Below, piece by piece: positions 1 through 64,000 of a stretch of 64,000 nucleotides of DNA. The notes under the pieces were generated by a model that saw only the letters and a program-made list of their open reading frames with translations, did not search any database and was not told where the DNA came from. Within the stretch, counting starts at the first letter, position 1; each line of letters starts with the position of its first letter. The translations under genes were made by a program, and so were the position numbers. This DNA is from Candidatus Omnitrophota bacterium (GTDB taxonomy: Bacteria; Hinthialibacterota; Hinthialibacteria; Hinthialibacterales; JAKPRU01): contig JAKQSI010000111.1 of the NCBI GenBank assembly GCA_029570205.1, forward strand, positions 16,949 through 80,948. The letters are read 5' to 3'.

Positions 1-284
1 TTCGTCTTATACGTGAATCCCCACCGTTTCATTACCTCAAGCCCTTCCGAGATAAGGGCATTGGGGACCCAAAGGTACAGGTGAGCGCGTGCTGCCACGA
101 TACGATTGACGGGCAGTTCATATATTTCTTCCATTGTCATGGTGGGATAGCGCAGAAGCCGCCGATGTTCCGGGGCCATCTTTCCGGTGCGGTTGTCGAA
201 TCGCCAGGGGGGATCAGCAAGAATGGTTGAGAATGGCCCCTTGATCCGGCTGGTCAGATCTTCAGCGGCGGAAATTAGGGGCAT
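1..284 (-). CDS. MT-A70 family DNA/RNA adenine methyltransferase, N-terminal part (runs off the left edge)
   Basis: The minus strand reads MPLISAAEDLTSRIKG, then ILADPPWRF, the DPPW catalytic motif of MT-A70-type N6-adenine methyltransferases. Further conserved-looking segments are LRYPTMTMEEIYELPV and LYLWVPNALISEGLEVM. The C-terminal half lies outside the window. The start at 284 is the first ATG after the dnaK stop, 55 bp away, but has no clear ribosome site; in-frame TTG codons lie slightly upstream. It follows dnaK on the same strand, which suggests co-transcription but not shared function. Such genes are often solitary and mobile-element associated. The family call is firm from the motif; the target (DNA or RNA) is not visible. 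Confidence 0.8.
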   Translation of the reverse strand, partial: MPLISAAEDLTSRIKGPFSTILADPPWRFDNRTGKMAPEHRRLLRYPTMTMEEIYELPVNRIVAARAHLYLWVPNALISEGLEVMKRWGFTYKT

Positions 285-338
285 GTTCCGTATCTCTGCT
301 GTCGATTCCAAGGACAAGAGAAGGGCAGAAGGAATGAC

Positions 339-2093
339 TCAGTAATCCGCCGTTTCCATTCGGGTGAGCAGTTCGTTCAGCTCTCCCATGATCTCGCCCA
401 TGCGGTCATGATCCTTGGACTCTTTGGCCGTTTTCAGTTCATCCACCACGCGTCGCGCGCTTTCCGATAGAGCATCATCGTACTCACCGAACATTCGCTC
501 GGCGCGGTAAATCAGGCTTTCGGCTTCATTCACCAGGTTGTCTCTCTGGCGCATTTTCGTGATTTCCGCGACCCGCTTTCGGGCCTCGTCGGTCAACCGT
601 TTCACCTCTTCCGGAGAAAGTCGGTTATCGGTGGAGAGGATGGTGACGCTGACTTCCTTGTTGGTCGTCAGATCTTTAGCGGTTGCTTCAAGAATCCGAT
701 CCTGATTGAGTCGGAATGTCACCTCAATCCGGGGCACACCACGCGGAGCAGGTGGAATCCCATCAATGCGAAGCATGTCCAGGAACGTGTTGGCCGAAGC
801 GACCGGCTCTTCCCCTTCATAAACCGGGAATGAAATGGCGGTCTGGAAATCGCGTGTTGTCGTGAAAAGATCACGGGCCTCGGTCGGATAAGTTGAGTTT
901 CGTTCGATCAGAACGCCGTACCGGTCATCCGCTAATCCCACCCCTAATGAGAACGGGGTAAGGTGGACAATCACCGGCCCGTCCGTCTGCACGGCATCCG
1001 CTGCGGTCAATTCCAACTCCTCGTCCAGCGGAGCCAGAATGGACGCCTGGATGGCCGCCCCCAGGGCGACACATTCATCCGGGCTGACATCCTTGCGTGG
1101 TTCTTTATTGATGAGGGAACGAACCAGTTGCTGGACATAGGGAATTCGAGTGGTTCCGCCCACGAGCAGCACGTTGCTGACATCTTCAGGCTGCAACCCC
1201 GCATCGGTAATGGCGTCCCGCGAAGGACCAATGGTGCTTTCCAGCAAATCTCTTGTCAGCGCTTCGAACTTGGCGCGTGTGAGTTCAGTGTCCACCGTGA
1301 TCGGCCCTTTGGGCGTCATGGCAACGGCCTCGACAAGAATGTGGGTCTTAGTAATACTGGACAGCTCAATTTTTGCTTCCTGAGCGGCATCGCGAAGACG
1401 GAACATCGCTTTGGCGTCTTTGGAAAGATCGACTCCATATTGACGTTTGATTTCGCCGAGGAGAAACTCCACAATTCGTTCGTCCAGATCGTCGCCACCC
1501 AGCTTGTTGTTGCCTTTAATGGACAAGACCTGAAAAACCCCGCCGACCATCTCGATGATGGACACGTCAAACGTGCCACCGCCGAAATCGTACACCATCA
1601 GGATTTGGTCGCTTTCCTTGTCCAAGCCATAGGAGATTGCCGCAGCGGTCGGCTCGTCGATAATCCGCCGGACCCGGAACCCGGCAATCATCCCAGCATC
1701 ACGGGTGGCCTGACGTTGAGCATCGGTGAAATAGGCGGGGACGGTGATCACAGCCTGCTCGATGGATTGTCCCAGGTAGTTCTCTGCATCCGTCTTCAGT
1801 TTCTGAAGAATAATGGAAGAAATCTCCTGCGGCGTTCGTTGAATCCCATCGATATTCACACGATACTTCGTTCCCATCCGTCTCTTGATGGAGAACACCG
1901 TGCGATCCGGGTTCAAGGCCGCTGCCCGTCGGGCCTTTTTCCCAACAAGGATGTCTCCGTCCTCGGTAAAGTGGACAACAGAAGGTGTCAGCCGATCCCC
2001 CAGATCGTTGGGGATGATGGTGGGCTTGCCATTGTCCATATACGCCATGACAGAATTTGTCGTACCAAGATCGATTCCCAGGATAATTCCCAT
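339..2093 (-). CDS. dnaK: DnaK-type Hsp70 chaperone, short form
   Basis: ATP-dependent Hsp70 chaperone of 584 residues. The N-terminal ATPase domain shows GIDLGTTNS (about 6-14), VYDFGGGTFDVSIIE (about 167-181) and NVLLVGGTTRIP (about 308-319). The substrate-binding domain follows with TPFSLGVGLADDRYGVLI and a lid from about 500. Housekeeping DnaK proteins are usually 610-640 residues with a longer lid and a charged tail; here the protein stops after METADY. It lies 121 bp downstream of grpE and behind a J-domain/TPR gene on the same strand, so it probably belongs to a dedicated chaperone operon. No CIRCE element was seen. It may be a paralogue rather than the main DnaK; the window alone cannot tell. 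Confidence 0.93.
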   Translation of the reverse strand: MGIILGIDLGTTNSVMAYMDNGKPTIIPNDLGDRLTPSVVHFTEDGDILVGKKARRAAALNPDRTVFSIKRRMGTKYRVNIDGIQRTPQEISSIILQKLKTDAENYLGQSIEQAVITVPAYFTDAQRQATRDAGMIAGFRVRRIIDEPTAAAISYGLDKESDQILMVYDFGGGTFDVSIIEMVGGVFQVLSIKGNNKLGGDDLDERIVEFLLGEIKRQYGVDLSKDAKAMFRLRDAAQEAKIELSSITKTHILVEAVAMTPKGPITVDTELTRAKFEALTRDLLESTIGPSRDAITDAGLQPEDVSNVLLVGGTTRIPYVQQLVRSLINKEPRKDVSPDECVALGAAIQASILAPLDEELELTAADAVQTDGPVIVHLTPFSLGVGLADDRYGVLIERNSTYPTEARDLFTTTRDFQTAISFPVYEGEEPVASANTFLDMLRIDGIPPAPRGVPRIEVTFRLNQDRILEATAKDLTTNKEVSVTILSTDNRLSPEEVKRLTDEARKRVAEITKMRQRDNLVNEAESLIYRAERMFGEYDDALSESARRVVDELKTAKESKDHDRMGEIMGELNELLTRMETADY

Positions 2094-2214
2094 ACGCTAC
2101 TCCTAAAGCGCATAGCCTATTGCGTCCCATCTATAATTTATCATAAGGAAGGCATTTCCTCACGCCCAATATGGCGGGCAGGGAAATGCTCCGGGACTGA
2201 CTGATTGACAGACC

Positions 2215-2736
2215 TTAATCACGTGGAGACCGAGCAACAATGACTTTCGAATCACGGAGGATGCGGCCCTTATATTGATATCCTTTTTCCACTTCCTCCA
2301 CAATGGTGTTGTCTTCCACGGAAGGGTCCTCCCTGACATCCACGACCTCATGACGAGTAAGATCCAGCTTCTGTCCGACAGATTTTATCGCGGACAGCCC
2401 CTCCCGTTCCAGAGCTAACAGCAAGTGTCGATGAACCGCCTTGATGGCCTTGAACCAATTGGCAAGAACTTCGTCCTCCTCAAGATTGAGGCTGGAGGAA
2501 TACTTCAAAATATTATCAAAAGCGTCAAGGATCGGGATCATCCGGCGCATCAGGTCTTCTTTGGAGTCTTTCCTGCGCTCGACCCGTTTGGGCACTTCGC
2601 CCCGCTCCAGCGCTTCAAGGCACGCGGAGAGGACATCCCGTTTGCGGTCGCTCCGAACCTCCAGGGGCATCTCCTCGATCGGGAAGATTTCCTTAAGGTC
2701 GGAACGGTCAGACTTGCCGAGTTTCCAACCGGGCAT
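2215..2736 (-). CDS. grpE: GrpE-like nucleotide exchange factor
   Basis: A 173-residue protein recognised by its C-terminal beta-wing, NTIVEEVEKGYQYKGR then ILRDSKVIVA, typical of GrpE, which drives ADP release from DnaK. A helical segment (MRRMIPILDAFDNILKY) corresponds to the dimerisation/four-helix part. The N-terminus is short and charged. It sits between the J-domain/TPR gene (51 bp upstream) and dnaK (121 bp downstream), all on the minus strand, which supports the call. The chosen ATG follows AAGGAAAACTCA on the minus strand, a usable ribosome site. The N-terminal half is weakly conserved, so the family call rests mainly on the C-terminal half and the context. Confidence 0.85.
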   Translation of the reverse strand: MPGWKLGKSDRSDLKEIFPIEEMPLEVRSDRKRDVLSACLEALERGEVPKRVERRKDSKEDLMRRMIPILDAFDNILKYSSSLNLEEDEVLANWFKAIKAVHRHLLLALEREGLSAIKSVGQKLDLTRHEVVDVREDPSVEDNTIVEEVEKGYQYKGRILRDSKVIVARSPRD

Positions 2737-2787
2737 TGAGTTTTCCTTGCTCTATAGGTGTTCGACGATGCGAGTTTTTCGGCTCGA

Positions 2788-4074
2788 TCAACGCAGATTT
2801 CCGAGACGTTTCGCCTCTCGGACCCCCTGCTTTGCAGCCTTGTTCCTGGGGTCGAGCTCCAGGATTTTCTCGTATTCCTTCAACGCAGCGGCGAATTTTC
2901 GCATCTCGAAATAGGTTTCCGCAATCAGCAGGCGTACTTCCAGATTTGTCGGGTCGAAACGAAGCGCGTTTTTGAAGTGCGCCAGGGCCTGCTGGTGGAT
3001 ATTTTGGCTGCGAAGACGTTTTCCAATTGTGATATTTCCCCGGATGATATGGTCCTTCACCTGGTCCTTGCCGCCGCTGATTTTCAGAGCGCGGTTCCAC
3101 ATGTGAAAGGCCTCGTTAATCCGGTTTGTATTGAGATAGGCCCATCCGAGCTGGCACAGGAAATCGACATCGTCGCGGTACTCATCGAAGCAGGATTCAA
3201 AAGCGCGGACCGCCTGGGCCCAATTGCCCCGCTGCATACAGGCGTATCCCAAGTCTTTGCCGGATGCGCCCACCAAATCCTCAGAAACGTTCGTGGTTCC
3301 GCCCAGAAACCGCCCGCCGCTCTGTTTGTGTGCCGCCAGAATAAGCGCCTTGTAATATTCATCGTCAGGATGTTGACGGAGAACTCCGTGCCAAGACTCC
3401 AGGGCCTTCTTCCACCATTTATCCTGATTTTCCTCATCTCCTATTTTGCCGTAGGCGATTGCCAGGTTCTGAAACAGTTCCCCGTCGTGCATTTCCTCGG
3501 CCAGCGGCAGCCAAATCTTGATGGCTTCCTCCCAGTGTCCGGCCACGGCAAGGTCGTAGCCTCGTTTCCAGCGCATCGCCCGCCAGTTATGAATGGTTTC
3601 CGTATCGTTGGGCCGATAGCGCAGAATTGTCTTGAAGTCTTCTTCCGCCTCTTCCCACCGTCCATGCTCCGCCAGATAAAGTGAACGCCCCCGCAGGATA
3701 GTAATGGCCTTTGCACGTTCCTGGTCAGAGAGTTGATCGAGGTTCCGGTTCCCCAAAATGGCTGAAAGTTGCTGATTTAATTTGAAATGGGACAACGGCT
3801 GTTCCGGGTAATCCGGATAATCGGAATACCGGAGACGCGGGGAAGGCGCAAGAATGGAGATATCCTCACGTGCTCTGGAAGCGGGATCCCTCAGAATATC
3901 GTAGGCAGTACGAACTTCAATGAATTCATCGGGATGATATTCCGGCGAATACTTCTTAACTAAAGCGAAATAAGCCGCTTTGATCTCTTCCTCCGTGGCC
4001 CGACGGTCCACGCCCAGGACTTTGTATGGGTTTCGAGTAAGTGTGATGTCTGTGCTGGTTTCGGTCTCGGCCAT
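2788..4074 (-). CDS. J-domain-like protein with tetratricopeptide repeats
   Basis: The likely start at 4074 (MAETETSTDITLTRNPYKVL) follows AGGCGG at close spacing; a longer frame opens 60 nt upstream. Residues 15-65 form a J-like domain: NPYKVLGVDRRATEEEIKAA, then KKYSPEYHPDEF and RTAYDILRDP. At the place of the canonical KYHPD the sequence is KYSPE, and an HPD tripeptide appears four residues later (about 47-49). The rest consists of TPR-like helical pairs, for example LAIAYGKIGDEENQDKWW and LGWAYLNTNRINEAFHMW. It is first in a grpE-dnaK operon, suggesting a co-chaperone that recruits clients through TPRs. Whether the displaced HPD can stimulate DnaK is unknown. Confidence 0.8.
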   Translation of the reverse strand: MAETETSTDITLTRNPYKVLGVDRRATEEEIKAAYFALVKKYSPEYHPDEFIEVRTAYDILRDPASRAREDISILAPSPRLRYSDYPDYPEQPLSHFKLNQQLSAILGNRNLDQLSDQERAKAITILRGRSLYLAEHGRWEEAEEDFKTILRYRPNDTETIHNWRAMRWKRGYDLAVAGHWEEAIKIWLPLAEEMHDGELFQNLAIAYGKIGDEENQDKWWKKALESWHGVLRQHPDDEYYKALILAAHKQSGGRFLGGTTNVSEDLVGASGKDLGYACMQRGNWAQAVRAFESCFDEYRDDVDFLCQLGWAYLNTNRINEAFHMWNRALKISGGKDQVKDHIIRGNITIGKRLRSQNIHQQALAHFKNALRFDPTNLEVRLLIAETYFEMRKFAAALKEYEKILELDPRNKAAKQGVREAKRLGNLR

Positions 4075-4133
4075 ACTTCCGCCTGATGACAAACAAAAAG
4101 AGTCCCTGCCCTCTTGACAGGTGAAAACGTGCA

Positions 4134-4162
4134 ATCTTAGCGTAAGGAACCGACTATTTCAA
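4134..4162 (-). promoter_or_regulatory. Predicted sigma70-type promoter for the chaperone operon
   Basis: On the minus strand TTGAAA (4162-4157) is separated by 17 nt from TAAGAT (4139-4134), about 60 nt before the predicted start at 4074. Both boxes are close to the housekeeping consensus. This is a sequence-only prediction. Confidence 0.5.
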
Positions 4163-4221
4163 CAGACTTCCCTACTGTAGAATATAATGCAGGTCAATTT
4201 GAGCCGATCCGGGAGTGTCCC

Positions 4222-4791
4222 ATGCTTGAACTTTCTCCCCAGAAATGCACGGAATTGCTCTATTCCCATCCGGTTTTGCTGCTGTCCTCGCGTGTCGGCT
4301 TGAAAGCCAATGTCATGCCGGTTTGCTGGTATGTGCCGCTCAGTTCCATGCCGGCGCTGATCGGGGTTTCGTTGACCCCCAGTTCGTACACATGCCACCT
4401 GGTGCAGGAATCCGGGGAGTTTGTTCTCGGGGTGCCGGACGAGACCATGCTGAAAGAGATTCATTTCTGCGGGGTTCACTGTGGGATGGATGTGGATAAG
4501 ATTCGCCATTTGAAGTTGGTGACTCACCGTGCCCGCGATGTCAGCGCACTTCTGATTTCGGATTGCCTCGGTCAGATCGAATGCCGGGTTCGACAGGTGC
4601 AATCCACCGGCGACCGGAAGTTTTTCATCTCCGAGGTGATGACAGTGACGGTTCAGCCGTTTGCCTGGAATAACGGCTGGACCGACGAGATTCGACTGGT
4701 GCATTATCTGGGCGGGTTGGACTATCGGATTGGAAACGAGGTTGTGCGAGTTGAGGGAGTGCATCCGGGATATGTCCCGCTGGAGCGTTAG
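4222..4791 (+). CDS. Flavin reductase-like (FMN-binding split barrel) protein
   Basis: A 189-residue protein with the layout of the flavin reductase-like/FMN-binding split-barrel family: VLLLSSRVGLKANVMPVCWY, VPLSSMPALIGVSLTP, SGEFVLGVPDETML, and a C-terminal VHYLGGLDYRIG. Members bind FMN or use NAD(P)H to reduce flavin; many are annotated only as flavoredoxin-like. It is transcribed away from the chaperone operon and converges with the AMMECR1 gene with only 7 bp between stop codons. An AT-rich -10-like TATAAT lies at 4183-4188, without a good -35. The family assignment is reasonable; the substrate cannot be read from the sequence. Confidence 0.8.
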   Translation: MLELSPQKCTELLYSHPVLLLSSRVGLKANVMPVCWYVPLSSMPALIGVSLTPSSYTCHLVQESGEFVLGVPDETMLKEIHFCGVHCGMDVDKIRHLKLVTHRARDVSALLISDCLGQIECRVRQVQSTGDRKFFISEVMTVTVQPFAWNNGWTDEIRLVHYLGGLDYRIGNEVVRVEGVHPGYVPLER

Positions 4792-4798
4792 GAACGAT

Positions 4799-5410
4799 TC
4801 ACGAACTGCCTGTGCGGGGCGGCCAAATCCCCATACCTTTTTCACCAAAGACCTGAGCTTCATAAGTGTAAATCTCCGTCTCCGGGTTTTTCCAGGCATT
4901 TCTGGACAAACCGGCTTTTTGGCAGGTCTGTTCCAGAAAGGTCTGACGGTCCCAGCCCTGGCCTGCGCCGACCTGCGGCAACAAGGTTCCATGCCGTTGA
5001 CCTCCGAAAGGCGATTTCCCCACGATATACAAACCATGGCGGCCTACCTGGATCTCCTCGATATTTTGGACGCGGTGCATCGGTGTCAAGACGGATATCT
5101 CGATGTCCAGTTCCGGGATTTCATCAGACGATACCGGCAGAAAACGGCTGTCATTAAGCGCCGCCTCTCGTGCCATGACGGCAACCAATTCCAGAAGCGG
5201 GATGTCATCGGGTTCAAACCTTCCCAGGCAACCCCGAAGTTCTTCCTGACGGTGAAGTGTAACAAAAACACCGCATTTTCTGGCCAGATTTCCGAGAGGC
5301 TCCGCGAATTCACAGATCGTGCTGCTTACGGCTACCCGGACCGCATCTCGGGCAACTCTCAGCAACTGCCGCCGCTCCGACTCGGTCAAGAACGAACTTT
5401 TCTCCGACAT
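4799..5410 (-). CDS. amrA: AMMECR1 domain protein (AmmeMemoRadiSam system protein A)
   Basis: Contains the AMMECR1 signature around ELRGCLGRFEP (LRGCxG), preceded by GVFVTLHRQ and followed by LDIEISVLTPMHRV, GRHGLYIVG and GTLLPQVG. The ATG at 5410 is preferred because AAGGGGG lies about ten bases upstream; a TTG-initiated extension of seven residues is possible. The MEMO-family gene ends 27 bp upstream on the same strand, giving the A-B pair of the AmmeMemoRadiSam group. That group is named for a third, radical SAM, partner, which is not adjacent here. The biochemical role is unsettled. Confidence in the family is high. Confidence 0.9.
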   Translation of the reverse strand: MSEKSSFLTESERRQLLRVARDAVRVAVSSTICEFAEPLGNLARKCGVFVTLHRQEELRGCLGRFEPDDIPLLELVAVMAREAALNDSRFLPVSSDEIPELDIEISVLTPMHRVQNIEEIQVGRHGLYIVGKSPFGGQRHGTLLPQVGAGQGWDRQTFLEQTCQKAGLSRNAWKNPETEIYTYEAQVFGEKGMGIWPPRTGSS

Positions 5411-5437
5411 TGCTTTTCTTCCCCCTTTCAAGAGAGA

Positions 5438-6340
5438 TCATTCTGCCGGCGTTGAATCTTGCTTCCGCCGTGAGCGATATACGGCCAAAGAACCGTAGCC
5501 CACTACCTCATCTCTGGAACCGTAGGTGGAATCCCCGGAATTGCGGTAGGCCAGGATTTCGGCGCGATCCGCCCCCAGGTTCCCGGCAGCACGCAAAGCC
5601 ACCAGGACCGCGCCGGCGCCACAAAGAACACAGCGCAAACCCCGTACCGGTTCACGCGCCAATTCCGCCAGACGCTGTCGAATATGCTCTTCATCCAGAG
5701 TGACAAGCGCATGGAGAGCCTGTCGATCAATTCGAACCGCATCTTCGTACGGCGGGTAGTGAGTCATGTCCGAGGATGCAATCAGGACGGCCTTCTTTTC
5801 AGGGTGATTCTGCAGAACGGACGCAATCCCATCCCCGATCCGTTTGCCCAATTCCGGGTCTTGCCCGCCGATCAGGATTTCGACGAAACGCGCGCCCGGG
5901 AGAGCAGTTTGAATAAATGGAATTTGCATTTCGGCGGAGTTCTCCGGGCGGCCGAAAGTCCCTGTATGAGCAGCCTGGATGTACGGCAAATCGGGAACGG
6001 CCTGCCGCAACTCCGTTACCAGATCGCGGTCGATATCAATTCGCCCCAGGGGTGTTTCGCAGGCTTCCATGTCCAGGATCGAGGCTTCCGCCGTACCACT
6101 ATGGCAGACTGCGAGAATAATCGCCGTGTCGATTCCTCTGCCCTGCAAGGCACGATACGAATATCCCGCTACTGGCCCGGAAAAGGTATAACCTGCATGA
6201 GGCACTAGAACCGCAAGAATCTCATCGGAGGTCTCGGGCGCCTTTGCTTGATAAAGATAGGACCGTATTTCGGTTTGCAAAGCCCGTGGATTACCGGGAT
6301 ACCATTGACCCGCAAGAGCGGCCTGTTTGATGGACGGCAT
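5438..6340 (-). CDS. amrB: MEMO1 family protein (AmmeMemoRadiSam system protein B)
   Basis: A 300-residue MEMO-family protein related in fold to class III extradiol dioxygenases. Visible conserved stretches are AGQWYPGNP at the N-terminus, VLVPHAGYTFSGPVAGYSY (about 45-64), IPFIQTALP, and SSDMTHYPPYEDA (about 190-202); the C-terminal CGAGAVLVAL is also typical. The His in PHAGY and the SSDMTHY stretch correspond to the metal or active-site region of the family. The gene is followed 27 bp later by the AMMECR1 gene. The start has GGGAG about ten bases upstream. The substrate is unknown. Confidence 0.9.
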   Translation of the reverse strand: MPSIKQAALAGQWYPGNPRALQTEIRSYLYQAKAPETSDEILAVLVPHAGYTFSGPVAGYSYRALQGRGIDTAIILAVCHSGTAEASILDMEACETPLGRIDIDRDLVTELRQAVPDLPYIQAAHTGTFGRPENSAEMQIPFIQTALPGARFVEILIGGQDPELGKRIGDGIASVLQNHPEKKAVLIASSDMTHYPPYEDAVRIDRQALHALVTLDEEHIRQRLAELAREPVRGLRCVLCGAGAVLVALRAAGNLGADRAEILAYRNSGDSTYGSRDEVVGYGSLAVYRSRRKQDSTPAE

Positions 6341-6344
6341 GTGT

Positions 6345-6470
6345 TGTCATCTCCCTTCGGGGGCGAGACACCCCCGCAAAATGTCCAAGCTCCTTTCGGG
6401 GGCTAGAGGCCCCCGCTCCTGTATTACGATCCGTCATTCCGGCGAAAGCCGCAATCCGGGGTATGACGAG
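6345..6470. repeat. Intergenic hairpin/REP-like repeat cluster
   Basis: Between the divergent MEMO and Kdo-kinase genes lie two G/C hairpins (GGGGG...CCCCC near 6358-6375 and GGGGGC-TAGA-GGCCCCC near 6399-6415). They are followed at 6436-6455 by an ATTCCGGC-GAAA-GCCGcAAT palindrome with one mismatch, versions of which recur at 42041 and 63850. A reading frame crosses this cluster but is probably not translated. Confidence 0.6.
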
Positions 6471-6548
6471 CAAAGCGCCATATTGAGCGATCTGCCGTTG
6501 TGTATGATACCAGCTGGAAGACCGAAAGAAAGAAGGAGACAACCCGGC

Positions 6549-7247
6549 GTGCCGTATTCCGTCCGTCTCATCAACAGGGATTATTCATGGTTGCGGGACC
6601 TCCCCTGGGAGAACGATCCGGCGGCATGGACATCGGCAGGGGCACAGGTTATCAAGAAGTCCAAATCCCGGTTTGTCTTTTTCTGGGAAGGAGAATCGCC
6701 GGTTTTTATTAAGCGTTATTTGTCGCGTCGTTGGACAACGCAGTGGTTGTCCTGGCTGGTAGGGGTCAAATCGGCACGCGAGGCAAGAATCCTTCTAAAA
6801 CTGCGCGGGTGTGGCATCCCGACGCCGGAACCCTATGGGGTGGTCGCGCCGTGGTTCCCGCTGGGGCCGGTTTCGAATTACCTGATTCTGGAGCCGTTGC
6901 GGGGCCGGAACCTTCATACGGTCATCCGGGAGTCACCGGAGAAGATGGAACCGGTCGCGCAGAAACTCGGTTCTCTTCTTGCGCAAATGCACGCGGTTGG
7001 ATTTTTCCACCACGATGCGAACCTGCACAATTTTCTCCTGGATGAATCCGAAGACACACTGTACGCAATTGATGTGGATGGCGGCTGGTTTCCGCTCCCT
7101 CTGCTGATGTATCACCGCCGGAAGAACGTGTATCAAATCTTGCGGTCGGGCCGGGGATGTTGCACAAACAACGAATGGGAAGCGCGTTTTTGTCGGGCCT
7201 ATGCGGAATCGGCTGGAGTCCCTCCGGAGGCCATTGCGGCGCTGTAG
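6549..7247 (+). CDS. Lipopolysaccharide kinase (Kdo/WaaP family)
   Basis: A 232-residue protein-kinase-like enzyme expected to phosphorylate a core sugar (Kdo or heptose) of lipopolysaccharide at the inner membrane. Visible parts are FIKRYLSRRW with the nucleotide-binding Lys, EARILLKLRGCGIPTPEPYG, LILEPLRGRNL, the catalytic loop HHDANLHNFLL (HxD...N) and the metal-binding AIDVDGG. The GTG at 6549 is chosen because AGAAGGAG lies at 6531-6538; the open frame upstream runs through an intergenic repeat. It opens the envelope glycan locus. Its last 49 bases overlap, tail to tail, the gene on the other strand. Whether Kdo or heptose is the acceptor is not visible. Confidence 0.85.
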   Translation: MPYSVRLINRDYSWLRDLPWENDPAAWTSAGAQVIKKSKSRFVFFWEGESPVFIKRYLSRRWTTQWLSWLVGVKSAREARILLKLRGCGIPTPEPYGVVAPWFPLGPVSNYLILEPLRGRNLHTVIRESPEKMEPVAQKLGSLLAQMHAVGFFHHDANLHNFLLDESEDTLYAIDVDGGWFPLPLLMYHRRKNVYQILRSGRGCCTNNEWEARFCRAYAESAGVPPEAIAAL

Positions 7248-9730
7248 AACTGCTCGAAGAGATCGGCGATCCGTTCGGGTGTATGTTGCCGTTCCGCCCG
7301 CAGCCGTCCGTGCCGCCCCATTTCCCGCAATCGCTCGGGAAATGCAATCAGGTCAAGAATATCCCGCGCCAGTGCGTCTGGTCGTTCATCACGACAGATC
7401 ACACCGTTTACTCCATCCTCAATCAGGTCTACCAGAGCGCCGATCGGCGAAACCAGGCTGGGTATTCCGACAGCCATTGCCTCCAATACGGTTCGGCAGG
7501 CGCCGTCGGAACCGGGACGCAGATAAATCAACAGGTCCATCGCCGCAACATGCTGGGGGAAATCATCCGTATGATATCCGCCGAAAATGACGGAATCGGT
7601 CAGGCCCCGCTCGATCACCAGGCGACGAATTTGCTCCTCATTTTCACCGCGTCCGATCAGAAGGAGACGCGCATCCGGACGGGTTCGAACCACATGCGCC
7701 CAAGCTTCTACAACCAGATCATGGCGACGGTACGGTTGAAACCGGGAAATCATCCCGGCCACGGGAGCCTCTGTGGGAATGTTGAATCGGCGGCGCACGG
7801 ATTCACTGTCCAATCCGGGATGAAACCGTTCGATATCCACAAGACCTGGGAGAACCCAGCAGGCTTCTTGTCCGATCATCCGCTCATGGATCATTTGGTC
7901 GCGTGTCGCCGAGGAGACGCAGAGGACCCCTTTGACACGCCTGTAAATGTAATCGGAGAGCGGATCTCTCGGCGGCGGCTGATCTTTAAAGATACTCGCC
8001 ACAAGAGCCGCGCCTGCCGGGCGGGAGGCACAGGCGAACGCGGCAAGCGCCAGATCGTGGGGAAAATGGGCGTGGATGATATCCCACTCGCCGCTGCGTA
8101 CGAATTTGCGTAACGTACGAATATCGGAGAGGTTATCGAACAGGTTCAAATGCCGATTCAGGCGAATCTGCGGCACAAGAAGCAATCCCTGCTTCTCAGC
8201 CAGAGCGCCTAATCCTCGTTGCCCCTGCTTTTCGCGACTGGTGAAAACCGGGCCTCGACTGGACAAACGAAACCGTGGCGGTCCCACGGGAGAGGCGAAT
8301 CCGATCTGATGTCCCCGCTTTGCCAATAGCGAACAAACGGTCAGCACCATTCCGGCGGGACCGGTGTAACGGTCGTTCCCATATAGGTGCAGAATCCTGA
8401 GCGGGCGTGAGGGGATGGCAATTCTGGGAGGCGAGACATACGGTTTCTCTTCCGGGAACAGACGTTGATCGGTCTCAACCAGACGGGGAAAATCCGATTC
8501 CGTCCTCAGGCGTTCCAGCATCCCCAGGAACAGCACAAGAGCAGGAGTCACATTTCGCGTGAACAGCAGCGTGTCAAAGCAACAGAAAACCGTAAATCCT
8601 ACGGCAGCCCCGAAAAAGTAAGCGTGTTCTCCATATCGGCCCCACGTGCCGGAGGGCGAGCGCGGCGGAACAAATCGCACAAAGCGAACAGCCAGCCAAA
8701 TCAGGGCCAGAAGTCCGGGAGGACCGTAAATCAGCCAGACATGAAAAAAAAGGTTGTGTGCATGGTTGATTTCCGGGTACGGGGGCCGGTCCGCACGAAA
8801 GGATTGCAGGTATGACACACGATCCTTCACCGCATTCCCGCCGCCCCAGCCGGACGCGGGAAGATGCGGGACAGCATAACGCATCATCTGGTCCCAAATC
8901 ACCAGGCGGGATTGCGGACGGGAGCCGGAGATATCCAGGAAGGTTTCCTTCATCCGCCCCATGGCCGGTCCGACAAAGAAAGGCGCGACAAGTCCCGCGA
9001 TCAACAGCAGCGGCAAGAGATGCATCAGCGCCCGACGTCCACCCAGCCGCCACATACAGATAAGAGAAACAAACAGCCCCAGGTAAGCCGCTCGTGAAAA
9101 CGTTATCAGAACCGCCAGGAAAATCAGCGCCGCCACACAGAATATGCCCACGTGAATCCACCACTCTCTCGAAAGACGGGCAATCAGTAGAAGCATCGGC
9201 AATCCAAGCAGGGCATAAGCCGCCAGCAGATTGGGATGGCCGAATGTGCCCTCTGCGCGGAATTGCCCGCTCACAATCCATTCAAACAAAACCACCATCC
9301 CCAGGTATAAATTCCCGGCGACAAAAGCGCCTGTAACCCACCGTGTGGCACGTTCGTGAAACGGAAAATTGACCAGGGCACAATAAAAAGCCATACACAG
9401 AATCAATTTCAGCGCATCTTTGAGGGACTCGTAGCCGTATCCCGGCGACACACCGGAAAAAAGCGAGACAAGCGCCAGCCCTGCCAATGGAGCAAGGAAA
9501 ATCCCCGGACGCAGGCGCAAGTCGCTTCCGAGAAACCAGAACACAAACCACGTTATTAGAAACGGCGTGAAAAGCTTGTAGGCATTCCCGCCAAACGAGA
9601 CTGACTGCCCGAACAACTCGAAGGCAATTCGCCCGGCGGGTATGGTGAACAGAATAACTCCCAGCTGAATCCACAAGAGAATCCCCAGCCAGAAGCGGAA
9701 GTCATTTCGACGATACCCGGCCATTTGCAT
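7199..9730 (-). CDS. O-antigen ligase-like membrane domain fused to a GT4 glycosyltransferase
   Basis: An 843-residue two-part protein. Residues 1 to about 390 hold many hydrophobic helices and a Wzy/WaaL-type segment, EINHAHNLFFHVWLIYGPPG, as in O-antigen ligases and polymerases that act on undecaprenyl-linked glycans at the periplasmic face. From about 430, LRILHLYGNDRYTGPAGM begins a GT-B fold glycosyltransferase: WDIIHAHFPHDLAL, VAGMISRFQPYRRHDLV, LLIGRGENEEQI, and the E-x7-E-like region DGACRTVLEAMAVGIPSLV. The ligase and GT are normally separate proteins with active sites on opposite membrane faces. No frameshift or stop is seen at the junction. The 3' end overlaps the Kdo-kinase gene convergently. 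Confidence 0.85.
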   Translation of the reverse strand: MQMAGYRRNDFRFWLGILLWIQLGVILFTIPAGRIAFELFGQSVSFGGNAYKLFTPFLITWFVFWFLGSDLRLRPGIFLAPLAGLALVSLFSGVSPGYGYESLKDALKLILCMAFYCALVNFPFHERATRWVTGAFVAGNLYLGMVVLFEWIVSGQFRAEGTFGHPNLLAAYALLGLPMLLLIARLSREWWIHVGIFCVAALIFLAVLITFSRAAYLGLFVSLICMWRLGGRRALMHLLPLLLIAGLVAPFFVGPAMGRMKETFLDISGSRPQSRLVIWDQMMRYAVPHLPASGWGGGNAVKDRVSYLQSFRADRPPYPEINHAHNLFFHVWLIYGPPGLLALIWLAVRFVRFVPPRSPSGTWGRYGEHAYFFGAAVGFTVFCCFDTLLFTRNVTPALVLFLGMLERLRTESDFPRLVETDQRLFPEEKPYVSPPRIAIPSRPLRILHLYGNDRYTGPAGMVLTVCSLLAKRGHQIGFASPVGPPRFRLSSRGPVFTSREKQGQRGLGALAEKQGLLLVPQIRLNRHLNLFDNLSDIRTLRKFVRSGEWDIIHAHFPHDLALAAFACASRPAGAALVASIFKDQPPPRDPLSDYIYRRVKGVLCVSSATRDQMIHERMIGQEACWVLPGLVDIERFHPGLDSESVRRRFNIPTEAPVAGMISRFQPYRRHDLVVEAWAHVVRTRPDARLLLIGRGENEEQIRRLVIERGLTDSVIFGGYHTDDFPQHVAAMDLLIYLRPGSDGACRTVLEAMAVGIPSLVSPIGALVDLIEDGVNGVICRDERPDALARDILDLIAFPERLREMGRHGRLRAERQHTPERIADLFEQFYSAAMASGGTPADSA

Positions 9731-9844
9731 GGTTTCTATTACCTACCCGGAAACGCAGGATCCTCACAGGACAGGGTCTTCTCCTCAGAGCATAAACCGA
9801 AATGATACGATCACACAAGCGAAAAAGACTCCAGGGTATTTCCT

Positions 9845-10990
9845 ATGGATTCAATGCCTCTTCCCATCCTTCAGATCTCAAGCAGCAGCTCCATGACCGG
9901 AGAAGCCGGGCATGTTTTCAGCCTGTCCAGGGGGCTGATCGAACGGGGGCACCGGGTCCTGATCGGCTGTCGAAGCATCAAGAGAGGGAAGCCGATTGAT
10001 CGGATGCTGCAAGAGGCGAGAAAGGTGGAAGGCGCGGAGGTTTTCCCGCTCAATTTAGTGAAAGGGATTTCGTTGCGATACGACCTGGCAGATCTGGGAA
10101 CGCTGGACCGCCTGTGCAGAGACAATCCTGAATTGCGCATCATTCACGCTCACCGATCCAAGGAACACTGGCTGGCCATGCTGCTCCGGCGACGGTATCC
10201 ATATCTTCGGGTGGTTCGAACCCGGCATGTCACCACACGTATCCGACCGCACATTCTGAACCGCCGGCTATATCAAAATACCGACGCGGTAATCGCTACC
10301 TCAACGGCCATTCGAGATGGACTGGCCGCATCCGGGATTCTTCCGGCGGAGAGTATTTCCGTACTGCATGGTGGGGTTGACGCGAAACGGTTCCATCCGG
10401 GGATATCCGGGGAACCGTTCCGACAAGAACTCGGCGTAGACATGGATGTTCCGTTGGTAGTGGCCGTCGGGCATCTGGATCGGGTCAAGGGGTATGATGT
10501 GCTGGTCCGCGCATTTCGTAAGGTTCACCGGGCATTCCCCGCCGCTCGCCTGGTCATTGTCGGAGAAGAGCATGAGGTTCGGCGGGAGGATTTGATGAAC
10601 CTTGCTGCCGAGCTGGACATTGCAGACCGGGCGCTTTTGCCCGGGAGGAGGGAGGATATCCCGGTAATCATGGCGGCGAGTACGGTGGGGGTGATTTCCT
10701 CGGTCGGATCGGAGGGAAACAGCCGTGTAGCTCTGGAGTTCATGGCAACAGGAAAACCTGTGGTGTCCACTACGGTAGGATGTCTTCCTGATTTGATTCG
10801 AGACAATGAGACAGGGATATTGGTCGCTCCTGGGGATTCTGATGCACCGGCAGAAGGGATACTCAAGATTTTGGAGGCGCCGGAGATGGGGGTGGCATTC
10901 GGCAAAGCCGGACGAAAACTTGTCGAAACAACCTATACTGAGGAGATTGCCGCTGAGAGGGTGGAGGGGATTTACCTGGGGCTTTTTTGA
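9845..10990 (+). CDS. GT4 family glycosyltransferase
   Basis: A 381-residue GT-B glycosyltransferase. The N-terminal acceptor domain starts PILQISSSSSMTGEAGHV and contains LRIIHAHRSKEHWLAML. The C-terminal nucleotide-sugar domain has VVAVGHLDRVKGYDVLVRA, LVIVGEEHEV and the donor-binding SEGNSRVALEFMATGKPVV. It is divergent from the ligase-GT fusion, with 114 bp between them holding the promoters. It probably adds a sugar in LPS core or O-chain assembly at the cytoplasmic membrane; donor and linkage cannot be read. The first ATG (9845) and an in-frame ATG three codons later are both possible. Confidence 0.88.
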   Translation: MDSMPLPILQISSSSSMTGEAGHVFSLSRGLIERGHRVLIGCRSIKRGKPIDRMLQEARKVEGAEVFPLNLVKGISLRYDLADLGTLDRLCRDNPELRIIHAHRSKEHWLAMLLRRRYPYLRVVRTRHVTTRIRPHILNRRLYQNTDAVIATSTAIRDGLAASGILPAESISVLHGGVDAKRFHPGISGEPFRQELGVDMDVPLVVAVGHLDRVKGYDVLVRAFRKVHRAFPAARLVIVGEEHEVRREDLMNLAAELDIADRALLPGRREDIPVIMAASTVGVISSVGSEGNSRVALEFMATGKPVVSTTVGCLPDLIRDNETGILVAPGDSDAPAEGILKILEAPEMGVAFGKAGRKLVETTYTEEIAAERVEGIYLGLF

Positions 10991-11110
10991 TACTGGCAAA
11001 TTGCGAAAAAAGGGCTATATTATATCTGTGTCGGAATAACCGTGCGGACCGGTTCTTCGTTGAAGAATAAAACAAGTGCGGGTTCCATCCGCCATCGGAG
11101 GAAAACAATC

Positions 11111-12568
11111 ATGATCCAATCCGTTCTGATTCTGGTTTTCGCGTTGTTGGCTCCGATCGGACTGTGGGCATCGGAAGAGCAACCTGATCCGGGGAAAATG
11201 TATATGCTGGAAAGTAAACGGCTCCCGGTGCAGGATCGGATCAACCGTGCCCTCGAAACAATGGAGAGTTCCGAGGAAGAGGCTGTTTTGGCGGAGGCGG
11301 TGTGGGATCTGGCTCGTTTCTGTGGAACGCCGGAACGAAGCAAACAGGCGCTGGAAGCCATTGATCGGTTGATCGAAAAATCTTCCGGCAACTCCACCGT
11401 ATCTAAACGGGCTACCCTTTCGAGAGCTCGCATTTTCGCACAGATCGGGCAGAGAGATGAGGCGTACGATATCTTCGCCCGCGCCATTATGGAACAATGG
11501 GATGAAAAGGCTTATGAACTCTATTACGAGAGTCTGAAAGACAACGGCGAGTATGCCGTCATGGCCATCGACCGATACCAGCGCGTAACCAGCGACCAGG
11601 TCAGCGATGAATTCCGGAAATTCTTCAAGTTGGATGGCGATCTGGTTCTGATGTTTCGGGAACTCCAACGGATGAAACAGGAAAACAAGGATGCGTTGGC
11701 GATGGAAGCGGTATACCCCCAGCTCCAGGAGTCCAAAGGCCGACCGCTTGCGAAGTGGATTGCAGAGGCATTGTGCCTGACATCGGACAAACGCTACCGG
11801 GAGGCTTTGGCTCTAATCAACCGCCTCGATGACCGAATGCGGAACGAGAAATTCCCGGAAGCGTGGTACGATGACTCGAAAGATTTTCCGATGTATGCCT
11901 CCATCGCGCTTTTCTATGAGGCAGCGGATTTCGACGCGGCAAGAGCCTGTTTTCGGGAGTTTATGGATCTGAATCAAGACAACCCGGAGCGTGTTTTGAC
12001 GAAGGCGGTTGAGATCACATACGGGATGGGTCACTCTCCGGAGACAACAAAATTGATTGCGGAACTGACCGGATACTTGCTGCAAAGTGAGCTGTATACG
12101 GACGAGAATATCCGTACCGGTCTTCCCGAAGAGAAACTGGCATCGCTGATGAACATGCATCACATTTCCCTGATTTGGCGCGGGAAACCGGATGAAGCGG
12201 CGAGAGTGAGCATGCAAGTAATGGAAAAATACTATCCTCAGACTCTGGCGGGCGCGGTTGCCGCTCGATCCTTTGCGCAATATCTGGTTCAGGCGTATAA
12301 CGATCTCGATGGTGCGGAGAAGATTTATCTGGATATCCTGGATCGCGCTCCGTTCGATGGGGTGCAGCCGACGACCCGAATCGACTTGGCGGGAATTGCC
12401 ATGATGCGGCAGGATTATGCCAGGGCTGTGGCGTTGCTGGATGAGGTGATTGCTCATGCCGGCCCTTCACCAAGAGAGCATCTTATTTCATGGGTGCAAT
12501 CGGCGTACGAGATGCGGGAGATCGCGCTGAGTAAAATGCTGTCTGCTTCGGGACCTCCCCGGCCGTAA
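11111..12568 (+). CDS. Secreted TPR-like helical repeat protein, function unknown
   Basis: A 485-residue protein starting at the ATG at 11111, nine bases after GGAGG; an open extension upstream lacks a ribosome site. The N-terminus MIQSVLILVFALLAPIGLW plus ASEEQ is a signal peptide, so the product is probably periplasmic. The rest is helical and charged with TPR-like spacing, for example ARIFAQIGQRDEAYDIFARA, LALINRLDDRMRNEKFPEAW and MMRQDYARAVALLDEVIAHA. I do not recognise a family. It lies between two glycosyltransferase genes, so a scaffold role in envelope glycan assembly is possible, but this is only context. Confidence 0.75.
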   Translation: MIQSVLILVFALLAPIGLWASEEQPDPGKMYMLESKRLPVQDRINRALETMESSEEEAVLAEAVWDLARFCGTPERSKQALEAIDRLIEKSSGNSTVSKRATLSRARIFAQIGQRDEAYDIFARAIMEQWDEKAYELYYESLKDNGEYAVMAIDRYQRVTSDQVSDEFRKFFKLDGDLVLMFRELQRMKQENKDALAMEAVYPQLQESKGRPLAKWIAEALCLTSDKRYREALALINRLDDRMRNEKFPEAWYDDSKDFPMYASIALFYEAADFDAARACFREFMDLNQDNPERVLTKAVEITYGMGHSPETTKLIAELTGYLLQSELYTDENIRTGLPEEKLASLMNMHHISLIWRGKPDEAARVSMQVMEKYYPQTLAGAVAARSFAQYLVQAYNDLDGAEKIYLDILDRAPFDGVQPTTRIDLAGIAMMRQDYARAVALLDEVIAHAGPSPREHLISWVQSAYEMREIALSKMLSASGPPRP

Positions 12569-12685
12569 CACGTCAGGCAGGTGAAAGAGGATTCCGACAG
12601 CGGAGTCCGGCACGGAATTTCCTTACGGATTGATGTGGAATGGCATAAGATGGTTTAACCTTTTCGGGAAAAGGGTGAAACCATC

Positions 12686-14251
12686 TTGCATTTGTCTTTC
12701 GGTGACATTCTTCTTTTTGCATTCGAAGACATCGTGAATGCGCCGGCGCTTTATGCTGTTTTGGCGCCGTGCCTGGTGTCTTTTTCCCGCTCTATTCCAT
12801 CCCTCGGTGCGGCGATATCGGGTTTGGGGATCGGGCTTCTAGTCGGGTCTCTCCTGCCGGGAATCGTTGAGAATCGTTGGCCGGCATCGGCAGCGGTTCT
12901 TATTTTGTTTGCGCTTTGCCTGAGGCCGGTTCGGGAGTGGATGCGGAGCCGAAGTCGGCTGACAGAAGTTGATGCCGTGCTCATGGTTGGTTCTGTGCTG
13001 GTTCTCATTTTTTCCCTCATCTGCGTTTTTTACAGTTGGACTACGGGACAGGAGTCCTGGGGAATCCGGCCCGTTGTGGCCGTGATTGTTCTCATGGCCT
13101 GCTATCGTCGGCTTCTTCCCGCCTTTCTGCAGGGAAAAGGAAACCGCATCGCGAAACGCATTGCGTTAGCGGGAGCGGTGATTCTTTGTGCGCGGGGAAT
13201 GGTCTGGTATGGGCAGTATCACACGCTTTCCTCGGCAAGATCGCCCCGCGCCGATTTATTTGTAAATATCCACTGTCTGGAGGCAACCCAAAAGGCCTTG
13301 GAGCATTTGGGGAACAACAGGATGCCGGAAGCTGTCACTGCGTTGCGCGGCTGTCTCATCGGCGGGGGGCCGGAAACGGTTTCCGCCCGGGTGGCCGGGT
13401 GGTCCGGTCTGGAACCGACAGCGCTGCCTCTCATGCTGGCCTTTGGGGGACATGTCCCTGTGCATCGTCGGACTCACGTCTATTCCTCCGGATGGGATGG
13501 CGCGCACGGGCGTATTCTGGCGCTGGGTGAGAGAGGGAGACTGTGGGCGTTGACCCGGTCCGGAGCGCAAGACCTTGGGGCGCCGCTGAAAGAGGCGATC
13601 GCCCTGACTCTCAGCGCGGATGGATCGCAAATCGGCCTGATCTCGGAAAAGGGGAGAGTGTTCATCACAGACCAACAGGGGAAAGAATTGTGGAAATTAT
13701 GGCTTCCTGAATCAACCTATCGAGATATAGCAGGAACCGAATCGCCAAACCGATTCCTCGCGCTTCGGGCGGACGGCGCGGTTTACAATGTTACTCATCA
13801 AGGCTCCAGGCTGCTTGAGGGATATCCCACCTGGAAAGATACTGAACCCGCGGTGTCGATTGTCTCAACCCCTGACGGAAAAGGTCATTATGTTCTGGAT
13901 CGATTCGGGGGTGTTCATCCGAGAGGAGAAACCCCCATCCGGTATGAGGACCTGAAGGGGCAATCGGAAAGCGGTCATTATTGGCCGGAACAAGACACAG
14001 CGCGCGCGATCCTTCTGGCCTCGCCGAATGTTCTGATATATGTGGATCGATTCGGAGGCTTGCACAGTGTTGTCAAAAGTGACGGAACAGTTTCCTATCG
14101 GGGGCACGATTATCCGCCACTGAATGAGCCGGTTGTTGTGGATGTTCTCGGTGGGATTGTTCCCGGTATGTTTCACATTGTTTGCGAGGATGGGCGGATT
14201 ATGCCCATCCCGGACTATGGGTGGCTGATTCCGAGGGGGGAACATGAGTGA
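12686..14251 (+). CDS. Unknown membrane protein with a propeller-like C-terminal domain
   Basis: A 521-residue protein from a TTG start at 12686. About six hydrophobic segments occupy residues 1-175, such as LGAAISGLGIGLLVGSLLPG and VLMVGSVLVLIFSLICVFYS. The remainder looks like a beta-propeller with repeated blades: RILALGERGRLWALTRSG, IGLISEKGRVFITDQQGKEL, YVLDRFGGVHPRG and IYVDRFGGLHSVVKSDG. The DRFGG(V/L)H motif is a recurring blade motif in bacterial secreted proteins. The gene overlaps the next glycosyltransferase by 8 bases (ATGAGTGA), so the two are translationally linked. No family name can be given; a role in the same envelope pathway is inferred only from the overlap. Confidence 0.75.
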   Translation: MHLSFGDILLFAFEDIVNAPALYAVLAPCLVSFSRSIPSLGAAISGLGIGLLVGSLLPGIVENRWPASAAVLILFALCLRPVREWMRSRSRLTEVDAVLMVGSVLVLIFSLICVFYSWTTGQESWGIRPVVAVIVLMACYRRLLPAFLQGKGNRIAKRIALAGAVILCARGMVWYGQYHTLSSARSPRADLFVNIHCLEATQKALEHLGNNRMPEAVTALRGCLIGGGPETVSARVAGWSGLEPTALPLMLAFGGHVPVHRRTHVYSSGWDGAHGRILALGERGRLWALTRSGAQDLGAPLKEAIALTLSADGSQIGLISEKGRVFITDQQGKELWKLWLPESTYRDIAGTESPNRFLALRADGAVYNVTHQGSRLLEGYPTWKDTEPAVSIVSTPDGKGHYVLDRFGGVHPRGETPIRYEDLKGQSESGHYWPEQDTARAILLASPNVLIYVDRFGGLHSVVKSDGTVSYRGHDYPPLNEPVVVDVLGGIVPGMFHIVCEDGRIMPIPDYGWLIPRGEHE

Positions 14252-15353
14252 ACAGGCCCCCCTGCGTGTCTGGCATGTGGACTCCGGGAAACGTCATGGA
14301 GGCGGACAGGTCCAGATTTCCTATCTGCTGAACGGCCTGGTCAGTCGGGGAGTTGCCTGCACATTGATTTGTCCGAAAGAATCGCCGATTCCGGGCCTCG
14401 GCATTCCACGGGAAGTCGAAGTGATCCACCTGAACGTTCGGTCGGAATGGGACGTTCCGTCGATCTGGAAGATGCGGAAGCTGGTAAGGGCTTTCCAGCC
14501 GGACATCCTTCATGCGCATGATGCCAAGGCGCACACCGTTTGCCTGCTGGCGCGAACCGGAAGGCAGAAAGTGATCGTGCATCGACGGGTATCCTTTCCC
14601 ATCCATCGGCATATCCTGACAAAATGGAAATATGGCGCAGGCGTGGATCAATATATTGCTGTCGCAGAATGTGTTCGGGACCGCCTGATTGGGATCGGAG
14701 CGCCGAAAGAGAATGTGACGGTGATCCACAGCGCAGTGGACCTGTCCCGATTTGGAAGTACCGGGCGGGATACCACCGTGAGGGAAGAATTGGGCTTGAC
14801 GGAAGACCGGAAGATCATCGGCACGGTTGGGCGACTCACGCGGGAGAAACGGTATGATTGGCTGCTGGACACCCTGAAGCCGGTTCTGGAAAGCCATCCG
14901 ACATGTTGCCTGGTCCTCGTGGGGGACGGGCCGGAACGGGGACCGTTGGAGAGTCGGGCCGAAAGGTTGGGGATTCGGGATCAGGTGATTTTTACGGGCC
15001 ACCGGAAGGATGTGCCCCGGCTCCTGGCGGCCTTTGATGTCTATGTGCTTTGTTCGGAATCGGAGGGGTATCCGGTGAGTCTGGCGGAAGCAATGGCGGC
15101 AGGGTGTGCCGTAGTGAGCGCCAATGTGGGCGGGGTTTCAGAAATTGTGACGTCAGGAGAGAACGGAATAGTGGTCCTCCCGAACGATGCAATCTCTCTG
15201 AGGGATGCGGTGGGAGATCTGTTGCAAAATAAACAACTGCGAATGGAATTGGGCCAAGCCGGTCGAGAATCCGCGATAAAAAAAATCGGTACGGAAGCAA
15301 TAGTCGAAGCGGTTCTGAAGCTGTATAATCAGGTTCATATTATGGGACGGTGA
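14244..15353 (+). CDS. GT4 family glycosyltransferase
   Basis: A 369-residue GT-B enzyme: LRVWHVDSGKRHGGGQVQIS at the N-terminus, PDILHAHDAKAHTVCLLAR, the linker IHSAVDLSRFG, IIGTVGRLTREKRYDWLL, LVLVGDGPERGPLE and the donor-site region SESEGYPVSLAEAMAAGCAV with the E-x7-E pattern. It overlaps the upstream membrane/propeller gene by 8 bases and is followed by a GT9 gene after 15 bases, so it is part of a tight operon. It probably extends an LPS or other envelope glycan on the cytoplasmic face. Sugar specificity is not visible. Confidence 0.9.
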   Translation: MSEQAPLRVWHVDSGKRHGGGQVQISYLLNGLVSRGVACTLICPKESPIPGLGIPREVEVIHLNVRSEWDVPSIWKMRKLVRAFQPDILHAHDAKAHTVCLLARTGRQKVIVHRRVSFPIHRHILTKWKYGAGVDQYIAVAECVRDRLIGIGAPKENVTVIHSAVDLSRFGSTGRDTTVREELGLTEDRKIIGTVGRLTREKRYDWLLDTLKPVLESHPTCCLVLVGDGPERGPLESRAERLGIRDQVIFTGHRKDVPRLLAAFDVYVLCSESEGYPVSLAEAMAAGCAVVSANVGGVSEIVTSGENGIVVLPNDAISLRDAVGDLLQNKQLRMELGQAGRESAIKKIGTEAIVEAVLKLYNQVHIMGR

Positions 15354-15368
15354 GGCGATTGAATTGCG

Positions 15369-16490
15369 ATGACAAAGCCAAAGCGATTGAAAATCGTGGG
15401 GAACTTTTCATCCGTTTTAATAATCCGCCTGAATGACATCGGCGAAGTAGTGATGACCCTTCCGTGCCTGGATGCCGTGCGCCATGCGCTTCCGGGGGCA
15501 CGGATCGGGTACCTGGTGTCTCCCCCGAGCCATGAACTGCTTTTGCACGACAGCCGAGTCGACCAAATCTTTGTTTTTGAGAAAAAACTCTGGCGGGATC
15601 GCCCATCCCTGCAGGGCATCAAGCAGCTGGGGAAACTTCTGCTGGACCTTCATCGCGAACGTTTCGACCTCGCTATCGATCTTCATAATAATCCATCCAC
15701 GCATTGGCTGGCCTATGTGTCCGGCGCGAGATATCGAGTTTCATTGGATTCAAAATACCGATCTCGTTACCTGATGACCTGGAAGGCCGCTCCGTGCGCA
15801 GGCTGGGAACAGATGCACAATATCGAACGGCATTTTCATGTTCTTACATCGGTAGGAATACCGACCCGAGGCGCGGAATATCGCTTTGCGCTGGATCCCG
15901 AATCGAGAATGCGTGTAAAGACCCAGCTGGATCAGGAATTGGAACCGGGGAAACCTGTGGTGGTTCTGCAACCGGGGGCCGGTCTGCCGGAACGATGCTG
16001 GCCTGTCCAACGGTTCGGGGAACTGGCCGCTCGATTGGTGGAGGAAGCCGGTGCGCAGATTGTCGTCCATTGCGGTCCGGGCGAAGACCACCTGGGTGAG
16101 CGAATCCGTCAGTCGGTACCGCAGCCGGTTTTGATTGCGAAGCGCCTCACATTACAGGAGTTGGCGGGGCTGTTGGATCTTTGTGACCTGCTTATCTCGA
16201 ACGATTCGGGACCGATGCACCTGGCCGCCGCTCTGGGGAAACCGGTGGTCGCGGTATTCGGGCCGACACATCCGCAGCGTTCGGGTCCCTATCAGGCCCG
16301 TTCCGTGGCGGTCAGCAATTACGTGGAATGCTCACCCTGCGGCATTCAGAATCTGTCCTGCATTCACCGGAAATGTCTGACCGATATCTCGGCGGATGAG
16401 GTCTATGATGCGGCGGTGCGCGTCCTGAGCCGGGAGCGGGACCGGCCACAGGAGGAATCCTCCGGAATCGCCTCCGCCGGAGCCTCATGA
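15369..16490 (+). CDS. GT9 family glycosyltransferase, heptosyltransferase-like
   Basis: A 373-residue member of the ADP-heptose:LPS heptosyltransferase family (GT9, WaaC/WaaF type). Diagnostic segments are SSVLIIRLNDIGEVVMTLP at the N-terminus, DLAIDLHNNPSTHWLAY, VVLQPGAGLPERCWPVQRFG, LLISNDSGPMHLAAALGKP and VAVFGPTHPQRSGPY. These enzymes transfer a heptose onto the inner core of LPS. The stop overlaps the next start (ATGA at 16487-16490), indicating translational coupling. A C-terminal tail from about 345 is Arg/Glu-rich. The donor sugar is inferred from the family, and other GT9 members use different sugars. Confidence 0.9.
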   Translation: MTKPKRLKIVGNFSSVLIIRLNDIGEVVMTLPCLDAVRHALPGARIGYLVSPPSHELLLHDSRVDQIFVFEKKLWRDRPSLQGIKQLGKLLLDLHRERFDLAIDLHNNPSTHWLAYVSGARYRVSLDSKYRSRYLMTWKAAPCAGWEQMHNIERHFHVLTSVGIPTRGAEYRFALDPESRMRVKTQLDQELEPGKPVVVLQPGAGLPERCWPVQRFGELAARLVEEAGAQIVVHCGPGEDHLGERIRQSVPQPVLIAKRLTLQELAGLLDLCDLLISNDSGPMHLAAALGKPVVAVFGPTHPQRSGPYQARSVAVSNYVECSPCGIQNLSCIHRKCLTDISADEVYDAAVRVLSRERDRPQEESSGIASAGAS

Positions 16491-17593
16491 TTCGCCCCAT
16501 CCTTCTGATCCATCGCGCCGGCTGGGGAGGAGCCGAGCAGACTCTCCTCGATTTGATTGAAGGTCTTCCAACCGATCAATGGCAGGTAACGGCGGCCGTG
16601 CCGGATGGACCCTTCTCCGAAAAACTCGCGGGACTCCAAACAAACATTGAGTCGATCCGGTTTCCTGCATGGCGCAAAATGCGGGACCTGATACGAAATC
16701 GGTTGTGCCTTCGCTCAATCACAAGACTGGCGGGGCGGGTTTCTGCACGAGTGGTAATCGCCGGGGATTTTCGCACCGCGCCTTATGCCGTTCAGGCAGC
16801 GGTCAACCGGGGGTGTCCCAGCCTGGTGTTCATACAAGACTCGACTATCCGGCAACGGCATATCAAAGCCTATCGAGTTCATCGAGCGGACCGGGTGCTT
16901 TGCCCCTCCAACCGTCAACTTCAACATGCCATTTTGGCTGGTGTTGATCCGCCCAGGGCAATTCTTTTGCCGGTCGGAATCGATACAAAGCGATTCAATC
17001 CCCATGTTGATGGATCGCGGTTGCGAAATCAGTGGATGCCTTGTCAGGACGCCGTTCTGGTGGGATGTATCGGGAGCATTTCGCCCCTGAAAGGTCAGGA
17101 CCTTCTGCTGGAAGCCATGCTGCCCCTGATGCGAGAGGATAAGAGAATCGGGTTGATTTTCGCCGGATCGGGAAAGAACTCATTTATCGAGAATCTGAAA
17201 GGGCGGGCATCGGAGTTTCTCTCCTCGAACAGGATTCGTTTTGTGGATTGGATGGAGGATATTGGGGCGGCGTATGCGGCGGTGGATGTGGTAGCGGTTC
17301 CCTCCCGCTCGGAGTCGTTTTCGCGTGTGACAGCGGAGGCGATGGCCTGCGGAAAGGCGGTAGTCGCGACACAAACCGGCGCAGTGGAGGAATTGTTTGA
17401 CCGGGATCGGTGCGGGATATCTGTTCCCGTCGGCGATATATCGGCGCTGCGGGAATCGCTAACGCACCTGGTGAACGACGCCGAAATGCGAATGCGACTT
17501 AGGCACGCCGCGTCCGAACAGATCGTCCACCATTTTTCTCTGGCGAAATCTCAACAACAGTTCCGGGAAGTATTACAGAGCGTGTGTGATTGA
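16487..17593 (+). CDS. GT4 family glycosyltransferase
   Basis: A 368-residue GT-B enzyme coupled by an ATGA overlap to the GT9 gene. Visible segments are LLIHRAGWGGAEQTLLDLIE at the N-terminus, the linker LLPVGIDTKRFNPHV, VGCIGSISPLKGQDLLLEAM, LIFAGSGKNSF and SRSESFSRVTAEAMACGKAV, the donor site with the E-x7-E pattern. The last base pairs overlap the following methyltransferase start (TTGA at 17590). It completes the set of three stand-alone GT4 enzymes in the locus. Acceptor and donor are unknown. Confidence 0.9.
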   Translation: MIRPILLIHRAGWGGAEQTLLDLIEGLPTDQWQVTAAVPDGPFSEKLAGLQTNIESIRFPAWRKMRDLIRNRLCLRSITRLAGRVSARVVIAGDFRTAPYAVQAAVNRGCPSLVFIQDSTIRQRHIKAYRVHRADRVLCPSNRQLQHAILAGVDPPRAILLPVGIDTKRFNPHVDGSRLRNQWMPCQDAVLVGCIGSISPLKGQDLLLEAMLPLMREDKRIGLIFAGSGKNSFIENLKGRASEFLSSNRIRFVDWMEDIGAAYAAVDVVAVPSRSESFSRVTAEAMACGKAVVATQTGAVEELFDRDRCGISVPVGDISALRESLTHLVNDAEMRMRLRHAASEQIVHHFSLAKSQQQFREVLQSVCD

Positions 17594-18429
17594 CGGAAAT
17601 CTCCGAGAGCGACGAAATGGAACGGGATCATTTCAAAACGTTGTCCAGTGTTCAGAATCCCCTCGTGAAACAGGTCGTGAAGCTGAAAGACCGGAGGCAT
17701 CGGGATGAACTGGGCCTGATGGTGATCGAGGGATCCCGCGAGATTGCGCGTGCCCTGGAAAGCGGGATTCGCATCGATCAACTCTTTATTTGCAGGGAAC
17801 TGACGAAGAATGAACAGGCACAGGGAATCATCCGACAGGCCACACAAACAGGCGCGGAGATTCTGGAGATCGACACACGGATTCTGGAGAAGATTGCTTA
17901 CCGGGAGAACCCCGATGGTCTTGTGGCGGTGGCAAGACAACCGGCCTGGTCGCTTCAGAACTTTCGGTTAGGAGAGTCTCCCCTGGTTGTCATTGCAACA
18001 GGTTTGGAAAAACCCGGCAACCTGGGATCGATTCTGAGAAGCGTGGATGCGGCCGGTGGGGACGGAGTTGTGGTATGTGACGGGATCACAGACCCGGCGA
18101 ATCCGAATGTCGTTCGTGCCTCAACGGGGGTTTTGTTTACAGTCCAACTGGCAAAAGCCGATCCTGCGGAAACCTTCTCCTGGCTGAGGGAAAATCGAAT
18201 TCGCGTTCTGGCCGCATCCCCGGAAGGAAACTGCGAGTTCTGGGACGTGGACTGGCGAAAGCCTTGCGCAATCGCAGTCGGCACAGAACATGCCGGTCTG
18301 GATAAAAAGTGGCGCGAGAATGCAGATCAAACAGTTCGCATTCCCATGAAAGGCCGGGCGGATTCGCTGAATGTGGCTGTGACAACAGCGCTGCTGCTTT
18401 TTGAGGCGGTACGGCAGCGGCGGGGGTGA
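17590..18429 (+). CDS. TrmH/SpoU family RNA methyltransferase
   Basis: A 279-residue SPOUT-class enzyme that would use S-adenosylmethionine to 2'-O-methylate rRNA or tRNA. The N-terminal substrate domain reads SSVQNPLVKQVVKL and LGLMVIEGSREIARALES. The catalytic knot shows ATGLEKPGNLGSILRSVDAA (motif 1), AIAVGTEHAGL (motif 2) and IPMKGRADSLNVAVTTAL (motif 3). The TTG at 17590 overlaps the upstream stop; an ATG at 17617 is an equally possible start. It has no functional tie to the glycan genes beyond operon position. The target nucleotide is not deducible. Confidence 0.88.
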   Translation: MTEISESDEMERDHFKTLSSVQNPLVKQVVKLKDRRHRDELGLMVIEGSREIARALESGIRIDQLFICRELTKNEQAQGIIRQATQTGAEILEIDTRILEKIAYRENPDGLVAVARQPAWSLQNFRLGESPLVVIATGLEKPGNLGSILRSVDAAGGDGVVVCDGITDPANPNVVRASTGVLFTVQLAKADPAETFSWLRENRIRVLAASPEGNCEFWDVDWRKPCAIAVGTEHAGLDKKWRENADQTVRIPMKGRADSLNVAVTTALLLFEAVRQRRG

Positions 18430-18750
18430 GAACAAGAAGTTCTTTCCACCATCCGACGGAGGGGCAGAACCCCGGTGTGGGGTAAACGACCCGGATTGTC
18501 CTGTCGGGATGCTGTCGGATCTCGACTTTGCTTCCGGGGGATGACATTTTCATTGTGCAAACTCCCTGACATTTTTATTGTGCGGGAACAAAAACAGGGG
18601 AACGGAGTCTCGTCATAATCGATCAAGAATGGTATCTTTCTAAAAAGATTGAGGAACAACAAAACAAGCACCCACTTACCCCAAATGGACCAGCCGAATT
18701 CCTCAGGAGGGGATGCTCAAGTTGAGAGACCCATGGAAATCGGGAGTGGA
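18430..18750. other. Intergenic region holding a transposon-end-like double repeat
   Basis: There is no convincing gene here. TGACATTTTCATTGTGC at 18542-18558 is repeated imperfectly at 18567-18583, and the same arrangement recurs at 57895-57938. On the minus strand a frame starts inside the repeat with MKMSSPGSKVEIRQHPDRTI, possibly the eroded end of a transposase, but this is weak. A leader before the cheX-like start occupies the rest. Confidence 0.5.
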
Positions 18751-19278
18751 ATGACGGCCACGAAACACGAGTTTCGCGCTGAGTACGTCAATCCGTTCAT
18801 CCGCAGCGTCAGTAATCTGTTCCAAACTTTGTTCAAATGCAGTGTGGAGAGGAGGGAAGTGGCATTAAAACGCCGTCTTCCACCGAATTTCGATATTGTG
18901 GCGCTGACCGGCTTGAGCGGCGGCGTGCGTGGATTGGTAGCAATGGCATTCCCGGCACGAACGGCTCTGGCGATAGTAAGCCGGGCCTATAACGAACGAA
19001 TTATCATAGTGGACGACAGGGTTCTGGACACCGTGGCGGAATGCGTGAACATTGTCGCAGGTGGCGCCCTATCCGAGCTGGCTCACGCAGCCGGGACACC
19101 GATTGTGCTCAGTTTGCCTGTCGTTATTCGGGGAAGCGATTTCAGTCTGGAGTATCCCGCATTGCGGAATTGGGTGGAAGTGCCCTTCATAAGCGAGCTC
19201 GGTCCGTTTTCGATACGAATCACTATCGCGGCAAACAGGAGCGAGAGTGACGGCAATGCGAGCATTGATAGCGCTTGA
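18751..19278 (+). CDS. CheX-like chemotaxis phosphatase family protein
   Basis: With the ATG at 18751 (GGGAG five bases upstream) the product has 175 residues; an open frame continues upstream to a TTG at 18649. The sequence fits the CheX/CheC-like fold: EYVNPFIRSVSNLFQTLF at the N-terminus, VALTGLSGGVRGLVAMAFP, DDRVLDTVAECVNIVAGGAL with the E-x2-N pair of this family, and a C-terminal half ending FSIRITIAANR. CheX dephosphorylates CheY-P in chemotaxis. No other chemotaxis or flagellar gene is present, so a role in another two-component system is possible. It lies ahead of the efflux operon with 151 bp between. Confidence 0.7.
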   Translation: MTATKHEFRAEYVNPFIRSVSNLFQTLFKCSVERREVALKRRLPPNFDIVALTGLSGGVRGLVAMAFPARTALAIVSRAYNERIIIVDDRVLDTVAECVNIVAGGALSELAHAAGTPIVLSLPVVIRGSDFSLEYPALRNWVEVPFISELGPFSIRITIAANRSESDGNASIDSA

Positions 19279-19429
19279 TCCCGTTCCGGCATGGGCGCTC
19301 AAGGAATCGGGAACTCCGGAGATCGATCAGACCGGAGACGGATTTCAGGCGATCAAGAGTATTCGGGAGACTACCTGCGATTTGATCCGGGTTCAAAATG
19401 GATGAACGTGGAGTACAAGGCAAGAATCG

Positions 19430-20587
19430 ATGAGGCGCTTTCTGGTCAGTGTGGTCTTATTGAGTATCTCGATCGGCGTGGTGTGGCGAATTGTTACCAT
19501 GGAGGCTTCGCCAAAGAATGGAATGGCCGGTCGGGGGCAAGTCCCGATCGCGGTGGAATGCGCGAAAGCGATTCAGGGAGATATTGATGATGTGGCCATC
19601 TTCACAGGAACGCTGGCCGGCATTGCCGAAGTGCAGGTTTCTCCCAAGATTGCCGGGCGAATCGAATCCATCCGAGTGAACTTGGGCGACGAAGTCCGGC
19701 AGGGGCAGTTGCTGGCAACACTGGACGACAGCGAAGCCCGTCACGCGGTCACAGAGGCGCAGGCGAGGTTGGCTGTCGCACGCGCCAGCCTGGAAGAATG
19801 TCAGACAAACCTGGAGACGGCAAGGCGGGAGTTGGAGCGCGTTCGGACATTACGGGAACGCAAAGTTGCCGCGGCCTCCGAACTGGAGGCCGCGGAATCG
19901 GAGGTCTCCGCTCTGGAAGCCCGCAAGAGATTTGCGGAAGCCAACATCCTTCAGCAGGAAGCCGCCCTTCGTGTGGAGGAAGCGCGGCTTTCGTACACGC
20001 AAATCACGGCGCCGATCTCCGGATTTGTCGGGAAACGGTTTTTCGATGAAGGAACCATGATCTCCTCCTCGACTCCCATCCTTTCCCTGGCCGACATTCG
20101 AACAGTCAAGACAGTTATCCACGTGGTCGAGCAGGATTACGCCAAAATCCGGCCCGATCTGAAAGCCTACTTGACCGTGGACGCATACCCCGATCGCGAA
20201 TTCGAGGGGCATGTGTCGCGGATCGCCCCGGTATTGGACCTGGATACCCGTACGGCAGAAGTAGAAATCGAGATTCCTAATCCCGACCTGTTGCTGAAAC
20301 CCGGGATGTTCACACGGGTGCGGATTCACTTCAGTACGCATCAGGGAGTTACCCTGATTCCGAATCGGGCTCTGGTGAAACGGGAAGCGAAGCAGGGAGT
20401 ATTTGTACCCACCGCAAACAACAAACAGGCACATTTTGTTGAAGTGAAAGTGGGAATATCGGCGAAAGACCTGGCCGAAGTGACCGGCATCCAACCGGGA
20501 CAAGACATCATCGTGCTCGGCCAACATCTTCTCAATGATGGGGATCCCATCATTCTGGGTGCAACCCCGGAAATCGGTTCTTTTTAA
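19430..20587 (+). CDS. RND efflux periplasmic adaptor (membrane fusion protein)
   Basis: A 385-residue adaptor with an N-terminal membrane anchor (MRRFLVSVVLLSISIGVVW). It has a biotinyl-lipoyl half motif VSPKIAGRIESIRVNLGDEV then RQGQLLATLDDSEA, a long coiled-coil hairpin (about 110-185), and the second lipoyl/beta-barrel part ITAPISGFVGKRFFDEGTMI. It would bridge the inner-membrane RND pump and the outer-membrane channel. The permease gene begins 16 bp downstream and the TolC-type gene follows, a classic three-gene order. Substrates cannot be inferred. No local regulator gene was seen. Confidence 0.93.
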   Translation: MRRFLVSVVLLSISIGVVWRIVTMEASPKNGMAGRGQVPIAVECAKAIQGDIDDVAIFTGTLAGIAEVQVSPKIAGRIESIRVNLGDEVRQGQLLATLDDSEARHAVTEAQARLAVARASLEECQTNLETARRELERVRTLRERKVAAASELEAAESEVSALEARKRFAEANILQQEAALRVEEARLSYTQITAPISGFVGKRFFDEGTMISSSTPILSLADIRTVKTVIHVVEQDYAKIRPDLKAYLTVDAYPDREFEGHVSRIAPVLDLDTRTAEVEIEIPNPDLLLKPGMFTRVRIHFSTHQGVTLIPNRALVKREAKQGVFVPTANNKQAHFVEVKVGISAKDLAEVTGIQPGQDIIVLGQHLLNDGDPIILGATPEIGSF

Positions 20588-20603
20588 TTAAGGGCGGTCC
20601 GCC

Positions 20604-23600
20604 ATGAAGATTTGCAGCCTCGCCATCAATTTTCCGGTCACGACAACCATGTTTTTCTTAATGGTGATCCTGTTCGGGGCCGTCTCGTTTGTCCGACTGC
20701 CGATTGATCTCATGCCGGATGTTACCTATCCCAGTATTACGATTCGCACGGATTATGAGCATGTGGGTCCCCAGGAAATTGAGCAGCTCATTACACGTCC
20801 CATTGAGGAGACGGTCGGATCGGTTCAGGGGGTGGAGAAAATCCGTTCGACCTCATCGGAAGGGCAAAGCTCGGTCCGCGTGAGCTTTGTGTGGGGAACC
20901 GACCTGGATACCGCGGCCAACGATGTCCGTGATCGTGTGGACCGCATTCGCGGACGGCTGCCGGAAGAGTCGGAAACACCCGCTATTTATAAATTCGATG
21001 TAACCACATTCCCGATTTTATATTTGGGAGTTTCCGGAGCATTAGACCCGGTGGAAATGCGGGATTTGGTGGAACACCAGATCAAGTACCGGATTGAACG
21101 TGCGCCCGGAGTGGCCGCCGTCGATGTTCGCGGCGGGCTGCAGCGGGAAATCCACGTGGACCTTGACCGGGAAAAGTTGACGGCGCTTGACCTCTCGCTG
21201 GACACCGTTTTGGAGGCTCTCCGCTCCAGAAACCTGAATCTGCCTGCGGGAACAGTGGAAGACGGGAATCTGGACGTTCTGGTGAGAACAAAAGGGGAAT
21301 TTGAAACGCTGGATGAGATACGCAATACATTTGTCCATGTTCGCAACGGCGTTCCGATTCTGGTGAAGGACATCGCAACGGTAGAGGACTCTTACGAGGA
21401 AATCACCCATATCGTGCGGCTGAACGGGGTTCCGGGTCTGCGGATGAATATCAACAAGCAATCCGGAAGCAATACGGTGCAGGTTGTCGATGCCGTGCTG
21501 AAAGAGGTTGAGCGGATCAATATCGATCTTCCGCAGGTCAAAGTATTTCCAACTATGAATACTTCCGACTATATCAAGCGCGCCATTAAGAATGTGAGCG
21601 ATTCTACTTTGTATGGCGCCACACTGGCTGCCGTTGTCCTGTACTTTTTTTTGCATAGTTTGCGCACCACCGTTGTAATCGGCCTCGCGATTCCGATTTC
21701 GATCATGGCTACTTTTGGTTTGATGTATTTCTGCGGATACACCTTGAACATCATGACCTTCGGCGGGCTGGCATTGGGGGTGGGCATGCTCGTAGACAAT
21801 GCCATTGTCGTTCTGGAGAACATCTTCCGTTACACGGAAAAAGGTTTATCCCCACGGGAGGCCTCCGAACTCGGATCGTCGGAAGTCTCCATGGCTATTA
21901 CGGCCAGTACCCTGACCACGCTGGTTGTATTTCTTCCGGTGGTTTTCATCCGGGGGATTTCAGCGGTGACATTCAAACAGATGGCCGCGGTTGTGTCGTT
22001 TGCGCTCTTCTGTTCGCTGGTTGTGGCTCTTACCCTGATTCCTCTGATGGGAAGTCGTTTTCTTCGCACGCTGGGTCGTCCGGGAGACAAAACCGGCGGG
22101 GGAAAACTGATGGCCTTTGTGGAGCGCGAGTATGGGCTTCTTCTTCGTGCCGCTCTTCGCGTTCGCAAGTCGGTTCTGTTTGTCGCGCTGGCGCTGTTTG
22201 TCGTGAGTCTTTGGCTGATCCGGTACATTGGTGTCGAATTCATGCCTCAAGCGGATGAAAGTGAAGTTCGTGTCAACGGAGAGATGGCAGTCGGAACCCG
22301 CCTGGAAGTGTTGGACGCCACCTTTGCAAAGATCGAGCAGATTGTGCGCGAGGCGGTTCCGGAAGCGACGGTCATTTACTCCCGAATAGGAGGAGGGGGA
22401 TCGATGGGCAGCGGAGGACATACCGGGGAGGTCCGAATCACCCTTGTGCCGGTGTCTCAACGCACCCGATCGAGTTCGGAAGTCGGGCAGGCTCTTCGAC
22501 CTCTCCTGGCAAAGATTCCCGGCACAATCATTCGAGTGCGGGAAGGTCAGGGACTTTTCCTGATGCGGATGGTGTCCGGCGGAGAAGAGGAAGCCGAGGT
22601 TCTGGTCAGGGGATATGACCTTGATATTGCCCGCGACCTGGCTTTGCGGGTAAAACGAGAGATGGAACAAGTCGAGGGAATCACCGATGTATTGATCAGC
22701 CGGGAGGAAGGTCAGCCGGAAGAAGTGGTCCGTATTGACCGGGCAAAGGCCTCCACCCTCGGGCTGTCCGTTTCCAAAATCGCCCGCGATATTGAAACCT
22801 GTCTTTCCGGAACCAACGCTACCATGTTCCGGGAAGGCGGAGATGAATACGAAATCCTCGTTCGACTAAAGGAAACAGACCGGCTTTCGGCACAGGACGT
22901 TTTGAACATGACGGTGACGAGCGAAAGCGGCCGGAGCATCGTTTTAAAAAATGTCATCCGGCTGGAACGTCGGGAGGGTCCTGTCCGCATTGAGCGAGAG
23001 GACCAGCAGCGAATTATCAGTGTGGCCGGCAATATCGCCGGGCGCGACCTGGTATCTGTGATGAAAGAGGTCCAGGCGCGGGTTGCGAACATACCCAAAC
23101 CTCAGGACTTCGAGATCATACCCGGGACGGAATATGAGGAACAGCAGAAGTCTTTTCGGGAGTTGATGTTCGGTTTGTGGTTGGCTATTGTCCTTGTTTA
23201 TATGGTGATGGCCTCCCAATTCGAATCTCTCGTGGACCCGTTCGTCGTGATGTTCTCGATTCCATTGGCGATTATCGGCGTTGTTTTGACTCTTTTGCTG
23301 ACGAATACGATTTTCAGCCTTCAGGCGTTTATCGGCTGCATCATGCTGGCCGGGATTGTGGTAAATAACGGAATCATTCTGGTAGACTATACGAATCTTT
23401 TGCGGAGACGGGATGGAATGCCGTTGGGGGAAGCGATCGAGGAAGCGGGTCGAAGACGGCTGCGCCCGATTCTGATGACCACTTTGACTACCGTGGTGGG
23501 ACTGATGCCGCTCGCTCTGGGATTGGGGGAAGGCGGTGAGGTTCAGGCCCCCATGGCCCGTGTGGTAATCGGCGGGCTGACCAGTTCCACGCTGATCACA

Positions 23601-23666
23601 CTGGTAATCATTCCGGTCGTTTACTCGCTGTTTGAAAGGGGTAAGACACCGGATGCTACAAATTGA
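20604..23666 (+). CDS. RND family efflux transporter permease (AcrB/HAE1-like)
   Basis: A 1020-residue inner-membrane pump, full length for the family. TM1 is followed by VRLPIDLMPDVTYPSITI. Two large periplasmic loops are separated by TM blocks containing LALGVGMLVDNAIVVLENIF, the TM4 region with the Asp used for proton relay. The second half repeats the fold with GIVVNNGIILVDYTNLL and ILMTTLTTVVGLMPLAL near the C-terminus. It would exchange protons for drugs, lipids or similar compounds with its adaptor and TolC partners. A Gly-rich stretch (SRIGGGGSMGSGGHTGE) lies in the second periplasmic loop. The subclass (drug or other) is not certain. Confidence 0.95.
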   Translation: MKICSLAINFPVTTTMFFLMVILFGAVSFVRLPIDLMPDVTYPSITIRTDYEHVGPQEIEQLITRPIEETVGSVQGVEKIRSTSSEGQSSVRVSFVWGTDLDTAANDVRDRVDRIRGRLPEESETPAIYKFDVTTFPILYLGVSGALDPVEMRDLVEHQIKYRIERAPGVAAVDVRGGLQREIHVDLDREKLTALDLSLDTVLEALRSRNLNLPAGTVEDGNLDVLVRTKGEFETLDEIRNTFVHVRNGVPILVKDIATVEDSYEEITHIVRLNGVPGLRMNINKQSGSNTVQVVDAVLKEVERINIDLPQVKVFPTMNTSDYIKRAIKNVSDSTLYGATLAAVVLYFFLHSLRTTVVIGLAIPISIMATFGLMYFCGYTLNIMTFGGLALGVGMLVDNAIVVLENIFRYTEKGLSPREASELGSSEVSMAITASTLTTLVVFLPVVFIRGISAVTFKQMAAVVSFALFCSLVVALTLIPLMGSRFLRTLGRPGDKTGGGKLMAFVEREYGLLLRAALRVRKSVLFVALALFVVSLWLIRYIGVEFMPQADESEVRVNGEMAVGTRLEVLDATFAKIEQIVREAVPEATVIYSRIGGGGSMGSGGHTGEVRITLVPVSQRTRSSSEVGQALRPLLAKIPGTIIRVREGQGLFLMRMVSGGEEEAEVLVRGYDLDIARDLALRVKREMEQVEGITDVLISREEGQPEEVVRIDRAKASTLGLSVSKIARDIETCLSGTNATMFREGGDEYEILVRLKETDRLSAQDVLNMTVTSESGRSIVLKNVIRLERREGPVRIEREDQQRIISVAGNIAGRDLVSVMKEVQARVANIPKPQDFEIIPGTEYEEQQKSFRELMFGLWLAIVLVYMVMASQFESLVDPFVVMFSIPLAIIGVVLTLLLTNTIFSLQAFIGCIMLAGIVVNNGIILVDYTNLLRRRDGMPLGEAIEEAGRRRLRPILMTTLTTVVGLMPLALGLGEGGEVQAPMARVVIGGLTSSTLITLVIIPVVYSLFERGKTPDATN

Positions 23667-23687
23667 AAATCGACCGAGGAGCCTGCC

Positions 23688-25220
23688 ATGCGCTTCCTGA
23701 TCGCGTCCCTTCTTTCCGGCCTTCTTGCCGTTTCTGTACCCTGCGTTGGCGCACCGACCGGGGCCGAAATCGCCTCGCCGACCCTGACCCTCACCGTTAC
23801 AAACAGCATTCTTATGGCTCTTGAAAATAATCGTGCCCTCGCCGTGGAACGGTACGGACCGGATATCCTGGAATCGTTTGTCCCCGAAGAGGAAGGAAGT
23901 TTTGATCCCTCTTTGAATGCGGAGTGGTCTTCATCGGAGACCCACGGACAGCGAACTTCGGGAGTCGGGGAGTTTACCGCAGTGGAATCGGTCCAGCGAA
24001 CCTCTACCGTGGGCATCAACAAACGAACCACTCGGGGGTGGGATGTCGGACTGGAAGCCTCAACGGAATCACGTTCATCGAACGTCTACCGAAGGATGTT
24101 TTCTACCCGGCTCGGAGTCACGGTCAATGTTCCGTTGATGGAAGCGGCGGGGAAAGAGGTTAATCTTGTGGGTGTGAGACAGGCCCGGCAGAATGCCGAG
24201 ATATCCCGACAGGAACTGAGGGGATTTGTGCTCGAACTGGCTGCGCAAGTAGAGGACAACTACTGGGACCTTGTGCTGGCCCGCGAGGAACTCACAATTC
24301 ATTTGACATCGTTGGATCTGGCACGGCAACAGATGCAGGAAACTCAGACCCGGATCGAAGTGGGGGCTTTGCCGGAAATCGACATCGCCGCGGCAGAGGG
24401 AGAAGTGGCCTTGCGCGAGGAAGATGTCATCGACGCGGAAAGCGCCATTGAGAAGACTACTCTACTCCTGTTGAGATCCCTGAACCCTCCCCTGGAGAAT
24501 GTCTGGGCCTTGCCGATCGACCTGGTGGACTCCCCCAACCGGGAAGAGCCGATTCTTGGCGACATCGACGAGCATATCCGGACTGCCCTTGAGAACCGGC
24601 CCGATCTTAACCAGGCGCGTATCGAATTGGAGAAAAATGAGTTAGAGATTGTTCGAACACGCAATGGTTTGCTGCCCAAACTGGACTTCTTTATCACACT
24701 GGGACGAACCGGATACGCGCGGACATTTGACGATTCCGTTCGGGGGCTGGAGGATCCGAATTTTGAACTGACCGGTGGGATTCTGTTCGAGCATCCCTTT
24801 GGAAACCGCGCCGACCTGGCGCGTCATCATCGCGCCGACCTGAGAGTAGAAGAAAGCAAGGCGGCCCTGCGGAACCTGGAACAGTTGATTGAATTGGATG
24901 TTCGCACGGCCTATGTAGAGGTGCAACGCACGAATCGCCAGATCACGGCCACCCAGGCCGCCACGCGTCTCCAAGAGGCCAAACATACGGCGGAAGTGGA
25001 GAAATTCCGCGTGGGAAAATCTACCAATTTACTGGTCCTTGTCGCTCAGCGCGATCTGATCCAGTCCAACCTCGACGAAATCCGCGCCCGCATCGAGCAG
25101 AAAAAAGCGCTGGTTGATCTTTACCGTTTCGAGGGAATCCTTCTTGACCGAAGAGACATCGTTATCCCCTCCGAAACAACTCCGGCAACCCCAACTTCTT
25201 CGATTTCCAGTCCCCGCTGA
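23688..25220 (+). CDS. TolC family outer-membrane efflux protein
   Basis: A 510-residue protein with an N-terminal signal peptide (MRFLIASLLSGLLAVSVPCV) and the internal duplication of TolC-type channels. LTVTNSILMALENNRALAV opens the first repeat and EHIRTALENRPDLNQARIEL the second, each followed by long helices. QVEDNYWDLVLAREELTI and LIELDVRTAYVEVQRTNRQI are typical helical barrel segments. It starts 21 bp after the RND permease, completing the tripartite pump. It ends with a Thr/Pro/Ser tail. It converges with the large glycosidase-like gene across 134 bp. Confidence 0.92.
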   Translation: MRFLIASLLSGLLAVSVPCVGAPTGAEIASPTLTLTVTNSILMALENNRALAVERYGPDILESFVPEEEGSFDPSLNAEWSSSETHGQRTSGVGEFTAVESVQRTSTVGINKRTTRGWDVGLEASTESRSSNVYRRMFSTRLGVTVNVPLMEAAGKEVNLVGVRQARQNAEISRQELRGFVLELAAQVEDNYWDLVLAREELTIHLTSLDLARQQMQETQTRIEVGALPEIDIAAAEGEVALREEDVIDAESAIEKTTLLLLRSLNPPLENVWALPIDLVDSPNREEPILGDIDEHIRTALENRPDLNQARIELEKNELEIVRTRNGLLPKLDFFITLGRTGYARTFDDSVRGLEDPNFELTGGILFEHPFGNRADLARHHRADLRVEESKAALRNLEQLIELDVRTAYVEVQRTNRQITATQAATRLQEAKHTAEVEKFRVGKSTNLLVLVAQRDLIQSNLDEIRARIEQKKALVDLYRFEGILLDRRDIVIPSETTPATPTSSISSPR

Positions 25221-25354
25221 TGTCGAGGACCGATTCGGAGACCGTCCGCCTCTGATAGTCCTTTCATCTTCTGGTACGTTTCGTCCATTTGAACCGGAGC
25301 TGCACCGACGGGCGCAACATTACGAAACATCCGCTTCCGGGGGTTTCTTTCCGT

Positions 25355-28219
25355 CTATTTGATCGCTTCACCCTTCGTCATGACGGTGATCCGCGCCCGT
25401 GCGCTTGCATCGCTCAGACACTTGCAGTCGAACTCGATCTCGTTCTTGCCCGGCTGGAGATCCGGCAGGTCCCCCTCAGGGTTAACCTCACCAAGTAACT
25501 CTCCGTCCCTGCCATACAGTTTACAATCGGCGAGAGAATAGCATTCAAGATATTGGCCCGTCTCTAACCTTACGGGAAATGTAATTGTCATCCCGCCGAC
25601 GGTAATGGACAGATCCTTCAAAGTGATCGGAACTAACGGTAACGCCTTTACCGGGCCCACGCCGCACTGAATCTCCGCCCCCTGCGGCACATCGTTACAG
25701 TAGACAGTGACCCACTTGGTGAATTCCAATTCCACGTTCTCTCGATAGATTGAATAGTCGGAACCGTATGGCCATGTGTAGTTTGCATAGCGCTCCGATT
25801 CCAATTCAACCAATTCGAAGTACCGCCAACCCGTGAAATCGACAATAACATAATGTTCACCCATTCCGCGATTAGTGAGATGCTCCGCATTCCGCAGTTG
25901 GACATTCAATACTTCCCCTTTGCCGTCGCCGTATATCCACACACCTAACGCATCTTTTCCCCGCAGATCGAGAAGGGGATCGAAGGTCTTCCCGGCCATG
26001 GCCCAGGCGGCTTTCGCATTCGGCTGCCCGGTATTCTTTACTGAAAGAAGACTACAGGTCCGGTTATCTTTCTTTACCCCTCCGCCCGATGTGATATTGA
26101 ATTCGACGCCGGCAGCCGTCTTCCGCTCAGGAAGCGGTTCCCCTGATGCGAAATCAATCAGCATAACCGCATCCGTTGCATCCAATGGCCCGGCGGACAT
26201 CAATGCCTCGATGCGGATCCTCAACGGCTGCTTTTGATATTTGTTCTCGATTTGCCAATGAGTGTCGTCATTGTCCACTCCCGTTACTTTATGCTTATGA
26301 TACTCCATGCGATCGAATCGCCACCGGTCTTGTGACTCTTCCACTAAAGTGAACTCATTCCCCGGAACGCGGAGTTGCTCCTTTACCGATTCGCTGAAAT
26401 AGTTCGCGTGACGGAGATCCTCATACTGTCGCATGATATTTGCCAGCCTCTGATAAACCGGTTTATCCCGATTCTGCGGATTAATCCCCATAATCGAGAA
26501 CCCGATATCATGGCCGATACATTTGGCGCACAAGTATTCAATATCATCCGAAAATGTCGGTTCGCCCTGAACCCCGGTCCAGGTCTTGATCGCCCACCAG
26601 CCGAGATGAGGAGGCAGAAACATCCGCTTGACTTCCTCGTTGGCCTTGCAGTGAATGTCGATAAAGCGTTTATGGCCTCGGGTCGGATGGTCCCATGCTC
26701 CCATGCGCGCGCGAACGTACCACAGATGATGGTGAAAGGTACTCATCTCCATGAGGGGAGATTTCTTCAGTCGCTTGCACAATTCAAATACAAATCGTGA
26801 GCCGTAATGCCAGGCATACTCCGGGCCGCCGAGGATGCTTTCGCCGTCCAGGGCATCCAGGTAAATCATATCGAATCCGCAGTCATTAAATGTCTCGGCG
26901 GATTTTGCCGCGACCTCCGCCAACAGAGTCGACTCCGCATCCGGTACAAACAGCCCGAAGCATTCTTTCAGATGGCCGATTCTTGCGCCTGCTTTATGTG
27001 GCGCGATACAAGTCCCATAGGCCCCACGGGTGCATTCCGTAAACGCGTACGGCGGCGATTTCCGAATGTTCGCGTAGTTGATTAACTCATCATCAATTTG
27101 TAACGTGACGCTGTTATGTATAAAGAATCCGGTAATCGTAGACATTTGTTCCGTAGTCTCAATCACCGGAACATCCGTGGCCGTGTCGGTCAGGTCGTCG
27201 GCAAGTGTAAAGTAAATGTCTTTCGCCAGTCGCGGGTCCGGAACAGGAGTCACCCAAGGGCAGTTTTTGTCGATAAAGAAAGCATACGTGTGAAGCCCGG
27301 CGGCAATGCCCGCTTCATGCAAACGGTCGATAACCGCTTTCAGGCTCTCTTTTCCTTTCGGATAGGTTTTTGGATTCGGAAAACAGTCGCCGAATCGGAA
27401 CGAGCTGCCGCCGTGAAAGTCGATTTGATTGATTCCTAGCTGCCGTGCCAGCGCGATCCATTCATCGACGGTATCCTCCGACAGGTCTCCGAAATTGAAC
27501 AGGTACGAACCCCGATTGATCGGCGCATCCAGCGCCCACGGTCCTCCGATGTCGGATCGGGGAATCTCCTTTGCCTGGAGAACGACCTCTTTCATGATGG
27601 AACGCAACTCCGGGTAAGGGCACAGAATCAGCGCCGCTTCCGCCCCCTCCATGCCGAATTTCGGACAGCAAATCGCGCGCAATTGCGTATTGTCCATCGG
27701 AATTTCGGGAACATCGGTCTGTAAATTGAGCGCGAGCGAGCAGCCTGTAAATCGATCTTCCCGGCGCTTATTCTCAACAAGAGATAGATTAAACAAAGTA
27801 AAGCGTTCGACGTCTGTTCCCTTTACATCGGTAACCCGAAAGAGGAAGAAATTCTCCTGAATTGTCGGTGTGACCTGGGCGGTAACGCCTGTTTCCCCGA
27901 AAGCCAGGTACAGAATGTCGCCGTTCTTTTCCAGATTCGTGATCGGTTGCACCCGGTCCTTGATAACGACGAAGGCAAACTCCGGGGTCTTTGCACGGTC
28001 CAGGTAGTCTTCCCCCGTGCGAAGGTCAATTACGCTCACGTTCCGGCCGTCTGTTCCAATTTCCCAGCGGACATGGCGATTCTCGAGAATAATTCCGGGG
28101 GCTTTGCAGTAAGCGGAACATTGCGAGACAACAAGAGAGATTACGAAAATGGCTGCAATCTTGAACAGCCGTGAAGAATTGCAACGATAAGGAGAAGAAA
28201 GGGGTGTCCTGTACATCAT
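25355..28219 (-). CDS. Large secreted glycoside-hydrolase-like TIM-barrel protein
   Basis: A 954-residue protein starting at the ATG at 28219, behind GGAG. The signal peptide includes FKIAAIFVISLVVSQCSAYC, and its Cys could allow lipidation. An N-terminal beta-rich domain (GIILENRHVRWEIGTDGRNV) resembles those preceding catalytic barrels of clan GH-D/GH36-like enzymes. The barrel region has LGINQIDFHGGSSFRFGD, EAGIAAGLHTYAFFID, and CGFDMIYLDALDGESI with Asp residues suited to catalysis. The last third is beta-rich with DALGVWIYGDGKGEVLNVQL, resembling a carbohydrate-binding module. The substrate is unknown. It follows the sialidase-like and peptidase genes on the same strand. Confidence 0.65.
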   Translation of the reverse strand: MMYRTPLSSPYRCNSSRLFKIAAIFVISLVVSQCSAYCKAPGIILENRHVRWEIGTDGRNVSVIDLRTGEDYLDRAKTPEFAFVVIKDRVQPITNLEKNGDILYLAFGETGVTAQVTPTIQENFFLFRVTDVKGTDVERFTLFNLSLVENKRREDRFTGCSLALNLQTDVPEIPMDNTQLRAICCPKFGMEGAEAALILCPYPELRSIMKEVVLQAKEIPRSDIGGPWALDAPINRGSYLFNFGDLSEDTVDEWIALARQLGINQIDFHGGSSFRFGDCFPNPKTYPKGKESLKAVIDRLHEAGIAAGLHTYAFFIDKNCPWVTPVPDPRLAKDIYFTLADDLTDTATDVPVIETTEQMSTITGFFIHNSVTLQIDDELINYANIRKSPPYAFTECTRGAYGTCIAPHKAGARIGHLKECFGLFVPDAESTLLAEVAAKSAETFNDCGFDMIYLDALDGESILGGPEYAWHYGSRFVFELCKRLKKSPLMEMSTFHHHLWYVRARMGAWDHPTRGHKRFIDIHCKANEEVKRMFLPPHLGWWAIKTWTGVQGEPTFSDDIEYLCAKCIGHDIGFSIMGINPQNRDKPVYQRLANIMRQYEDLRHANYFSESVKEQLRVPGNEFTLVEESQDRWRFDRMEYHKHKVTGVDNDDTHWQIENKYQKQPLRIRIEALMSAGPLDATDAVMLIDFASGEPLPERKTAAGVEFNITSGGGVKKDNRTCSLLSVKNTGQPNAKAAWAMAGKTFDPLLDLRGKDALGVWIYGDGKGEVLNVQLRNAEHLTNRGMGEHYVIVDFTGWRYFELVELESERYANYTWPYGSDYSIYRENVELEFTKWVTVYCNDVPQGAEIQCGVGPVKALPLVPITLKDLSITVGGMTITFPVRLETGQYLECYSLADCKLYGRDGELLGEVNPEGDLPDLQPGKNEIEFDCKCLSDASARARITVMTKGEAIK

Positions 28220-28358
28220 ATTATCTCCGGAGCGCATCGGGAAGGGTATTATTTCGTAGTTTCATCGGATTGTACTCTCCGCAGGGATTGCTTGAAAAGA
28301 ATACATTGCGCGGTGTCCCGATGTCTGCATCAGGTTACTGTACTATCTGTGCGCTTGC

Positions 28359-29465
28359 CTATTTCGCCCCCAGAATAGTCTTAATCGGTATTCGTGTGGC
28401 GCGGCATTGGGCGCGGGTTCCGTCATAATGGGTCGGCGGATTGCCCGCCCAGTAATAGACGATTACCAGGTTGTCGCCCAGGACCACGCCGCTGGGATAT
28501 CCGAAATCGCCGGACACGGGCTGGGTCAGGCTCAATACGGTCTCGGTCTCCCAATTTTTACCGCCATCCCGCGAGAGAATGCCTCGAATGTCTTTCTTTT
28601 CATCGTCGCGATTTCCGTAGATCATCAGGATGTTATTGTTACCGAGGTCGATCAGGTCCGCCGGATGTTGGCCATCTTCTTTGGTTGCCGCAATAAGATA
28701 GGTCCAGGTTCGGCCCAGATCGGAACTGCGGTAGATATCCGTGTTCGATTTCGGTCGGTCGCAGCGAGCAGCGGCCAGGAGGTCCCCATTGTCCAGCGGG
28801 AGCAAGCCGGTCTCGTTATGATCTGCGGCGATCCAGGATGGGTCCCCCCATGTTTGCCCTTCATCCGTGGACCGGATGATATAAGAATAGTCCACGCCCT
28901 TTTCCGACTCAGGCATGTTGGGGACTTTCGGCGCGTGCGGGCCGTAGACATTCTGCAGGTAAGTTCCATCTTTCAGGCGGATGATTCTGCCGTATGGGGA
29001 AGTTGATTCCAGTCCTTCATATTTCAGCGGCTTCAGGTCCGACCAGGTCACCCCACGGTCATCGGAATAGAGTTGAATATCCCGTGCCAGTCCGAGACTG
29101 CTTTGATAAGTTCCGTGCCCGTTGTATCCATCCTGGTGATGAATGCCCAAAAGGAACCGCCCGGAAGGAGTGATGCCGAACGCCGGATTTCGGTCATCCG
29201 CCGACGTGTCCACGGCGTTGCGCATCCCGTACCAGAGTAACCCGTCTTTGGAGAACAGCAGATCCAGGCGACCCCCGATTCCCAAGTGACCCGCGCCTCC
29301 CCGGAGAACCACCGCCAGTTCTCCATCGGGAGTTTTATCCATCACGGGGAAATAACCCTGACCGTAAATGACAACGCTTGCCTCGACCCCCGGCGTGTGG
29401 GTCAAGTCAACAACGTTCGGTGTCTGGGTGAGGAGGATGGCGATAACAAGCGAAAGGGGAGACAT
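28359..29465 (-). CDS. Sialidase-like BNR/Asp-box beta-propeller protein, secreted
   Basis: A 368-residue protein with a short signal peptide (MSPLSLVIAILLTQ) and four Asp boxes of the S-x-D-x-G-x-T-W type: YSDDRGVTWSD, RSTDEGQTWGD, RSSDLGRTWTY and LSRDGGKNWET. This is the repeat of sialidases and related six-bladed propellers. TRIPIKTILG close to the C-terminus contains a RIP-like tripeptide, but in sialidases the catalytic RIP Arg lies near the N-terminus, so activity on sialic acid is not assured. It could act on another acidic sugar. The ribosome site AAAGGA is nine bases before the ATG. It lies between the LysM-M23 gene and the large glycosidase-like gene. Confidence 0.8.
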   Translation of the reverse strand: MSPLSLVIAILLTQTPNVVDLTHTPGVEASVVIYGQGYFPVMDKTPDGELAVVLRGGAGHLGIGGRLDLLFSKDGLLWYGMRNAVDTSADDRNPAFGITPSGRFLLGIHHQDGYNGHGTYQSSLGLARDIQLYSDDRGVTWSDLKPLKYEGLESTSPYGRIIRLKDGTYLQNVYGPHAPKVPNMPESEKGVDYSYIIRSTDEGQTWGDPSWIAADHNETGLLPLDNGDLLAAARCDRPKSNTDIYRSSDLGRTWTYLIAATKEDGQHPADLIDLGNNNILMIYGNRDDEKKDIRGILSRDGGKNWETETVLSLTQPVSGDFGYPSGVVLGDNLVIVYYWAGNPPTHYDGTRAQCRATRIPIKTILGAK

Positions 29466-29531
29466 GGCTGGTTTCCTTTCAATGAGGGAGCATTGAGGCT
29501 GCGGATGTTCGAGGCAAATATCAGGTGAAAC

Positions 29532-30875
29532 TTATTTCTGGCTGTAGGCTTCGGTTCCCGGGAGTGGGGGTAAGACATAAAGGGGATTGATATGTTTGTG
29601 GCTGTCCCACACCTCAAAATGCAAATGGGGGCCGGTAGCTCTTCCGGTCGATCCTGATTTGGCGATCCGTTGACCCTGCTTCACTCGCTGGCCGGTTTTG
29701 ACAGACATACTCATAAGATGGGCATAAAGGCTTTTGTACCCGTTTTGGTGGTCGATAACGACCGTGTTTCCTTTGCCGCCGCTTCGGCGGGCGAAGATCA
29801 CGATCCCATCGGCTGCCGCGTACACAGATGTGCCCTTTTTGGCCTGGAAGTCGATCCCGCGATGGAACAACTGTTTTCGCAGAATCGGATGTGTTCGCAT
29901 CCCGTAGCCGGAGTTGATAACAATCTCTTCCAACGGATAACGGAATGAAAGAGACGCTCCCGGTAACCGTGGAGTCGGGATGATCAATTCCAGTCCGGGC
30001 TTGAGACGGGAGGGATCGCCGATATTGTTGAGAGCGATCAAATCCTCCATTTTAACTTTATATTTCACACAGATTTGCCAGGGATTTTCTCCCGGTAATA
30101 CGACGTGACGGACGAAGGCTTCATTCTCGACCGGCGCATCCCCTGCCGTGGTTTCCGGTGTTTCGGCGGCTTGGCCGGAAGATCCTTTTTTTGGAACTTC
30201 ATCAACATTCATCAATTCCGGGAGATCCGGAAGGACTTGTGTGTGGCTCAGTTGTTCGGAGGTTTTGGCGATGTAGGATACACTTTCTTCGGAGGTTGTT
30301 CCGGCGAAAGAGTTGGAGGGTTCAAAAGTATAGCTTTCCAAGCTGGGGATAGGCGGCGTGTCGAAGTCACTCGGAGGGGGTTCGGCGAATACGGCGGATT
30401 GAGGATCCTCATATCCGTCATCCTCGCTGATTGTATCCTGCATCCCCGGCGGAAGGAGCAAGGCTCCTAAGTTATTATCCTCACTCTCCTCACCGGATTG
30501 GCCCAGCGGGGGAACGAGAATTCCGATACTAATACACGCGATAAAAACCAGGGTAGAACTGACTGTCCATGCTTCGAGGCGGTCGGTGATCGGTCGGAAA
30601 AAGCGGAATATCAATCCATTCCGATTGGGGAAGCGCCGACCGGACTGGTTTTCCCGGAAAGAAAGAAATTTTCCCATCAGACCGACAAACAGGCAGCTGA
30701 AAATCAGGCAGAATAATTGTTTGAACCAGGAGGCAGCAGTTCTGAGATGAAACTCTGAAAAATGTTGTCGAAAAATGTCGCCGGCTTTCGGGTCCTCCAA
30801 AAGCTCGTGCTTGCGGGTGGGAATCTCTTTTTTGCGGTCCAGGCGCGCATTTTTTTCAATCATGGGCCGATTCAC
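29532..30875 (-). CDS. Membrane-anchored LysM-M23 family metallopeptidase
   Basis: A 447-residue envelope protein. Hydrophobic segments (LFCLIFSCLFVGLMG and VSSTLVFIACISIGILV) place the N-terminal 130 residues in the membrane. An acidic linker is followed by a LysM domain (HVVLPGENPWQICVKYK to LKPGLELIIP, about 258-302) for peptidoglycan binding. The C-terminal M23 domain has FHRGIDFQAKKGT (H...D), TVVIDHQNGYKSLYAHL and GPHLHFEVW (HxH), the zinc ligands of lysostaphin-type endopeptidases. It probably cuts peptide cross-links in murein, or regulates amidases. The GTG start at 30875 has GGAGG three bases away; an ATG five codons later is an alternative. Confidence 0.9.
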   Translation of the reverse strand: MNRPMIEKNARLDRKKEIPTRKHELLEDPKAGDIFRQHFSEFHLRTAASWFKQLFCLIFSCLFVGLMGKFLSFRENQSGRRFPNRNGLIFRFFRPITDRLEAWTVSSTLVFIACISIGILVPPLGQSGEESEDNNLGALLLPPGMQDTISEDDGYEDPQSAVFAEPPPSDFDTPPIPSLESYTFEPSNSFAGTTSEESVSYIAKTSEQLSHTQVLPDLPELMNVDEVPKKGSSGQAAETPETTAGDAPVENEAFVRHVVLPGENPWQICVKYKVKMEDLIALNNIGDPSRLKPGLELIIPTPRLPGASLSFRYPLEEIVINSGYGMRTHPILRKQLFHRGIDFQAKKGTSVYAAADGIVIFARRSGGKGNTVVIDHQNGYKSLYAHLMSMSVKTGQRVKQGQRIAKSGSTGRATGPHLHFEVWDSHKHINPLYVLPPLPGTEAYSQK

Positions 30876-31387
30876 GCTCCTCCACGCTCAACGTGTCGCA
30901 CCTCAATTTTTTGACAAGCAAATACCAAACCAAAATGCCAGTATTGATTTAAAGCCAGCAAATCCAAATAGTTGGAAACTCAACCCGATGAACTGCAATT
31001 TTGTTGTCTATGCTCCGCAGGCGAAAAATGGAGCAACGCCCATCGCTTAATGATGGTGATGATAAACACACAAATTTCCTTATGTCAAGGTGTTTTCAAT
31101 TTCATTTTCAGGCCAAAAAGGAGGATTAATTTCCATAATTATAGAATAATCAACAAGTTATATGATAAATTCGGAATTTTGAAACGGCCTCAAAATTCTT
31201 CAGTGAGGCTTCGCCATGAAAATTGTGTGAAATAAGATGCAAGAAGATGCAATTTGTGTGGGTGAAAACGCTTGACACTTTGCAGTTTTGCACTATAGTT
31301 AGAAGGTCTTTGTGCCAGATAGTATTTTTGGGCACTTGAAAAAGAACATATTCTTTGTCTGATGATTCGTCGAAAGGAGAACTTGGC
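30876..31387. other. AT-rich divergent intergenic region
   Basis: About 510 bp with no convincing gene separate the LysM-M23 gene from the dockerin gene. The stretch is clearly richer in A+T than its surroundings. It holds the promoter at 31272-31299 and the leader of the dockerin gene. No riboswitch or RNA gene was recognised. Confidence 0.6.
31272..31299 (+). promoter_or_regulatory. Strong predicted sigma70-type promoter
   Basis: A perfect TTGACA (31272-31277), a 16-nt spacer and TATAGT (31294-31299), about 90 bp before the dockerin-protein start, in an AT-rich context. It probably drives the dockerin gene and perhaps the cohesin-like gene. Confidence 0.65.
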
Positions 31388-31987
31388 ATGCTTCGGACAT
31401 CCACGACTCCGCGCGTTGCCCATCTTTTCTGGGTTGGTCTGCTGGTAATAATGGTCCCGGTTGCGGTGTATGCGCAATCGGAAACCCCGACGGCAGCACC
31501 GGAAACCCCCACCGAAACCCCGACAGTGGTACCGGAGACCCCCACGGAAACGCCGACGGTCGTACCGGAAACTCCTACCGCTGTCCCGACAAATACTCCG
31601 AGACCGACGGAAACGCCGACAGCCAGACCGACGGAAACGCCAACAGCCAGACCGACGGAAACGCCGACAGCCACGCCAAAACCGACCGAAAGCCCAACCG
31701 CCGTTCCCGAGACTCCCACTTCTACTCCGACGGTGACCCCGCAGCCCGCACGGCCTGGTGATCTCGATGGAGACGGGGAGCTTTCTTCGGCGGATGCGGA
31801 TCTCCTTATTGAGTTGATATTGTATGGAACCATAAACGGAGAACCCGCAACCACGGAACAGCGCGCTCTCGCCGACCTCACCGGGGACGGAGAGGTGACA
31901 GCACAAGATGCGCAAGAAGTCTTCCTGAGACAATCGCTGATGTTATTTTTGAAGACCATTGACAAAGGACGTATGGCAGAACAGTGA
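31388..31987 (+). CDS. Secreted Thr-Pro linker protein ending in a type I dockerin-like domain
   Basis: A 199-residue protein from the ATG at 31388 (AAGGAG eight bases upstream). A signal peptide (HLFWVGLLVIMVPVAVYAQ) is followed by a Thr/Pro/Glu-rich linker (31-123) made of TPTE/TPTA repeats. Residues 124-181 form a dockerin-like module with two Ca-binding loops, DLDGDGELSSAD (125-136) and DLTGDGEVTAQD (163-174), separated by a helix. Dockerins bind cohesins to build secreted multi-protein complexes. No catalytic or binding module is present apart from the linker. The next gene has a cohesin-like domain and a related N-terminus, so the two may interact directly. Confidence 0.8.
   Translation: MLRTSTTPRVAHLFWVGLLVIMVPVAVYAQSETPTAAPETPTETPTVVPETPTETPTVVPETPTAVPTNTPRPTETPTARPTETPTARPTETPTATPKPTESPTAVPETPTSTPTVTPQPARPGDLDGDGELSSADADLLIELILYGTINGEPATTEQRALADLTGDGEVTAQDAQEVFLRQSLMLFLKTIDKGRMAEQ
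31487..31740 (+). repeat. Thr-Pro coding repeats in the dockerin gene
   Basis: Degenerate tandem repeats encoding TPTE/TPTA units include three nearly identical 24-bp copies between about 31596 and 31670. Such repeats can expand or contract, so linker length may vary between strains. Confidence 0.7.
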
Positions 31988-32161
31988 GCGCCGATTCGGA
32001 TGGTCAAATGACGTAATCAAGAATAACGCATGTCCCTTCCCAGGGGACGTCCGTTGTTCTGTTCAATTGGTTTGAAAGATCGATTCGTGATGATGAATAC
32101 GAAGTACGCAACCAGAAAGGCCAAAACCGGCGGAATGAATGCAAGCGAAAGGGGATCATCG

Positions 32162-34102
32162 ATGACCTCGACGACCTATTCCATTCCAGTGAGAACGTTC
32201 AGGATTGCAGGGATCCTTTTTATCGGGTTCTGTTTTTCGTTAATCACCATGGGGGTATACGCGCAGGAAACCCCTACGGCGGTCCCGGAGACTCCCACAG
32301 AGACTCCAACGGTTATTCCCGAGACTCCCACAGAGACTCCGACGGTCGTTCCAGAGACCCCGACAGCCATTCCAACGGCGACGCCACGACCGACAGAGTC
32401 TCCCACCGCGACTCCACGACCTACAGAATCGCCCACAGCAACGCCGAGGCCGACGGAATCTCCTACCGCGACTCCACGACCCACGGAATCGCCTACGGCC
32501 ACTCCGGTGCCGGTGACTCCCAAGCTGCGTGCGGGGCAGGCGGAAGGCCGACCCGGTGATGCCGTTGTTATCGCGATTACCGGTGAAGATATGCCCACGA
32601 CGGATGCCTTTGGGTTTGATCTGACCTATAACAATCTCCGCTTGAAATTTGCCGAGATTTTACGTGGTTCACATACTCAGGGGTGGTATGCGGTAAGTGC
32701 GGCTGATTTGTCGGGTGTTCTCCGTGTTGTCGGCATTGCGGGAACGGCTCCGGCAATCTCCGGTAATGGTGAGATCGCTCAAATACGGTTCACGATTCAG
32801 TCGAACGCGCCGGAAGGGATTGTCCCGCTTGATTTCAAGGTCATTACGGATGATCTGGCTTCGGCGCAAGCGATCTCCGGTTCGATTACTATTCTGCCTG
32901 CGGCAGAGACTCCGACAGAGACACCGACGGCGGTTCCGACGGAGACCCCGACCTTTACACCGACTCGAACAGCAACACCGGTTCCTACCAGCACACCAAC
33001 GCTCGGTCCGATAGAAACGCCGACGGCGATTCCAACAGAGACCCCTGTTGGGACTCCGACCGTAACGCCTACTATCACGGGCACTCCGATTCCAAGGATG
33101 GATCCCGGGCAGTCCATTATAGCTTTGAGCGCGTGGGGCGACATTGCCGCATTGGGCAATATCAAGGGCTTCGTGGATGTGGATAACAACGGGTATTTGG
33201 ATGATCCGTTGCCGCATCCGACCGGACCGTATCCGCCGCGCGTTTCCGGGTACACGGCTTTCGACATCGCGAATGTTGTCAACAGTCGGGGGCTTGTTAC
33301 TCCGGGCTTCCTGGTTATGCTGACCGAACAGGGTAAGACTATCTCGTATCAGTTTGTGGAAAACCCGTTTGCCGATCAGAAGATTGTCTCGAATGTGTTC
33401 CCAGACTTGGCCCGTGATGTCCTTGGCCGAGCCAGCCAGGTACGGTTTGTGGATATTGAGATCAATACTGCACTGGACGGATACTTCGCACTAAGCGAGT
33501 TGGGCCGTGTGATTTCAGTCAGCGGAACGCCGCGAAATGTGGTGGCGAACGGTGCGGAAGTAAAACCGTTCCTCGCTTCACCGGAGACAGCAGTTGACTT
33601 GGAACTGCTCCCGGGTGGTGGAGTTGCGGGTCAGTTGCAGGGGTACATTCTGACCTCCACAGGCCGGATTGTCGCAATCGGCGATGTGCCGCAGCTGATC
33701 CCGACCAGAGAACTTCGAAACAAGGGAACGTTCATCGAGATGGACCTTGTGCTGGGTCAGGCCGGGGAACTTCTTGGAGCGGTCCTGGCGAACGGTGTCG
33801 GCGAGTTCTATCTGGCGGCAGTGGAAGGTGCGAATACCTTGCCGCCGGTTGATCTGCCGGAAGGCGATTACGCTCGCCTGCTGTTCCCGTTGAGCACACC
33901 GCTGGTTCTTCAGGCATTCGAGCTGGTTCCAACCGAAGAAACCTTTGGAATCATTGCTCTGGACCGAACCGGCGCGCTCCACACCTTCGGTCGTGCCAGC
34001 CGGTATCTGCCGACCCTGGAACAGCTGCAATCGGTGCTTCTCTTGTGGGGAACCGCAGGTGTCGATCTCTCCGTTCATCAGTATCCCGGTTTGGGAAAAT
34101 AA
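32162..34102 (+). CDS. Secreted protein with cohesin-like domain, Thr-Pro linkers and propeller-like C-terminal domain
   Basis: A 646-residue protein from the ATG at 32162 (AAAGGGG upstream; the longer open frame lacks support). The signal peptide ends GVYAQ as in the upstream gene. Linker 36-118 includes four copies of PTESPTATPR. Residues 119-245 look like a cohesin: VVIAITGEDMPTTDAFGFDL, LKFAEILRGS, GVLRVVGIAGTA, GEIAQIRFTI. A second Thr-Pro linker (249-312) leads to a domain (313-646) with blades such as GYILTSTGRIVAIGD and IIALDRTGALHTFGRAS. Cohesins bind dockerins, and a dockerin protein lies directly upstream. A strong terminator follows. The cohesin call is from fold-level motifs and should be verified. 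Confidence 0.75.
   Translation: MTSTTYSIPVRTFRIAGILFIGFCFSLITMGVYAQETPTAVPETPTETPTVIPETPTETPTVVPETPTAIPTATPRPTESPTATPRPTESPTATPRPTESPTATPRPTESPTATPVPVTPKLRAGQAEGRPGDAVVIAITGEDMPTTDAFGFDLTYNNLRLKFAEILRGSHTQGWYAVSAADLSGVLRVVGIAGTAPAISGNGEIAQIRFTIQSNAPEGIVPLDFKVITDDLASAQAISGSITILPAAETPTETPTAVPTETPTFTPTRTATPVPTSTPTLGPIETPTAIPTETPVGTPTVTPTITGTPIPRMDPGQSIIALSAWGDIAALGNIKGFVDVDNNGYLDDPLPHPTGPYPPRVSGYTAFDIANVVNSRGLVTPGFLVMLTEQGKTISYQFVENPFADQKIVSNVFPDLARDVLGRASQVRFVDIEINTALDGYFALSELGRVISVSGTPRNVVANGAEVKPFLASPETAVDLELLPGGGVAGQLQGYILTSTGRIVAIGDVPQLIPTRELRNKGTFIEMDLVLGQAGELLGAVLANGVGEFYLAAVEGANTLPPVDLPEGDYARLLFPLSTPLVLQAFELVPTEETFGIIALDRTGALHTFGRASRYLPTLEQLQSVLLLWGTAGVDLSVHQYPGLGK
32390..32510 (+). repeat. 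Tandem 30-bp coding repeats (PTESPTATPR x4)
   Basis: Four nearly identical 30-bp units encode the ten-residue linker unit PTESPTATPR, with most differences at third positions. Confidence 0.75.
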
Positions 34103-34134
34103 CGGGGGGTGCGACTCTCAATAAGATGATTTAT

Positions 34135-34180
34135 GAGGATCAGGAGTCCGGTTGAAGAAGGCTCCTGATCCTCTTTATTG
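34135..34180 (+). terminator. Rho-independent terminator after the cohesin-like gene
   Basis: The inverted repeat GAGGATCAGGAG...CTCCTGATCCTC (34135-34173) is followed by TTTATTGTT. It closes the dockerin-cohesin transcription unit. Confidence 0.8.
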
Positions 34181-34269
34181 TTCGGGCGGCGTAAACGGAG
34201 ATCTGTACCCCGAGCGGAACAGACGTGAGGCACAGGCGCGTATTTCTCTGTTAAGGAGGCAGTAATTTC

Positions 34270-35088
34270 TTGAAATTGCATGGTGGTGTTTTTCTTATTC
34301 CGTTTTTCCTGTTTGGAATCGGATTTGTTATGGCCACGTCAAGCGATAGCGGCGAAAAAACGCTTGTTGTGGACCGTTTTGACCATGCTTGTTCTTCCTC
34401 GATTCCGGATGGGTGGACCGAATATCAGTTCAAGCATTCCAAACGAGCAACGCAGTATCGTGTAGTCCCGGAGGCTGCGGTAGAGGGAGATGCCGCAACA
34501 GACTGCTCGGATGGTTGTGTACTCCGTGCCGAGTCCGACTCCGGAGGATCGATGATCGCAAAGAAATTTGTTGTCGATCTGAATGAATACCCCGTTCTTC
34601 GGTGGCATTGGAAGATAGAAGGAATTATCGAAGGGGCGGATGGCCGAGCAAAGGAGACCAACGATTTTCCCGCGGGGATTTATGTGGCTGTGCGGCCAAA
34701 AGAGGGATTCCATCCCATCCGCTCTCTTGCGCAGGGTATGGCTCGATCTGTGGCCGGGGTGCCTGTTCCCCAAGCCGCTTTCCATTTTGTCTGGGCGAAT
34801 TCCGGTGAACCGGGAGAAACGTTCCGCAGCGCATCCTCTCTAGGTACCGCGCTGAACAATATCGTTGTGGTGGTTGAAAGCGGGAAAACCAATGTGGGGA
34901 AATGGGTCGAGGCAAGTGTGAATGTCCTGGAATACTACAACCGCTTTTTTCCGGGGGGTCCGGCGATGACAGACGGAGTGGGAATTATGACGGACTGCGA
35001 CAACACCGGATCGAAGGCCGTTGCCTACTACGACGATCTTCGGTTTTGTGCGGAAAAAACAGACCGTTCCGGCAACGCCGGGGGATGA
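34270..35088 (+). CDS. DUF3047 domain protein, exported
   Basis: A 272-residue protein from a TTG start, chosen because AAGGAGG lies at 34252-34258. A signal peptide (LIPFFLFGIGFVMA) is followed by a beta-rich domain. Conserved features of the DUF3047 family are visible: PVLRWHWKIEGII, FPAGIYVAVRP, FHFVWANS, VGKWVEASVNVLEYYNRFF and MTDCDNTGSKAVAYYDDLRF at the C-terminus. The function of the family is not established; the fold is probably a jelly-roll sugar-binding type. The next gene, a hydrolase, starts about 80 bp downstream. Confidence 0.8.
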   Translation: MKLHGGVFLIPFFLFGIGFVMATSSDSGEKTLVVDRFDHACSSSIPDGWTEYQFKHSKRATQYRVVPEAAVEGDAATDCSDGCVLRAESDSGGSMIAKKFVVDLNEYPVLRWHWKIEGIIEGADGRAKETNDFPAGIYVAVRPKEGFHPIRSLAQGMARSVAGVPVPQAAFHFVWANSGEPGETFRSASSLGTALNNIVVVVESGKTNVGKWVEASVNVLEYYNRFFPGGPAMTDGVGIMTDCDNTGSKAVAYYDDLRFCAEKTDRSGNAGG

Positions 35089-35167
35089 GATACCGGGACA
35101 CCGTCCGCTCCCTGTTTGCTGCTTGTGTGCTACAATCCCTGACAAATCCGATTGAGTAAGGATACCC

Positions 35168-36319
35168 GTGATGCGCATTTTTGTTATTCCGGTCGGACTT
35201 ATGTTTCTACTCTCCATTTCGGTTTGTGGGGAGGATATAAACACGGATCTGGAATACTCTTTTGAGATCTGGAAGTCGATTACGAATCATCCGACACCCT
35301 CTGCCGTGGCCGATCAGCCACAGGCGGGTAAGAAAGAGCTTGTTGGCCTGGTGGATGGAATCGAGGCCATGGACTGGGCTTCCCGACGCGCGGATATCGC
35401 GAGGACCGTCGGGCAGTTCCTCGGTGAGCCACCTGCCAGGGTTCCCGCTGTGCAGGGGACGGTGGTGCATTCGGAGCGGTTTTCTGATCACGTTCGCCAG
35501 TTGGCGCTTTACACCGGCGAGCCGGGCGAACTGATCCCGGCGTACCTGTTTATCCCACTGGGGATCACCTCACCGCGCCCGGCTGTTATTTGCCAGCACC
35601 AGACGGTTTATCCGGGGAAAGAGGAGCCTGCCGGAATCTGGGGGAAGCCGGAGCTGGCTTTTGCTAAAGAACTGGCTCAGCGTGGGTATGTCACGCTGGC
35701 TCCCGACAGCATCTGTTTCGGAGATCGAAAAGTGAAAGGTTCAGGCCATTATGGTGAGGCTGTGCCGTTTTTCAAACAGCATCCGAACTGGTCGATCATG
35801 GGCAAACAGGTGTGGGATATCGGTCGGGCGATTGATTTTCTGGAGACCTTGCCGTATGTCGATGCCGGTCGAATCGGGAGTATCGGTCATTCGCACGGGG
35901 CTTATGGAACGATTTTTTCTCAAGCTTTTGATGATCGCATCCGGGTGGGTGTCGCCAGTTGCGGATTTACGGCGCTAAGAAGCGATCCCACGCCGGAACG
36001 CTGGTCTCATCTGACGGCGCTGATTCCGGAGATCGGTTTCTACAAAGACCACGTGAATGATTTGCCGTTCGATTTTCACCATATACTGGCATTGTGCGCG
36101 CCAAGGCCGTTGCTGATTACCGTCGCTTTGGACGATGAGATTTTCCCGAACGGCGATTCAGTGAAAGAGGTGGCAGACCGTGTCCGGGAGGTGTATGCGC
36201 GGCTGGATGCGCCGGAGGCGTTTGATGCCTTTTTCTTCCCGGGCGACCACAATTTCACTCCCGAAAGCCGTGACCGCGCGATGGCTTGGATCGATCGCTG
36301 GATCGGGCCGGCGAAATAG
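35168..36319 (+). CDS. Exported alpha/beta hydrolase, dienelactone hydrolase/acetylxylan-esterase-like
   Basis: A 383-residue protein with a signal peptide (FVIPVGLMFLLSISVCG). The alpha/beta-hydrolase core contains PAVICQHQTVYPG, the nucleophile elbow GSIGHSHGAYG (GxSxG), TVALDDEIFPNG with the likely catalytic Asp, and FFPGDHNFTPESR with the likely His. Family relatives are secreted esterases acting on acetylated polysaccharides. Start codon choice lies between GTG 35168 and ATG 35171, both served by AAGGA. The substrate is inferred only from the family and the secreted glycosidase-like neighbours. Confidence 0.8.
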   Translation: MMRIFVIPVGLMFLLSISVCGEDINTDLEYSFEIWKSITNHPTPSAVADQPQAGKKELVGLVDGIEAMDWASRRADIARTVGQFLGEPPARVPAVQGTVVHSERFSDHVRQLALYTGEPGELIPAYLFIPLGITSPRPAVICQHQTVYPGKEEPAGIWGKPELAFAKELAQRGYVTLAPDSICFGDRKVKGSGHYGEAVPFFKQHPNWSIMGKQVWDIGRAIDFLETLPYVDAGRIGSIGHSHGAYGTIFSQAFDDRIRVGVASCGFTALRSDPTPERWSHLTALIPEIGFYKDHVNDLPFDFHHILALCAPRPLLITVALDDEIFPNGDSVKEVADRVREVYARLDAPEAFDAFFFPGDHNFTPESRDRAMAWIDRWIGPAK

Positions 36320-36358
36320 ACCCCGATCGATAATCTGGGTTGAGCATGGAGGCTGACA

Positions 36359-38893
36359 ATGCGATTTTCATTCTGGTTGCCTGTCTTGGTGGTTCTGGCC
36401 GCAGTGGGGTTGGTCGCCTTGCTGCTGTTTCTTCCTTCGACGGATATACCGGATCAGACCGGGACAGGAACATCCATTTTAGAGCCGACACGGGTCGAGA
36501 TATCCGGGACCGGCGAAGTCTCCCAGGGGCCGAGCGCATCGGTCCTTGGGTCTTCGGAAGAATCCGGTGGTTTCATTACGGCCGCGAGCGTCGAAGAAGG
36601 GGTAACACCGCCGACCGGTTCCACACGGAGCGGGGAAGAATTGTCCGTCGCATCCGGTACCGACACCGTATCTTCTTCCCAACCGCCCGGGCAAGAGACT
36701 TCCGACGCGGCTCATCCGCCGACCGGCGACACAATTTCGGGTGTGGTGTATTCGGGGAAACGGCTACCGCTGGCCGGTGTTGCCGTTGTTGCCGGGGAAT
36801 GGAGCGCCACCTCGGATAGCGCAGGGCAGTTTGCACTCAGCGGAATTCGGGAACCGAAAGTGGATATCGTATTCTCGCTTGAGGGGTATCAGACAGTTAC
36901 CAAGAACGCCGTGCCTGTCGGGACAAAGAATCTCAGTGTCATTCTGGTTGAAGATGGGCACCTGGCAGGTCGGGTTACGGACCAGAATGGGAAACCGGTC
37001 AGTTATGCCTCGGTGCGTCTGGAGGCCCAGACCGGGGTGTGGATGCTGTCGCTGGAGACGGATATCAGCGGGAGTTTCGATACGGAAAATGTGCCGAATG
37101 CGCAAATCCGTATCACGGCTACCTGCGAGGGACTGACCGATACCGGCGGCGGGTCGGTTGTGATTGAGACGCCTTATTCCGAACTTGTGATGCTGTGTTT
37201 GCAGCGCCCCAGTCTTTCTATCTCCGGTTCCGTGGTTATGGCGGATACGGGGCAGGGAGTAGCCGATTTTGCCCTGATTGCGCAAAAACAGGACGGGGCC
37301 ACCGCCGAACCTCTGCGCACGACTACGTCCTCCGGCGGGTCTTTCCGTTTTGATGAACTGGATATCGGAGTGTACCTGATCTCCAGTGATGCGGGTGAAA
37401 ACCAGGATTTGGGTGTGGCGATTCCCGTAACGGAGGACCACAAGACTGTTCGAGTATTCGACAAAAACGTAGAGAATGTCGTTTTTCTGGCCGGGCCGGG
37501 ATTAACCGTGTCCGGTCGTGTCATCGGGCCGGACGGGAACGGAGTTCCCGGCGCGATGGTGACCCTTGCGAACCAGTCCGGAGGGTACTCTTCCGGGGCA
37601 GGAGCGCAAGGGCGATTGAATACGAATTCCGTTTCGGATGGAAGCTATGAATTGCGCGGCGTGCCCTCTTCCGGTGGAGCGGGGGCAATGCAGGCGCGGA
37701 TGTTTGCCTCTCATTCGGAGTACGGTTCCGGCCTGAGCGAACCGTTTACACCGGATCCGAGTATGCGAGTCATCGAAAACATTAACATCACGCTGACCGG
37801 CAGCGCGACGGTTACCGGGCGTGTGCTGATCGGCCAACAGGTTGCCTCCGGGGCGCGGGTGACATTGATCGACCTTTTTCAGAATACAAGTTCGCAACAG
37901 ATTACCGACCAGATGGGTGGTTTCACCTTTAATAATGTTTCTGTGGTTTCCCAGAGGTACTCGACAGTAAACGGGTCGCACACCCTGATTGTGGAGATGG
38001 AGGGGTATGCGACCAAACGTCAGGATATCCTGGTCGATTCCACCAATATCGAGCCGATTATTGTGATATTAGATGAAGGGGGATTTATCCAGGGGCGCGC
38101 GCTCGACAACCAGGGACGGGGTATCCCCGGCGTTTTGGTCAGCGCAGTCTCTACGGATGGACAGAGGTACTCCGGATCGACTAACGAGGCCGGTGTTTAC
38201 TACATTTCGGGGCTGAAATCGGGGACCTACGATCTGCTGTTCCGCCTCGAGTCCAAGCCGCCGCTGTATGGAGCGCTGTATGATGTTCCCACCGGGCAGA
38301 CCGCTGCCGATGTGGTTCTGCAAAAGCAGGCGTGGACGGTGATGGGAACGGTAACGGACCGCGATACGGGCAAGCCGATTTCGCGGTATGTCCTTGCGGT
38401 CGAAGGACAGTTGAAAGACCCGAGGGCCGGCGCGTTCGTTACCAAACAGAATCTTAATACGCCGGATGGAACGTACCAGCTGACATTTCACGAGGCGGGC
38501 GTATATTATATCCATTTTTCTTCGGATGGCTACCAGCCGTGGGATGGGGCGGTTGCAATGACGCCGGAAACACAGGAGATCCAATTTGTGAATGCGGTAC
38601 TGGAGCCGCTTCAGGCGACCGGCCGGATTGTCGGCGCTCTTGAGGTCCCGGAGGGGACTGCTTTTGTACTGGTAGAGGTCCTCGGTCACGGGCAGTATCC
38701 GCCATCTGCGCCGAATGAATTTGTACTGGAAGAGGTACCGGCGGGGAAACATAGTTTAATTTTTTATGTACGCGGTCCGCGTGACGCCGGAGCCGGAGTG
38801 TACGGAGTTCTCTCTTCCGTACAGGTTATTCCCGGCCAGACGACCAACCTTGGATTTCTGACGGGGTCTGCGTTTCATGTGTCGGTGCGGTGA
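36359..38893 (+). CDS. Membrane-anchored protein with about eight carboxypeptidase-regulatory-like repeats
   Basis: An 844-residue protein. One N-terminal transmembrane helix (WLPVLVVLAAVGLVALLLFL) is followed by a Ser/Thr-rich spacer to about residue 120. About eight Greek-key (CnaB-like, carboxypeptidase regulatory-like) domains follow, each opening with a similar strand: ISGVVYSGKRLPLAGV, LAGRVTDQNGKPVSYAS, VSGRVIGPDGNGVPGAM, IQGRALDNQGRGIPGVLV, VMGTVTDRDTGKPIS. Such repeats serve as spacers or adhesion modules outside the cell. No catalytic domain or sorting signal is seen. It lies downstream of the hydrolase gene with a 39-bp gap. Confidence 0.8.
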   Translation: MRFSFWLPVLVVLAAVGLVALLLFLPSTDIPDQTGTGTSILEPTRVEISGTGEVSQGPSASVLGSSEESGGFITAASVEEGVTPPTGSTRSGEELSVASGTDTVSSSQPPGQETSDAAHPPTGDTISGVVYSGKRLPLAGVAVVAGEWSATSDSAGQFALSGIREPKVDIVFSLEGYQTVTKNAVPVGTKNLSVILVEDGHLAGRVTDQNGKPVSYASVRLEAQTGVWMLSLETDISGSFDTENVPNAQIRITATCEGLTDTGGGSVVIETPYSELVMLCLQRPSLSISGSVVMADTGQGVADFALIAQKQDGATAEPLRTTTSSGGSFRFDELDIGVYLISSDAGENQDLGVAIPVTEDHKTVRVFDKNVENVVFLAGPGLTVSGRVIGPDGNGVPGAMVTLANQSGGYSSGAGAQGRLNTNSVSDGSYELRGVPSSGGAGAMQARMFASHSEYGSGLSEPFTPDPSMRVIENINITLTGSATVTGRVLIGQQVASGARVTLIDLFQNTSSQQITDQMGGFTFNNVSVVSQRYSTVNGSHTLIVEMEGYATKRQDILVDSTNIEPIIVILDEGGFIQGRALDNQGRGIPGVLVSAVSTDGQRYSGSTNEAGVYYISGLKSGTYDLLFRLESKPPLYGALYDVPTGQTAADVVLQKQAWTVMGTVTDRDTGKPISRYVLAVEGQLKDPRAGAFVTKQNLNTPDGTYQLTFHEAGVYYIHFSSDGYQPWDGAVAMTPETQEIQFVNAVLEPLQATGRIVGALEVPEGTAFVLVEVLGHGQYPPSAPNEFVLEEVPAGKHSLIFYVRGPRDAGAGVYGVLSSVQVIPGQTTNLGFLTGSAFHVSVR

Positions 38894-38906
38894 TACGTGA
38901 GATGAG

Positions 38907-38963
38907 AGGATTGCCCTAATTTACAATGAAGGTAATCCGATAACCAGGCAAATCATGGCAGAC
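38907..38963. repeat. Partial copy of a GGATT-ACC palindromic repeat
   Basis: Shares the core ATTTACAAT-AAGGTAATCC with the longer palindrome at 40118-40198. The two copies flank the aldolase-like gene. Confidence 0.6.
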
Positions 38964-38988
38964 CGGGAAATGCGCCCCGGGTTCCCTC

Positions 38989-39963
38989 TCACACATCCCC
39001 GATACACTTGTCGTAGAAATCGACAAAGTCATATTTCTGGGGGCCGGAGCGGGCGGCAATGGCGGCGCGCGGGTGCTGATTCAGCTGGCCGGATATGTTG
39101 TACTGCGGAGAGGGTCCCCAGTCGAGTGTCTCGCCCAGTTTGACAAACTGGTCCTGCAACAGCTGCCAGACCGGTCGAATGCGGAACTTCGGATTGCGCA
39201 AGAACCCCATCAGCAATTCCATCGGGCAATTCCCGGCTCCCCGACCGATCCCCCCCATAGTGGCATCAATGCGATTCACGCCGCGAATGATCGCCTCAAT
39301 CGTATTGGCGAATGCGAGTTGCTGATTGTTATGCGCATGGATGCCGATTTCTTTTCCGGTTCCCTCCAATGCCTTTCGGTACATTTCGACGTACATTTTG
39401 ATCTGTTCGCAGTACAGGGCGCCGAAGCTGTCGACAATGACTACCACCGATGCGGGAGTCTGCGCGACCACTTCGAGCGCCTGCTGGATTTCCACTTGCT
39501 GAGCCGCCGAGATGGCCATGATATTACAGGAAACCTCGTAGCCTTTTTCGTGAGCATCGTTTATCATGGCAACGGCTTCCGGGATCTGATTCACATAGCA
39601 GGCCACGCGGATCATGTCGAGCACACTTTCCTCTTTCGGCAGAATATCGGTCTGCCAGTCGCTTTTCCCGGCATCCGCCATGGCGGACAATTTCAAAGAA
39701 GTATTATTGTCGCCGACAATGCGACGAATATCTTCCTCATCGCAGTGTCGCCAGGGGCCGAACTTGTCCTTGGGGAAAAGACGTTTCGAGTTCTTATAGC
39801 CGATCTCCATATAGTCGATTCCGGCCTCCAGACAGGTTTGGTATACCGCCCTCACAAAACGGTCATCAAACCGGGAATCATTGATAAGTCCGCCATCGCG
39901 GATGGTGCAATCCAGGACTTTGATTTCGGGTCGAAACGTAATCCATGGGGCCAGATCGGGCAT
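38989..39963 (-). CDS. DRE-TIM (HMGL-like) aldolase family protein
   Basis: A 324-residue metal-dependent TIM barrel related to 4-hydroxy-2-oxovalerate aldolase. The N-terminal IKVLDCTIRDGGLINDS carries the T-x-R-D-G signature, and IHAHNNQQLAFANTIEA carries the HxH metal ligands. VVVIVDSFGALYCEQI and DATMGGIGRGAGNCPMELL are further family hallmarks. 4-hydroxy-2-oxovalerate aldolases usually have a C-terminal domain that contacts an acylating aldehyde dehydrogenase; no such gene is adjacent. Members also occur in sugar or antibiotic pathways. AAGGAG lies eight bases before the ATG. The reaction is therefore uncertain. Confidence 0.85.
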   Translation of the reverse strand: MPDLAPWITFRPEIKVLDCTIRDGGLINDSRFDDRFVRAVYQTCLEAGIDYMEIGYKNSKRLFPKDKFGPWRHCDEEDIRRIVGDNNTSLKLSAMADAGKSDWQTDILPKEESVLDMIRVACYVNQIPEAVAMINDAHEKGYEVSCNIMAISAAQQVEIQQALEVVAQTPASVVVIVDSFGALYCEQIKMYVEMYRKALEGTGKEIGIHAHNNQQLAFANTIEAIIRGVNRIDATMGGIGRGAGNCPMELLMGFLRNPKFRIRPVWQLLQDQFVKLGETLDWGPSPQYNISGQLNQHPRAAIAARSGPQKYDFVDFYDKCIGDV

Positions 39964-40117
39964 TGATGTTCTCCTTATTGTGTGTTTGTGGGGCCAACGA
40001 AACCCTGTGCCATGTATAAATACGGAAGCAGTCCCCCGCTCTATTGTAAAGGGCGGGGACAGCCGGCCGAATATCCGTCGGAGTGTATCATCAACATATC
40101 ACGAAGTGATGAAATGC

Positions 40118-40198
40118 CTGAACCCTGATTCGTCGGATAACAGGATTACCATGATTTACAATCAAGGTAATCCTATAATCAAGCGAATCATAGTTCAG
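40118..40198. repeat. 81-bp imperfect palindromic repeat
   Basis: The sequence begins CTGAAC and ends GTTCAG, with inner arms CAGGATTACC / GGTAATCCT; almost the whole element is self-complementary. Similar AATC-rich palindromes are widespread in uncultured bacterial genomes. A shorter copy lies at 38907-38963. Confidence 0.7.
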
Positions 40199-40210
40199 AC
40201 AACCGCTAAA

Positions 40211-41029
40211 TCACGGTCCGGTTGCCGGAAGAACTTCTGCCAGAAACGCCGCAATTCCGTCCATGTATATTTTCCCGGATTCCCTGTAGCCGTTGTTATG
40301 ATCCCCGGAGATTTGCAGGAACTTTTTCGGTTCGGGCGCAGCCTCGAACAACTCTTTTCCGTGATGAAACGGAATAATGTCGTCCTCCGGGCTGTGAATC
40401 ACCAGCACGGGACACCGCACTTTCGGAATCTTGGAAAGCGAGTCAAACGGCATGGTCACCATCCAGGAGACCGGCAGAAACGGGTACAGCTCTTTCCCGA
40501 TGGCTACTGTGGAGGTGAAACTGCTTTCGACAATCAGCGCGGCGGCATCATCTACGCGCGTGGCGAGATCCACCGCTACGGCCCCACCCAGTGAACGACC
40601 GAACAGGACGATCGGCTCCTTGTGCGTTCGCGCGGCCTGGTACACGCTGAATGCATCCGCATAAACTCTTTCCTCGCTGGAACCGTCCTCGCTGCGCCCG
40701 TATCCCCGGTAGTCGAAAATCAGTACGCTTAGATTCAGCTCATGGAACAGGCGGATCGAATCAAGCCGGTGGCTGATATTCCCTGCGTTCCCATGGCAGA
40801 ACAGCAAAATGGCGATGGGTTTTTCAGCCGGAATGAACCAGCCGTGGACATGCTGCCCCGGTGTCGGCTCCACGACGAAGTCCTTGTATTCCAGGCCGAT
40901 ATCGCTCGGCTTGGCTTCAAGAATGCGGGATGGGATGAACAGATTGGCCCGTTCGAAAGCCCGGATGCCCCACCACCCGACCAGAATCAGGACAACAAGA
41001 CCGAGGAATGTTGTCACGGCGCGCCTCAT
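40211..41029 (-). CDS. Alpha/beta hydrolase, membrane-anchored (BEM46/ABHD13-like)
   Basis: A 272-residue protein starting at 41029, where ATGA overlaps the stop of the upstream gene. The N-terminal helix VTTFLGLVVLILVGWWGI anchors it to the membrane. The hydrolase fold shows AILLFCHGNAGNISHRL (oxyanion region), LIFDYRGYGRSEDG, the nucleophile elbow VLFGRSLGGAVAV, VIHSPEDDIIPF with the acid residue and ISGDHNNGY with the His. The substrate is unknown. Translational coupling to the sugar-isomerase-like gene suggests a common transcript. Confidence 0.85.
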   Translation of the reverse strand: MRRAVTTFLGLVVLILVGWWGIRAFERANLFIPSRILEAKPSDIGLEYKDFVVEPTPGQHVHGWFIPAEKPIAILLFCHGNAGNISHRLDSIRLFHELNLSVLIFDYRGYGRSEDGSSEERVYADAFSVYQAARTHKEPIVLFGRSLGGAVAVDLATRVDDAAALIVESSFTSTVAIGKELYPFLPVSWMVTMPFDSLSKIPKVRCPVLVIHSPEDDIIPFHHGKELFEAAPEPKKFLQISGDHNNGYRESGKIYMDGIAAFLAEVLPATGP

Positions 41030-41937
41030 GCCTCGGCGGCCCGGCTCCACTGCTCGCGAAGGAACTTGACACATTTCGGCAGTTCCTCCTTCGGATCGCC
41101 CAGGATACCGCATTCCAGGCTGCAATAGTCCGCATAGCCGATCTGCTGCAGGGCGCGGAATCCGGGAATATAGTTCATCTCACCCTGGCCGGGAAGTTTG
41201 CGGGTGTTGTCTGCCAGATGGACATGATGCAGCCACGACCCGGCCGCGCGAATGGCAGCGGCTTTGTCGGCTTCCTCGATATTCATGTGGAAGAAATCCG
41301 CCATGACACAGACGCCTTTGCTGTCCACTTCTTTGCAGATGGCGACCGCATCCGCAACCCGGTTGAGAAAGGTCGCCTCGTACCGGTTCAGAGGTTCCAT
41401 CAGCATCCGTGTGCCACAGGAGAGCGCATGTTCTCCGAGCGGCTTCAGCTGCTCGACGAGCAACGCGCGGGACAGGTCGTATTTCGACTTGTACGGGTTC
41501 AGATCCGGCATGGTATATTGCCGGTTGAATGCCGGGACGAAGATCAATCCGGTCGAACCGAGTTCCCCACATGCCGTGAGAATCGCCTTGATATCGTTTA
41601 CGGCGGTGGTGCGTTCGGCAACATCCGGCGAAATCAGGCATCCGTCGTAGCCCGAACAAACCGCGCTGATTTTTGTATTTCGCCCCTTGATTGCCTCCTG
41701 GATTTCTTTCACCCGACCTGGAAGCCCGCTGCCGGACAGCTCTACTGCATCAAATCCGTATTTCTCAAGTAAATCCATTTTCTCGGCGAATGTCGCACCC
41801 GGAAGAAGCCCTTCCTGGGTGGAGACTTTCATAGGAGCGATCTCTGCTTTGGCGGCATGGGCAGTTCTTCCGACAAGCAAAGCGGCTCCGGCGCTGCAGG
41901 CCAGATTCCGAATGAAATTGCGGCGTGTGGCGTTCAT
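41026..41937 (-). CDS. Tat-exported sugar phosphate isomerase/epimerase-like TIM-barrel protein
   Basis: A 303-residue protein from the ATG at 41937 (GGAGG eight bases upstream). The N-terminus TRRNFIRNLACSAGAALLVG is a twin-arginine signal. The mature part is an AP-endonuclease-2-type TIM barrel: KMDLLEKYGFDAVELSGSGL, ISAVCSGYDGCLISPD, MLMEPLNRYEATFLNRVADA, VCVMADFFHMNIEEA and WLHHVHLADNTRKLPG, including Glu, Asp and His residues that bind metal in xylose-isomerase-like barrels. Export through Tat fits a folded metalloenzyme acting in the periplasm. The reaction is unknown. The stop overlaps the hydrolase start. Confidence 0.85.
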   Translation of the reverse strand: MNATRRNFIRNLACSAGAALLVGRTAHAAKAEIAPMKVSTQEGLLPGATFAEKMDLLEKYGFDAVELSGSGLPGRVKEIQEAIKGRNTKISAVCSGYDGCLISPDVAERTTAVNDIKAILTACGELGSTGLIFVPAFNRQYTMPDLNPYKSKYDLSRALLVEQLKPLGEHALSCGTRMLMEPLNRYEATFLNRVADAVAICKEVDSKGVCVMADFFHMNIEEADKAAAIRAAGSWLHHVHLADNTRKLPGQGEMNYIPGFRALQQIGYADYCSLECGILGDPKEELPKCVKFLREQWSRAAEA

Positions 41938-42348
41938 CACTGATTCCTCCAAGAACGAATAGATTCGGATAAACCTACCAGAGTTCGGGCGGCAAGACTA
42001 TGCCAAGGCAGCCTCGCCCATCGCCGTCTGCATCCCCGTCATTCTGGCGAAAGCCGGAATCCAGCGTTCGGGGCGAGACGCCTGTGCTCCTGAGAAAGCT
42101 CCCGCGTGTTTGTCATTGCGAACCATGGGAAAAGCCGGGCGCTTGGATGAGATTTCTCCCTTCGGTCGAAATGACAGGGAAGGGGGTCGAAATTACAGGC
42201 CTGTTGTCATTCCGAACGAATGCGAGGAATCTCAACAAAGCCTGAGTAGATCTTTGGTGGGTTAGCCCGCAGACGGGCTTGAGCCCACCTTACAGCGGTT
42301 CCTGCAAAGAAATCTTGCCCATCGACAGGCATGGAGGCCTGTCCCACC
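41938..42348. other. Repeat-rich gene-free region
   Basis: No gene is supported. ATTCTGGC-GAAA-GCCGGAAT (42041-42060) is a REP-like hairpin. GTCATTCCGAACGAATGCGA (about 42198-42217) resembles repeats common in many genomes. ACAGGC-ATGGA-GGCCTGT (about 42325-42342) is another hairpin just before the tandem array. Confidence 0.6.
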
Positions 42349-42670
42349 AGTAGGCCAGGCGTCCCTGCCTGGCAGCTACCCAGTAGGCCAGGCGTCTCTG
42401 CCTGGCAGCTACCCGGTAGGCCAGGCGTCCCTGCCTGGCAGCTACCCAGTAGGCCAGGCGTCCCTGCCTGGCAGCTACCCGGTAGGCCAGGCGTCCCTGC
42501 CTGGCAGCTACCCGGTAGGCCAGGCGTCTCTGCCTGGCAGCTACCCGGTAGGCCAGGCATCCCTGCCTGGCAGCTACCCAGTAGGCCAGGCGTCTCTGCC
42601 TGGCAGCTACCCAGTAGGCCAGGCGTCCCTGCCTGGCAGCTACCCGGTAGGGCAGGCGTCTCTGCCTGGT
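42349..42670. repeat. Ten-copy 33-bp tandem hairpin repeat
   Basis: Unit starts fall every 33 bp from 42349 to 42646; the tenth copy is truncated. Each full unit contains GCCAGGC-GTCCCT-GCCTGGC, a 7-bp stem with a 6-nt loop, followed by AGCTACCC. Copies differ mainly in the loop (GTCCCT, GTCTCT, ATCCCT) and at one spacer base, so the stem is conserved. Because 33 is a multiple of three, long frames cross it on both strands (repeating PGVPAWQLP or SCQAGTPGL), but these look accidental. Confidence 0.9.
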
Positions 42671-42724
42671 AAAGAAAGGCTTTCTTCACCCAATCACCGG
42701 CCCTGCTGGAGGGAGGCGCCTGAT

Positions 42725-43363
42725 TCACAAGAATCCGTGTTCCGCGAGAAATTCTTTACTCAGTTCTCCCTTAGAATCCGCATGAAGCATTCGCTCCACA
42801 TAACGGGCCAGCATGTCTACCTCAAGATTAACACGATCCCCCACACGGCGGTACTTGAGAACGGTCTGCTCAAACGTGTACGGAATCACAGCGACCGTTA
42901 AGCGATTCCCGGACAGCGTCGCTACAGTCAGACTGATTCCATCAATAGAAATAGAGCCTTTCTCGGCTATGTAACGGGATAACTCGGCAGGAAACTCTAC
43001 GGTGAGATCATAGAAGTCGCCGACCTGCCGCAGCTGAGTAATCGTTCCCAGCCCGTCCACATGCCCGAAAACTAAATGACCGCCGAGTTTATCGCCCAGC
43101 CGCAGCGAAGTCTCGATATTCACCGGCGCGCCCGGCTGCAACATGGAAAGACTCGAACGGGACAACGTTTCTTTCGAGACATCCACGGTGAATCCATCTC
43201 CCGACAGTTCGGTTACAGTGAGACAGACTCCATTCACCGCCACACTGTCGGAAATCTCTACATCCCGCATGGGTTCGGGACAGGTCACAGCCATCCGAAC
43301 GCCGGCGGGACGATGCTCGGTCCGCCGGATTCGACCGACCGCTCGAATAATTCCGGTAAACAT
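42725..43363 (-). CDS. ribE: Riboflavin synthase, alpha chain
   Basis: A 212-residue enzyme that dismutates two 6,7-dimethyl-8-ribityllumazines to riboflavin. The start at 43363 gives the canonical N-terminus MFTGIIRAVGRI with GGAGG eight bases upstream; an ATG two codons earlier is too close to it. Two lumazine-binding repeats are visible: VNGVCLTVTEL with LGGHLVFGHVDGLGTI, and SISIDGISLTVATL with the related C-terminal half. It is 22 bp downstream of ribD. The other riboflavin genes (ribBA, ribH) are not in the window. Confidence 0.95.
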   Translation of the reverse strand: MFTGIIRAVGRIRRTEHRPAGVRMAVTCPEPMRDVEISDSVAVNGVCLTVTELSGDGFTVDVSKETLSRSSLSMLQPGAPVNIETSLRLGDKLGGHLVFGHVDGLGTITQLRQVGDFYDLTVEFPAELSRYIAEKGSISIDGISLTVATLSGNRLTVAVIPYTFEQTVLKYRRVGDRVNLEVDMLARYVERMLHADSKGELSKEFLAEHGFL

Positions 43364-43385
43364 TGTCATCCACCTCCGCTTGCGG

Positions 43386-44522
43386 TCAGGGCAGGTCGGA
43401 AAGCCGCCCGCGAACCAGGATATCTTTTTCGACTCTCTCCACGGTCATCTCTTTGAGTTGCCGTGCATCCTCGATGGAGTCTGCGCCGATGCCTCCAAAG
43501 ATGGAAGGCGCATCCCTGCCCCCGATCAACATGGGCGCAATGAAAAGGAAAACCTCGTCTACCAGTCCCGCTGCCAGGAAAGATGTCGCGATCTCCTGCC
43601 CCCCCTCGATCAGCAGAGATTGAATGTCCTGTGTGGCAAAATAGCGCAGGAGATCATTCAATGCGGAATCGGTGTTCTCAACAGGCCATCGTGTAATCCT
43701 CACCGACGTGTTCTTGTCGATCTTCTTATCAAGAACAAGATCACGACCCACGATAATTTCGAGGGGCGCGGCATCGAGGTCTTGAATACAATCCAAATTG
43801 GACAGCAGGCGGCCTCGACGGTCCAGGACGATCCGGCGCGGCTGACGGAATTCGTCGGATGAAAGATCGGTGGGTCGTGCGGTAAGGCGCGGGCGGTCTT
43901 TCAACACTGTTCCCGAGCCGACCAGCACGGCATCGACTTCGGCGCGAAGATCCTGGACGATCTTCCGAGAGGCCTCACAGGAGATCCAGCGGGAATCCCC
44001 GGTTCGTGTAGCGATCTTGCCGTCCAGGCTCATCGCCATTTTCAGAATCACCCACGGGCGGCCCCGTCGATGCACCGAGAAGAAATATCGGTTCCGCTCG
44101 CGGCATTGCAGCTCACAAACACCCACGTCCACAATAACCCCCTGATCTCGCAGGATGGAAATCCCCTTGCCGGAGACCTCCGGAAAAGGGTCCTGTGTTC
44201 CGACAACAACCCGCCGGATACCTGCCTGCAAGATGGCATCTACACAGGGTGGTGTCTTTCCGTGGTGGCAGCAGGGTTCCAGGTTGACGTATAACGTCGC
44301 CCCCCGCGCAGCAGGACCGGCATCCCGCAGCGCGAAGAGTTCCGCATGGGGCCTGCCCGCACACGGGTGAAACCCCTCACCCACAATGGATGGTGTCCCG
44401 CTTTGTTCGGCGACAATCACCGCACCGACACGGGGATTGGGCGAGGCAAGATACTTGCCTCGTTCCGCAAGGTCCAATGCGCGAAGCATGAATGATTCAT
44501 CCGGGGGGTGTGTCGGGTTCAT
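43386..44522 (-). CDS. ribD: Bifunctional riboflavin biosynthesis deaminase/reductase
   Basis: A 378-residue RibD. The N-terminal deaminase domain has NPRVGAVIV, the zinc site GRPHAELFAL (HAE) and LEPCCHHGKTPPC (PCC...C). The C-terminal reductase domain has RPWVILKMAMSLDGKIAT, AVLVGSGTVLKDRPRLT, SLLIEGGQEIATSFL and DEVFLFIAPMLIGG. It converts the product of GTP cyclohydrolase II through deamination and NADPH-dependent ribose reduction. It precedes ribE in one operon; a sugar-isomerase-like gene ends 27 bp upstream. No FMN riboswitch was recognised upstream. Confidence 0.95.
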   Translation of the reverse strand: MNPTHPPDESFMLRALDLAERGKYLASPNPRVGAVIVAEQSGTPSIVGEGFHPCAGRPHAELFALRDAGPAARGATLYVNLEPCCHHGKTPPCVDAILQAGIRRVVVGTQDPFPEVSGKGISILRDQGVIVDVGVCELQCRERNRYFFSVHRRGRPWVILKMAMSLDGKIATRTGDSRWISCEASRKIVQDLRAEVDAVLVGSGTVLKDRPRLTARPTDLSSDEFRQPRRIVLDRRGRLLSNLDCIQDLDAAPLEIIVGRDLVLDKKIDKNTSVRITRWPVENTDSALNDLLRYFATQDIQSLLIEGGQEIATSFLAAGLVDEVFLFIAPMLIGGRDAPSIFGGIGADSIEDARQLKEMTVERVEKDILVRGRLSDLP

Positions 44523-44549
44523 GGAAAGGGTCGGAGCGAAATCCGATTC

Positions 44550-45368
44550 TCAGGAAGACATTTGTTTTACACCGACAAGCCCCATCTCATCGGCGAAACG
44601 GTTCAAATCCTCCAAAACAACGCCCAAAGGCCGCTCATCTTTTATTTCAATGACAATCGGCCCGTTAAACCCCTCTTCGATCAGCGCCGCAAAAACCTGT
44701 TCCCACGGGAGATCGCCCGTTCCGGGGAACAGGTGGCTGTCCGAATGCCCGGTGTTGTCGCTTGCCTGGACCGCTTTTAGAGAACTCCCGAGATACCGGA
44801 TGCAGGAGGGTAACTGGCCGTTCACATAGGCATGTCCGAGATCCAGGCTGATCCCGACATTCTCGGCACACAGCGCCTCAATGCGTGCTACCAGTTCAAC
44901 GGGATCATCGCAGAACAACGGTCGCGGGTGATTCTCCAGAGCGATGGACAGATCGCGATCGGATGCGTATCGAGAAAGATCCCGCAGGCTCGACATCAAA
45001 GCGGGCCAGCGCATGGGCGTTTCCTTGGGACTGCACTCCACTCCACTGGGATGAAAGGTCACCAGGCTCACCCCCAATAAGGTCGCCGCGTCCAGAACAC
45101 GAAAACTGAATTCCAGCGATTCCTTCCTTTGCATTAGATTGGGCGAAGAGAGGTCGATACCGATTTTTGGAGCATGAAGTGTCACCCGACGAATCCGATT
45201 TCTCCGGAGCGCCAGCCCGGCTTCCTGCACCACATCGGGGTTGCGGAGATCCAGATGGCGCCGGCTCGCAAAGATCTCCAGGGAATCAAATCCCGCTCGC
45301 GAAACCGTGTGTATATGTTGCAGAAACGGTTCCTGCAACCACAAATACGATGAGACAGAAAGATACAC
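44550..45368 (-). CDS. Sugar phosphate isomerase/epimerase-like TIM-barrel protein
   Basis: A 272-residue AP-endonuclease-2-fold protein without an export signal. Segments include AGFDSLEIFASRRHLDLR, VTLHAPKIGIDLSSPN, LVTFHPSGVECSPKETP, DLSIALENHPRPLFCD, GISLDLGHAYVNGQLPSC and FNGPIVIEIKDERPLG, with the His, Glu and Asp metal ligands expected in this fold. The start is a GTG at 45368 with GAGGA upstream. It is upstream of ribD on the same strand, but there is no known link to riboflavin synthesis. The substrate is unknown. Confidence 0.8.
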   Translation of the reverse strand: MYLSVSSYLWLQEPFLQHIHTVSRAGFDSLEIFASRRHLDLRNPDVVQEAGLALRRNRIRRVTLHAPKIGIDLSSPNLMQRKESLEFSFRVLDAATLLGVSLVTFHPSGVECSPKETPMRWPALMSSLRDLSRYASDRDLSIALENHPRPLFCDDPVELVARIEALCAENVGISLDLGHAYVNGQLPSCIRYLGSSLKAVQASDNTGHSDSHLFPGTGDLPWEQVFAALIEEGFNGPIVIEIKDERPLGVVLEDLNRFADEMGLVGVKQMSS

Positions 45369-45610
45369 CTGTTGTCCTCATGTCGTTCTAAACTGTCTTC
45401 CCGTCCCCTGAACTCTTTGCTTTCGCAACGAACCATAAAACAGCCGGTCTACACAGTTTATCGGGGCGCAAGTTGTTGTCAAGTTATTGACCGCCAAATC
45501 GGGAGAACCTTGCCGGTCCGGTCATGCTTAAAGAACGTTTTGCTTATGCCGATACTTGTTACGACGTCACGAACGGCCTGGAGAGCCGCATTGATCGAGG
45601 AAGAAGAAAC

Positions 45611-45955
45611 ATGGCCGCGCAAGGTATCGGCATCTGTCGCAAGGTACTCCCACTTGAGGAATCCAGGGCAATAACCCGAAAATCCTCCGTCCCATCCGAT
45701 GAATCATTCGAACAACAGTTGATTCAGGAGGAGAATCGCTTTTCCGCCGAAGTTATTCCTCTGCCGTTGCCTTCCCGCTCCCAGCACATGGAGTCCGTCC
45801 CGCCGGTCCCCTCATTTCCACATAAGCTGGTCAAGGATCAACCGGACTGCGAAATGGATGAATATCTTGATCGTATCGAAAGCAGGATCAAGGACTTAGA
45901 ATGCAATATCCTGCTGCTGAACCGTCAGGTTTCTGCCCTCCTCCGCTGTCTATAG
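45611..45955 (+). CDS. Small hypothetical protein with C-terminal coiled coil
   Basis: A 114-residue protein from the ATG at 45611 behind GAGGAAGAAG; the open frame extends back to 45524. No family is recognised. The middle is proline/serine-rich (EVIPLPLPSRSQHMESVPP), and the C-terminus YLDRIESRIKDLECNILLLN has heptad spacing suited to a short coiled coil. It stands alone between a divergent TIM-barrel gene and a gene-free stretch. Real, but of modest confidence. Confidence 0.5.
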   Translation: MAAQGIGICRKVLPLEESRAITRKSSVPSDESFEQQLIQEENRFSAEVIPLPLPSRSQHMESVPPVPSFPHKLVKDQPDCEMDEYLDRIESRIKDLECNILLLNRQVSALLRCL

Positions 45956-46653
45956 TCGAACAAAATCCCGCATTTATGACAACTTTTTACAGATCTTTCT
46001 CATTTTACATATTGCCAAGGTGTCATAAAATCTGTTAATATACAGAGTCGCTTCTTCCGAGAGACGCTGTTAATAGTAAGGCTCATCGAGGGAAGGGGCG
46101 GTTGTCTGGTGATGTTTTGATTTCCGGCGAGGGTGAAGGATTGGGATGGGGAGGGTCGCCTGCAGCGAGGAGGTTGATTTTGCAGAGTTGACCGGGGGTA
46201 AGCCGGGAGTTTCTGTTGTTGGGGGGGTGGGGGAATCCATTGAGAAGGCCTGATTTGTCGTACAATATAATCAGCGATGTAAAACCGTCGATCTGCGTTG
46301 TGCGTTTGCCGCGAAGATATCGTCATCGACAATGATGGAGAAAGGGCTGCCGGGGAGGGATTTTGAGGGACAGCGAAATTGGGGATTGGGATCGGTTTCG
46401 GTTTTTTGTAAACTGTTTGGGTAATAACCTGACCGATTCCGATTCGTTTAAAGTATGACGAGCAAGGATATCATCCGAGGCCGCGCCAACCCGAAAAGTG
46501 GAGGCGCGGAACGGATCAACTAACTTCTTAAAGAAAGGAGCAAAGGGGGGCGCCAGGTATTCTCAACGGTTCATTCAACGATTGAAATGGAGTCGGGAAG
46601 ACCGATTGAGAAAGGAAAATTGGAAGTCTGTCTCCCTGAAAAGGCAAGTCATT
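45956..46653. other. Gene-free region, AT-rich then G-rich
   Basis: About 700 bp with no supported gene. A promoter-like pair TTGCCA (46012-46017) and TAATAT (46036-46041), spaced by 18, points rightward but no gene begins near it. A run of purine-rich and G-rich sequence (including GGGGGGGTGGGGG near 46225) follows. A small RNA is possible but unsupported. Confidence 0.4.
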
Positions 46654-47334
46654 ATGTCGGCAGTCGCAGCAGTGGCATTCCAGACAACAAAGAAGCGCCA
46701 CTCCGAGGAAGAAGCGCGGAATCGCGCGGCGGTGAAAGAGGCCCTGATGGATCGCTGGTCCGTCAGTGAAGAGATCGCGGAAGGATTCGCGAAGAAACAT
46801 GCGTTCCTGATGCCGGTGGATGTGATCCGATTTGTAGAGGAATTGGCTCAGCATCACCGGAACCTGCATTTGTCTCATCACGGTCACCCGATTGATCCGC
46901 CGGTCTTGACGCGCGCTATGGAGCTGTGTTTGCAGCGCCTTTCCAGAACGCGCAAAGGTCTCTCCGAAAAACAATTGAGCTACTTTTTGCAATTCGCTCG
47001 GGATCAGATCGCCAGTCAGGTTACATTGAACGCGGATCCCGGAACCCCCAGCGAGCGGGAGCATTTGCTGAAACCGTTGATCGAAGTCATCGTCTGCGAG
47101 GACGATCAGATGATGCGGGATCGCCTTCTGTTCATCTATAAGCTCTTCGTGGACCATGGGTTGAGATTGGCGAAGAGCCGTGTCTTGAAGGCCTGCATAT
47201 CTGAAAAGAAGCTGTTCCCACGTAAGCGGGCGGTGGAGGACACGCTGGAAACACTTCGCGGCGCTTATGAGGCATTGGGGTTCCTGGACGGGGAGTTTTT
47301 CGTAGCGCCCGAATACCTTGCCGGGCGGATATAA
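46654..47334 (+). CDS. Hypothetical protein, helical, unknown function
   Basis: A 226-residue protein if started at the ATG at 46654; the frame is open back to a GTG at 46498, and neither start has an ideal ribosome site. The sequence is helical and charged: AEGFAKKHAFLMPVDVIRFV, KGLSEKQLSYFLQFARDQIA, and a basic region LAKSRVLKACISEKKLFPRK near the C-terminus that could be DNA-binding. I recognise no family. A strong terminator follows within 26 bp, supporting a real transcribed gene. Confidence 0.6.
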   Translation: MSAVAAVAFQTTKKRHSEEEARNRAAVKEALMDRWSVSEEIAEGFAKKHAFLMPVDVIRFVEELAQHHRNLHLSHHGHPIDPPVLTRAMELCLQRLSRTRKGLSEKQLSYFLQFARDQIASQVTLNADPGTPSEREHLLKPLIEVIVCEDDQMMRDRLLFIYKLFVDHGLRLAKSRVLKACISEKKLFPRKRAVEDTLETLRGAYEALGFLDGEFFVAPEYLAGRI

Positions 47335-47359
47335 CCGACCCGGAAATACAACCACATCG

Positions 47360-47399
47360 AACGGGAGGAATGACTCTTTCCTCCCGTTTTCGTTTTTGT
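47360..47399 (+). terminator. Rho-independent terminator
   Basis: A perfect 11-bp stem AACGGGAGGAA / TTCCTCCCGTT (47360-47388) is followed by TTCGTTTTTG. It ends the hypothetical gene transcript before the radical SAM gene. Confidence 0.85.
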
Positions 47400-47498
47400 G
47401 CCGGGATCACAGAAGGAGAGGGCGAGGGAATGGGGGAAGTGTTTTCCGGCTGTTTGATCCCTTGCCGGAACATTTGCTGTTGTTAATCTATCCGCACG

Positions 47499-48635
47499 AT
47501 GAACGAGCGTCCTTTTCAAGTCTCTATGGACACAACGGCCCGGTGCAATCTGCGCTGCACGATGTGTCTGATAGCCTATGAAGAGGAGCGTTATGCCCGG
47601 AAGCCGCCTCAGATTGCAGAGCGGCTTCGCCGTTTGCCGAAAACCATGTCGTGGGACCTCTTTCAGCGCATAGCCGCCGATGTGTTCCCGCGCACAAACA
47701 CCCTGTATCTCTCCTGCGGATTTGAGCCGTTGATGAACCGGGATTTCCCCTCGTTCCTGGAAAAAACCGCTGCGTATCAGGTTCCCAGCGTTGGATTTGC
47801 GACAAACGGGGTTCTTCTCGATGAGATAATCGCCCGTAAATGTATCGAAACTCCTGTGCATGAAATTTCCCTGTCTTTAGATGCCTCAAAAAAAGAGACT
47901 TACGAAAGTATCCGGCACGGTTCGAATTGGGAGCGGGTATTGGCGAATATCCAGGGACTGGCCGCATTGCGAAAATCGGAAAATTCGTCATTCCCCCGGA
48001 TTCGTCTCAACTACATTCTTATGAAACGGAACATCGAGCAAGTGGTTGATTTTGTTGATCTTGCGGCCGATCTCGGCGCGGATATTGTGGATTTCCGTCA
48101 TGTAGTGGTATTTGACATAGCAGAAGAAATGCGGCAGGAAAGCCTTCTGGACAGCCGAGAGTTGAGCAATGAATGGCTGTTGAAAGCCAAAGAACGAGCC
48201 GACCGGTTGGGATTACAGGTTCCCTATCTGCCGCTGTTTCCCCGATGGCCGCTGAAGGAGAACTTGCGGCGGTCGTGGGATCAATATAAGAAGAGGCGGC
48301 GTGGGGAGCCACGGTGTCGCTCCCCGTGGGAAATGCTGGTGATTACGCCGTTGGGATTTGTGGGGCCGTGTGTCGGATGGCAACGAAACGCGCCGCTGGG
48401 GAATCTTGCGACACAGACACTGGATGAGATTCTGGAAAGCCCGGAGATGCAGGCGCTTCGGGCCGGGCTATTGGGGCAGGGACCCATGGCAGATTCCTGT
48501 ACGCTATGCCCGACCATATCCTGCCGGTCCACTCAAGAGTCGGCGTTTACCGAAATTGAGATGGACATCCTGGACCGCATCTGGCTGGAGACTTTTCGGA
48601 ACTATTACGGTTGGGACATCGAGGTTTGCGGGTAA
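47499..48635 (+). CDS. Radical SAM protein with SPASM-type C-terminal cluster domain
   Basis: A 378-residue protein. DTTARCNLRCTMC carries the CxxxCxxC motif (C16, C20, C23) that binds the radical SAM 4Fe-4S cluster. YLSCGFEPLMNRDFPSFL and HEISLSLDASKKETYESIR are core barrel segments. The C-terminal part has CRSPWEMLVITPLGFVGPC, NLATQTLDEILESPEMQALR and CTLCPTISC, matching a SPASM/twitch auxiliary cluster. SPASM enzymes modify peptides, proteins or cofactors. No obvious small precursor peptide is nearby. Its Cys layout differs from the PflA-like partner expected for the AMMECR1/MEMO pair. Confidence 0.88.
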   Translation: MNERPFQVSMDTTARCNLRCTMCLIAYEEERYARKPPQIAERLRRLPKTMSWDLFQRIAADVFPRTNTLYLSCGFEPLMNRDFPSFLEKTAAYQVPSVGFATNGVLLDEIIARKCIETPVHEISLSLDASKKETYESIRHGSNWERVLANIQGLAALRKSENSSFPRIRLNYILMKRNIEQVVDFVDLAADLGADIVDFRHVVVFDIAEEMRQESLLDSRELSNEWLLKAKERADRLGLQVPYLPLFPRWPLKENLRRSWDQYKKRRRGEPRCRSPWEMLVITPLGFVGPCVGWQRNAPLGNLATQTLDEILESPEMQALRAGLLGQGPMADSCTLCPTISCRSTQESAFTEIEMDILDRIWLETFRNYYGWDIEVCG

Positions 48636-48714
48636 TCGCCGGGTCATGGCCCCGTGTGAGAAAGAAGGGTTCCGGTAAAGTGAGGTTTCTGTTCTACGCA
48701 GAAAGGTTGAATTG

Positions 48715-49302
48715 ATGTTGCAGGAGACAATCCCGCGCGTAGTGGTGGGGGTGTTGCTGCTGTTCTTCGGTTGGCATCTATACCGCCTCGGAATCAAAGC
48801 GGTCGGGTTCTATTCCGGTTTTCTGATCGGGGCCTCGGTCTGGGGACTGGTACTGACCCTGACTGAGGGGAAAGTGGACTTGCCTCGCGGCCAAATCGCC
48901 GATCTGGCAGCGGGAATTGTCCTGGGATTTATCGGCGCTTACCTGTCGTTTCGATTATATCAGTCTCTTCTGTGGACAGCGGTAATCGGCGGCTGTTTGT
49001 ACTTGGCGTATGCGACACCACATTTCGATCTGATCTATAGCCTGATGGCGCAGATCGGGATTCTTTTGCCGCTGAAAGAGCATCTGGGCAAATTCCTTCC
49101 AGGAGCTGTTGCCCTGATCCTGGCCGCTGTAGTTCTGCTGATGCACCGTCATATTGTGATAATTGCCACAGCAGGGACCGGTGCGCATCTGCTGTCATCC
49201 GTTACACCGTATCCAACTTTGTTTTTCCCGCTGTTTTTGATCGGCCTTGCGGTGCAGGCAGTTGTGTGGAACAAGGGGAAGTCCCGATCTTCAGAGGAAT
49301 AA
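48715..49302 (+). CDS. Multi-pass membrane protein, DUF4203-like
   Basis: A 195-residue protein from the ATG at 48715 (AAAGG eight bases upstream; a TTG lies directly before it). It is almost entirely hydrophobic with about six to seven helices, such as RVVVGVLLLFFGWHLYRLG, KAVGFYSGFLIGASVWGLVL, LAAGIVLGFIGAYLSFRLYQ and FLPGAVALILAAVVLLMH. The pattern resembles DUF4203/TMEM198-like proteins, whose function is not settled. It follows the radical SAM gene by about 80 bp and ends at a bidirectional terminator. Confidence 0.65.
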   Translation: MLQETIPRVVVGVLLLFFGWHLYRLGIKAVGFYSGFLIGASVWGLVLTLTEGKVDLPRGQIADLAAGIVLGFIGAYLSFRLYQSLLWTAVIGGCLYLAYATPHFDLIYSLMAQIGILLPLKEHLGKFLPGAVALILAAVVLLMHRHIVIIATAGTGAHLLSSVTPYPTLFFPLFLIGLAVQAVVWNKGKSRSSEE

Positions 49303-49317
49303 GTCGAATACCAAATA

Positions 49318-49351
49318 AAAAGAGGGTACGGCTTTGTGCCGTACCCTCTTT
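49318..49351. terminator. Bidirectional terminator between convergent genes
   Basis: AGAGGGTACGGC-TTTGT-GCCGTACCCTCT (49321-49349) is flanked by A-rich and T-rich ends, so it can act on both strands for the membrane protein and the MFS gene. Confidence 0.85.
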
Positions 49352-49376
49352 GGAGTACCCGCATTGTTCGGGGTGA

Positions 49377-50852
49377 TTATTGAGGCTGTCCCGGAGCAGG
49401 GGGCTGAGGCTGGGTTTCCGGGGTGGGTTGAGGTTGAGTTTCCGGAGCAGTCTGCGGTTGAGTTTCCGGGGTGGGCTGAGCCTGAGTTTCCGGAGTAGGC
49501 TGAGTTTCGGGAGGAGTCTCAGGTTGGGTTTCTGGAGCAACTTGGGGCTGAGTTTCCGGAGCGATCTGAGGTTGCGCTTCTGGAGCTGCCGGCTCAACCG
49601 CTGGGGCGAGAGGCTGTTCCGCCGGGACACCGGGCTGCTCAACCGGCTGGACTGCCGCGCCTTCTTCCGGAGCCGCAACGGAGAGCGGAGCGCCCAGAGT
49701 CAGTCCCATAATGAAGGCAATTACTACCAACACCGCAGCGGTTCCAGAGGCAACTTTCATGCTGCTCCTGATATCTTTGCCTTTGGAGATGGCTCCCATC
49801 CAGGCGGGCACAAAAATGCCGCCGATCAGACCGACCGCGAAAATCAGGCCAAATCCCGACCCACGCAATGCCTCTTCCGTGCGGGAAAGCGTTACTCCCA
49901 CGATCGTTGGGAAGCATGGCCCAAAAGCCAATCCGGTGAGGATGATGGCGGTGGTTCCTGTGGAAAGGGTCTTCGCAGTGACCATCAAATAAATGGCCGC
50001 GGCAGCAACAATGGCGAGGCACAGCACAAACCAGGCGCCGTTGACATCCAGGTTGATTAAAACCCCACCAATGAAGAGCGCGGTTACCAGACGGCTGATC
50101 ATCAGGGAAATCCAGAAGGAAGAAAGAATTTGGGAGGATTTTGCTTCATTCGCCCCCAAGCTGTTGGCGTAGGTGGTGATCCAGCCACCCATGGAGGACT
50201 CCAAGGCAATGTAGCACATTAAGGCCAGGGCGCCGAGGATGATTTGTTTCTGGCCGATCAAGGCGACCGCCGCTCCAATGCTGAATCCCTCCGGCGCCTC
50301 TGGGAATGCCCCGAACGCGAAGATCACCGGGACAAAGATAATCAGGGCCACGATGTTCAGCGCATTGGAAAAAGAAGTTTTCTTGAACAGCCAAGCGGTT
50401 AACAGGGGAACGATAAAGGCTCCCAGACCAAAGAAAACATTTCCAAGATTCCCGGATCGTGCCGCATCCTCAAACAGGATTTTCGGATTGACAATCAGGG
50501 TGTTGCCGACGGTATTCATGAACATACCGCCCACACCGAGCAGGAAGCAGGCCCATAGCGCGGAGCTGTAATTCTTGGCCGCGCCGAACATGAACACCGC
50601 AAACGCGCCGATAATATATCCGGCGATGGCAACTGCCTTGAATCCCAGTGCATCACACAGTATTCCGGCGACCAAAACGAAGATCAGATTACTGAAATTA
50701 AAGACGGAAAACATCTTGCCCATTTGGGCATCATCGATCTTGAGTTTCTCGACCAGGCGGATCTTGACCGAGCCAAGAAGCGCCATGACAACTCCCAAAC
50801 CAAAAACGCTTGTAATGGTGACCAGTGTGGCGAGCTTGTACTCGAAAAGCAT
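49377..50852 (-). CDS. MFS transporter with a Pro/Gln-rich C-terminal tail
   Basis: A 491-residue protein. Residues 1 to about 405 form about 12 transmembrane helices of a major facilitator permease resembling sugar/FucP-like transporters: TSVFGLGVVMALLGSVKIRL, AGILCDALGFKAVAIAGYII, GGMFMNTVGNTLIVNPKIL and GLAFGPCFPTIVGVTLSR. From about 410 a tail of repeating PETQPQ/PTPETQ units runs to the end, roughly 80 residues with no hydrophobic stretch. The tail is unusual for this family. AAGGAGG lies six bases before the ATG. The substrate is unknown. Confidence 0.85.
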   Translation of the reverse strand: MLFEYKLATLVTITSVFGLGVVMALLGSVKIRLVEKLKIDDAQMGKMFSVFNFSNLIFVLVAGILCDALGFKAVAIAGYIIGAFAVFMFGAAKNYSSALWACFLLGVGGMFMNTVGNTLIVNPKILFEDAARSGNLGNVFFGLGAFIVPLLTAWLFKKTSFSNALNIVALIIFVPVIFAFGAFPEAPEGFSIGAAVALIGQKQIILGALALMCYIALESSMGGWITTYANSLGANEAKSSQILSSFWISLMISRLVTALFIGGVLINLDVNGAWFVLCLAIVAAAAIYLMVTAKTLSTGTTAIILTGLAFGPCFPTIVGVTLSRTEEALRGSGFGLIFAVGLIGGIFVPAWMGAISKGKDIRSSMKVASGTAAVLVVIAFIMGLTLGAPLSVAAPEEGAAVQPVEQPGVPAEQPLAPAVEPAAPEAQPQIAPETQPQVAPETQPETPPETQPTPETQAQPTPETQPQTAPETQPQPTPETQPQPPAPGQPQ

Positions 50853-51122
50853 GGCTGTCCTCCTTCACTACGCGGGGGACTCCAACGTGGTCTGAGGCGC
50901 GAATTGATCGGGTCGCAAACAGACCGAGTACGTTTCCCCTCTGTGCCCCGTGCTGCACGAATATCCACAGCCCAAGACACTTCGAGATGTTCCCCCTGTT
51001 GGACCAGCAGTATAATCCACAACCAACCGGATGGCAAGAGATTTTTGAGGATTTTTTTGAAAATAAACGATTGGAGTTCCGCGCAGGAAAAGAGGCTGGA
51101 AACCAAGAGGGATGGTCAGAGG

Positions 51123-51839
51123 TCAGTCCCCCAATTCGCTGTCCCAGTAGAGGAATCGTGAACAGCCCTCGCATGTGACAAAATCCTGCCCCCGTTTGAC
51201 CACTTGAACCACGTGGGGAGTCAAATGAACCTGGCAGGAGTGGCAGTAATCCCCGTTGGCGGGTGTCAAAGCAACCCCATCCTTGGCGTCGAAAACCCGC
51301 TGAAACCGGCCAAGAAGATCGGGATCGACGTTCCTTGCGACGACATCGGCGGCCTGGGCAGCGGCGGCCAACTCGGCGTCAATCTCTTCGCTGCGTTTTT
51401 GGAGCCTTTCCAGTGTCACCTTCAGGCGGGATTCGTGAGCCTTCGATTCCTCTCGCCGTTCCTGCAAAACGCGCCTTTCGTTGTCCACCGTGTCAAGAAG
51501 AACAAGGACTTCCTCCTCGACTTGTCCCCGCTTAACTTTAAAATTCTCAACCTCTTGAAGCGCGGCCTGGTATTCTTTGTTGGTCTTGATCTGAAATAGC
51601 TGACCCTTAATCTTGTTTTCTTTGGCCTGGACATCCTGCAACTCGGCCTCTTTCTCGCGCAATCGACGTTCATGCTCCTTGAAAGTGGCTTCCGCTTCCT
51701 GCAGAGTTGCTCCGACTTGGGCCAGCTGCTGTTCGACGGCTTTGATTCGCTCCGGCAGTTCCGCCTTTTCTTTTTCCAGGCGATGTCGAACCGCCATAGC
51801 CTTTTGCAAATCGACAAGGTTGGCGAGACGAGGGTCCAT
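51123..51839 (-). CDS. C4-type zinc ribbon protein (DUF164/CdsZ-like)
   Basis: A 238-residue protein with a long N-terminal coiled coil (about 10-170, for example EKAELPERIKAVEQQLAQVG) and a C-terminal zinc ribbon: YCHSCQVHL and VTCEGCSRFLYW supply two CxxC pairs. This matches the widespread DUF164/zf-RING_7 family, members of which act as nucleic-acid or tethering adaptors. It starts 8 bp after the stop of the small upstream gene, so both are probably on one mRNA. Confidence 0.88.
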   Translation of the reverse strand: MDPRLANLVDLQKAMAVRHRLEKEKAELPERIKAVEQQLAQVGATLQEAEATFKEHERRLREKEAELQDVQAKENKIKGQLFQIKTNKEYQAALQEVENFKVKRGQVEEEVLVLLDTVDNERRVLQERREESKAHESRLKVTLERLQKRSEEIDAELAAAAQAADVVARNVDPDLLGRFQRVFDAKDGVALTPANGDYCHSCQVHLTPHVVQVVKRGQDFVTCEGCSRFLYWDSELGD

Positions 51840-51847
51840 GGGTCAGC

Positions 51848-52039
51848 TCATTCCCCCGAATTCTTTGGGCGGGGATAGAGCCTGTCCAGACTGTCCGTCA
51901 GTTGTTCGACATATCGAGCGCATGTGATCGCATCCGGCGGACGCATATCCGGGCCGTTGAATGCCACAATATACGAACAAAGGGCCTGAATCACCAGCTC
52001 GCAACGTTTAACATCATCAATAAGCACATTGGTATTCAT
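51848..52039 (-). CDS. Small conserved-looking protein upstream of the zinc ribbon gene
   Basis: A 63-residue protein beginning MNTNVLIDDVKRCELVIQAL, with GGAGG about eleven bases upstream; the longer frame runs into intergenic repeats and is discounted. The C-terminus is YVEQLTDSLDRLYPRPKNSG. No family is recognised. It is only 8 bp from the zinc ribbon gene, suggesting coupled translation. Confidence 0.6.
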   Translation of the reverse strand: MNTNVLIDDVKRCELVIQALCSYIVAFNGPDMRPPDAITCARYVEQLTDSLDRLYPRPKNSGE

Positions 52040-52422
52040 AAGAACCGATTCCTCCAAGTTTTTGTCAGAGTCATCCGTATTCGACGGATAGACCAGCGTT
52101 ATGAGGATAGGAGAATGCGCTGTGGGACTCAAGGTGACATGCGGGTGGAAAGACTGCGAATTGTGGGTTGAAGAGAAAAGAGGAGCGGAAGGAAAGAGTG
52201 GGGAGAAACAGACCCTCCCCCAACCTTCTCCCTGTGGGAGAGGGAGAAGAGACACGGACGAACACGAACAAGCACGGGCAAACACAGACGGAAGTTCCCA
52301 GGGCGCACAGCGGTGCGCCCCTACGCCTACCGGCACCCCGCCGATCGGGGTCGAGATGCACCCGCTCCCCTGAGAGGAATCCGGAAAAGGCGGCAGCTGC
52401 GCTGCCGCACTCCAAGGCGTTA
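52040..52422. other. Gene-free region with low-complexity intergenic repeats
   Basis: It contains CCTTCTCCCTGTGGGAGAGG-type and GGGCGCACAGCGGTGCGCCC-type palindromes (about 52220-52330), both repeat classes found between genes in many bacterial genomes. No gene is supported. Confidence 0.6.
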
Positions 52423-54885
52423 TCACTCCGTCAGCCAGGCGATGTGATCAGCAGCCATGGACGCGGTTGTTCGGTCGATTTGGATGTTCTGTTCCGCATT
52501 TATGCTTTTATAGAGCGCGGATATGTCCGGGAAATCGGTCTTGGCCCCGCCGGCAAGAAGGAACAACCTTCCCGGAGCGCCCAGGGCTGCCGCAGTGCGA
52601 TAATCGCCGACCTTTCGGATCAGGGGGATATAGAGTTCACCCAGCCACGTATCGTCTGCGTCAAGATCCGCGTTGCCCATTTCGGCCATAAGCGAGCGCA
52701 CATCCGGAGCCAGGCCACGCGCCAGCAGGCACCACAGCCCTGCTTCGCTCAAGCCGACCAGGTTGATCGACTCCACACTCCCCCATGCTTCCACAAAGGC
52801 TATCGTGGTCAGGATATCCTGAATCCGGCAGGACAAGTCGGTGTGGTTGTAAACAGCGAAGAACTTGTCACTCTCATCACGCGAGGCAGCTGCCCATGGG
52901 GTCTGGTATTCCCCGCAGAGGAACGGGTCCATTGCGACCACGATATGCTTTTTCTCCAGGAGTGCGGAGATCAGTGGGCCGGGATTGCCTTCGGAGGTAT
53001 CCGCGAAATACCGTTTGCCGTCGGGATGGACCAGGATAGTGGCCGGGTGTTTCACAGAGGGAAGTTCTGCGCGGGTGGCCGGGTAATACAGAAGAACGGG
53101 GATGCGCTCCTCTTTCCCCTTTCTGCCCGCAAGGAACGAGTGAATGGTATACCCGTCTCGCTTTGACCTTCCGGTCCGCTGGAACTCTATATCGGAGGGA
53201 GCAGGTTTTTCGGCTCCGATAGCGTGCCGGAAAGCCGGTTCCATTTTTTCTTTGAATTGCTTCAAATCCTTTGGATTTTCGGGCCGGAGATCGGCGAGCT
53301 GCTGTTTGGATTCCCGAACGATCAGATCGGTCAAAGTCTGCCAATTCATACCGGTGTGAGGCAACGGTCGACGCGCGAAAACCTGGAGATCCTCATCCTT
53401 TTCCACGGTGAATGGCTGTTCTTTGAACTTCGCCGGATCATCCTCTCCGAGAAACCATTTCCCGAACCAGGCATAAACCGCCTCACGGCTTTCCTTGTTG
53501 TAGTTATGGTCGGCATCCACCTGATGGAAGTCGACGTGGCTTTCCGCATTGAATAGGCGATAGATACTCCGGGTAGCGGGGAATTCATTGAACGGGGTTT
53601 CATCGGTCCAGTCGCCGGTGCAGCAGACCATAATCAGGGGGCGCGGGGCAGCCAGCGCGCCGATTTCCACATTGTAAGCGTCAACGCGCAAATTCGGCGC
53701 ATTCTCGCATGTGCAACCCCCCTGCATGTGCGCCGAGATCATATTCACCGGCGCGACCACTTTCAGGCGGTCATCCAGCGCGGTCAGAATGAAAGTCTGC
53801 GTGCCGCCGCCGGAGGCTCCGGTACAGCCGATTCGGTCTTTATCCACATCCTCCAGGGATTCCAGGAAATCCAGCACGCGGATGCTGTTCCAGGTTTGGA
53901 TACCCATATTTGACACGCCCCACAGGTGGGCGCGGGCATCCCAGTGGTCATGCGTGAGTTGTTTGCTGTCTACATACCCCACCATGTCATAGGAGAAAAC
54001 AACGTATCCCTGGCGGGCAAGGTTGATGCAACGGCCCGGCACAGACCCGCGATCCTCATTCGCCAGACGTCCTTTTTCCCAGTGTCCATGCGGCGAGGCG
54101 ATGGCGGGAAACGGTCCTGTTTTTCCCAATGGGCGATAGAGATTGCCTGTGACAAAGAATCCCGGCCAACTTTCAAAATACACTTTTTCGATGCTGTATC
54201 CGTCGCGCTCAATCCGCTCGAAGACTTGCGCATTGAGCGGATATCGTTTCGGTTCCGGCCAGAGGCCGCAGGAGACGCGAATGTGGTCTCTTAAATCCCT
54301 GGCCCGCTTCTCCCAGGTTTTCTTAGCAGGGTATCCTGGCCAGGTGTAAAACGTATTGAGGTTGCGGACATCCCACAGGCGACGGTCTTTGGGCGGTTCC
54401 ATGGTCTTCGGCGAAACCAGGGTTACCTCGTCGATTCGCTGTGGATTTGCATCCGGCTTACGGGATAAGGCCAATGCGACGACCTTTTTGCCCAAACCGC
54501 TGCCCACCCCTGTCACCTCCAGCGGAAAGGTCTCGTTCGCCTGGAGTTTCACTGTGCCCGCTTTTTCCCATCTGTAGTACCGACCATCCCCTTTTGTGTG
54601 GGTCGGCTCGAATGGGGTCCCCGCGATGCTTACCCGGCAGATACTGCCTTCCAACGCTTTGACCCAGACGGTGTATTCACCGCTTTCTGCGACCGATCCA
54701 CCTTTTTCCATCCAATCCACAAGGATTCCGAGATCGCACAACTGAAACGTACCGGATGCCTGCTGCATGGCTTTTTCTTTTTCGCGAACGGTCTGCTCCT
54801 CTCCGAAGACGCCTGGAATGAACGAAACACAGAAGAGGATGAGGAACAAAGATGATATGATTCGAGAGGAAGTCCTGGAAATCAT
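52423..54885 (-). CDS. Exported tandem alpha/beta hydrolase, acetylxylan-esterase-like
   Basis: An 820-residue protein with a signal peptide (ISSLFLILFCVSFIPGVFG). An N-terminal beta domain is followed by a hydrolase with PFPAIASPHGHWEKG, the nucleophile elbow IGCTGASGGGTQTF, CCTGDWTDETPFNEF with the likely Asp and VDADHNYNKESRE with the likely His. A second, shorter hydrolase-like half from about 590 has HPATILVHPDGKRYFADTSE and a GLSEAG elbow (NLVGLSEAGLWCLLARG), but its acid and His are not obvious. Relatives deacetylate polysaccharides. The second half may be inactive or structural. Divergent from cinA. Confidence 0.8.
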   Translation of the reverse strand: MISRTSSRIISSLFLILFCVSFIPGVFGEEQTVREKEKAMQQASGTFQLCDLGILVDWMEKGGSVAESGEYTVWVKALEGSICRVSIAGTPFEPTHTKGDGRYYRWEKAGTVKLQANETFPLEVTGVGSGLGKKVVALALSRKPDANPQRIDEVTLVSPKTMEPPKDRRLWDVRNLNTFYTWPGYPAKKTWEKRARDLRDHIRVSCGLWPEPKRYPLNAQVFERIERDGYSIEKVYFESWPGFFVTGNLYRPLGKTGPFPAIASPHGHWEKGRLANEDRGSVPGRCINLARQGYVVFSYDMVGYVDSKQLTHDHWDARAHLWGVSNMGIQTWNSIRVLDFLESLEDVDKDRIGCTGASGGGTQTFILTALDDRLKVVAPVNMISAHMQGGCTCENAPNLRVDAYNVEIGALAAPRPLIMVCCTGDWTDETPFNEFPATRSIYRLFNAESHVDFHQVDADHNYNKESREAVYAWFGKWFLGEDDPAKFKEQPFTVEKDEDLQVFARRPLPHTGMNWQTLTDLIVRESKQQLADLRPENPKDLKQFKEKMEPAFRHAIGAEKPAPSDIEFQRTGRSKRDGYTIHSFLAGRKGKEERIPVLLYYPATRAELPSVKHPATILVHPDGKRYFADTSEGNPGPLISALLEKKHIVVAMDPFLCGEYQTPWAAASRDESDKFFAVYNHTDLSCRIQDILTTIAFVEAWGSVESINLVGLSEAGLWCLLARGLAPDVRSLMAEMGNADLDADDTWLGELYIPLIRKVGDYRTAAALGAPGRLFLLAGGAKTDFPDISALYKSINAEQNIQIDRTTASMAADHIAWLTE

Positions 54886-54999
54886 GGGTCCACTCCGTAA
54901 AAATAATTGAAATAGGATAATACGCCCATGGGTTTATCCTGGGAAGATCGGATAGAATTGATGGGATGCGTGGTTTACACGTCATCCGAAGGAGATCAA

Positions 55000-56259
55000 A
55001 TGGTCCCCCCGAAGGCAATCATAATCGCATCCGGCAGTGAACTGCTCGCCGGTCTGCACACGGACACGAACACACAGTTTTTGGCTCAGTCTCTTCGACG
55101 CATCGGGATTGGAGTTGTGCGAACCCTGATCGTGGGGGATGCGTACGATGACCTGGTGGATACTTTTTCGTATGCGCTGGACAGAGCGCAGATTGTGCTT
55201 GTATCCGGCGGGCTGGGACCAACAGTGGATGATCTGACTCGTGAGGCGCTGTCGGAAGCCACGGGGATTGAAATGGTTGAAAGTCCGTACGCACTGGCGG
55301 AGATCCAGGAACGCTTTCGGTCCTTGAACCGGGAAATGTCGGAGAACAACCGTCGTCAGGCTCTGGTTCCGGTATCGGGAATGTATTTCTCGAATCCCAA
55401 CGGAACCGCGCCGGGTCTCGTGTTCGATGCTGGAGAGCGGCTGGCGATTGCCCTGCCCGGCCCCCCGCGTGAAATGCGGCCCATGGTAGAGAATTATGTT
55501 ATTCCGTTTCTGGAACAGAGGTACCCGGGGTTGCCGAGGGAATCATCCGTCATGGTTCGTTTTGTGGGAAGCGGGGAATCCGATATCGACCAGATTCTTC
55601 GAGAGAAAGTTCCATTCGATCCGCGGATCCGGGTTTCGCTGTTGGCGCGGTTGGGACTTGTGGATTTGACGTTGTACTGTCCCACCAGCGAAAAGGAAGA
55701 TCTGGATTTGCTCGAAGAGTCGCGAAATCGGGTTCTGGAGGCGCTGGGGGATTATGCTTATGCCACGGAATGGGTGGATCTGAGTGAGGTGGTTGGACTC
55801 CAGCTGAGGAAACGTGGTGAGACGCTGGCCACGGCGGAATCATGCACCGGCGGGCTGATTGGGGCGTCCATCACAGCGATTCCCGGTTCTTCGCGGTATT
55901 ACCTGGGTGGATTTGTGACCTACAGTAATGAATCGAAGGTTTCGCAGCTGGGAGTCCGCCCTGAGACGCTGGAGAGGCACGGTGCGGTAAGCGAACAAAC
56001 GGTGCGAGAAATGGCTGTGGGCGGAGTGGAAGCGCTGAACGCGGACTGGTGCGTTGCTGTAACGGGGATTGCCGGGCCGGAAGGAGGGACGCCGGAGAAG
56101 CCGGTGGGCACAGTTTGGATCGGAGTGGCCTCTCCCAAGCAAAACTGGAGTTCGGTGCGGCGGTGTCAATTTTTTGGGGATCGCGAGGCGATTCGGGAGA
56201 GGACGCGGATTATGACGCTCGATGAGATTCGCAAGGCATTGAAAAAGGTTGCTTTATAG
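55000..56259 (+). CDS. cinA: CinA-family protein (MoaB-like domain plus nicotinamide-nucleotide amidase)
   Basis: A 419-residue protein from the ATG at 55000, chosen because GAAGGAG lies seven bases upstream. The N-terminal domain (AIIIASGSELLAGLHTDTN, VLVSGGLGPTVDDLTREAL, ALPGPPREMRPMVENYV) is the MoaB/MptB-like ADP-ribose pyrophosphatase-type unit. The C-terminal amidase domain has ATAESCTGGLIGASITAIPG, GGFVTYSNESKVSQLGV and VAVTGIAGPEGGTPEKPVGT. It recycles NMN and pyrophosphate-type NAD breakdown products. Full length for the family. Confidence 0.93.
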   Translation: MVPPKAIIIASGSELLAGLHTDTNTQFLAQSLRRIGIGVVRTLIVGDAYDDLVDTFSYALDRAQIVLVSGGLGPTVDDLTREALSEATGIEMVESPYALAEIQERFRSLNREMSENNRRQALVPVSGMYFSNPNGTAPGLVFDAGERLAIALPGPPREMRPMVENYVIPFLEQRYPGLPRESSVMVRFVGSGESDIDQILREKVPFDPRIRVSLLARLGLVDLTLYCPTSEKEDLDLLEESRNRVLEALGDYAYATEWVDLSEVVGLQLRKRGETLATAESCTGGLIGASITAIPGSSRYYLGGFVTYSNESKVSQLGVRPETLERHGAVSEQTVREMAVGGVEALNADWCVAVTGIAGPEGGTPEKPVGTVWIGVASPKQNWSSVRRCQFFGDREAIRERTRIMTLDEIRKALKKVAL

Positions 56260-56423
56260 TAAGGGATGGGACAAAGTGGATCTGGTGGGCAGAGCCATAC
56301 AGTAGAGAGCAGAAAGAAACTGGAGAGGATTCGATTTTTTCGGGGGAAACGACTTGCTTGACAATCTGACCGGAATCTCTGAACATCATGGGCGAAAGCG
56401 CATTGCTCGACGGAGGAATCGAA

Positions 56424-57785
56424 ATGAACGAACCCATCATCAAACGGCGAAGTTTCTTGCAGGCAACGGCTGCCGGGACAGCCGCAATCGGACTGGCCGG
56501 GCCATCGTTGATAGTCTCCGGGGCGACCGGCATACCGCCAAAGCCCGCTCTGTTGGGCGGAACCCCCATACGCCAGACTCCGTTCCCTTCCTGGCCCATA
56601 ATCGAGAAGAACGATGAAGAAGCGTGGATGGAGGTCTTGCGCTCCAAGCATTGGTGCCGCCTCGGACAAAAGTCCGTTGAGGCGTTTGAGAAGGAATTTG
56701 CGAAGCGGACCGGTTCTAAGGAATGTCTTCTCACCGCCAACGGGACGAGCGCGTTGTGGACAGCGCTGAACGCCCTCGACGTCGGACCCGGCGATGAGGT
56801 CATCGTGACGCCTTACACCTTTGTGGCGACTGTGAACGTAATTCTCCTCCAATATGCCCTGCCGATCTTCGTGGACATCGATCCCGAAACCTTCCTGATC
56901 GATCCCGACAAGATTGAAGCGGCAATCACGGACCGCACACGCTGCATTCTTCCGGTGCATATTGGCGGTTCTCCCGCCGATCTGGACCGGATCATCGCAA
57001 TCGGGAAGAAACATAATATCCCGGTGGTGGAGGATGCCTGTCAGGCCCATTTGGCGGAATGGCGGGGTAAGAAGGTCGGCACATTGGGCGATGCGGGATG
57101 TTTCAGCTTCCAGGAATCCAAGAATCTGGCCAGCGGGGAAGGTGGCGCACTTCTGACCCGGGATAGCGAACTCATAGACCGGTGCTATTCGTTTCACACG
57201 AACGGCATCCGGCGGGACGGTCCCGGATACCTCATCAACGGCGCAAACCTGCGTATGACAGAGTTTCAGGGAGCCTTACTGATGTCTCAGTTGACCCGCT
57301 TTGAGGAGCAGAGTCGAATCCGTGTGGAAAACGCCGAGTACTTGACCGATCGCCTGAATGAGATAGACGGTATTCATCCGGCGAAAAAGTACGACGGCTG
57401 CACCCGTCACGCTTATCATCTGTATATGTTGCGATACGAGGCGGACAAGTTTGCCGGTCTGCCGCGCGAGCAGTTCCTCAAAGCCTTGCGCGCGGAGGGC
57501 ATTCCCTGCTCCGGCGGGTACGGCAGCGTAAAAGGAACTTATGCGCTGAACCAGCAACCGTTTATTATGAATTCCCTCAATTCTCGGGGATTCCGGCAAA
57601 TCTATTCCGAGGAGCGCATCCGAGACTATGTCGAGAGAAACCATTGCCCGCTGGACGACAAACTCTGCACTGAAGCGATATGGTTTTTCCAGTCGATGTT
57701 CCTCGGAACGCGCGAGGACATGGACCAGATTGCGGATGCGATCCTGAAAATCCAGGCTCACGCCGCCGATTTGGCGAAGGCTTGA
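56424..57785 (+). CDS. Tat-signal DegT/DnrJ/EryC1/StrS aminotransferase-family protein
   Basis: A 453-residue protein from the ATG at 56424 (GGAGG seven bases upstream). The N-terminus KRRSFLQATAAGTAAIGLAG is a twin-arginine signal. The PLP-dependent fold has LLTANGTSALWTALNALDVG, DEVIVTPYTFVATVNVILL, VVEDACQAHLAEWRGKKVG and SFQESKNLASGEGGALLT with the Lys that would bind PLP. FHTNGIRRDGPGYLINGANL and MTEFQGALLMSQL also fit. Family members aminate or dehydrate nucleotide sugars in the cytoplasm, so export is odd. It may act on secreted sugars. Its substrate is unknown. Confidence 0.9.
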   Translation: MNEPIIKRRSFLQATAAGTAAIGLAGPSLIVSGATGIPPKPALLGGTPIRQTPFPSWPIIEKNDEEAWMEVLRSKHWCRLGQKSVEAFEKEFAKRTGSKECLLTANGTSALWTALNALDVGPGDEVIVTPYTFVATVNVILLQYALPIFVDIDPETFLIDPDKIEAAITDRTRCILPVHIGGSPADLDRIIAIGKKHNIPVVEDACQAHLAEWRGKKVGTLGDAGCFSFQESKNLASGEGGALLTRDSELIDRCYSFHTNGIRRDGPGYLINGANLRMTEFQGALLMSQLTRFEEQSRIRVENAEYLTDRLNEIDGIHPAKKYDGCTRHAYHLYMLRYEADKFAGLPREQFLKALRAEGIPCSGGYGSVKGTYALNQQPFIMNSLNSRGFRQIYSEERIRDYVERNHCPLDDKLCTEAIWFFQSMFLGTREDMDQIADAILKIQAHAADLAKA

Positions 57786-57892
57786 TTGCCGCACAGGCCG
57801 GAACTTTTCGCCGGGTGCTGTCCATGTCACCTCCGGTCCCATCGTAACACGTCTCCTTTCGGGTGAAACTTGTCGTGCGGTACTCCCGGGAG

Positions 57893-57945
57893 GATGACAT
57901 TTTCATTGTGCAGTTACACCCTGACGGTTTCATTGTGCGGGGACA
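57893..57945. repeat. Second copy of the TGACATTTTCATTGTGC double repeat
   Basis: TGACATTTTCATTGTGC at 57895-57911 and an imperfect copy at 57922-57938 match the pair at 18542-18583 closely, in the same orientation. It lies downstream of the DegT-family gene. Confidence 0.65.
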
Positions 57946-58029
57946 AGAATGTCGGGTGGTGTTGACAGTCAATGGGAAGGCAGATAAATATATCTTTTTG
58001 TGGTTTAGCCCCAATTCGCCGATTTGTGA

Positions 58030-58102
58030 TCCGGTGTAGCTCAATCGGCAGAGCAGCTGGCTGTTAACCAGTTTGTTGTAGGTTCGAGTCCTACCACCGG
58101 AG
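58030..58102 (+). tRNA. tRNA-Asn (GTT anticodon)
   Basis: A 73-nt cloverleaf: acceptor TCCGGTG / CACCGGA with discriminator G, D-arm TAGCTCAATCGGCAGAGCA, anticodon stem-loop CTGG-CTGTTAA-CCAG with anticodon GTT, and T-arm GTAGGTTCGAGTCCTAC. The 3' CCA is not encoded. The class follows from the anticodon. Confidence 0.95.
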
Positions 58103-58259
58103 CGAGAAAAGAAACTGTGGACCTCCCCAAGTCCTATGGTTTGAGATAGAATCGGGGGAAACAGGAGTCTTGCCCTGTTTCCCCCGTTTTGCTTTGGGGA
58201 CAAGGAGCCATGCGCTGATGAGGATATGCGGGCCGGGGTGGTCCTGTTCTCCGTCGCCT

Positions 58260-58382
58260 TTTCTGTATCCTGCTTGCTTTCATGCTCAGCAGGCGGCTGA
58301 AAAGTACCTTAACGCGCTTTTAACTTGGCATCAGATCGAGTTTCCAAAGACTCATTCCAGCCTTGACCTGGAATTTACATAA
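58260..58382 (+). pseudogene. HEPN-domain protein fragment
   Basis: The frame reads FLYPACFHAQQAAEKYLNAL, then LTWHQIEFPKTHSSLDLEF before a stop. The (C)FHAQQAAEK and EFPKTHSLxxL patterns are the N-terminal core of HEPN proteins, which pair with MNT nucleotidyltransferases as toxin-antitoxin modules. Only about 40 of roughly 130 residues remain, with no start codon or ribosome site and no MNT neighbour. Its end overlaps the -35 and operator of the regulator gene downstream. Confidence 0.65.
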
Positions 58383-58391
58383 GAATATATT
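58363..58391 (+). promoter_or_regulatory. Predicted sigma70-type promoter of the Fur/PerR-type regulator
   Basis: TTGACC (58363-58368), a 17-nt spacer, and TATATT (58386-58391), 40 bp before the regulator start. The -10 falls inside the palindrome at 58375-58400. Confidence 0.65.
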
Positions 58392-58400
58392 CCTATGTAA
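58375..58400 (+). promoter_or_regulatory. 26-bp palindromic operator overlapping the promoter
   Basis: The arms TTACATA (58375-58381) and TATGTAA (58394-58400) surround a perfect inner palindrome GAATATATTC (58383-58392); only one base pair of the whole site mismatches. It covers the -10 element and lies 30 bp before the Fur-family start. Such AT-rich palindromes are typical Fur/PerR-family operators, so autoregulation is likely. Confidence 0.75.
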
Positions 58401-58430
58401 TAATGGATCCTAAAATCGCAGGGATACATT

Positions 58431-58904
58431 ATGAAACGGACATCCAACGAACTGCCGCACCGAATCGAGCAGTTCAAGGAAGGTCTCAAGAAGGTCGGTG
58501 TGAAATTGACTTGCCAGCGCCTTGAGATTTTCCGCGAAATTGCTCAGTCCGAAGATCACCCCGATGCGGAAACGATCTGGAAAGGTGTGCGACAGCGGGT
58601 TCCCACTGTCTCGCTCGATACGGTGTACCGGACGTTATGGCTGCTGATGGACCTGGGATTGGTCGAAACACTGGGATGCGTACATGAAAGAGTTCGGTTC
58701 GATGCCAATCAGAGATCGCACCACCATTTTGTATGCAGGAGATGTGGCAAGATTTGTGATTTCTATAGCGAGGAGTTTGACCGATTGAGCATCCCGGATA
58801 GCGTAAGAGGTTTGGGAAATGTGGAAAGGATGCGCGTGGAGATATCAGGGATTTGTGTACAGTGCTCGGAGAAAGAAAAAGCTGAGCAGGGGATTGATTC
58901 TTGA
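58431..58904 (+). CDS. Fur family transcriptional regulator, PerR-like
   Basis: A 157-residue metal-dependent repressor. The winged-helix region reads VKLTCQRLEIFREIAQSEDH then VPTVSLDTVYRTLWLLMDLG (recognition helix about 58-72). The dimerisation domain has RSHHHFVCRRCGKICDF, with C102/C105, and ISGICVQCSE, with C142/C145: two CxxC pairs for a structural zinc as in PerR/Fur. It is preceded by an operator-like palindrome and followed by a di-haem peroxidase-like and a ferritin-like gene, which suggests control of peroxide or iron stress. Whether it senses iron or peroxide cannot be decided here. Confidence 0.88.
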   Translation: MKRTSNELPHRIEQFKEGLKKVGVKLTCQRLEIFREIAQSEDHPDAETIWKGVRQRVPTVSLDTVYRTLWLLMDLGLVETLGCVHERVRFDANQRSHHHFVCRRCGKICDFYSEEFDRLSIPDSVRGLGNVERMRVEISGICVQCSEKEKAEQGIDS

Positions 58905-59087
58905 ACAAGTGGCCTGTGAAACGATCCGTGGGCCGCGGACAGTGGCTGCGTGGTCCCCAGCCTGAAACCAATCAATACGGAAAGGAGGTGTCGGGTGTTA
59001 TAGAGCGCGCCTGAATGGCGACGGGATGTGACGGCCGGCAAACCGACATCCATCCCGCTTCGGAACAGAAAGAAAGGAGAAACGAGG

Positions 59088-60482
59088 ATGTTGCATGTAC
59101 GAATGAAGCACGTGTGCATCGGTGTCAGCGTTGTCTGTTTGTCTGTTCTCAGCTGGAGCGAGGCAGGCTCCGCTGCAACGTCCAGCTACTCACCGGTGGT
59201 GATTAAAGAGGATTTTGCTGCCACAATGGCCCGGATGAAGGCTGCCAAGGCGGAAATCCTGCAACGCCAGATGGACCTGCTCAATGAGCGCTATGACCTG
59301 AGTGACCGTCCATCGGATGTCATGATGTCTGCCGGACGTCGCGCAGTGCAGGAAGGCGTGCGGGTCAAACTTCCCGAAGGCGTGACATGGAAACAACTCG
59401 GCAATATGACTCCGGATGAGATCAGGGACAAGAACCTGTGGCCCAAGGGATTCCTTCCGTTGCCCCATCCGAATCACGCGGAAGGGGGCATGGTTTTCCC
59501 GAAGTTCCACATCGATGAAATCAAGAAGCAGGAAGGGCGTGATCTCACCCGCTTTGATCTGGATCTCGATCTGCCGGATCATTTTTTGCCCGAATATCCA
59601 CCGGCGATCTATCTGACCACACGTCCCGATCTTGGTGATGTGTCACAAGGGAAAGTGGTCACGATCATGAACTACTATGAGTTGTTCAATGGGATCCTCA
59701 ATCCCAAACAGATCGAGGGGCTTCGCCTGCTTGTGACGCCTTTTCCGCAACAGCAGTTCAACATGACCGAAGACCGGCGATCCGAATTGCCGCACCGGGG
59801 TGTGACTTGCTTCGATTGTCATGTAAACGGGCACAGCAACGGGGCCACGCATCTGGTCGGCGATATCCGGCCACAGGAATTCCGGCATCGCCTGGATATA
59901 CCACCCCTGCGGGGTGTCAATATCCAGCGGCTGTTCGGTTCTCAACGTGCCCTTAAGTCGATCGAAGATTTCACGGAATTCGAACAACGTGCCGCCTATT
60001 TTGATGGCGATCCGGTGATTGCAACAAAGAAAGGCGTGAATGTTCTTGAGCGTGGCAGTCAAGTGCATTTCATGGCTGAATTCCAGGCCTTGTTGGATTT
60101 TCCTCCCGCACCCAAACTTAACCTGTACGGTCGTCTGGACCCCGAAAAGGCAGACAAATCGGAGTTACGTGGCGAGGAACTCTTCTTCGGCAAGGCCCAA
60201 TGCTCGGTTTGCCACCCCGCGCCTTACTACACGGATAATCTGATGCACAACTTGAAGGCGGAGCGGTTTTTCAAACCTCAGGATGTAAATGGCCGCTGGG
60301 CATCCGCCGATGGGCCAATCAAGACCTTTCCGCTTCGGGGGATCAAGGATTCGCCTCCGTATCTGCACGACGGGCGTTTGTTGACACTTGAAGACACAGT
60401 CGAGTTTTTCAACCTGATCCAGGGTCTCAAACTCTCGGAACAGGAAAAGAAAGACCTTGTGAACTTCATGCGGGCGCTATAG
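59088..60482 (+). CDS. Di-haem cytochrome c peroxidase-like protein, exported
   Basis: A 464-residue protein from the ATG at 59088 (AAGGAG eight bases upstream). The signal peptide includes HVCIGVSVVCLSVLSWSEAG. Two c-type haem motifs, CFDCH (241-245) and CSVCH (372-376), and C-terminal stretches LRGIKDSPPYLHDGR and LEDTVEFFN are typical of cytochrome c peroxidase/MauG-type proteins. It would reduce hydrogen peroxide in the periplasm, or oxidise another substrate. The large N-terminal region before the first haem (about 230 residues) is longer than in standard di-haem peroxidases and unassigned. It lies between the PerR-like regulator and a ferritin-like gene. Confidence 0.85.
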   Translation: MLHVRMKHVCIGVSVVCLSVLSWSEAGSAATSSYSPVVIKEDFAATMARMKAAKAEILQRQMDLLNERYDLSDRPSDVMMSAGRRAVQEGVRVKLPEGVTWKQLGNMTPDEIRDKNLWPKGFLPLPHPNHAEGGMVFPKFHIDEIKKQEGRDLTRFDLDLDLPDHFLPEYPPAIYLTTRPDLGDVSQGKVVTIMNYYELFNGILNPKQIEGLRLLVTPFPQQQFNMTEDRRSELPHRGVTCFDCHVNGHSNGATHLVGDIRPQEFRHRLDIPPLRGVNIQRLFGSQRALKSIEDFTEFEQRAAYFDGDPVIATKKGVNVLERGSQVHFMAEFQALLDFPPAPKLNLYGRLDPEKADKSELRGEELFFGKAQCSVCHPAPYYTDNLMHNLKAERFFKPQDVNGRWASADGPIKTFPLRGIKDSPPYLHDGRLLTLEDTVEFFNLIQGLKLSEQEKKDLVNFMRAL

Positions 60483-60529
60483 CGATGGGATTGAGTGGAG
60501 TTTTTCCACTCCGTTCATTTTCCTGAAAA

Positions 60530-60580
60530 GAATGAGGGCTGAGCGACTTGATCGGCAATCCGGCCCTCATTCGTTCTTCG
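60530..60580 (+). terminator. Hairpin terminator candidate after the peroxidase-like gene
   Basis: A perfect 10-bp stem GAATGAGGGC / GCCCTCATTC (60530-60572) is followed by GTTCTTCG, a weak T-tract. A smaller hairpin GAGTGGA / TCCACTC lies at 60493-60511. The ferritin-like gene probably has its own promoter. Confidence 0.6.
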
Positions 60581-60681
60581 CATGGTGAGCGTCAATACGG
60601 ATTCGGCGTTTTTTGACTCGAAAGGGAAATGCGAAAACGCGAATGTTTCTAACCGCTTGAATCTGAAAGGAGAATACAGGA

Positions 60682-61182
60682 ATGGGAACCAAAGGTAGAG
60701 CGATTGTCGGGAAGCACGCAGAGCGTGTGATTGAACTTCTGAATAAGGCATTTTCCGATGAATGGCTGGCGTACTATCAATACTGGATCGGAGCGAAGAT
60801 CGTTGCCGGTCCGATGAAGGATGCCGTGATCGCGGAGCTGTTGCAACATGCGGCGGATGAACTTCGTCATGCGGACCTGGTCTCAAACCGCATTATTCAG
60901 CTGGGCGGTACTCCCGTCACAACGCCGAAGAAGTGGTTCGAACTGACGAACTGCGGTTACGACGAACCGGCCGATCCTTTTGTCAAGAAGATCCTTGAGC
61001 AGAACATCTCCGGGGAGCAATGCGCGATCGGTGTCTATCATGCGCTCATGGAAGAGGTCAGCAGCATCGACCCGGTCACCTACAACCTCGCCCTGCAGAT
61101 CCTTCAGGATGAGGTGGAGCATGAAGAAGACCTTCAGGCGCTCCAGGAGGACCTGGATCTCATGCTGTCGAGACCGGCCTGA
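60682..61182 (+). CDS. Ferritin-like/bacterioferritin-family protein
   Basis: A 166-residue four-helix protein. The iron ligands are visible as SDEWLAYYQYW (Glu, about 27), AADELRHADLVSN (ExxH, E60 and H63), GEQCAIGVYHAL (Glu, about 115) and LQDEVEHEEDLQ (ExxH) near the C-terminus, the carboxylate-bridged di-iron pattern of the ferritin/Dps superfamily. It would store iron or consume peroxide in the cytoplasm. AAAGGAG lies about ten bases before the ATG. A strong terminator follows. Confidence 0.88.
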   Translation: MGTKGRAIVGKHAERVIELLNKAFSDEWLAYYQYWIGAKIVAGPMKDAVIAELLQHAADELRHADLVSNRIIQLGGTPVTTPKKWFELTNCGYDEPADPFVKKILEQNISGEQCAIGVYHALMEEVSSIDPVTYNLALQILQDEVEHEEDLQALQEDLDLMLSRPA

Positions 61183-61231
61183 GCGCGAAATCGTTGAGCC
61201 GGGGAGATCCCGGCAACAATCAGACTGACAA

Positions 61232-61270
61232 AAGCCCCCGATAGAGATGCCTGTCGGGGGCTTGTTTTGT
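61232..61270 (+). terminator. Rho-independent terminator after the ferritin-like gene
   Basis: AAGCCCCCGA...TCGGGGGCTT (61232-61262) followed by TGTTTTGT. Confidence 0.85.
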
Positions 61271-61313
61271 CGGGATTACGAGAGGAATCCGCGTGGCGGA
61301 ATGTCCCTCGATG

Positions 61314-61607
61314 TCAATTCTTCTGAGCGTCCTTTTCCTTTGCCGGCTCCTGAAGAACGTATTCGCATGCCTGGAGAATCGATCCCCCTTCGCCGTCGAA
61401 TGATTTCCAGCGGGCGTAAATCGTATCAAGCAATTCTCTCGCCTTGGGATCTTGAAACGCACCCAGGGCGTTCAGTACATACAACGTTTCAGTATCTTCC
61501 GAGCAGATCTCTCTGCGGTGGAGGGTGAGTTCGGCAAGACGAGGCAGAAGAGAAAAGATATCGGCAGGATTTTCGCTCGCGTCGTGGTTTTCCTCCGCAT
61601 AGCGCAT
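61314..61607 (-). CDS. Small hypothetical protein
   Basis: A 97-residue frame starting MRYAEENHDASENPADIFSL, with helical segments LLPRLAELTLHRREI and TLYVLNALGAFQDPKARELL. No family or ribosome site is recognised. It is downstream of the antitoxin-like gene on the same strand. It may be real, but confidence is low. Confidence 0.4.
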   Translation of the reverse strand: MRYAEENHDASENPADIFSLLPRLAELTLHRREICSEDTETLYVLNALGAFQDPKARELLDTIYARWKSFDGEGGSILQACEYVLQEPAKEKDAQKN

Positions 61608-61663
61608 AAGAATAAAACGGGGAGACCCAAGCGTCGGTTACGTACTTTGACAGCAGACCACTC

Positions 61664-61858
61664 TCAGCGGTGGGTATTGTCCGGACACGGCGTGTCATTT
61701 TTCGCCATCTCTCCGGTCCTGTCCACCACAGTATTCACGGGATGACGCTCCATTTCTTGCAGCGCTGCGACCATCTCATCCAGATCGTAATGATATCGCC
61801 CGGCAAATTCATCCCGGTTCCTCCAGACTTCCGACAGGATTTCATTCTTCATGTTCAT
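61664..61858 (-). CDS. Small antitoxin-like protein next to a PIN-domain remnant
   Basis: A 64-residue protein: MKNEILSEVWRNRDEFAGRY then HYDLDEMVAALQEMERHP. The pattern (D/N)EIL-E-WR-RDE-A resembles small antitoxin-like partners found beside PIN-domain proteins in many uncultured genomes. Its start overlaps the end of the PIN pseudogene by 17 bases. It probably outlived its toxin. Antitoxin activity is inferred from context. Confidence 0.55.
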   Translation of the reverse strand: MNMKNEILSEVWRNRDEFAGRYHYDLDEMVAALQEMERHPVNTVVDRTGEMAKNDTPCPDNTHR

Positions 61859-62206
61859 TAACCTCCAACATCTCGATCGGGGTGCAAATCTCCGGGCACG
61901 AATAACCTTGTATGTTACATACCTTCCTTATCAAGGGTTTCGTCGCAGGATTGTTGATGTGACGGCCATTCCATGTAAGCAAATAATTCACGCCTGAAGT
62001 CGTCTTGCCGCTGCATCCGGATCTCCCGATTTGATCTCTGCGATTACCAATTCGGAAATATACAAGTCGTATTTGTGTCGATTGTTTTCCCACCATTCGG
62101 AAGTCACTTGCTGACATGCGGCTGTGGGCAGATCTCGGCTTGGTTTGGCCGACAAGTAGCTGATAATTGAAGTCTCAACGTATATGCAAGACCTATTCAT
62201 GTTCAT
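61842..62206 (-). pseudogene. PIN-domain (VapC-like) protein with internal deletion and frameshift
   Basis: The 5' part reads CIYVETSIISYLSAKPSRDL, then WWENNRHKYDLYISELVIAE, and stops after AARRLQA near 61997. Another frame then begins VNYLLTWNGRHINNPATKPL, continuing to CTPIEMLEVNEHEE. In intact family members about 40-45 residues carrying part of the acidic active site lie between these two pieces. The junction GACTTCAGGCGTGAATTA shows no such segment. The gene is therefore probably a nonfunctional VapC-like toxin. GGAG lies just before the ATG at 62206. Confidence 0.75.
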
Positions 62207-62451
62207 CAATCACTCCACACGAGAATATCGTCGTTCCAAAAGATCGCAGCAAGGAGAAGCGATAAGAACAAGGGCCTGTTTCTGTTCATGTCCGCCTGCC
62301 GAACAACCATTGCGTTGTCCCCGCCTCCGCATCGATCGCAATTGATTACTTTGCCAATAGAACGAAGCGACTTGACCCCCGGCACTTCTTCGATCCACCC
62401 CACCCACCAATCGCCATCCTGTTTCACGACAGCCGTGTATTCATTCTTCAC
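62206..62451 (-). pseudogene. Truncated HicB-like antitoxin gene
   Basis: The GTG at 62451 follows AGGAGG by eight bases and opens VKNEYTAVVKQDGDWWVGWI then EEVPGV, the typical HicB N-terminal half. After that the sequence (SIGKVINCDRCGGGDNAM) no longer looks like HicB, so the gene is truncated or rearranged. Its stop overlaps the start region of the PIN remnant. No HicA gene was seen. Confidence 0.6.
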
Positions 62452-62815
62452 GGGATTTACCTCCTGTTTATTCGCCGATTCCCGGGACTTTCCGTTCCCT
62501 CCCAATTATATCACTCCCGCCCCGCTTCGTCAGGCGGTTGGGAAATCGTGTACGGATCAGGCTCCGGAATCACCTGAAGGGCGACATTGGGGGACCCGGA
62601 AATCCCCACTGCCGAATCGCCTCTATCGTCGGATGAGGGAGAATCCTTGAGCTTGCGACATTCTTGCGACATTTGGCTCCCCTTCCCCCACCCCCAGCAC
62701 ATAAAGGCAACTTCCGACACATGCCCATCTCAGGTAAACTCAGTAGTTCAATCAATTCGCAGTATGGAACCCCGTGTCATTCCGATGGGCTTTCGATGGG
62801 GTTCGAGGGTGTATT
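62452..62815. other. Gene-free region
   Basis: No gene is supported in this stretch of about 360 bp between the HicB remnant and the phosphatase-RpiB gene. Minor frames here have no recognisable features. Confidence 0.5.
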
Positions 62816-63784
62816 GTGTCCGCTGGTTCGTTCACTGTTCTATTCATCGACCGGAGGGGGTTGTTCCGCGCGCCGGTCGCGGCATTTCTGCTTCAGCAGG
62901 AACTCAGGAAAATAGGGCATGAAGATGTGATCGTCCTCGCCGCTGGGATTGAGGCGGATGAGGGACGGACCTTGTCTCCTTTCGAGCAAGAGACTCTTTT
63001 CCCCCTGGCAACAGACTCCATGGAGTCTGTATCGCACAAGGTGGGTCCTGATCTGGTGGACCGCATCCACTTGGCGTTGGTTATGGAATACAGCCAGAAA
63101 GAATGGCTTCTGGAGCATTTTCCGCAGGTGTCGGATCGGCTTCGTCTGTCAGGGCGGTTCATCCCGGGAGTGAATCGGGTGGAAATTCCTCCGGCCGTTC
63201 CGAAAACCGACATGGATTCGCGGCAGGTATTCAATCTGCTGGAACTGGCGGTGCTGGGGCTGGTGTCGCGGTGGGATGAGGTCCGTAACCGGTTTTTCGT
63301 TCGCCGGAAGTTTGATATCGCGGTGGGGGCGGATCATCGGGGATTCCTGGTGAAAAAGGACATTGTTGACTATCTCAAGAAAGACGGATACCGAGCGATT
63401 GATGTCGGAACACACAGCGCAGAGGCCTGCGATCATCCGATTTATGCGTTCAAAGTGGGCGAGATGGTCGCCCGCCAGGAGGTTGACCGGGGGATACTGG
63501 TCTGCGGGTCGGGCCTGGGCATGTCGATCTCAGCGAACAAGGTGCCTGGAGTTCGGGCGGCGATGTGTATTAACCCAGACCATGCCGCGCTCTCGCGATC
63601 TCACAACAACGCGAATGTGTTGTGTCTGGCAGCGGACTGTTTCCCGGAAGAGGAAGAAATTGAAATTGTCAAAGCCTGGTTGAAAACGGGATTTCTGGGC
63701 GGCAAATACCAGCGCCGGATCAATCTGATTACGCATTACCGGCAGGCGGCGGCGGCGGAAGGCTTGCCCTCTGACCACACGTGA
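62816..63784 (+). CDS. Degenerate low-molecular-weight phosphatase domain fused to ribose-5-phosphate isomerase B
   Basis: A 322-residue protein from a GTG at 62816; an earlier GTG at 62774 is possible. Residues 7-160 align in order with low-molecular-weight tyrosine phosphatases: TVLFIDRRGLFRAPVAAFLL at the P-loop, LALVMEYSQKEWLLEHFPQV, and the end. The catalytic Cys of the CxxxxxR loop is replaced (DRRGLFR), and the usual DP general-acid motif is not seen. Residues 165-310 are RpiB: AVGADHRGFLVKKDI, ILVCGSGLGMSISANKVPGV (active-site Cys, about 230) and SHNNANVLC. RpiB interconverts ribose- and ribulose-5-phosphate. The N-terminal half is likely a pseudophosphatase. Confidence 0.85.
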   Translation: MSAGSFTVLFIDRRGLFRAPVAAFLLQQELRKIGHEDVIVLAAGIEADEGRTLSPFEQETLFPLATDSMESVSHKVGPDLVDRIHLALVMEYSQKEWLLEHFPQVSDRLRLSGRFIPGVNRVEIPPAVPKTDMDSRQVFNLLELAVLGLVSRWDEVRNRFFVRRKFDIAVGADHRGFLVKKDIVDYLKKDGYRAIDVGTHSAEACDHPIYAFKVGEMVARQEVDRGILVCGSGLGMSISANKVPGVRAAMCINPDHAALSRSHNNANVLCLAADCFPEEEEIEIVKAWLKTGFLGGKYQRRINLITHYRQAAAAEGLPSDHT

Positions 63785-64000
63785 TTTCCTCACCCCCCGG
63801 CCCCCTCTCCAAGCGTGGAGAGGGGGAGCAAGACAAGCGCATCCCCGTCATTCCGGCGAAAGCCGGAATCCTGGAGTTTGGCTATTTTTGGGCATAGAAG
63901 CAAGCGGAGTGAAGGGAATATAGGAGACGATGGAGATTCTGGGGCTTCGTAGTGGGTGGAGAGGGATTTGCGAAGCCGGAGAAATGGTTGGTCTGGATGG
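63785..64000. other. Repeat-bearing intergenic end of the window
   Basis: Contains CCCCCTCTCC...GGAGAGGGGG and the perfect hairpin ATTCCGGCGAAAGCCGGAAT at 63850-63869. No gene is supported before the window ends. Confidence 0.5.

Follow-up and report, generated by a model that had tools for sequence, protein, structure and literature searches.

What does a secreted dockerin do when no cargo is attached to it? Machines that digest cellulose are held together by a calcium-dependent snap between cohesin and dockerin, which are among the strongest known non-covalent protein pairs; to our knowledge, the two have been studied almost only as an enzyme-assembly device. The stretch analysed here (64,000 nucleotides from a Candidatus Omnitrophota bacterium of the Hinthialibacterota, a lineage in which we know of no cultured member; hereafter the window) contains a dockerin gene and a cohesin gene on the same strand, with 42 nt between them. 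The two genes and their modules are:

31388–31987, + strand: dockerin-only secreted protein of 199 aa (ORF, Pfam, orthologues L144, L145, L146, L147 and L087)
31754–31921, + strand: type I dockerin module with loops DLDGDGELSSAD and DLTGDGEVTAQD (Pfam and alignment A4)
32030–34102, + strand: cohesin-propeller protein, an ORF of 690 aa (ORF, Pfam)
32519–32899, + strand: type I cohesin module, residues ~164–290 (Pfam; structural match 4fl4_L)
33095–34099, + strand: six-bladed beta-propeller domain, residues ~356–690 (AlphaFold2 model and structural matches)

The first protein is laid out as a signal peptide (residues ~1–30), a Thr-Pro linker (~31–118) and the dockerin (~119–199), and an SD-like AAAGGAG precedes its ATG. 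Pfam Dockerin_1 (PF00404) matched residues 123–178 with an E-value of 4.7e-10 and 39.9 bits against a curated cut-off of 22.9, and no other Pfam family reached its cut-off on the remainder; Pfam thus bears out the original prediction that this protein is nothing but signal peptide, linker and dockerin. The dockerin is composed of two calcium-loop-plus-helix repeats, of which both loops carry D1, D5 and D12, and the calcium-ligand pattern is present in both save for a Thr at position 3 of loop 2. Signal-type N-termini were recognised on both window proteins by inspection, and an NCBIfam search of the two returned nothing at its cut-offs.

The second protein carries, in this order, a signal peptide, a Thr-Pro linker, the type I cohesin, a second linker and the six-bladed beta-propeller. 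Its start is probably Met45 (32162), as indicated by the signal peptide and by an AAAGGGG lying upstream, and the protein would then have 646 aa. Pfam Cohesin (PF00963) matched residues 166–279 of the 690-aa ORF (29.6 bits against a cut-off of 24.1, E 9.1e-7), a span that becomes ~119–245 in Met45 numbering, the numbering implied by the original prediction. That prediction stood or fell with a cohesin fold in residues 119–245, and such a fold was found: the modelled cohesin is a jelly-roll that aligns with the CipA type I cohesin 4fl4_L at Z 19.4 and 1.6 Å over 131 residues. The 335-residue C-terminal domain lacks any Pfam family, but its AlphaFold2 model, for which eight orthologues were used, is a beta-propeller (pLDDT 78, pTM 0.83). 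The best structural matches, from which the number of blades was judged, are six-bladed YWTD propellers (Z 19.0, 3.3 Å over 235 residues), compared with Z ~15 for WD40 propellers. Foldseek had ranked WD40 first with a low TM, but realignment ranked the YWTD propellers first and WD40 was rejected as the nearest fold. The modelled propeller fold by itself says nothing of function. Pfam and the models together agree with the predicted cohesin-like domain between Thr-Pro linkers followed by a propeller-like end. Since both modules pass their Pfam cut-offs in the HMM check that had been proposed, and no catalytic domain was recognised in either protein, the claim of a genuine non-catalytic cohesin/dockerin pair also holds.

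Two signals flank the pair:

31272–31299, + strand: sigma70-like promoter, TTGACA-16-TATAGT, 11/12 matches
34134–34173, + strand: hairpin 3' of the second gene, possible terminator, z −2.47

The first ATG follows 88 nt after the promoter box, which is identical in G001, a second species of the genus; by chance alone, ~2 such boxes would be expected over the scanned 3.5 kb. The hairpin was not listed by the terminator scan and its U-tract is weak, and so the terminator of the original prediction is only plausible. The window pair is syntenic in G002, and in G001, where a contig edge cuts the locus early in the dockerin gene and leaves its 5' end, the same synteny is seen. Between the window's genome (G000) and G002, dN/dS was 0.14 for the dockerin, 0.19 for the cohesin and 0.10 for the propeller; all domains are under purifying selection, by which both genes appear functional. 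The N-terminal regions of the two proteins share 65% identity over 123 residues, as expected from their predicted relatedness, though much of this is repetitive low-complexity linker.

Whether the two modules would dock was examined by folding them as one chain. The fusion was made by reading through the window DNA from dockerin to cohesin, with TGA as G and TAA as S; this is a device to join the modules, and no recoding is claimed. Of the 28 rows in the fusion alignment (A3), nine have dockerin and cohesin in one natural chain. In the AlphaFold2 model, the dockerin blocks mostly reached pLDDT 92–97 and the cohesin 97–98, and the dockerin helices (fusion residues 16–28 and 54–82) lie in blocks mostly above 88. 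The pTM was 0.60, while from the definition of pTM an unplaced dockerin would give 0.39–0.47 and a docked one 0.54–0.62. The model value speaks for docking, barring an improbably low error in the placement of the disordered linker.

We then compared 14 genomes of the phylum (4–7 Mb), nine of which (G000–G008) represent the order. The phylum, OLB16/Hinthialibacterota, has been described from 21 genomes of 3.4–7.5 Mb (PMC11382960), and an OLB16 lineage was misclassified as Omnitrophica (PMC10066038). Chance adjacency of dockerin and cohesin genes was rejected, because seven dockerin genes lay ≤4 kb from a cohesin gene on another ORF against 0.9 expected, a count that covers 145 listed dockerin matches above the curated cut-off and includes the orthologous window pair twice (G000 and G002). 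Eight ORFs hold a dockerin and a cohesin together.

Several other cohesins and dockerins are encoded in the window's own genome. The dockerin proteins examined there carry NHL repeats, Fn3-like domains, propeller-like domains or no other domain, and no carbohydrase, protease, glycosidase or other enzyme domain was found on them. Each cohesin protein scanned had one Pfam cohesin match, with a second cohesin-like domain seen by eye in two of them (C109 and C86), and none had a CBM. With no enzyme on the dockerins examined and no tandem-cohesin scaffold, a cellulosome was rejected, which is what the original prediction of a function other than cellulose digestion had proposed. A broader version of the idea is that the cohesin protein recruits enzymes, such as proteases, into a cellulosome- or planctosome-like assembly, with the dockerin-only protein as a minor accessory. 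Its precedent is the planctosome of freshwater Planctomycetes, in which cohesin-dockerin proteins were proposed to form a surface complex with peptidases (PMC6461901) and which, like the window pair, is non-cellulosomal and non-clostridial. The window pair, however, comes without peptidases; metalloprotease-dockerin proteins do occur in other genera of the order. We regard such an enzyme assembly as very improbable here, given the lack of protease and glycosidase domains on the own-genome dockerin proteins examined and the single cohesin of the window protein, which offers no multi-site scaffold.

Other architectures were seen in this genome. A 1080-aa protein (C109; L089:2671–5913, − strand) combines a cohesin-like domain, a dockerin, a cohesin, a long Thr-Pro linker and PPC domains, and a 1217-aa protein with NHL repeats (C26; L093:3083–6736, + strand) has three dockerins, each following a cohesin-like stretch as judged by eye. 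The gene for the cohesin-domain protein of C86 (L090:5187–7121, − strand) adjoins PilM/PilN-like genes for type IV pilus assembly, and a similar protein lies in the same pilus-gene context in G008 (L153).

The explanation we prefer, and to which we give somewhat better than even chances, is a non-catalytic cohesin-dockerin heterodimer with a propeller and an extracellular structural or adhesive role. Both proteins would be exported, and the 199-aa protein is predicted to attach through its type I dockerin, presumably with calcium, to its neighbour's type I cohesin. The product would be a forked secreted heterodimer: a single head, formed by the C-terminal six-bladed propeller, and two long Thr-Pro stalks, which are likely extended and possibly O-glycosylated. 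The ligand of the propeller may be a surface, a matrix or a polymer, and a second arm would come from the dockerin-stalk protein. As no enzyme is attached, the snap probably serves to build a fibre or an adhesive structure outside the cell.

How widely is the cargo-free dockerin conserved? Orthologues were found in seven of the nine genomes of the order, in G001 as the 5' end at the contig edge, and in G004 (L144), G005 (L147), G006 (L145) and G007 (L146) the protein likewise consists only of signal peptide, Thr-Pro linker and dockerin. A profile built from six of the dockerins scored 99–110 bits in exactly the six source genomes, the next match being a large protein at 51 bits, and the same search of the nine genomes found the gene missing from G003 and G008. 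On these profile matches, the dockerin-only protein is an order-wide family and not a local oddity. Its gene adjoins a transporter gene in G004, G005 and G006, with no cohesin gene beside it. In the sister family, the dockerin-only gene is not linked to the B-type propeller gene; four genera of this family encode, 0–3 genes from the B-type gene, a Fn3-like protein with a C-terminal dockerin (L050:882–1823, L052:3642–4637, L053:7273–8376 and L055:3491–4501).

Several points count against the heterodimer: in the sister family the dockerin-only gene has no cohesin gene beside it, most B-type propeller orthologues there are without a cohesin (see below), and the other cohesins and dockerins of the own genome could compete. 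The dockerin-only protein may instead be a general cap or adaptor for several cohesins (those of the A-type propeller protein, the cohesin-dockerin-cohesin protein and the window protein), blocking or tuning assembly, and its adjacency in the genus would then be incidental. It is the absence of linkage to any cohesin in the sister family that makes this a serious rival: the family is conserved even in genomes that have no propeller gene beside it, an A-type cohesin is present wherever the dockerin-only protein is, and the own genome has several further cohesin genes. In the genus of the window, however, the two genes are adjacent and their products have an N-terminal region in common, and we judge a general cap or adaptor to be rather unlikely.

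The propellers themselves bear on a further alternative. As a close match, the C-terminal domain of the window protein is single-copy in eight of the nine genomes, the ninth being cut by a contig edge just upstream; its nearest named relative (88% identity) is on contig JAKPYU010000283.1, labelled 'Candidatus Omnitrophota bacterium', and a contig search with a single propeller protein had the G002 contig as its sole match. Five of six B-type propeller orthologues in the sister family are without any cohesin. The A-type propeller paralogue is present in all nine genomes; its cohesin is lacking in G003 and G008 but present in G000, G001, G002, G004, G005, G006 and G007, and these seven are also precisely the genomes with a dockerin-only gene. 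As G003 and G008 represent sister genera (support 100/100), the joint absence may be one event and no significance can be claimed.

Further observations concern the surroundings of these loci. At window positions 36359–38893 lies a gene for an 844-aa protein in which seven CarboxypepD_reg repeats accompany a hydrophobic N-terminal segment. In the sister family, the starts of homologues recognised by eye lie close to the A-type propeller locus (L129, L130, L132 and L167), which suggests a common ancestral neighbourhood for the A and B loci. Immediately upstream of the A-type gene, all nine genomes encode a secreted protein of ~273–301 aa that looks like a cohesin with a dockerin inserted, Pfam support for both parts being weak (L088:6955–7824, − strand; L130:4549–5415, − strand; L167:1218–2039, + strand; L129:1929–2762, + strand; further copies in L128, L131, L132, L097 and L098). 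A dockerin inside its own cohesin suggests intramolecular capping. The A' loci of G004, G005 and G007 encode adjacent paralogous matrixin-like metalloproteases, one with a dockerin tail and one with an A-type propeller tail (L168:2163–6907, − strand; L169:494–5238, − strand; L171:2002–7030, + strand).

As read from these paralogous loci, a propeller protein beside a dockerin gene does not always have a cohesin. Dockerin and propeller might then be alternative C-terminal tails of duplicated secreted proteins, serving for instance anchoring or sorting, with the cohesin as an Ig-like spacer and no binding between the neighbours. The tails of the A' proteases, which differ between paralogues and come without a cohesin, would fit such a scheme, as would the propeller proteins of G003 and G008, which keep a dockerin-bearing neighbour while the cohesin is absent, and the related Thr-Pro N-termini of the window pair. 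Against it, the pTM of the fusion model implies a definite position of the dockerin with respect to the cohesin, and the genomes lacking the dockerin-only gene also lack the A-type cohesin; we hold alternative tails to be improbable.

The preferred heterodimer can be set beside known systems. Like the CipA-type pairs of the C. thermocellum cellulosome, both of its modules are type I; unlike them, it has no enzyme, CBM, tandem cohesins, SLH or sortase anchor, and its modules are joined to Thr-Pro linkers and a propeller. Cohesin-dockerin assemblies beyond cellulose digestion include the cellulosome-like system of Ca. Stygibacter (Cloacimonadota), whose scaffold has tandem cohesins (PMC8542988), and the mucinolysomes (PMC12997984). 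Both are reported to attach enzymes to scaffolds, whereas the window pair has one cohesin and a cargo-free dockerin. Among PDB sequences, the one closest to the window cohesin is a non-cellulosomal cohesin of Archaeoglobus fulgidus (2xdh; E 0.0066, structural Z 18.3), which is archaeal and stands in a different protein context. Dockerins have been reported on giant Omnitrophota proteins (PMC10066038), and in Ruminococcus flavefaciens dockerin proteins with only unknown regions were described (PMC2930009). In a limited literature search, we found no description of a conserved cargo-free dockerin family linked to cohesin-propeller proteins.

Non-cellulosomal cohesin-dockerin systems are thus already known, and the one in the window is a variant whose smallest partner has no cargo domain. 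New are the dockerin-only orthologous family and the finding that dockerin genes have cohesin genes as neighbours more frequently than expected by chance. A tentative extension, possible but in our estimate probably too broad, is that the pair serves across the order as a general snap for non-catalytic extracellular fibres; cargo-free dockerins would cap or extend cohesin-propeller heads, and the companion with a dockerin in its cohesin may make assembly self-limiting. If the preferred explanation is true, the cohesin-dockerin snap would serve non-enzymatic extracellular architecture, and the window would offer a small, directly testable pair.
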